A DNA stretch of 23,169 nucleotides from a virus: the IMG/VR virus record IMGVR_UViG_3300030012_003270, positions 1 through 23,169 of that record; one strand, given 5' to 3'. Numbering within the stretch: position 1 is the stretch's first letter; each line of letters starts with the position of its first letter. Made by a program: the position numbers and the translations under genes. The notes beneath the pieces were generated by a model, which was not told the DNA's origin, ran no database searches, and saw only the letters and a list, made by a program, of their open reading frames with translations. This document shows, piece after piece, positions 1 to 23,169 of the stretch.

Positions 1-19
1 TATCATGACCCGAACCCGA

Positions 20-55
20 ATCCCCGACCCGAAATCATAGATCCCCGACCCGAAA
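20..55. repeat. Direct repeat of 15 bp, period 21 bp
   Basis: The sequence ATCCCCGACCCGAAA is present exactly at 20-34 and again at 41-55. Each unit contains one CCCGAA hexamer. Together with the C-runs at 9-11 and 15-17 this gives a minus-strand pattern of four or more G-tracts of three or four separated by 2 to 4 bases, which fits the usual G-quadruplex pattern. Confidence 0.75.
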
Positions 56-85
56 ACCACATCATCTAGTATCTTGACCAGGCCG

Positions 86-105
86 GCCTACTACATGTAG
101 TAGGC
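86..105. repeat. Perfect 20-bp palindrome
   Basis: GCCTACTACATGTAGTAGGC equals its own reverse complement. As RNA it could fold as an 8-bp stem with a CATG loop. An 8-bp palindrome GGCCGGCC at 81-88 overlaps its left end. There is no T-run directly after it on either strand (the run at 121-127 is about 15 bases away), so a standard intrinsic terminator is not well supported. A protein-binding dyad or processing site is equally possible. Confidence 0.7.
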
Positions 106-142
106 ACCTCTATATCTTGATTTTTTTCCCGAAATAGCGAAT

Positions 143-526
143 CTATATCTTGTGTTCGAGAGCATCAAAAATCTCGTTCCACGATCCTTGAACCATGCAT
201 CCCGAATCAAGGCCCGAAGTGTTTAATTCCCGAACCTTGGACCCTTCAAACAAAAATAGGATTGAGGAAGAGAGGTGCTTGACCAAGAAAAAATTTTTAC
301 CTCCTTTCAATGAATGTGAGGTATGCCAAGCAATTTGATGTGGAGACACATTTATTTTGTTTCCATTGGTTACCTTCAGCTCAACCCAAAAACAACCTCG
401 ATCGCCAACAATATAAGTATCAGGAATACCTCCACCGCTGCGGTTTTCTATACGAGTATAAAAGTAACCTTTATCCTTCAGCCTTTGACGGAATAAATTC
501 CAAAGATTCGTTTCCGGTTTCGGCAT
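143..526 (-). CDS. VRR-NUC domain endonuclease
   Basis: A 127-residue single-domain nuclease of the VRR-NUC branch of the PD-(D/E)XK superfamily. The N-terminal helix is followed by a Gly-rich segment and G-I-P-D (Asp36), then the strand with V-E-L-K (Glu49, Lys51), and S-P-H-Q with Gln64; these are the expected metal-binding and catalytic positions. Phage VRR-NUC proteins are thought to cut branched or structured DNA, so a role in resolving replication or packaging intermediates is likely but inferred. I chose the ATG at 526 over an in-frame TTG at 532, because AGAGGA lies at suitable spacing upstream. The start lies inside the end of the TerS-like gene (about 56 bases overlap, different frame), so the two are probably translationally coupled. 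Three CCCGAA hexamers of the left-edge repeat family fall within its last third. Confidence 0.85.
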   Translation of the reverse strand: MPKPETNLWNLFRQRLKDKGYFYTRIENRSGGGIPDTYIVGDRGCFWVELKVTNGNKINVSPHQIAWHTSHSLKGGKNFFLVKHLSSSILFLFEGSKVRELNTSGLDSGCMVQGSWNEIFDALEHKI

Positions 527-1025
527 CTTCAACGTCCTCTTTTATAGTAAAAGCTTGAGGATAATTCTGCTGCAGCGCAGATAATCGAGCAACTATTTCA
601 TCACGGCTCATTTGATCAATTACATGAGTTACTTCTGAAGATCTCCGGTCTGTAGATAATCCACCCAAAGCAGAACGAATTTTTTCAGCATTTATACTAG
701 CAGAAAATTGTTTGTTTTCTTGTGCGTCTCTCGAAAGTTCATGTAGTCTTTCAAGTTGGCCCATCAAAGTAACTCCGTAACGTCTTTCTTTTTCATCCCT
801 TAACTCAGCAATATAATCCACGACATGCGGATAATCTTTTCCGTTTAACAGAATAGATGCTTGCTTTTTAGCGACCTTTGGAGAGTATCCAGATTTCCTA
901 GCACATTCGGTATTTGAATAAATGCCCTCAACAATATGTTTAGCAAAAGTCTTTTGACGATCTGTAATCTGTCTTTCGTAGGTATCTTCAATCTTTTTAG
1001 TTTTTGTTTTCGATAATCTAGCCAT
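471..1025 (-). CDS. Terminase small subunit-like protein
   Basis: A 184-residue protein. After a basic N-terminus, residues about 18-62 read as the helix-turn-helix DNA-binding region of TerS proteins, with T-D-R-Q-K-T-F-A, an N-T-E-C-A-R-K-S-G-Y segment and A-K-K-Q-A-S-I-L-L-N. A helical middle follows (about 70-115) that would suit oligomerisation. TerS recognises the packaging site and presents phage DNA to the large terminase, which would be expected further left, beyond the window. The ATG at 1025 is used; an upstream TTG at 1031 is in frame. Neither has a Shine-Dalgarno sequence, which is odd next to the early genes. It is the first leftward gene from the divergent control region. Assignment rests on motif recognition only. 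Confidence 0.75.
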   Translation of the reverse strand: MARLSKTKTKKIEDTYERQITDRQKTFAKHIVEGIYSNTECARKSGYSPKVAKKQASILLNGKDYPHVVDYIAELRDEKERRYGVTLMGQLERLHELSRDAQENKQFSASINAEKIRSALGGLSTDRRSSEVTHVIDQMSRDEIVARLSALQQNYPQAFTIKEDVEDAETGNESLEFIPSKAEG

Positions 1026-1067
1026 AACCAAAAATATTATCAGAATAAATTTTTTTCAAGCTTTTTC

Positions 1068-1252
1068 CCTATATAGGGGATTTTGACCCACCAAGTGTAA
1101 TTTTGTAATCAAAGTGTAATCAACTGGGCTGATTAGAAACTATTGATATTATTGAACATTATTGAAAGTGATTACGGTGATTACGGTGATTACCCACAAT
1201 CTCAAATTGTTTAACAAATAAAAACATGGTGGGTCAAATATCTGTATATAGG
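1068..1252. repeat. Imperfect 26-bp inverted repeat spanning the control region
   Basis: The left arm is 1068-1093 and the right arm 1227-1252. Aligned as reverse complements, 21 of 26 positions match, in two blocks: a perfect 12-bp block (TTTGACCCACCA at 1082-1093 against TGGTGGGTCAAA at 1227-1238) and a TATATAGG block (1245-1252 against CCTATATA at 1068-1075), at identical spacing. The centre of symmetry is at 1160, within the iteron cluster. The right arm ends 14 bases before the rightward -35 box. The layout suggests one regulator binding symmetrically at both divergent promoters. Confidence 0.75.
1105..1194. repeat. TGATTAC iterons, including three tandem 9-mers
   Basis: GTGATTACG is repeated in tandem at 1168-1176 and 1177-1185, followed by GTGATTACC at 1186-1194. 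The opposite orientation, GTAATCA, occurs at 1105-1111 and 1116-1122. The motif AAGTGTAAT also occurs twice, at 1093 and 1112. Five copies of one heptamer in both orientations, within AT-rich DNA, look like operator or origin iterons. Confidence 0.7.
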
Positions 1253-1266
1253 TAAAATAAAAGTGC

Positions 1267-1295
1267 TTGTTTTTTACTTGTTTTGGTATTATACT
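1267..1295 (+). promoter_or_regulatory. Candidate rightward early promoter
   Basis: TTGTTT at 1267-1272 and TATACT at 1290-1295 are separated by 17 bases; the -10 box matches the sigma-70 consensus at five of six positions, the -35 at three. Transcription would begin near 1302, leaving a short leader with AAAGGAG at 1312-1318 before the ATG at 1325. It would serve the whole plus-strand small-gene run. Confidence 0.5.
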
Positions 1296-1324
1296 CTTTT
1301 TACTAGTTAATAAAGGAGACTAAA

Positions 1325-1531
1325 ATGAAATTCACTCTTACTTTACAGGATAAAATGTTAGGTAACCTATGGGATAAAGTACTTATTCCTAATCATACCA
1401 TTATGGAAAATTGGATTGATTCCTATGGCGAAGGGACCATTAAATTTATCGAAACAATTAAAAAAGGGAAATCTGAGGTGCATGTCTTTTGTTGTTCAAG
1501 ACTCAAGAAGATTTTAAGGGTGACACTATAA
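1325..1531 (+). CDS. Hypothetical early protein (68 aa)
   Basis: This is the first gene of the rightward early block. AAAGGAG sits 6 bases before the ATG, a strong ribosome site. The protein is short and mixed alpha/beta in appearance, with no domain I recognise. Its stop codon overlaps the next start as TAATG. The last 15 or so residues (rich in Cys, Lys and Leu) look less natural than the rest. One base fewer in the T-run at 1487-1490 would instead give a tail ending in F-V-V-Q-D-S-R-R-F with a stop at 1515-1517, so a frameshift or sequencing error is possible. Confidence 0.55.
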   Translation: MKFTLTLQDKMLGNLWDKVLIPNHTIMENWIDSYGEGTIKFIETIKKGKSEVHVFCCSRLKKILRVTL

Positions 1532-1941
1532 TGGGTTACACTAATTATTGGCATCAATATCGTGATTTCACAGACAGCGAGTGGGATGAAATTACTCTTT
1601 TTTATGATGAACATATTCTTACGGATCATAGCAGTTATCCAAGGATCAAGAACCGAACGACAAATAATGACGAGATAGTATTTGATGGGGATGATGGTGG
1701 CTCCTGTGAAACCTTTGTACTTAACAAGCGTGTTCCGGAGCCAAGATGGAAGGACGATAATGTCACGTTTAATTGCTGCAAAACTAATGGACTACCTTAC
1801 GACAAGGTGGTCTGGAAGATGCTGAAGTTCATAAAGTTCGTGGTTCTAGATCCAAGTAAGGCAGACTTTATAATTAAGAACGACAACGGCATGAACATAG
1901 TTTCGATAACTGATGTTGTAAATCTTTGGAGGGAAAAATGA
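1531..1941 (+). CDS. Conserved phage protein of the MGYTxYW type (136 aa)
   Basis: The protein begins M-G-Y-T-N-Y-W and later has a G-G-S-C-E-T-F segment, a C-C-K-T-N-G-L-P-Y-D segment and a predicted C-terminal helix. I recognise this combination from a widespread phage and plasmid family whose N-terminus is usually MGYTHYW and whose function is unknown. The start at 1531 is preferred over an in-frame ATG at 1489, because the conserved N-terminus begins there and TAAGGG precedes it at 1515-1520. The end overlaps the next gene as ATGA at 1938-1941. Confidence 0.75.
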   Translation: MGYTNYWHQYRDFTDSEWDEITLFYDEHILTDHSSYPRIKNRTTNNDEIVFDGDDGGSCETFVLNKRVPEPRWKDDNVTFNCCKTNGLPYDKVVWKMLKFIKFVVLDPSKADFIIKNDNGMNIVSITDVVNLWREK

Positions 1942-2252
1942 GACTCGTAGCAACTATGGAATATGATGACACACATATCGTGGACTGTATCTTGGAAGAA
2001 TGCAAAGAGATAATAGAAGATTTTACTTACAGAGATGACAATGATGAGAGATCTATGCGTTTTGCTTTGGCACATCTTAATGTAGAGCAAGCCTATTTTG
2101 TAGCAAAAGAGTTACACGAATGGATAACTGAGATGAAGAAAAAATCTCTGGAGGAAAAACTAGCTAAGCTATATGAGGACGCTAAGAAGATCGATTCCGA
2201 TACAGCGTCTGCTATAAGCATGGCCGAAGATACGTTGAGGAGGAGTAAATGA
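1938..2252 (+). CDS. Hypothetical helical early protein (104 aa)
   Basis: The ATG at 1938 is preceded by GGAGGG (1928-1933), which decides it over an in-frame ATG at 1926. The product is acidic and mostly helical; residues from about 65 to the end, with many Lys and Glu, could form a coiled coil. I recognise no domain. It is coupled to both neighbours by four-base ATGA overlaps, so it is part of the early operon. Confidence 0.65.
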   Translation: MRLVATMEYDDTHIVDCILEECKEIIEDFTYRDDNDERSMRFALAHLNVEQAYFVAKELHEWITEMKKKSLEEKLAKLYEDAKKIDSDTASAISMAEDTLRRSK

Positions 2253-2446
2253 TTTTATTTAAAGGCGAACTGCCCTTGGATCATGAGCCAAGCTTAACGT
2301 CTTGGATTAACAAGTGGACAAAGGAGATTCAAAAGGAGAATGCCGAACTCGACTTGGGAGTGGGTTGGGACTCTTGTAACGAGACTGCTTGGTTAGAACT
2401 TGAGTGGCATTTTGAAGATTATAATCTTGAAATGGTGAGGAAGTGA
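2249..2446 (+). CDS. Hypothetical early protein (65 aa)
   Basis: A small acidic, tryptophan-rich protein starting in an ATGA overlap, with AGGAGGAG just upstream of its ATG (about 2239-2246). No family is recognised. The strong ribosome site, the overlap and the short gap to the next gene support a real gene despite its size. Confidence 0.6.
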   Translation: MILFKGELPLDHEPSLTSWINKWTKEIQKENAELDLGVGWDSCNETAWLELEWHFEDYNLEMVRK

Positions 2447-2449
2447 ACA

Positions 2450-3661
2450 ATGATTGATGATTTTTTCAATGAGTTACTTAGTGGCTTTGCTAATCCAAAG
2501 AGGGCCTTTAAACGCTATGAAAAGAACAAGTTCAATGAGCACACACGGAGGGAGGTACGGCAGAAGTTACTAGGGGCAGAAAAATTTTATGTAGATGATT
2601 CACTTTTAGAGAATGCAGTGAATGCCAGTTTTGCTCCTCCAAAGGCTTTGCTTGGAATGTTACGGCAAGCAAAGCCACCCTTCACTAACATGTGGATTGA
2701 GTGGAATAACATTAAAAAAGTGGAGTTAGTTAAGAAGGCTCGTCGTGATTTAGGTTGGCCTGTAGGATCGGACAGCTTGACGGAGAACGAAAAGCAATCG
2801 CGCATGTTTGCTGACAAAGTTGGGTATCATATACAATCTACAAAAGATCACTTTATTGTATCGCAAGGTTATGCCCGTGGTAGTAGTCAAATGGATATGT
2901 ATCAATTAAATCATTACTCTCTTTTCAAAAAAACAGGAGAGGAGGGCAGAGAAAGGGACAGGGTTGTTATTCCCCCTCATTCAATCATGTTGTGTAATGA
3001 TGATCATTTTCCGGTTACAAAGTATTTACTAAATGACGAAGGTTTCAGTAATGGTCGTAAACCATCAAAGAAGGAGGAGGCTGATTTTATCGAGGTTCAA
3101 AATTTTTTTGGAGGGGCCGTCCTTGGCGAGGTATATCAAAAAACTCATGGCAGTAATAAAATTTTTGAAGACATTTGTCGTCATACATATCTTGCAGCAC
3201 ACGACTCCGGAAGTCTTAATTATGGAGTGGATGCCATGCTACAGATTCTTAAAGGAGGAACAGGCCATCAACAAATAATGGCGCAGTCGGTAGGAATAAT
3301 GGATGGGGATCTTAGATTCATCATAGCTTTGCTGTCTTTATTAAACTATCAACACAATGTTTATGAAAGAGAACTAGTAACACAACTTCCTAAAAGGTAT
3401 CGGTTCGGTGGGGCCGTTCCAAGGAACGAGGTCCGTGTGCTTGAGATCGATTTACCTAAACCTTTTGGCACTAAAAAATATGAGAGGATGTTTAAGGGTT
3501 TTGGTTCTCCAAAACGTCAGCATAAGAGACGTGGGCATTGGCATACATATCATTACAAGAATGGCGAGAAGAGACACAAGTGGATTGAAGAGCAGCTAGT
3601 GGGTAATCCGGAGTTAGGTAAGATCGAGCATGACTATGTGCTAAAAAGGAGGAATGGTTAA
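2450..3661 (+). CDS. Conserved phage protein of unknown function (403 aa)
   Basis: This is by far the largest product of the early small-gene block. The start has GAGGAAG at 2437-2443. The N-terminal half is helical and basic, the middle contains mixed segments, and the last 70 or so residues are rich in His, Arg, Lys and aromatic residues (H-W-H-T-Y-H-Y-K followed by R-H-K-W-I and V-G-N-P-E-L-G). I have seen a similar aromatic and basic C-terminal motif, ending in a G-N-x-E-L-G-like turn, in other phage proteins of unknown function, but cannot name a family. Nucleic-acid binding by the C-terminus is a guess from its charge. A possible terminator hairpin follows at 3703. Confidence 0.7.
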   Translation: MIDDFFNELLSGFANPKRAFKRYEKNKFNEHTRREVRQKLLGAEKFYVDDSLLENAVNASFAPPKALLGMLRQAKPPFTNMWIEWNNIKKVELVKKARRDLGWPVGSDSLTENEKQSRMFADKVGYHIQSTKDHFIVSQGYARGSSQMDMYQLNHYSLFKKTGEEGRERDRVVIPPHSIMLCNDDHFPVTKYLLNDEGFSNGRKPSKKEEADFIEVQNFFGGAVLGEVYQKTHGSNKIFEDICRHTYLAAHDSGSLNYGVDAMLQILKGGTGHQQIMAQSVGIMDGDLRFIIALLSLLNYQHNVYERELVTQLPKRYRFGGAVPRNEVRVLEIDLPKPFGTKKYERMFKGFGSPKRQHKRRGHWHTYHYKNGEKRHKWIEEQLVGNPELGKIEHDYVLKRRNG

Positions 3662-3702
3662 GAGTGTTTATCCGCATGCATCCTTTATCTAGGGTGTATG
3701 GG

Positions 3703-3725
3703 GATAGTCGCTAGGCTATCGTTTT
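3703..3725 (+). terminator. Weak intrinsic terminator or processing hairpin
   Basis: GATAGTC (3703-3709) pairs with GGCTATC (3714-3720), seven pairs with one G-U, around a four-base loop GCTA. The stem is followed by GTTTTA, only four Ts. It sits in the 85-base gap between the 403-residue gene and the YubB-like gene, the largest gap in the early block apart from the control region. It could attenuate or process the early transcript rather than stop it. Confidence 0.4.
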
Positions 3726-3746
3726 AACAACTAAAAGGAAGAAAAA

Positions 3747-4196
3747 ATGCCGAATCATGTAACAAATGAAGTTAGAATAGTATGTGAAGACGAGAAGACA
3801 TACGACGAGTTTAAGGAACTTGTTGTGGGTGAGAAAGAAAATCAGGAGTTTGATTTTCATAAGATCGTCCCACAGCCGGACGAGATAAATCCAGAGTTAC
3901 CACAAAACAGAGAAGACGTTGGTAACGGGTTAAGTGTCTCCAAAACGGGATGGTACGATTGGAGATTGAGTAACTGGGGCACGAAGTGGAATGCCTATCA
4001 AATTGATGTTGATTGGGACGAGAAATACAAAGAGTGTATCGAGATCAACTTTCAAACGGCATGGAGTCCACCGGAACCCATATACTTTAAACTCAAAGAA
4101 ATTTTCGGGGATCGTATTTCGGTAAACTGGTTTTGCCGTGACGAGTCCGATAACTTCTGTGGGTACGTTCATAATCAACAATACATAGATGGGTAA
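3747..4196 (+). CDS. YubB/Api92-like (DUF1281-type) protein
   Basis: The 149-residue product begins M-P-N-H-V-T-N-E-V-R-I, and its centre holds W-Y-D-W-R-L-S-N-W-G-T-K-W-N-A. This opening plus a W-G-T-K-W motif is the hallmark of the Api92/YubB ferredoxin-like-fold family, which is common in phages and conjugative plasmids and has no established function. The later F-x-T-A-W-S-P-P-E-P segment also fits that family. AAGGAAG lies upstream of the ATG. It reopens the early run after the hairpin at 3703. Confidence 0.8.
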   Translation: MPNHVTNEVRIVCEDEKTYDEFKELVVGEKENQEFDFHKIVPQPDEINPELPQNREDVGNGLSVSKTGWYDWRLSNWGTKWNAYQIDVDWDEKYKECIEINFQTAWSPPEPIYFKLKEIFGDRISVNWFCRDESDNFCGYVHNQQYIDG

Positions 4197-4200
4197 GGTC

Positions 4201-4371
4201 ATGGATAAGAAAACATCAGACAGATTTTTTAATTTAAGAGTCAAAGAGAAAGAGGATTTAGAAAGCAGGCTAGTACGCTACTACGCTGACTTTTTGATTA
4301 TAAGTGCTCTGCTCTTATTGTGTGGAATCGGTGGAGTGATCCTTTATGCAATGATTTATGGAGGGTCATGA
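4201..4371 (+). CDS. Small single-pass membrane protein (56 aa)
   Basis: A charged N-terminal half (about 1-28) is followed by one hydrophobic segment, roughly residues 31-52 (F-L-I-I-S-A-L-L-L-L-C-G...), ending in Y-G-G-S. This predicts one transmembrane helix. The ATG at 4201 starts the gene; an in-frame ATG at 4189 would overlap the previous gene by 8 bases. Phage small membrane proteins include holins and host-takeover factors. The early position argues against a simple holin, but function is unknown. Confidence 0.6.
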   Translation: MDKKTSDRFFNLRVKEKEDLESRLVRYYADFLIISALLLLCGIGGVILYAMIYGGS

Positions 4372-4595
4372 TGGCAAAAGTATTATTACGATCCGAAGAT
4401 TGGGTCTACCTTTATTCTGAGATTGCATCCGTGATGCAAGAAAAGTTTGCCCTTGATCCGATTTGGGAAGATCAAAAGGACGAGGATGGAATCATCCATT
4501 CGGTAAGGACTCCAGAATCTGAGGATACCTTTTGCGAACTCTGTGATGACGTTGAGGAGATTATGTCAAAGGTTTTTGAAAAGGTGGACGCATGA
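4371..4595 (+). CDS. Hypothetical acidic early protein (74 aa)
   Basis: GGAGGG at 4360-4365 supports the ATG at 4371 (another ATG at 4368 is directly before it). The product is strongly acidic, with several Asp/Glu clusters and a D-D-V-E-E-I-M segment. No family is recognised. Small acidic early phage proteins sometimes mimic DNA or bind host proteins; that is only a possibility here. The start overlaps the preceding stop and the end overlaps the next start as ATGA. Confidence 0.6.
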   Translation: MAKVLLRSEDWVYLYSEIASVMQEKFALDPIWEDQKDEDGIIHSVRTPESEDTFCELCDDVEEIMSKVFEKVDA

Positions 4596-4861
4596 GATAC
4601 AAAATTAAAAAACCTCGTAAACATGGTCGGCCTATCGGAAAGAAGTGGGACAAGGCCAAATTGTTTTCAATGAGATACTGTCCGGACTCCTTGGGAGGGG
4701 ATCACCGGAGTATCTGGGCGATAGTGGGACATAAATGGGTATACTGCTCCACTGTTCAATTGTGTAAATCTGGAGGAAACTCTAAGGCCACCCTGTCTCG
4801 ACAGGCATGGGATAAACTTGTATCATCCAAGGGTAACAGGAATATGCAGCCATTGGCATGA
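4592..4861 (+). CDS. Hypothetical basic early protein (89 aa)
   Basis: The protein is basic, with a Lys/Arg-rich N-terminus (about 1-22) and three cysteines at Y-C-P, Y-C-S and L-C-K spacing in the middle. Two aromatic strand-like segments, S-I-W-A-I-V-G-H and K-W-V-Y-C, suggest a small beta-rich fold. No family is recognised. It is joined to both neighbours by ATGA overlaps. Confidence 0.6.
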   Translation: MRYKIKKPRKHGRPIGKKWDKAKLFSMRYCPDSLGGDHRSIWAIVGHKWVYCSTVQLCKSGGNSKATLSRQAWDKLVSSKGNRNMQPLA

Positions 4862-5034
4862 ACAAGAAACGTGATTACACGATTGAACGTCCACGGAATC
4901 CGTATCACATTCGTAAACGACCGGATGTGATACCGGATAAAAGACAAAAACAAATGAGGAATCGCCATCTGCATAAATTGTGGATGGCGAAGAAACTGAA
5001 ACAAGAATTAAGGAAACAAGAAGATGATAGTTAA
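4858..5034 (+). CDS. Very basic small early protein (58 aa)
   Basis: A short gene fills the otherwise empty space between two early genes. It starts in an ATGA overlap at 4858 and ends TAA at 5032-5034, overlapping the next start at 5024. The product begins M-N-K-K-R-D-Y-T-I-E-R-P-R-N-P-Y and is very rich in Lys and Arg throughout, with a helical C-terminal half ending K-K-L-K-Q-E-L-R-K-Q-E-D-D-S. Nucleic-acid binding is plausible from composition. No family is recognised; the exact overlap at both ends is the main evidence. Confidence 0.55.
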   Translation: MNKKRDYTIERPRNPYHIRKRPDVIPDKRQKQMRNRHLHKLWMAKKLKQELRKQEDDS

Positions 5035-5224
5035 GGCAATTGCCCTAGTGTGTATCGTTCATGCTGTTGGAAAGCATAGCTGCCCAACAATTGTGTTCGA
5101 GGAACAATTTTCATCTGTCGAGGAGTGTAATACTTGGCTAATCCGTAAGAGACTTTATAATATGCCATACAACCAAAAGATTGTTTTGGATGATTGCGTC
5201 ATAACGAAAAGGACGGATGGATGA
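5024..5224 (+). CDS. Small protein with a hydrophobic, signal-like N-terminus (66 aa)
   Basis: The first 15 residues (M-I-V-K-A-I-A-L-V-C-I-V-H-A-V) are hydrophobic after one Lys, like a short signal peptide or a buried strand. A mature part with three cysteines and two aromatic-rich segments follows. Its opening resembles that of the protein starting at 5602, and both continue with F-E-x-Q or F-E-N-Q, then a Cys and a helix, so they may be paralogues. The start at 5024 overlaps the previous gene and the stop overlaps the next ATG as ATGA. Confidence 0.55.
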   Translation: MIVKAIALVCIVHAVGKHSCPTIVFEEQFSSVEECNTWLIRKRLYNMPYNQKIVLDDCVITKRTDG

Positions 5225-5466
5225 AATTTAGAAAAATAGATAAAGAACAATGGGACACGATTAATGACGCGATCTCCTCATGTTGGGAAATGTGGGAAGA
5301 GGAGGGTATCGAACCCTCCCTTGTCGCGTATATGGGTTTGTTTCGTTTTGGTATGTTGGCAAAAAAATATGTAGATCCAAAAGATTTTGATCTGTTTGTG
5401 TCCACGGCTATTGAGGCAGCAATTCGATTTGATGAAAAGAAAGGAAAGGTAAAATATGACGGATAA
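5221..5466 (+). CDS. Hypothetical early protein (81 aa)
   Basis: The ATG at 5221 lies in an ATGA overlap and is preceded by AAAAGGA near 5207-5213; an in-frame ATG at 5194 would overlap the previous gene further and is not favoured. The product is helical with an acidic N-terminal half (W-E-M-W-E-E-E-G-I-E) and a Lys-rich C-terminus. No family is recognised. Confidence 0.6.
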   Translation: MKFRKIDKEQWDTINDAISSCWEMWEEEGIEPSLVAYMGLFRFGMLAKKYVDPKDFDLFVSTAIEAAIRFDEKKGKVKYDG

Positions 5467-5605
5467 GAAAGAAGAATCATACGAGGACCGGTTTGCATTG
5501 AAGGTCAAACCGGACACAAGAATGCGACAGGTTAGATTTTTTAAAAAAGAAGTTGTAGAAAAGTTAAAGAAAATGAATCTCAAGGGAAAGAAGGTGTCGA
5601 AATGA
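5456..5605 (+). CDS. Small basic early protein (49 aa)
   Basis: ATG at 5456, stop TGA at 5603-5605. AAAGGAAAGG (5440-5449) is a good ribosome site. The product starts M-T-D-K-K-E-E-S-Y-E-D-R and ends K-G-K-K-V-S-K, with a basic helical second half. The stop overlaps the next ATG at 5602 as ATGA, the same coupling used through this block, which supports translation despite the size. No family is recognised. Confidence 0.55.
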   Translation: MTDKKEESYEDRFALKVKPDTRMRQVRFFKKEVVEKLKKMNLKGKKVSK

Positions 5606-5838
5606 AATCATTCGTTTACGTTTTATATCTGATTACTGTCCCAGATATTTTAGATCTCGACAAAAGGGCAGTTCATAGACTTTCGTTTGAAAACCAGGAG
5701 ACGTGCCTTGACCTTGCTCACACATTAGGACAAGAGTTAGACCCAATTTCCCGAAAGCAACAATGTCAAACACTAGAAGAATATGATCACAGAATCTCTG
5801 TCAGGATTCCATTACCAAAACCTGACTTTATGGATTAA
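5602..5838 (+). CDS. Small protein with hydrophobic N-terminus (78 aa)
   Basis: The product opens M-K-S-F-V-Y-V-L-Y-L-I-T-V, then has L-S-F-E-N-Q-E-T-C and C-Q-T-L-E-E-Y. The layout (hydrophobic strand, F-E-x-Q, a Cys in a helix, a second Cys near the end) parallels the protein at 5024-5224, suggesting duplicated genes. AAGGGAAAGAAGG lies upstream of the ATG. Function is unknown. It ends the tightly overlapping early run; a 65-base gap with a possible promoter follows. Confidence 0.6.
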   Translation: MKSFVYVLYLITVPDILDLDKRAVHRLSFENQETCLDLAHTLGQELDPISRKQQCQTLEEYDHRISVRIPLPKPDFMD

Positions 5839-5841
5839 AGA

Positions 5842-5870
5842 TTGTATTTTTAACACAATTCAATTATATA
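5842..5870 (+). promoter_or_regulatory. Possible weak promoter before the ribbon-helix-helix gene
   Basis: TTGTAT at 5842-5847 and TATATA at 5865-5870 are 17 bases apart in an AT-rich gap. Both boxes are only partial matches (three and four of six). If real, it would let the regulator gene at 5904 be expressed separately from the early run. Confidence 0.25.
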
Positions 5871-5903
5871 TTAAACATAGAAAGCTTATGAAAGGAGTAC
5901 AAC

Positions 5904-6122
5904 ATGGCTAATGTTGGAATAAAGAACAAAGAAAGAGCCGAAGTTCCATTTGTGAACATAGCTGTTCCAGTGGAAGATCGTGAAAAACTAAGAAATATTG
6001 CTCATGAAGAAGGTAGGACGATGGCTCGACAAGTGTCCAGAATGATTCGAGAAGAATATGAAAAAAGATTTGGGATGAAAGAAGAGCAATTAGATAGCAT
6101 CAGAAAGATGGAGGGCAGCTAA
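5904..6122 (+). CDS. Ribbon-helix-helix (Arc-type) DNA-binding protein
   Basis: A 72-residue protein with the expected order of an Arc/MetJ-type repressor: a short strand (about 14-22, V-P-F-V-N-I-A-V-P-V), helix 1 (E-D-R-E-K-L-R-N-I-A-H-E-E-G) and helix 2 (T-M-A-R-Q-V-S-R-M-I-R-E-E-Y-E-K-R-F). Such proteins dimerise and bind short palindromes through the paired strands. AAAGGAG at 5890-5896 is a strong ribosome site. As the only clear small DNA-binding regulator seen besides TerS, it is the best candidate to bind the control region at 1068-1252, but that link is inference. Its stop codon overlaps that of the convergent SNF2 gene. Confidence 0.75.
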   Translation: MANVGIKNKERAEVPFVNIAVPVEDREKLRNIAHEEGRTMARQVSRMIREEYEKRFGMKEEQLDSIRKMEGS

Positions 6123-6136
6123 GCCTTTTTTGGCTT
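6119..6136. other. Hairpin at the convergent RHH/SNF2 stop codons
   Basis: TAAGCC (6120-6125) and GGCTTA (6132-6137) form a six-pair stem around a loop of six Ts. The stop of the plus-strand gene (TAA, 6120-6122) and of the minus-strand gene (TAG, 6121-6119) both lie in the stem. No T-run follows on either strand, so it is not a standard terminator; it may mark or protect transcript ends. Confidence 0.45.
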
Positions 6137-7600
6137 AATCTGGAGCCACTCTTTGGCCTCCTCGCCCAAGACCTTTGCACTAAGGTCAATCTTATTAACT
6201 AAGGAATGCACGATTTTTTCATCAATCGTGCCTTCCGAAATCAAATCAATATACGTTACCGATTTATTTTGCCCGATTCTATGGCACCGATCTTCTGATT
6301 GGATTCGAGTATCGAGGTTAAAGTCATTAGCATAGTAGACCACAGTGTGCCCTTCCGTTAACGTAAGGCCCCGACCCGCAGTGGAGGGATTACCAATGAA
6401 AAACCGAAGATCAGAGTTTGGATCTTGAAACCGGTCAACAATCTCACTGCGCTGATCATCTTTTGTGTCTCCGAAATACTTTGCTACTTTATGCTCACCG
6501 AAATGGTCGGACAAAACTTGAGCTATCTTCATAATGTCATATCGAAAACGTGACCACACAATGATCTTTCCCGAAGTCTCGTAACAAATGTCGAGTAAAG
6601 CGTCGATTCGTTTAGTGTCAAAGTTTTCTTGATATCCATCGTCCGTGGTCAAGTATCCTGAAAGTATTTGCTGCAGCCGGAGCATCTGCGTCACCATCTG
6701 TGGGGCCGAAACAAGCCGTCCGTCCTCGAACAACACCAATGCTTCCTTTCGAATCTGTTCGTACAATTCAAGTTGTCTTTTAGTTAGGCTGACATAACGG
6801 GGCATATATACTTTACTTGGTAGATCCAAACAATCTTTCTTCAAGACCCGAAAACTAAAATCATCGAGCTTTTTGTTTAGTTCGTCTAAATTTTTGAACC
6901 CGACAACTTGTCTAAAACTTGTGGAACCCATGTTCCTAGTTTGTAAATTAGCGTATCGAGCTTGAAAGGCATAGAAGTTACTGTAGCCTAGCACACCTTT
7001 TTTCAAAAATTCTGTTTGTGAATATACATCCATAGGTGAGTTTGTGACAGGCGACCCTGTAAGTATGCGCGAATATTCAAAATCTTTGGAGAGTTGCACA
7101 AGTGCCTTGGTTCGATTCGACTTACTATTCTTAATCGTAGTGCTTTCGTCCACAGCAACTATGCCCCGACTCCCGAATCGCTTAGCTAACCAGGTGCCGA
7201 CATTGCGTCCTTTGACTGTAGAAAAGATCTCGACATTCATAACAAAGATTGTAATCCCTTCAAAAGCATCCCTTACCGACTTGATCTCCCGCTCTTGTTC
7301 TTTGTTTGGATTGCTAACCCAACGAATCACCCGATGACTCACGTCATCAGGGAGGTGCTGCGGGATCTCTCGCTCCACCCAGTTACGATACACTCCCTTG
7401 GGAGCAATGATCAAGGCAAAATCTATCTCTCCTCGACCATATAGATGCACAATATTATCTATGAGAACCTTTGATTTACCTGTACCCATCTCCATAAATA
7501 GTGCAAAATATTTCTTATCGTGGGAGGCATCCAAAGCATCGATCTGATGTTTAAATGGCTTAGTCTTAAAATAATATTTGACAAGCTGTTTGTTTTCCAT
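6119..7600 (-). CDS. SNF2-family DNA helicase/translocase
   Basis: A 493-residue superfamily 2 ATPase, compact as in phages. Motif I is M-E-M-G-T-G-K-S-K (36-44), motif Ia includes I-I-A-P-K-G-V (64-70), motif II D-E-S-T (151-154), motif III T-G-S-P (181-184), and motif VI Q-S-E-D-R-C-H-R-I-G-Q (434-444) with the typical I-D-E-K-I following. SNF2 proteins translocate on duplex DNA and remodel or displace bound proteins; phage members are thought to aid replication or recombination. It is the only minus-strand gene inside the plus-strand block, with its own promoter (7607-7635). The ATG at 7600 has no Shine-Dalgarno sequence and should lie at the transcript's first base. The end converges with the RHH gene over four bases. 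Confidence 0.92.
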   Translation of the reverse strand: MENKQLVKYYFKTKPFKHQIDALDASHDKKYFALFMEMGTGKSKVLIDNIVHLYGRGEIDFALIIAPKGVYRNWVEREIPQHLPDDVSHRVIRWVSNPNKEQEREIKSVRDAFEGITIFVMNVEIFSTVKGRNVGTWLAKRFGSRGIVAVDESTTIKNSKSNRTKALVQLSKDFEYSRILTGSPVTNSPMDVYSQTEFLKKGVLGYSNFYAFQARYANLQTRNMGSTSFRQVVGFKNLDELNKKLDDFSFRVLKKDCLDLPSKVYMPRYVSLTKRQLELYEQIRKEALVLFEDGRLVSAPQMVTQMLRLQQILSGYLTTDDGYQENFDTKRIDALLDICYETSGKIIVWSRFRYDIMKIAQVLSDHFGEHKVAKYFGDTKDDQRSEIVDRFQDPNSDLRFFIGNPSTAGRGLTLTEGHTVVYYANDFNLDTRIQSEDRCHRIGQNKSVTYIDLISEGTIDEKIVHSLVNKIDLSAKVLGEEAKEWLQIKPKKA

Positions 7601-7606
7601 GTATAA

Positions 7607-7635
7607 CTTATATGTGTTGAAAACAACAATGTCAA
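7607..7635 (-). promoter_or_regulatory. Near-consensus sigma-70 promoter for the SNF2 gene
   Basis: On the minus strand, a perfect TTGACA (7635-7630) and TATAAG (7612-7607, five of six) are separated by exactly 17 bases. Only six bases lie between the -10 box and the ATG at 7600, so the predicted transcription start coincides with the start codon. It is the best match to a host promoter in the window. Confidence 0.75.
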
Positions 7636-7659
7636 TTTAAACCTGAAGAGGAGAAACTT

Positions 7660-8220
7660 ATGAATGACATTTACGACGATATGTTTGATGAAAGTGCAGC
7701 ACTGGAGTCAATCAACCCTGAGACAACAAAATATCTCAGCGGATTAGTAAAACAGTTACGAGTTACTGAGCAACAAATTGAGGATGCGGAGACGCATCTC
7801 AAGAGTCTTAAACAAGACAAAAAGAAACTATCCACACAATTGATTCCCGATCTGATGGATGAAATGGGCGTGGAACGTGTGGACGTTGACGGACTAACTG
7901 TTACGAAAAAACAGATAGTGGCAGCATCCATACCCGTTGATAAACGTGAACTAGCCTTTGATTGGTTGCGAGAGAGAGGACTCGACGACATTATTAAGAA
8001 TGATGTTGTCGTTACTTTTGGCCGTGGTCAAGACAATCTTGCCAAAGACGCTTTTTGGACACTGAAAGATAAAGGCTTAGACCCATCAACAAAAACGCAC
8101 ATACATCCGATGACTTTAAAAGCGTTCTTGAAGGATCGTATGGAAAATGGGCAGGAAGTAGATCTCGATCTATTTGGTGCCTTTTTAAGCAACGTAGTAG
8201 AAATTAAGAGGAAATCATGA
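7660..8220 (+). CDS. Conserved phage coiled-coil protein of the replication module (186 aa)
   Basis: A preferred AGAGGAG precedes the ATG. Residues about 27-62 form a likely coiled coil (K-Q-L-R-V-T-E-Q-Q-I-E-D-A-E then L-K-Q-D-K-K-K-L). The second half includes A-F-D-W-L-R-E-R-G-L-D-D-I-I-K-N, a V-V-V-T-F-G-R-G segment, and H-P-M-T-L-K-A-F-L-K-D-R followed by D-L-D-L-F-G. I recognise this arrangement from phage proteins found beside ssDNA-binding candidates, possibly the DUF7173 group, but its function is not known to me. It starts the second rightward run and overlaps the next gene as ATGA. Confidence 0.7.
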   Translation: MNDIYDDMFDESAALESINPETTKYLSGLVKQLRVTEQQIEDAETHLKSLKQDKKKLSTQLIPDLMDEMGVERVDVDGLTVTKKQIVAASIPVDKRELAFDWLRERGLDDIIKNDVVVTFGRGQDNLAKDAFWTLKDKGLDPSTKTHIHPMTLKAFLKDRMENGQEVDLDLFGAFLSNVVEIKRKS

Positions 8221-8990
8221 ATAAAGAGATAGTAACAAAAAAAGATCAACTTCCGGCAGACTTGTTGGATGAGATCACAGCATCTGCAGGTGAGGGGACA
8301 ACCTTTGATAGTTCCGAAATGCAGATACCATTTATCCGGATAATACAGGCATTATCCCCACAAGTTAATAAGAAAGACCCTGCGTTTATTGATGGAGCAG
8401 ATCAGGGAGATGCTTTCAATACTGTTACAAGTGAGTTTTGGACCGGTGAGGAAGGACTTTTAGTAATTCCTTGCTATCAAGAGACAAAGTTTCTTGAGTT
8501 TGTTCCAAGAGAATCTGGGGGAGGATTTATGGGCGAACTAGAGCCTAATAATCCCGATATCCAAAACACCGAGAGAAAAGGTGCAAAGGAGATTTTACCA
8601 AACGGAAACGAATTGGTAAAATCTGATCAGCATTATTGTCTCGTTGTTGGGGATAGTGGCATGGTACAGCCTGCTATCGTCGATATGAAATCTTCACAAC
8701 TAAAGGTTAGCCGACGTTGGAAGACACAGATTGCGATGCAGAAGATACGGCACCCTAAAACGGACGCACTACTAACTCCTGCGGTCTATGCGACTATGTG
8801 GCGGTTGAACACTCTTCAAGAGAGTAACGACCAAGGCACATGGTACAATTGGTCTGTAACGAAACATGGCTTGGTGCAAACTAAGGAAATACTTAGTGAG
8901 GCAAAGCTCTTCAGAGAGCAAGTCATGAAGGGTGCGGTTAAGGCTGTTGATGAAACGGAACCGCTAGAAAAAGACGAAGTTCCTTTTTAA
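8217..8990 (+). CDS. Candidate ssDNA-binding protein with an SSB-like C-terminal tip
   Basis: A 257-residue protein translated from an ATGA overlap with AAGAGGAAA upstream. The core (about 30-225) is mixed alpha/beta with strand-rich segments (for example G-L-L-V-I-P-C-Y-Q-E-T-K-F-L-E-F-V-P-R), followed by a short acidic tail ending E-K-D-E-V-P-F. Bacterial SSB proteins end in an acidic tip of the form D-D-D-I-P-F that docks replication and repair enzymes, and phage gp2.5-type proteins also use acidic tails. The tip and the position just before the primase suggest an ssDNA-binding or replication-hub role. I cannot see an OB fold directly, so the assignment is moderate. Confidence 0.55.
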   Translation: MNKEIVTKKDQLPADLLDEITASAGEGTTFDSSEMQIPFIRIIQALSPQVNKKDPAFIDGADQGDAFNTVTSEFWTGEEGLLVIPCYQETKFLEFVPRESGGGFMGELEPNNPDIQNTERKGAKEILPNGNELVKSDQHYCLVVGDSGMVQPAIVDMKSSQLKVSRRWKTQIAMQKIRHPKTDALLTPAVYATMWRLNTLQESNDQGTWYNWSVTKHGLVQTKEILSEAKLFREQVMKGAVKAVDETEPLEKDEVPF

Positions 8991-9009
8991 CTGCTAGTTA
9001 ACAGCCTTT

Positions 9010-9055
9010 GGTGGGGCACAGTTTCCGACACTGTCTTCCTTTGCTGTGTCCCACC
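9010..9055 (+). promoter_or_regulatory. Long hairpin with an alternative inner fold before the primase gene
   Basis: GGTGGGGCACAG (9010-9021) pairs with CTGTGTCCCACC (9044-9055), 12 pairs including one G-U, with a 22-base loop. A competing inner hairpin pairs ACAGT (9018-9022) with ACTGT (9030-9034), and the two cannot form fully at the same time. The sequence after the stem is TTATTTG, not a clean T-run. It fills the 76-base gap between the SSB-like and primase genes; the primase ATG, 12 bases later, has no Shine-Dalgarno sequence. Terminator, attenuator or translational switch are all possible. Confidence 0.5.
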
Positions 9056-9066
9056 TTATTTGAATC

Positions 9067-10593
9067 ATGTCATTAGTAATTAAATTTATGAACGCTTTTC
9101 GTGGCTCTGAAGAGGCACACGGACAAACGACAGTAGGTGCGGTGGGTCGAAATGGAAAGACCGAAGCCAATAGTCGCGTGGTCCGTGAGCCATTGACGGA
9201 GGAACTAGTAGAGAACCATCTCGAAGGAAAGCACGGAGTTGGGGCGATCCCGATCACCAAGGAGAACGAGTGTTACTTCGGGGCGATTGACATTGATCAG
9301 TACGACCTCGACCACAAAGGACTCATAGCAAAGATAGTAAAATTTAAACTGCCGTTGGTCGTATGTCGATCAAAGTCGGGTGGAGCGCATTTGTTTTGTT
9401 TCCTTAAACAACCAACACAAGCAAAGATATTTAGAGAATACTTAACAGAGATTGCCGGTGCGCTTGGTTACGCACGAGCCGAAATATTTCCAAAACAAGA
9501 TAGTATCTTGTCTGAGAGGGGAGATGTGGGGAACTTTATTAATTTACCCTACTTCAAAGCACAACAAACAATGCGGTATGCCTTTGATGACAAAGGTAAA
9601 GCTATGAGCCTTGAAAAGTTTCTTGATGTTGTCGAGAAGAAACGAACTCTTGTCGCTAACCTTGAAAACATAAACTACGGAGAAAGCCGTGAAGTGTTTT
9701 CTGACGGGCCACCGTGCTTACAGAACTATGTTTCAGTGGGCAAGGTCGATAATAACAGAAACATCTTTTTATCTCAGTGTGCCCCATATTGTAAGGCAAA
9801 GTATTCCGATAATTGGAAGAACTCTCTTGAGGAGATAAACCAAAGGCACTGCGCCCCACCACTTCCTGCAAGTGAGCTAGTGACCTTACAGAATCAGTAC
9901 CAAAAGAAAGATTACTTTTATCAGTGTAATATTGAACCGAACTCATCCTTCTGTAATAAAGAAGTATGTAAATCCCGAAAGTATGGGATAGGTAACAAGT
10001 CTGACCATGCAGCAGAACTCAGTGGACTCACGATAATGCTGTCTGATCCCAAGCTTGTCTTTCTCGATGTGAACGGTGGCAGACTAGAGATAACAATGGA
10101 TCACTTACAAAACCAACACTTGTTTCAGAAAGCGTGTATGGAGCAGTTGATGTTTATGCCGTCAAAGATAAAGGAAGCAGATTGGGTGACAAAGGTAAAC
10201 GAGATGTTGAAACATGCAGTTCAACTAGAGGTGCCAAGGGAACTTACAGTGGATGGACAGTTCTATGATCTTCTTGAAACCTTTTGCACAAGCCGTATTC
10301 GTGCTCAATCCTCTGAGGAACTGTTCATGGGTAAGCCGTGGACAGAGGATGGCAAGACAATGTTTATGATCAATGGACTTATGGAGTTCCTACGGCAGAG
10401 AAACTTTGCGTCTTTTACACGAGCGCAGATACAAGAACGATTGAAGAAACTAAACAATAATCAAGAATGTAACGGACATAAGAACCTTCGTAAACCCGAC
10501 GGTGGCAGAACAACCTTGCGTGTATGGTGGGTGCCTGCCTTTGAAGGTGTCGAGGAGCAAGTAGAGGTAGCAGAGAATGACATCCCGTTCTGA
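9067..10593 (+). CDS. Archaeo-eukaryotic-type DNA primase with a cysteine-rich region
   Basis: A 508-residue primase-polymerase of the AEP superfamily, closest in look to TOTE-type and phage bifunctional primases. The metal-binding pair is Asp75 and Asp77 (G-A-I-D-I-D), the nucleotide motif is S-K-S-G-G-A-H-L with His108, and G-N-F-I-N-L-P-Y-F (155-163) is the third conserved region. Seven cysteines follow (217, 238, 242, 262, 287, 296, 301), resembling the iron-sulfur region of the PriL large subunit. The C-terminal third is helical, probably a winged-helix-like module, and ends in an SSB-like N-D-I-P-F. It would prime phage replication with the UvrD-like helicase and polymerase encoded downstream. 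No ribosome site precedes the ATG; a second ATG is at 9088. Confidence 0.85.
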   Translation: MSLVIKFMNAFRGSEEAHGQTTVGAVGRNGKTEANSRVVREPLTEELVENHLEGKHGVGAIPITKENECYFGAIDIDQYDLDHKGLIAKIVKFKLPLVVCRSKSGGAHLFCFLKQPTQAKIFREYLTEIAGALGYARAEIFPKQDSILSERGDVGNFINLPYFKAQQTMRYAFDDKGKAMSLEKFLDVVEKKRTLVANLENINYGESREVFSDGPPCLQNYVSVGKVDNNRNIFLSQCAPYCKAKYSDNWKNSLEEINQRHCAPPLPASELVTLQNQYQKKDYFYQCNIEPNSSFCNKEVCKSRKYGIGNKSDHAAELSGLTIMLSDPKLVFLDVNGGRLEITMDHLQNQHLFQKACMEQLMFMPSKIKEADWVTKVNEMLKHAVQLEVPRELTVDGQFYDLLETFCTSRIRAQSSEELFMGKPWTEDGKTMFMINGLMEFLRQRNFASFTRAQIQERLKKLNNNQECNGHKNLRKPDGGRTTLRVWWVPAFEGVEEQVEVAENDIPF

Positions 10594-12103
10594 GTTAATA
10601 TTAGGTCCTCCAGGATGCGGTAAGACACATACTCTCATTGAGATCGTCAGAGAGGCTCTCTCACGGGGCGTGGCTCTTGATAGGATAGGTTATGTATCTT
10701 TTACTAAGAAGGCTGTTAATGAGGCCGTAGAGAGGGCAGGATCAGCATTTAATCTTACACCCGACGACTTACCTTACTTTCGTACCCTTCACTCGCTTGG
10801 GTATCACGGTCTTGGCATGTCTCAATCCGACATGATGTCCCGTGAAGATTGGAAGGAGTTCTCTCGAATGATGGGCATGAACTTCGATGGAATCATATCG
10901 TCTGATGCTGATGATGGATTGATATTACCTCAAGGCAGAGATAACGATAGATACCTACGCATGATTGATCGTGCTGCTCTTCGCTGTGTGTCCTTGAAGA
11001 AAGAATTTAATGATCAAAGAAGTTATGATCTTCACTACTTTATGCTTGAGAAAATTGACAAAGCGTTGAAGGAATATAAGTCGGACACGGGCAAGCTATC
11101 GTTTACGGACATGATTTCTAACTTCGTTGAGCAATGTTCGGCTCCCAAGCTAGAGATACTTATAGTGGATGAAGCACAAGACCTCGTGCCCTTACAATGG
11201 AAGATGGTGGACAAGCTCACAAGAAACTCAGAAAAAACATACTTTGCCGGAGATGATGATCAAGCGATTCATAGATGGGCCGGTGTGGACGTAGATTTAT
11301 TTATGAGATGCTCAGATAATGTTCGCGTTCTTGACCAAAGTTATCGATTGCCTAAGTCAGCCTATAACATGGCGATGCAAATCGTGCGTCGTATACGGCA
11401 CAGAAAGCAAAAAGAGTTTAAGTGTATGGACAGAACCGGCACGATAGCACATCATCTTGATACCTTTGACATAGACATGAGCCAAGGTTCGTGGACATTG
11501 ATGTCTCGAACCAACTCGTTTGCTCGTGATGTTGCAGCAGACTTACGGGATCAAGGGTTGTTCTACGAAATCAAAGGCTATCCAAGCGTAAAGCTAGAGA
11601 TAGCAGAGGCCATAAAGATATGGGAGGGACTACAGAAGGGGCGTGAGATAGGACTTCATGAGGTCAAAAGATTATATGGACTTGCACCGAAGACGGGGGA
11701 TGGAGCTGTGGTCAAGCGAGGAATCATGCCCTTATTGGATGCAGAGCCTCTTGATGGAACCTATACTTATGAGTCTTTGGTTCAGAACCTAGGTTTATTG
11801 GCACAAAAAGAAACAGATGCGTTAGATATGCTCCGGTTGGGTAAGGACGAGCGGTATTATATCCGTGCGTTACTACGACGGAATGAAGTTCTTACCGAAA
11901 GACCAAGGTTGAAGGTTTCCACGTTTCATGCAATGAAAGGTGGCGAGGACGACAATGTGGTGGTTCATTTGGACTCGACAAAGTCGTGCGTAACAAATCC
12001 CGATCAAGACGACGAGCATCGTGTGTTCTATGTCGGGTTAACAAGAGTGAAGAATAATCTTCATATAATAGAGTCGCAGAAAAAATATAGGTATGATATA
12101 TAA
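10577..12103 (+). CDS. UvrD/Rep-like superfamily 1 DNA helicase
   Basis: A 508-residue SF1A helicase. Motif I is G-P-P-G-C-G-K-T-H-T (10-19), Ia includes F-T-K-K-A (42-46), motif II D-E-A-Q-D (198-202), motif III G-D-D-D-Q-A-I-H-R-W-A-G (225-236), motif IV Q-S-Y-R-L-P (254-259), motif V T-F-H-A-M-K-G-G-E (449-457) and motif VI Y-V-G-L-T-R (485-490). It is shorter than cellular UvrD (about 720), lacking large 1B/2B insertions. It would unwind DNA 3' to 5' for replication or repair. The start lies 17 bases inside the primase end, a coupled pair, and the stop overlaps the next start as TAATG. Confidence 0.92.
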   Translation: MTSRSELILGPPGCGKTHTLIEIVREALSRGVALDRIGYVSFTKKAVNEAVERAGSAFNLTPDDLPYFRTLHSLGYHGLGMSQSDMMSREDWKEFSRMMGMNFDGIISSDADDGLILPQGRDNDRYLRMIDRAALRCVSLKKEFNDQRSYDLHYFMLEKIDKALKEYKSDTGKLSFTDMISNFVEQCSAPKLEILIVDEAQDLVPLQWKMVDKLTRNSEKTYFAGDDDQAIHRWAGVDVDLFMRCSDNVRVLDQSYRLPKSAYNMAMQIVRRIRHRKQKEFKCMDRTGTIAHHLDTFDIDMSQGSWTLMSRTNSFARDVAADLRDQGLFYEIKGYPSVKLEIAEAIKIWEGLQKGREIGLHEVKRLYGLAPKTGDGAVVKRGIMPLLDAEPLDGTYTYESLVQNLGLLAQKETDALDMLRLGKDERYYIRALLRRNEVLTERPRLKVSTFHAMKGGEDDNVVVHLDSTKSCVTNPDQDDEHRVFYVGLTRVKNNLHIIESQKKYRYDI

Positions 12104-12390
12104 TGGTAAAAAGAAAAGAAGTATTAGAGCAGGCAGGCAACTTAATATCTAGCAAAAGAGCCAAGATATATGGGGATGCCAAATTAAATCACGAGCGGAT
12201 CGCACAGTTCTGGTCAGTCATATTGGAGCAGAAGATTACTGTTGAGCAAGTGTATCAGTGTATGATCGCTGTAAAGATGTCGAGGTTGATCAACTCACCT
12301 AAACATTTAGATTCGTGGGTCGATATCGTTGGTTACGCAGCTCTTGCAGGAGAAGATGACGAGTGGAACGAAGACGATGGCGAAAGATAG
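12103..12390 (+). CDS. DUF6378-like phage protein (95 aa)
   Basis: A small helical protein with R-A-K-I-Y-G-D-A near residue 19, a H-E-R-I-A-Q-F-W segment, V-E-Q-V-Y-Q-C-M-I-A-V-K-M-S-R-L and D-S-W-V-D-I-V-G-Y-A-A-L-A. This order (Y-G-D, the I-A-x-x-W helix, K-x-x-R, D-S-x-V-D-x-x-G-Y) matches the DUF6378 family, common in phages and often close to replication genes; its biochemical role is unknown. It begins in a TAATG overlap with the helicase and lacks a strong ribosome site, so coupling is likely. Its end overlaps the polymerase gene by 14 bases if the polymerase starts at 12377. Confidence 0.75.
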   Translation: MVKRKEVLEQAGNLISSKRAKIYGDAKLNHERIAQFWSVILEQKITVEQVYQCMIAVKMSRLINSPKHLDSWVDIVGYAALAGEDDEWNEDDGER

Positions 12391-14281
12391 AAAAGATAAT
12401 AGCACTATAAGTTTTGAGGAACGAATGATGATGGATGTTCTTGACGTTGACTGGAACATACCTCCAGAGTTTCCGGATCTCAGACATTGTAGTCAGATAG
12501 CCGTGGACTTAGAAACGAGAGATCCAAGTATACGGGACTTAGGACCTGGTTGGGCAAGAAAAGAGGGTGAGATCATAGGTATCGCTGTTGCTACAGGCGA
12601 TTATAAGGGTTATTTCCCTATACGACATGCCAATGGTCATAACTTAGACGCTGATATGACGTTAAATTGGCTCAAAGAACAGATGAATACTCCACATATC
12701 GACAAGATTATGCATAACGCAACATATGATGCCGGATGGTTGCGAACTGAGGGCATAGAGGTAAAGGGCAGAATTATTGATACAATGGTCGCTGCTCCGT
12801 TGATTGATGAGAATAGATTTAGTTACAGCCTAAACAATCTTGGTCGAGACTATATCGATATGCGTAAAGACGAGAAGATGTTGAGAGCTGCAGCAAAAGA
12901 TTTTGGAATAGATCCCAAGAGCGAGATGTGGCGATTACCTCCGAAGTTTGTAGGACCTTATGCTGAACAAGATGCTCTTATGACCCTCAAGCTATGGGAA
13001 AGACTATCGATAGAGATTAGTCGAGAAGAACTAAACGAGGTGTTTAATTTAGAATCTAAACTTATACCGATTATGCTCGATATGCGAGAGCGTGGAGTGC
13101 GGGTAGACTTAGACAAGGCAGAACAAGCCAAGAAAACCCTCAAAGCTCGTGTTTCTGAGCTAAAGAAGTTCATCAAACAGAAAACATCAGTAAACATAGA
13201 GCCGTGGGCAAACGCCTCTGTAGAGAGCGTTTTTAAGGCACTGAACCTAACATATCCAACCACAGAATTAGGGGCACCTTCGTTTACGAAACAATTTTTG
13301 CAAGCACACCCTCATGAGGTTGCCCAGGCTATCGTAAAATTACGCGAGGCTGACAAAGCCGACAGCACATTTATTGATAGTATTCTTAGACATGAACATA
13401 AAGGTCGTATACATTGTGAGTTTCACCAGTTGAGATCCGATGATGGGGGGACTGTCACGGGTAGGTTCTCGTCGTCGAATCCAAATCTACAACAGATACC
13501 TGCCCGTGATCCCGAAATCAAAAAGCTAATCCGTGGCTTGTTTATACCCGAAGAAGGGCAGAAGTGGGGTAGCTTTGACTATTCTTCACAAGAGCCAAGG
13601 TTACTGGTGCATTATTGTTCGGTGCTACGTCGAGGAGATAGGCATCCTATGATTGATGAAGTGATTGACGAGTACCACAAAGGGGACGCTGACTTTCATC
13701 AAATGGTGGCAGATATGGCAGGCATCTCACGAAAAGAAGCAAAGACCGTCAACTTAGGCATTATGTATGGTATGGGCGTAGGTAAGTTGGCTACACAGCT
13801 TGTGCTATCCACAGAAGAGGCAAAAGCATTGATGGCGAAATATCATCAGCGTGTGCCGTTTGTGAAGACACTAGCCGAGCGTGTGACGCAAAGAGCATCA
13901 AAGAACGGAAAGATTCGAACTATATTAGGACGTTTGTGCCGATTTGACCTATGGGAACCTAAGACTTTTGGATATAGCAAGCCTATGAAACACGAAGATG
14001 CGGAACGAGAGTACGGGCCTATGATCCGTCGAGCGTTTACCTACAAGGCATTGAACCGATTGATCCAAGGTTCGGCAGCCGATCAAACAAAGAAAGCGAT
14101 GGTAGATTGCTATGAAGAGGGTCTTGTGCCGTTGATTACAGTACATGACGAACTTTGCTTCTCTGTCGAGAGCGACGTGCAAGCACAGAAGATCAAGAAT
14201 ATTATGGAGACGGGATTGGAGTTAGCCGTGCCGAGTAAGGTTGACCAGGATATTCAAGCTAACTGGGGGGACGTGGACTAA
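12377..14281 (+). CDS. DNA polymerase I (family A) with 3'-5' exonuclease
   Basis: A 634-residue replicative polymerase. Exonuclease motifs: Exo I V-D-L-E-T (Asp44, Glu46), Exo II N-A-T-Y-D (Asp118), Exo III Y-A-E-Q-D (Tyr195, Asp199), so proofreading is intact. Polymerase motif A is D-Y-S-S-Q-E-P-R (Asp401, Glu406), motif B R-K-E-A-K-T-V-N-L-G-I-M-Y-G (Arg452, Lys456, Leu460, Tyr464), motif C V-H-D-E (His590, Asp591, Glu592). There is no 5'-3' exonuclease domain. Leu460 takes the place of E. coli Phe762. The start is uncertain: ATGs at 12356, 12377 and 12425/12428 are in frame, the last with TGAGGA upstream; all keep the domains. The 3' end converges with the last virion gene, overlapping by 23 bases. 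Confidence 0.95.
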   Translation: MAKDRKDNSTISFEERMMMDVLDVDWNIPPEFPDLRHCSQIAVDLETRDPSIRDLGPGWARKEGEIIGIAVATGDYKGYFPIRHANGHNLDADMTLNWLKEQMNTPHIDKIMHNATYDAGWLRTEGIEVKGRIIDTMVAAPLIDENRFSYSLNNLGRDYIDMRKDEKMLRAAAKDFGIDPKSEMWRLPPKFVGPYAEQDALMTLKLWERLSIEISREELNEVFNLESKLIPIMLDMRERGVRVDLDKAEQAKKTLKARVSELKKFIKQKTSVNIEPWANASVESVFKALNLTYPTTELGAPSFTKQFLQAHPHEVAQAIVKLREADKADSTFIDSILRHEHKGRIHCEFHQLRSDDGGTVTGRFSSSNPNLQQIPARDPEIKKLIRGLFIPEEGQKWGSFDYSSQEPRLLVHYCSVLRRGDRHPMIDEVIDEYHKGDADFHQMVADMAGISRKEAKTVNLGIMYGMGVGKLATQLVLSTEEAKALMAKYHQRVPFVKTLAERVTQRASKNGKIRTILGRLCRFDLWEPKTFGYSKPMKHEDAEREYGPMIRRAFTYKALNRLIQGSAADQTKKAMVDCYEEGLVPLITVHDELCFSVESDVQAQKIKNIMETGLELAVPSKVDQDIQANWGDVD

Positions 14282-17200
14282 TAGCTGTTAGTCCCGCCAG
14301 TCTTTGAGCCAAGGCTTGATCCACGGGATCTGGATTAATTATAGGATTTGTTGGATCAATATTAGATGCGGGAGTACCAGTAAAAGCGGGAGATACGTTA
14401 GGCACCGCAGCTCTTATAGGAGCCGTTACTTGTTGCACAGATCTTTGAACCTCTGGAGACATCTTTAAAGGACCCTCGTCTGAGGTTAAAGCTTGTGTTT
14501 GGACTTGAGCATTTACAGTTTGCATTGTTTGTAAAGCTTGACCTAATTTATCTGCCCCAGGTTTCCTACTTGCTAACATAATATCTAGCATAGGCCCACT
14601 TCTTAAAACCTTTGACATACCAGAATAAAAAGCTATTGCTCCTATCGTCTGGAGAGGGGCAGTTAATAAACCAAATATAGAAAGACCAAGAGCGATAGAC
14701 GGAGCGGCAAGTCCACCTTTTCCCGCTAAAGGTTTGTCTGAGGATCGAATCATGATTTCAGATAATTTAAATAACTTGTCTGCTTCATCAACTCCGAACA
14801 TCGCATTTAAAGAATCTCTTCCGTATCCCTCCAATGTGCTCTTCATCTTTGAACCCAATCGACCAGACAGAAAATCTTCTGCAAACATCGGGGATCGTAT
14901 GTCTCCCATAGATTGCAATATTCTAGCCATTGCAGCATCTCGTACACTTTCTACAAGATTAGCATGTTCACTAGCCTCAAAAGGAGGTATTCTAATTCTA
15001 TCTGTCTGATTAGGAACTCTAGCTTCAATAACATTATTCATAAAAGCTTTAATCATTTGAGGATTGTTCTTAGTAAAAATAGTGTCCACTATTTTTGAAG
15101 CATCTTTATCTCGTAAACTTTTTAAATAAGTTTGTTTATTTATAGCATCCACTCGTAGACTAGCGTCCTTTGCTGCTTTTAAGGCTTCTGCTAAAGGTCT
15201 AGTAGACAACTGCTCAATAACACTATTATCTAATTTTGTAGCATTGGCACGAAGGACAGAAGTGAGTTCGTTAACATCATCTAACTCTCCTTGAACTCGT
15301 GGTAACCTTGATTTAAATAAAACATCCTTGGTTGTCCCTAAGTCATCAATAAAGCCTGCTAACTTTTTTCCGTCTAGCACATCTCCAACAGAAGATTTTT
15401 CAATGGCATCTCGTAAAAAAGCACCCGCAAGAGCTTGTCTCAAGTTCTCTCCTTGAACACCCCCTCCTGTTACCTCATCTTCAATTTTACCTCTTGCTGC
15501 CTTCGCTTCATTTACTCTTCGTTGTAAACTTCTTGGGTCACTTAAATCACCTTTTCGTAAAATTTCTTCTGCCTCTCGAATGGTAATATCCTTCTCTCCA
15601 AATCGAACAGGTTTTTCTTCTATGTTTCTAAAGCCTAAAGCCACTCCTCTTCTACTTCGTAAAATACGTTCTAAAAGTTTTGGCTGATTATTCTTTACGA
15701 CTCTGTTAAGAATTGCAACAGGATCAAGCTGTATACGACCTTGACTTGTAGCTTTTATAAGAGATTGATAAACGGGGTCGTTTAGTCTTTTGTACCCCTT
15801 TGCATAATATTGTTTTGTTCTTCGTAATAACGTAAGTCCTTCTTTCAACCTTTTTATACTCGCAGATCCTCCTCCAAAATCTCCTTGGAACAGATTAGTC
15901 ATTTGACCTGGTAATCCATCTATATCGTCAAGAGCTTTTTCTGCAACAGAAACTCTAATATTTAACAAATCTTCTGCGTCCATAAAAGATTCATCTAGTG
16001 AGTTTTTTATAACTCCAAAAGTTTTATTGCCAGTATACTCCAGTTCAGACATTATATTTCGCAATATTGTTGCTTCTTCGGGAGTCGCCCGCATTGCTCT
16101 CCTTATATTATCTTCTTTGAGACTTAAACCGTTTGCTTGAAGTCTTGTTCTTGCTCTAGCTCTAACTTTTTGAAGAATCCTACCAACGGCAGAACCTTGA
16201 CCAAGCTCAGATCTTACCCCTCTTACTGATCTGTCTATGCCTTTTGTTATTTCTTCTTGAAACTTACCTAAAGGAATGATTTGATTGTCTTTTCCTAAAG
16301 CTTGATCTACTTTTTTGTATAAAAAATCTACGTTTTCATTAAAAATATTTTTCGCTTGTGTTATGCCTTCAACAGCATCTTTTCCTACTTCATCCCCTCT
16401 TTTTAAAGGTTCCATGATTTGTGCGATTTTTCTTTCTATTTCTGTGTCTAATGCCTTATTTGCTTCAGCAAGAGCGTCATCATAACTAGAATAGAGCTTT
16501 GTAATGTCATCTTGAATGGTTTTGCCTAGTTCTTCTATGGCATCGTCCCCAACATTGAAACCTCTTAATCCTTTAAGTTGTTCCAGAATGACCTTTACAT
16601 TTTGCTCTGCAGCCTTTTTGTTTGGAGATATTCCCTCGTACACAGCTTGAAGTCTTGTCAAAATACCAAAAGCTCCTGGTGCTCCTCCCTCCACAGTGGG
16701 TTGAAGGCTTAACCGTCTCATCTCTCTACCAATTTCTTTGGCATCCTCGGCTGTTTTGGAACCACTACCTTTAAAAATTCTACCAAAAAGACGTGAGAGT
16801 CCTCGACCCACGCCCTCACCAGTGGCACCAAAAACGCCCTCCCATGCAGCATCTTTAGCTATCTCTCCTGCCGTTTGTCTTTGATACCCTTGAGCAGCTT
16901 CAAAAGCTTCGTCTAAAAGTTTACCAACGGCTGTTGCTCCACCAACAATCGCAACACCAGGTAAAAAACCAACACCACTAGCTGCTATACTTGCACCAAT
17001 TCCCACTGTTAGGGGGACACCTGTTTCTCCTAAGAAATCTGCGGTGTCATATTTAAGACTAAAACCCTCTTCATCCACAGCGAACTCTGGGCCATCGGGC
17101 ATACCAAGCTTTTCTCGACCCGCTTTTGTAATAATAAAACGTCCACCTTTATCTTGACGAAAACCATCTTGTCCTACTTGATCTGCTAAATAAGCTGCTT

Positions 17201-17534
17201 TTTCGCTATCTTTTTCTTTATTTGCAAAACCCGCTCGTATACGAAAATCTTTTAACCCAGAAGTGTAATCTACATCTGGATCTTTTAGTTTATCTTCTAC
17301 AGCTATGCTTTCTCCAGATATGGGGTCAACCCCTAATTCTTTTTTTTGTCTTACATATTCTTGTATTTCTTCTGAACTAGCTGTGGCAAGATCAATTTCC
17401 GTGCTACTTCCCTTTGCTTCTCTTTCAAACATTGCGTACAAAGAGTTTATTTCATCTTGAGTTGGATCATCTCCAGAAAAATTAACTTGCTCTATTTTAT
17501 TAGTGAAAGGATTATTTACTTTGGAAATTGGCAT
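14259..17534 (-). CDS. Large virion protein, probably internal or ejected (1091 aa)
   Basis: This is the last gene of the leftward virion block. A short N-terminal segment (N-F-S-G-D-D-P-T-Q-D-E-I) recalls an opening seen in phage internal and structural proteins. Residues about 171-206 are small and hydrophobic (Gly/Ala/Val-rich), and a second hydrophobic stretch lies at about 937-977; most of the rest is long charged helix. Two membrane-active segments in a large helical virion protein fit ejection proteins that enter the host envelope during infection, but this is inference; no lysozyme or transglycosylase motif is seen. AAGGA precedes the ATG. The end overlaps the convergent polymerase gene by 23 bases, with a hairpin there. 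Confidence 0.65.
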   Translation of the reverse strand: MPISKVNNPFTNKIEQVNFSGDDPTQDEINSLYAMFEREAKGSSTEIDLATASSEEIQEYVRQKKELGVDPISGESIAVEDKLKDPDVDYTSGLKDFRIRAGFANKEKDSEKAAYLADQVGQDGFRQDKGGRFIITKAGREKLGMPDGPEFAVDEEGFSLKYDTADFLGETGVPLTVGIGASIAASGVGFLPGVAIVGGATAVGKLLDEAFEAAQGYQRQTAGEIAKDAAWEGVFGATGEGVGRGLSRLFGRIFKGSGSKTAEDAKEIGREMRRLSLQPTVEGGAPGAFGILTRLQAVYEGISPNKKAAEQNVKVILEQLKGLRGFNVGDDAIEELGKTIQDDITKLYSSYDDALAEANKALDTEIERKIAQIMEPLKRGDEVGKDAVEGITQAKNIFNENVDFLYKKVDQALGKDNQIIPLGKFQEEITKGIDRSVRGVRSELGQGSAVGRILQKVRARARTRLQANGLSLKEDNIRRAMRATPEEATILRNIMSELEYTGNKTFGVIKNSLDESFMDAEDLLNIRVSVAEKALDDIDGLPGQMTNLFQGDFGGGSASIKRLKEGLTLLRRTKQYYAKGYKRLNDPVYQSLIKATSQGRIQLDPVAILNRVVKNNQPKLLERILRSRRGVALGFRNIEEKPVRFGEKDITIREAEEILRKGDLSDPRSLQRRVNEAKAARGKIEDEVTGGGVQGENLRQALAGAFLRDAIEKSSVGDVLDGKKLAGFIDDLGTTKDVLFKSRLPRVQGELDDVNELTSVLRANATKLDNSVIEQLSTRPLAEALKAAKDASLRVDAINKQTYLKSLRDKDASKIVDTIFTKNNPQMIKAFMNNVIEARVPNQTDRIRIPPFEASEHANLVESVRDAAMARILQSMGDIRSPMFAEDFLSGRLGSKMKSTLEGYGRDSLNAMFGVDEADKLFKLSEIMIRSSDKPLAGKGGLAAPSIALGLSIFGLLTAPLQTIGAIAFYSGMSKVLRSGPMLDIMLASRKPGADKLGQALQTMQTVNAQVQTQALTSDEGPLKMSPEVQRSVQQVTAPIRAAVPNVSPAFTGTPASNIDPTNPIINPDPVDQALAQRLAGLTAISPRPPS
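14275..14294. other. Hairpin at the convergent polymerase/virion gene ends
   Basis: GGACTAA (14275-14281) and TTAGTCC (14288-14294) form seven perfect pairs around a six-base loop; the polymerase stop TAA (14279-14281) is in the stem. No T-run follows on either strand, so a standard intrinsic terminator is not supported. It repeats the arrangement at 6120-6137. Confidence 0.5.
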
Positions 17535-17546
17535 AACGCTTTTTCC

Positions 17547-19622
17547 TTATGAAGAATATGATGGATTTTTAAGTTGAATAACACCTTGATCATCTCTAAA
17601 AGCACCAATATTTGAACCAACAGCTATATTTTCTCCACCCTCTGTCAATGATATTCCTTGATTTTCTAATCTTTTCCTTTGCTCTCCTAAAAGGTTTAGG
17701 GCAGATATTCCTGTAACTTCACCACTAGGAGAAACACTAACAGAGCCTCTTTGAAATTGAGTTGACAATCTTTCTTCCATTGATCTCATTTGAGAAAAGG
17801 CTTGAGTTTGTGACTGAGCCATTCTAGCTGCAGCTCCCTGTAATCTTCTAGTTATTGACTCCGTGGACTGAGTAACAAACTGAAAAGAACCTGGTTCTAA
17901 AGCACCATCTCCAAAAAACGCAGTAATTAAAAGATCAATATCTCTATTAGAGATAGAGTTAGCAGATTGAACATCAGCCAAACTTACGGGAACAATATCC
18001 TGTAGTAACTGTCTCATGTATGTTCTAGCCTCATCAATCTTTGATATATTTTTACCGACTCCCTTTATACCAAATGTGTTCTTAAACTTTGTATACACAT
18101 CTTCCACAGCAGCACCAACACCCGTGATGCCTCCATCCTCATTAACTTTTAGGAGAACTTTATTAATCACCGCTTGTCCTCGTTCTGCTGTTATAGCCTT
18201 AGTTACATATCCGGCATACTCTCCTTGATCTTTTCTTGCTCCGTCCTCTGACAGAACTTTTTGTTTTACTAATTCTTTTGTTAAAGCGTCAAATCCCTTT
18301 CCTTTAGTTCCTAGAGCTTTGACCATTGAAGTGCTAACTAAACCCGTGGGCATGTTATTATCTTGAATATCTCCGACCATTACAGGGACATCCTCATACG
18401 CTCCATATTTTCTACCTCGATATGTTCCACCATTAGGTCCAAAAGTCATCATTTCATACTTTCTTCTTTCTCTTGCAATGGCTCGACCTTCTGCTCTTTG
18501 TTTACTTATTTCTCCTAGTCCATACTGAACCGCAGCAAGATTGACTTGTCTATTAAAAGCATCCCTTTCCGCTTTGTCCTTTATGAACATATCTGCTCCT
18601 TGTTCTAAAGCCTTCGCGATGTTTGTTATGGCATTAGGACTTTCTCCCGCAGCCATTGCGAAACCTATTTTTGCTATTGCTAATCCTCTATCTAATCCCT
18701 CATACTCCTTAATGTTACTTGTAAACTCATTCATCAACTGCTCCATAGAGCCATTGACCCCGACACCAGTGTTTACTGTGTTTTTAACTTGATTGTTAAT
18801 GTCAGATAAATTTGCTTCACCGTTTTTAAATTTTTTGTTTAAATCTTCTGCTTTAGCTTTTTCACCTTGATCCGCAGTAACACCAAGAGTTTGAGGAGTC
18901 TCAGAACTTATTCTGCCCCCACTTAATTGATCTTGAAGAGCCTTTTCATCTGTTGTTCCCACTTGACCAGGCATAGGCATACCGCCCTCGACAGCCGTTT
19001 GTTTTTCTTTCTCTCTCATAGCTATTTGCTCAGCTTCTAATAACTTTTGTGCTTCTGCATCTTTTTGTGCTTGTAAAGCTTGATTCTTAAAGACATCTTC
19101 CATACCCTCAAGACCTTGCCCCGTTACAATACTAGGAGCACCACCCATTTTTCTTTCTCCTAAAGCACCACTTGTTAATTGACCACTTGAACTTAGACCA
19201 GGTGTGTTGGTAACAAGACTTCCAAAACCACCAGTTTCTTGAATTTGTTTTCCCATTCTTGTAACATCTGAATTAATAAAGTCATCAACGTATCTAGAAT
19301 CTATACTTTGAGTAGTTCCTTGATTGTTTGAACTAGCCACATTCGCTGTATTATCTGTCTTCAACATTCCAGGAACACCTTTAGGTCTTACCTTTTCGGC
19401 AAAAAACCTCAGAAGAGCATCTTTATAGTTACCCACTTGTGGATTATTAGCGAGAGGTTCTTTTCCTGTTTGGACAGTAAGAGGTAAAAGATTAATATTA
19501 CCGCCAAACTGAAACCTCGCTACTTCTTGTATTAACGGCTCGGATGATGCCATGATACCGCCCATACTACGGAGCTTGTTCCGTGCTTCACGTCTAAACA
19601 TTTTTCTGTTTGTTACGCTCAT
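17547..19622 (-). CDS. Virion-associated helical protein (691 aa)
   Basis: The N-terminus is basic (M-F-R-R-E-A-R-N-K-L-R), followed by G-G-I-M-A-S-S-E-P-L-I-Q-E-V, an opening I associate with structural-block proteins of uncultured marine phages. The rest is long, Gln-, Ala-, Glu- and Asn-rich and largely helical, with a stretch of predicted coiled coil near residues 180-215 (A-Q-K-D-A-E-A-Q-K-L-L-E-A-E-Q). No enzyme motif is seen. The start overlaps the previous gene's stop as ATGA. Its place among late genes suggests an internal core or ejected protein, but function is unknown. Confidence 0.6.
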   Translation of the reverse strand: MSVTNRKMFRREARNKLRSMGGIMASSEPLIQEVARFQFGGNINLLPLTVQTGKEPLANNPQVGNYKDALLRFFAEKVRPKGVPGMLKTDNTANVASSNNQGTTQSIDSRYVDDFINSDVTRMGKQIQETGGFGSLVTNTPGLSSSGQLTSGALGERKMGGAPSIVTGQGLEGMEDVFKNQALQAQKDAEAQKLLEAEQIAMREKEKQTAVEGGMPMPGQVGTTDEKALQDQLSGGRISSETPQTLGVTADQGEKAKAEDLNKKFKNGEANLSDINNQVKNTVNTGVGVNGSMEQLMNEFTSNIKEYEGLDRGLAIAKIGFAMAAGESPNAITNIAKALEQGADMFIKDKAERDAFNRQVNLAAVQYGLGEISKQRAEGRAIARERRKYEMMTFGPNGGTYRGRKYGAYEDVPVMVGDIQDNNMPTGLVSTSMVKALGTKGKGFDALTKELVKQKVLSEDGARKDQGEYAGYVTKAITAERGQAVINKVLLKVNEDGGITGVGAAVEDVYTKFKNTFGIKGVGKNISKIDEARTYMRQLLQDIVPVSLADVQSANSISNRDIDLLITAFFGDGALEPGSFQFVTQSTESITRRLQGAAARMAQSQTQAFSQMRSMEERLSTQFQRGSVSVSPSGEVTGISALNLLGEQRKRLENQGISLTEGGENIAVGSNIGAFRDDQGVIQLKNPSYSS

Positions 19623-20617
19623 ATTCTTCTTCTAAAAAAATCACCGTCACCGGCTTGACTCAATCCATATATACCCGTAGCAAGTCCACCAATCTGAGAT
19701 ATGAGACTTGGATCGGGGGTCGTGGTCTGAGTAATCGTTGTACCAGAAGACGGCACCCCTCTAAATATATCGGATAGGAACCCTACTTCTTTGAACGGTT
19801 GACTTTGCCCCGCTAAGAAAGACTGTAGTCCACCCGATAAAATGGCTTGATCTTGTTGTTGCTGTAGTCCACCTAGACCTAATAGCATATTTATATCCTT
19901 ACCCATCAAGCCTTGTGCAGCTTCACCAAGAGACGCTTGCTGTATTCCTAATCCACCGATACCCGCACCAAGCTTACCCATGCCTTGACCTAACTGTCCA
20001 AATAGCTGTCCCGCACCGAGTTTTCTCTTTTGTTGATCTTCAAATGCTTTTTGTGCTTGTGCTTGTGCTTGCCTAAATCCCGCACTTCTAAGTTGTGCTC
20101 CTAGTCGAGCAGCTTGCTCTCCTGCTGTTCTACCTAATTCTGTTTGAGCAATCATTTCTCTTGAACCACCAAAGGCTCCTCGTCCCGCAGCTCGTCCCGC
20201 TAATTGATTAGCTTGTATCTGGCGTTGCCGTTCAATATCATCTTGTAATCTAGCCACAACCTCTTCTTGGTACGGATCCATGAACGCCTTGTAAGATTGT
20301 GGATCATACGCACCCGTAGCACCCGTAAGCTGTCCCGCACCCATTCGTGTGAGATCGGCTCCCTCTCCTAGTGTGGTTACACCACTAGCAAGGGTCTTGG
20401 CTCCTTCCTCAAGCATAGGTTGATAGGCACCTATGCCTTGTGTACCTATTTCAATGGCTTTTAGCTGTGCAGGTGTTAAGGCAGCAACAAAATCTTCATA
20501 CTTTGGTATTTCTTGACCCGCCCCCGCCACGGATTGTGCCGTAGCAAGTAAGTCTTTTAAATATTTTTCTTGATATTCAGGTAAGACTACATCTTGTTGT
20601 TGAGTCTTTTCTGACAT
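19619..20617 (-). CDS. Ala/Gln/Gly-rich virion protein (332 aa)
   Basis: A low-complexity late protein, mostly helical, with A-Q-A-Q-A-Q-A-Q-K and many G-L-G-Q and G-A-G-L turns. It contains Y-K-A-F-M-D-P-Y-Q-E-E-V-V, then R-G-A-F-G-G-S-R-E-M-I-A, a combination I recognise from phage structural-region proteins, often next to the larger helical virion proteins. No catalytic motif is visible. AGAGGAG lies upstream of the ATG, which overlaps the preceding stop as TAATG. Probably an internal virion or tail-associated protein; moderate confidence. Confidence 0.6.
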   Translation of the reverse strand: MSEKTQQQDVVLPEYQEKYLKDLLATAQSVAGAGQEIPKYEDFVAALTPAQLKAIEIGTQGIGAYQPMLEEGAKTLASGVTTLGEGADLTRMGAGQLTGATGAYDPQSYKAFMDPYQEEVVARLQDDIERQRQIQANQLAGRAAGRGAFGGSREMIAQTELGRTAGEQAARLGAQLRSAGFRQAQAQAQKAFEDQQKRKLGAGQLFGQLGQGMGKLGAGIGGLGIQQASLGEAAQGLMGKDINMLLGLGGLQQQQDQAILSGGLQSFLAGQSQPFKEVGFLSDIFRGVPSSGTTITQTTTPDPSLISQIGGLATGIYGLSQAGDGDFFRRRI

Positions 20618-21336
20618 TAAGCGACTCCTCTTTCAAGATTATTCATCAACGAATACATCCTTGCAGCACCTTTTTCTCTGTCACCACCACCCGCGTTTCG
20701 TACCGCTTTTTCGGTCATAACGAATTCACCGTCCGAGAGCCGTGCTTCTTGTACCTTCTGTCCGTTCTGAAAGATACCTGCTTTTACGTCGTCACTACGA
20801 CCAGTGCCAGGACCTTCTATATATCCACCCGCAGCAGCAGACATAATCCCTACGCCTTGTTCATCTGCTTCTTTCTCTTCAAGAGTCATGTAGCGTTTAT
20901 TCGTGATCGGACTGTAGTAAGGCATAACGACCACTCCACCCTCATAATCGGGTAATCGCTCTCCTTTTTCAAACATTGGTCGAGGTGGTTCTTTCTTTTC
21001 TGCCATACCCGCAAGCGACGCTGCTGTAAGGATACCACCAGGACTCATTAAACTAAAAGATCCCTTAGATGCACCCGTTGCTGCTGCGTCTGCCATCTTT
21101 TTCGCTGTAGTTGCTTTTGCTGTAGCTCCACCCAAGCCTAGCTGACCCGCAGCACTCTTAGCGAAGTTACCGACACCTGGTATTGAGCCTATACCAAAAG
21201 CAAGAGCACCATCTTTTAGTGCGTCTTCAAGATCTCCACCACTCGCTAATCGTCCTAGTCCTGCACCAACAGCAGCTGCCATAGCGGTGCCTCCAGTTAA
21301 AAGTCCTGCTATTCCTCCTAAAACTGATCCTAACAT
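20617..21336 (-). CDS. Virion-block protein with a conserved G-P-G-T-G-R-S-D-D domain (239 aa)
   Basis: The N-terminal 75 or so residues are Gly/Ala/Leu-rich and hydrophobic, like a membrane-interacting segment. The C-terminal part carries G-Y-I-E-G-P-G-T-G-R-S-D-D, then L-S-D-G-E-F-V-M-T-E-K-A-V-R-N-A-G-G-G and A-R-M-Y-S-L-M. This C-terminal module recurs in many phage virion and tail-region proteins, often with the same S-D-G-E-F-V core; its function is not known to me. Only eight bases separate it from the gene upstream. Confidence 0.65.
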   Translation of the reverse strand: MLGSVLGGIAGLLTGGTAMAAAVGAGLGRLASGGDLEDALKDGALAFGIGSIPGVGNFAKSAAGQLGLGGATAKATTAKKMADAAATGASKGSFSLMSPGGILTAASLAGMAEKKEPPRPMFEKGERLPDYEGGVVVMPYYSPITNKRYMTLEEKEADEQGVGIMSAAAGGYIEGPGTGRSDDVKAGIFQNGQKVQEARLSDGEFVMTEKAVRNAGGGDREKGAARMYSLMNNLERGVA

Positions 21337-21344
21337 AATCTGCC

Positions 21345-21647
21345 CTAACTTATGCTTACTGTTACCGATCCTAACCCACTTGTAACAGAATTACCAGTAC
21401 AATGTGGAATGTTCACTTTGCTAATTTTTAATACTCCGTCCACCTCAAACAAGGCTCCTACCTCTAATGTGGTATCGTCACCAGACGGAAGGTTTGTAAA
21501 TGTCATCTTTGTTGCCCGTGACTCACCAGGGTTTCTTTGCTGATCAACGAATATAGAGAAAGACCGCACCACGTCAGAAAAGTAATTTTGGTCATAATTC
21601 TCTGGTGGATATGGAAATAACGGTGCAGGTACATTTCTAGTGGACAT
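21345..21647 (-). CDS. Small virion-block protein (100 aa)
   Basis: A small, beta-rich protein beginning M-S-T-R-N-V-P-A-P-L-F-P-Y-P-P, with later segments such as F-S-I-F-V-D-Q-Q-R-N-P-G-E and G-A-L-F-E-V-D-G-V-L-K-I. It looks like a small conserved structural protein of podovirus-like phages, but I cannot name a family. The start overlaps the tail-hub-like gene's stop as ATGA, and it precedes the Gly/Ala-rich protein, so it belongs to the same late transcript. Confidence 0.6.
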   Translation of the reverse strand: MSTRNVPAPLFPYPPENYDQNYFSDVVRSFSIFVDQQRNPGESRATKMTFTNLPSGDDTTLEVGALFEVDGVLKISKVNIPHCTGNSVTSGLGSVTVSIS

Positions 21648-23169
21648 CAGCGTCTCCCATCTTGTCGAACATCAAGGCGTGGTGTGCCTAACCTCCACAT
21701 AACGCCCGTTACGTCACTTTCAATACGAAAAGCAAAAGATCGCCCTCTCGCTCGTATATGTAGTTGCTCAGTAAACTGCTCTACGGGTGTAGATACAGAC
21801 TGTGTTACCGTGCTACTGTTTGTCTCGTTGAAGGTTACACCAGGGAAGTTTCTGGTTTTTACTACCATATTCACCCGTGGTGTCTCATTTGTGCTGTCTC
21901 TGAAGGTTACATCGGGTATGACTCGTCGTATGAAGGAGAACTTTTCTCCATCCCCTATATCTATCTGACTTGATTCAATGTTCGCGGATATAGCAGAAGG
22001 AGGGTTAGTGCTACCGTCATCTTGCCCAAACTCATGGTAATACAGCTTATTATCGGTGTGTGCAGCGATTGGATACTGATTGATACCACGATCTACCCAC
22101 GCTGTTCGTGCAAGGTTGCCAAAATACCACACTTTTTCTTGATAGTTGTAGATTACATAGCGGTCATTTGTAGAACTATTTTTGGACGGATAGAACCACC
22201 ATACTTCACCATACGAGGAGTTGTGTCCTGCTGTTACCTTCCCAATCTGATCTCTGTTAAAATCACCAAACACATAGTCTAATACAGTGCATGGCAACCG
22301 TGATACTGTACCACCGTATACATAGAACTCTTTTGACCCCATCCAGAACACAAAGTCATTGACTGCGACAGCAGCATTTGGACTAGCAATCGTGATATTT
22401 CGTGATATTTCGTTCAAACCAAAAGTAAACGGTGGGCCTAGAAACTGCATCCCGTGGAGCGATACGTCTGTATACACTAATATCTGTTGTTTTGTCTGTA
22501 TAGCCACAACTATCTCAGAACCCGTAGATATACGCAGTTCGCCTGCCGTATTTGTTGCTAGGCTCTGCCATGCTGTAAGGCTTTCTTGTGACCCAAAGCG
22601 TATAAGTAGTGGATCTTGTGTACCAATAGAGGCTTCGCCATCACACCCAAAAGCAATGACATGCCTATCCTGGTCGGACACCATAATTTGTTTAGCTATC
22701 GTAGGAGCGAGCGTAGATCCAGACAAAGTGTTTAGTTCCACGGCTCGTGTTGAGGTGCCCGACGTTCTATCCCAATAGTAAATACCACCATTTTTTACGT
22801 TCATAAGAAGATCTTCACCAAAGTTATCGTGTGTCCAGTTTGTAAGATTGGCACCCGATACAGTGGATTCCGCAGGCATACCCCATCCAAAGCTTGCCTC
22901 GATCACCGCTTCGTTATCGGCATGGGTGGCTGCAGTGGTACTAAGAGATCCTCTTATTAATCCAGTAAATGTTGTAGACGTTGTGCCCGTATATTCTATT
23001 ATTTCGTCTTCTATTTTTATATAGCCAGAACTAGGAAACGCTGCAGCAGAATCAACTGTTGCCGTGGTCACCGTAGCGTCAGACGCTAATCCACTGCCAT
23101 TCATTAAGGTTACGGTGTCGTCTGTTGCGGTGGCATTGCCTTTTACCAATCGAACTAACTCTCCGCTTG
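21647..23169 (-). CDS. Tail hub / DNA-stabilisation-like structural protein, 5' part missing
   Basis: The open frame runs through the right edge, so the N-terminus is not in the window; a TTG at 23149 is not its real start, since in-frame codons continue to the edge. The visible 500 or so residues are beta-rich. They include W-T-H-D-N-F-G-E-D-L-L and G-G-I-Y-Y-W-D, then repeated aromatic strands (V-F-W-M-G-S-K-E-F-Y-V-Y, W-Y-F-G-N-L-A-R-T-A-W) suggestive of a beta-propeller, and a C-terminal domain ending R-L-D-V-R-Q-D-G-R-R. This resembles phage tail-accessory or P22 gp10-like packaged-DNA stabilisation proteins. A 10-bp tandem repeat (22391-22410) lies inside it. Confidence 0.65.
   Translation of the reverse strand, partial: SGELVRLVKGNATATDDTVTLMNGSGLASDATVTTATVDSAAAFPSSGYIKIEDEIIEYTGTTSTTFTGLIRGSLSTTAATHADNEAVIEASFGWGMPAESTVSGANLTNWTHDNFGEDLLMNVKNGGIYYWDRTSGTSTRAVELNTLSGSTLAPTIAKQIMVSDQDRHVIAFGCDGEASIGTQDPLLIRFGSQESLTAWQSLATNTAGELRISTGSEIVVAIQTKQQILVYTDVSLHGMQFLGPPFTFGLNEISRNITIASPNAAVAVNDFVFWMGSKEFYVYGGTVSRLPCTVLDYVFGDFNRDQIGKVTAGHNSSYGEVWWFYPSKNSSTNDRYVIYNYQEKVWYFGNLARTAWVDRGINQYPIAAHTDNKLYYHEFGQDDGSTNPPSAISANIESSQIDIGDGEKFSFIRRVIPDVTFRDSTNETPRVNMVVKTRNFPGVTFNETNSSTVTQSVSTPVEQFTEQLHIRARGRSFAFRIESDVTGVMWRLGTPRLDVRQDGRR

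Follow-up and report, generated by a model that had tools for sequence, protein, structure and literature searches.

The terminal phenylalanine of gp2.5, the single-strand DNA-binding protein (SSB) of phage T7, is essential. A similar ending is present on the T7 primase gp4: the ends that we examined were GDF for gp2.5 and TDF for gp4, and DDDF and STDF for the corresponding pair of P-SSP7. Contacts between gp2.5 and the replication machinery are mediated by its tail and depend on it; the tail also competes with single-stranded DNA (ssDNA) for the gp2.5 cleft (PMC2965674). Basic patches of the polymerase gp5 bind the acidic tails of gp4 (PMC12593628). In phage HK620, the SSB ends in NDYPPF and docks the phage annealase Sak4, and this binding requires the last six SSB residues (PMC5928155).

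Here we analyze a phage locus in which a putative SSB-like protein and a primase carry the same kind of tip, and we ask what the two tips might bind. A literature search, in which subscription journals were scarcely covered, found no prior report of matched tips on gp34-type proteins and primases.

Results

Two adjacent proteins of a marine phage end in SSB-type tips

The window, that is, the whole stretch of DNA that was analyzed, is a virus contig record of 23,169 bases whose source is described as marine phage. It carries, in this order, genes for a gp33-like protein (7660..8220, plus strand; profile matches to DUF7307, Pam3 gp33), a gp34-like protein of 257 residues (8217..8990, plus strand), a primase of 508 residues (9067..10593, plus strand), a UvrD-like SF1 helicase identified by a profile match (10577..12103, plus strand), a DUF6378 protein, and a family A DNA polymerase with a 3'-5' exonuclease (12374..14281, plus strand; PF00476, E 5e-62). 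An SNF2-type helicase, also a member of the conserved neighborhood, is encoded at 6119..7600 on the minus strand, opposite to the gp33-gp34-primase row. This neighborhood was found again in distant phages, where gp33 is a constant upstream neighbor of gp34 and the UvrD-like helicase is a neighbor in nearly all relatives.

An earlier note on this DNA had pointed out SSB-like tips on two neighboring proteins, and this observation holds. gp34 ends in ETEPLEKDEVPF (KDEVPF, with the tip D-E-V-P-F at 8973..8987) and the primase ends in VEVAENDIPF (tip N-D-I-P-F at 10576..10590), each directly before its stop codon. Both proteins have the acidic-hydrophobic-P-F arrangement of the bacterial SSB C-terminus (SSB-Ct) at their extreme C-termini; none of the other predicted genes of the window has such an ending. 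Within positions 10576-10593, the codons of the primase tip also hold the UvrD start codon at 10577, and the first UvrD residues, MTSRS, are read from them in another frame.

By profile, gp34 belongs to Pfam PF23977 (Pam3_Gp34; 220.6 bits against a cut-off of 27, residues 9-242, E 3e-65) and to phrog_2402 (E 3e-63), a common phage family with 499 phage records. Neither family has an assigned function. The bacterial SSB family PF00436 had no match anywhere in the window record; the only Pfam match of gp34 is PF23977. An AlphaFold2 model of gp34 built on 36 homologues has a mean core pLDDT of 85, with values of >90 over most of the core. The strand order of the model is β-β-β-helix-β-β, which equals OB topology, and this predicted OB-fold-like core (residues about 30-240, within 8217..8990) is followed by a helix and then, from residue 241, by a tail predicted to be disordered (residues 241-257, 8937..8987; pLDDT about 47-50) that shows little conservation except at the tip. 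Foldseek comparison of the model with the PDB gave no match at E ≤ 0.001, with several SSB and RPA chains among the listed matches; comparison with the BFVD viral models returned members of the family and, as weaker matches, proteins with SSB as their name. A sequence search of the PDB with the gp34 profile gave no match. The OB assignment is therefore suggestive only. gp34 is likely an SSB-like protein that would coat ssDNA. Since some phages encode gp34 plus a true SSB, gp34 need not be the sole SSB of a phage and may instead have an SSB-like accessory role. In Podoviridae sp. ct3Et533, the gp34 gene is unannotated, and a hypothetical protein is annotated over the same region on the opposite strand.

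The primase matches PF22548 (AEP-TOTE) over the catalytic domain with 71.7 bits against a cut-off of 27, and it belongs to phrog_21866 as well (E 8.6e-82). In its predicted model, a two-stranded element is followed at the C-terminus by a tail of low confidence that starts near residue 491 (residues 491-508, 10537..10590); this tail is predicted to be flexible, with pLDDT dropping to 66 and then 58 in its final blocks.

The tips are conserved behind variable linkers

Are these endings kept in relatives? In homologues of both proteins, the tip stays conserved, whereas the linker before it varies and is predicted to be disordered, as judged from pLDDT and column entropies. This is the flexible linker of an SSB-Ct and the outcome that the earlier note had looked for. 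A PF end was present in 98/145 gp34 proteins and 95/144 primases of the first homologue sets, which came from related viral contigs. Among members ending in PF or PY, the proline is invariant and the last residue nearly so; upstream of them, most positions differ widely.

We then compared these endings with those of other proteins. The strict motif [DE]x?[IVLA]PF occurs in 101/301 gp34 proteins and 73/317 primases of related loci, and in the same loci it is absent from the UvrD-like helicase (0/299), the family A polymerase PolA (0/170), and gp33 (0/211). The background set consisted of 4,791 other distinct open reading frames (ORFs) from these loci, all closed and at least 90 amino acids long; six of them end in PF, and two carry the strict motif. 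Both of the latter come from a phage SSB family, phrog_18154, and provide a positive control. With 2/4,791 in the background, a chance origin of the tips was rejected.

Could the primase tip be conserved because the UvrD gene starts within it? The overlap (ATG at 10577) was rejected as the cause of conservation, because the UvrD frame opens only after the primase stop codon in 61 of the 90 tip-bearing homologues counted. For the tip proline, all four codons are in use among homologues, which indicates selection on the protein.

The tips of gp34 and the primase are matched within genomes

To the first homologue sets were added four more scans and named phages, giving 346 loci that carry both genes and fall into 51 clusters; a scan of viral contigs with the JeffCo primase yielded 3 relatives only. 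Read from their sequences, the tips of gp34 and the primase are matched within genomes, and class switches occur together. The window clade has the pair IPF/IPF (gp34/primase throughout), and IPF/SPF is another pairing. The HTVC027P clade has QDIV/ENIV, and across 50 kb of HTVC027P, gp34 and the primase are the only two ORFs with a [DEN]IV end. Further pairs belong to an EL/DL class (TEL/PDL and PEL/PDL) and an EF class (SEF/AEF). In the pair IPFA/PPFV, both proteins have PF plus one extra residue; here the gp34 gene is that of ct3Et533 (L155, 10990-11901, plus strand). PY/PY pairs came from a scan of bacterial assemblies that was kept out of forming the idea: QPY/APY (L423), APY/DPY (L432), TPY/EPY (L436), MPY/EPY (L438), and APY/TPY (L454). 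One clade has lost the gp34 tail, and in its primase extra residues follow the motif; judging from the annotation of related records, this clade appears to be mostly freshwater-sampled.

The match extends to a primase of a second architecture. In the four Mesyanzhinovviridae that we examined, which are Pseudomonas/Bordetella-type phages, the primase beside gp34 consists of a RepB_primase domain (RepB-AEP) and an SF3-type helicase (phrog_1829, assigned for the Ab18 protein; the FP1 protein was identified by position and tail similarity). The tips are KPVF/KPPF in FP1, Aergia, and Bhz59 and KKAPF/KKDPF in Ab18. Two Mesyanzhinovviridae proteins annotated as "integrase" (L470, 11894-14269; L476, 8177-10603) are primases of this type. 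A relative of the RepB-type primase in RDJL1 ends in PDDL, and a search of 32 kb of RDJL1 gave no gp34.

In several lineages the match is broken. In the HTVC023P clade and in Nanhaivirus, gp34 retains its tip and the primase has none; the pairs VPY/DAF (L443), TPF/EVY (L430), and PDEM/DTEE (VP2) do not match, and Hera is a further exception. The tip-less primases of the HTVC023P clade (L157, L332-L411) share a conserved internal stretch, EMDD[ED][FY]HTGKFRT, near the C-terminus. In the Nanhaivirus Dinoroseobacter phage R26L, whose primase is tip-less, an unrelated hypothetical protein (phrog_8203; L472, 10026-11105, minus strand) ends in DDEVPF, which equals the gp34 tip; its N-terminus looks GHKL ATPase-like by eye. 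Achromobacter phage JWT has a related primase and PolA and no annotated gp34; its annotated gp2.5-like SSB (L481, 34971-35588, minus strand) has the tip GDFE, unlike the primase end.

Quantification of tip similarity by permutation over 62 clusters gave z values of 6.3-7.4 for the gp34 and primase tips, and seven control pairs of other C-termini reached at most 2.2 in the same permutation. In 24 held-out clusters, the association had p=5e-5. With one genome per deep clade (12 clades), tips were more similar than in shuffled pairs (p ≤ 7.5e-4). In a stricter test, tips were swapped between path-disjoint relatives on a tree of the gp34 and primase cores. For the last residue, sister contrasts gave 7.5 matched versus 0.3 swapped (median p 0.016), a phylogeny-controlled signal that comes from only about 8 informative contrasts. 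A sign-flip test on the last 1-4 residues gave p of about 0.01; its filter against tail-less rows also removed a few tip-bearing rows without acidic residues, and the unfiltered result was similar. By sign test the last 2-4 residues were not significant, and many contrasts tied or went the wrong way. In independent-pair tests of binary traits, Y never went in the opposite direction, with pairs too few for significance. Fine I/V and D/E differences do not co-vary between the two tips; the signal is thus a coupling of tip class, in few independent events.

Discussion

What might read the two tips? The reading that we favor, and rate slightly better than an even bet, is that one component of the phage's own replisome, most likely the family A DNA polymerase, offers the tips of gp34 and the primase a shared binding pocket. 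The SSB-like gp34 and the primase would carry a common C-terminal docking tag on their flexible tails, and both tags would dock in one pocket of one component. Competition or hand-off at this pocket could couple priming, ssDNA coating, and primer extension, in the fashion of T7 gp2.5 and gp4 on gp5. The polymerase is favored as the hub because it is present in every phage with an AEP-TOTE primase among the 15 named records searched, and by analogy with T7 gp5; the UvrD-like helicase, or the SNF2-type one, would be the next candidate reader. PolA, UvrD, and gp33 accompany tip-bearing and tip-less genomes alike. Counting against PolA as the hub, Myosmarvirus and Wifcevirus records lack it and encode DnaE, and their gp34 still ends in AEQF or AEEF. 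The lineages with a broken match, the lack of a PDB match for gp34 at E ≤ 0.001, and the occurrence of gp34 beside a true SSB also weigh against the shared-pocket reading.

The earlier note had proposed that both tips use the SSB-docking network of the host or else bind a shared phage partner. The phage partner is now the better-supported option, since the two tips co-vary; the host network does not serve as a general explanation and may still apply to the IPF clade, which includes the window. Under host mimicry, both tips would copy the host SSB tip and dock on RecO, PriA, Exo I, chi, RecQ, and DnaG. Indeed, the window-clade tips DEVPF and NDIPF are essentially the bacterial consensus, and SSBs of related marine bacteria end in DDDIPF or DDEIPF. 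Elsewhere, however, both phage tips move to PY, IV, EL, or EF together and host SSBs stay at D(D/E)IPF. In three SAR11 and two alphaproteobacterial assemblies that hold PY-tipped phage contigs, the SSBs end in D(D/E)IPF or DEDIPF, a comparison that is safer for single-cell contigs than for metagenome-assembled bacterial contigs, which may be misbinned. One host strain is shared by HTVC023P and HTVC027P, whose gp34 tips differ (VPF versus DIV). Klebsiella and Acinetobacter phages whose own SSB ends in DDDIPF or DDDLPF have other tips on gp34 and the primase (EDM/SEF and DEY/SEF). Tip switches with an unchanged host SSB, different tips in phages of a shared host, and different tips on the phage SSB and gp34 mean that host-SSB pockets alone are insufficient. 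With PY/PY on the phage proteins and D(D/E)IPF on SSBs of the same assemblies, mimicry was rejected as the general cause, and we hold it to be improbable as an account of both tips. The small phage SSBs with DDDIPF or DDDLPF ends (L159, 19108-19443; L160, 19938-20261) are missed by PF00436 and match phrog_18154; gp34 is encoded alongside.

The main rival among phage-internal readings places the pocket on gp34 itself. The tail of gp34 would fold over the face with which the same protein binds ssDNA; the primase tip, as a copy of this tail, would dock the primase on gp34 and hence on coated ssDNA. One precedent is the T7 gp2.5 tail, a competitor of ssDNA for the cleft of that protein (PMC2965674); another is the packing of Enc34 ORF6 and T7 gp2.5 tails on neighboring molecules in crystals (PMC5686142). 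Docking on gp34 would also account for the gp34 match in primases of two architectures and for the clade in which both tips are lost. We nevertheless consider it unlikely: in the gp34 model the protein's own tail is disordered, and its ssDNA binding is only putative. It would be still more surprising if the two tips had unrelated partners and resembled each other only through common descent and a general tendency of proteins to converge on acidic-aromatic ends. Inheritance of tips within clades and the lack of co-variation in fine-scale I/V and D/E changes speak for that explanation, but class switches (F/Y, IV, EL, and PF plus one residue) coincide, and the held-out data and control pairs argue against it.

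Many double-stranded DNA phages may have a private, evolvable docking code in their replisomes, a broader proposal that we regard as a toss-up. A gp34-type protein and whichever primase is present would share a tag that is read by a co-evolving phage hub, and tag classes (PF, PY, DIV, EL, EF, and KPxF) would drift independently of the host SSB tip. The finding suggests that phages have repeatedly taken the SSB-type tip, regarded as a host hub, into private use, so that exchanging tips between classes becomes a simple experiment. It also gives a testable role, as an SSB-like part of the replisome, to the common gp34/phrog_2402 family, and matched tips offer a clue to physical coupling within phage replisomes that can be read from genomes alone.

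How does this locus compare with described systems? Like bacterial SSB-Ct (DDDIPF), the tips lie at the extreme C-terminus of a disordered tail, with acidic residues followed by I/V-P-F. In contrast to bacterial SSBs, gp34 and the primase are not members of PF00436, and both tips evolve away from the host consensus together. HK620 also encodes an SSB-type tip, and there it binds a phage-encoded partner; the HK620 report describes the tip on the SSB only, with no matching primase tip. Pam3 gp34 is the namesake of the family to which window gp34 belongs by profile (PF23977/phrog_2402), a family without an assigned function. T7 differs in that its primase is of the TOPRIM-DnaB type and not an AEP; no homology to gp2.5 or gp4 was found, gp34 having no detectable sequence homology to solved structures, and the tip here is usually hydrophobic-P-F and changes class between lineages. 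The earlier note had called an SSB-type tip on a primase unusual, and it is, although T7 provides a known analogue in gp4 (TDF) with the SSB gp2.5 (GDF). As in T7, an SSB-like protein and a primase have the same tip, both in the window and in their co-variation, and in both systems a phage with a family A polymerase has its SSB or SSB-like protein and its primase share a short acidic-aromatic tip.
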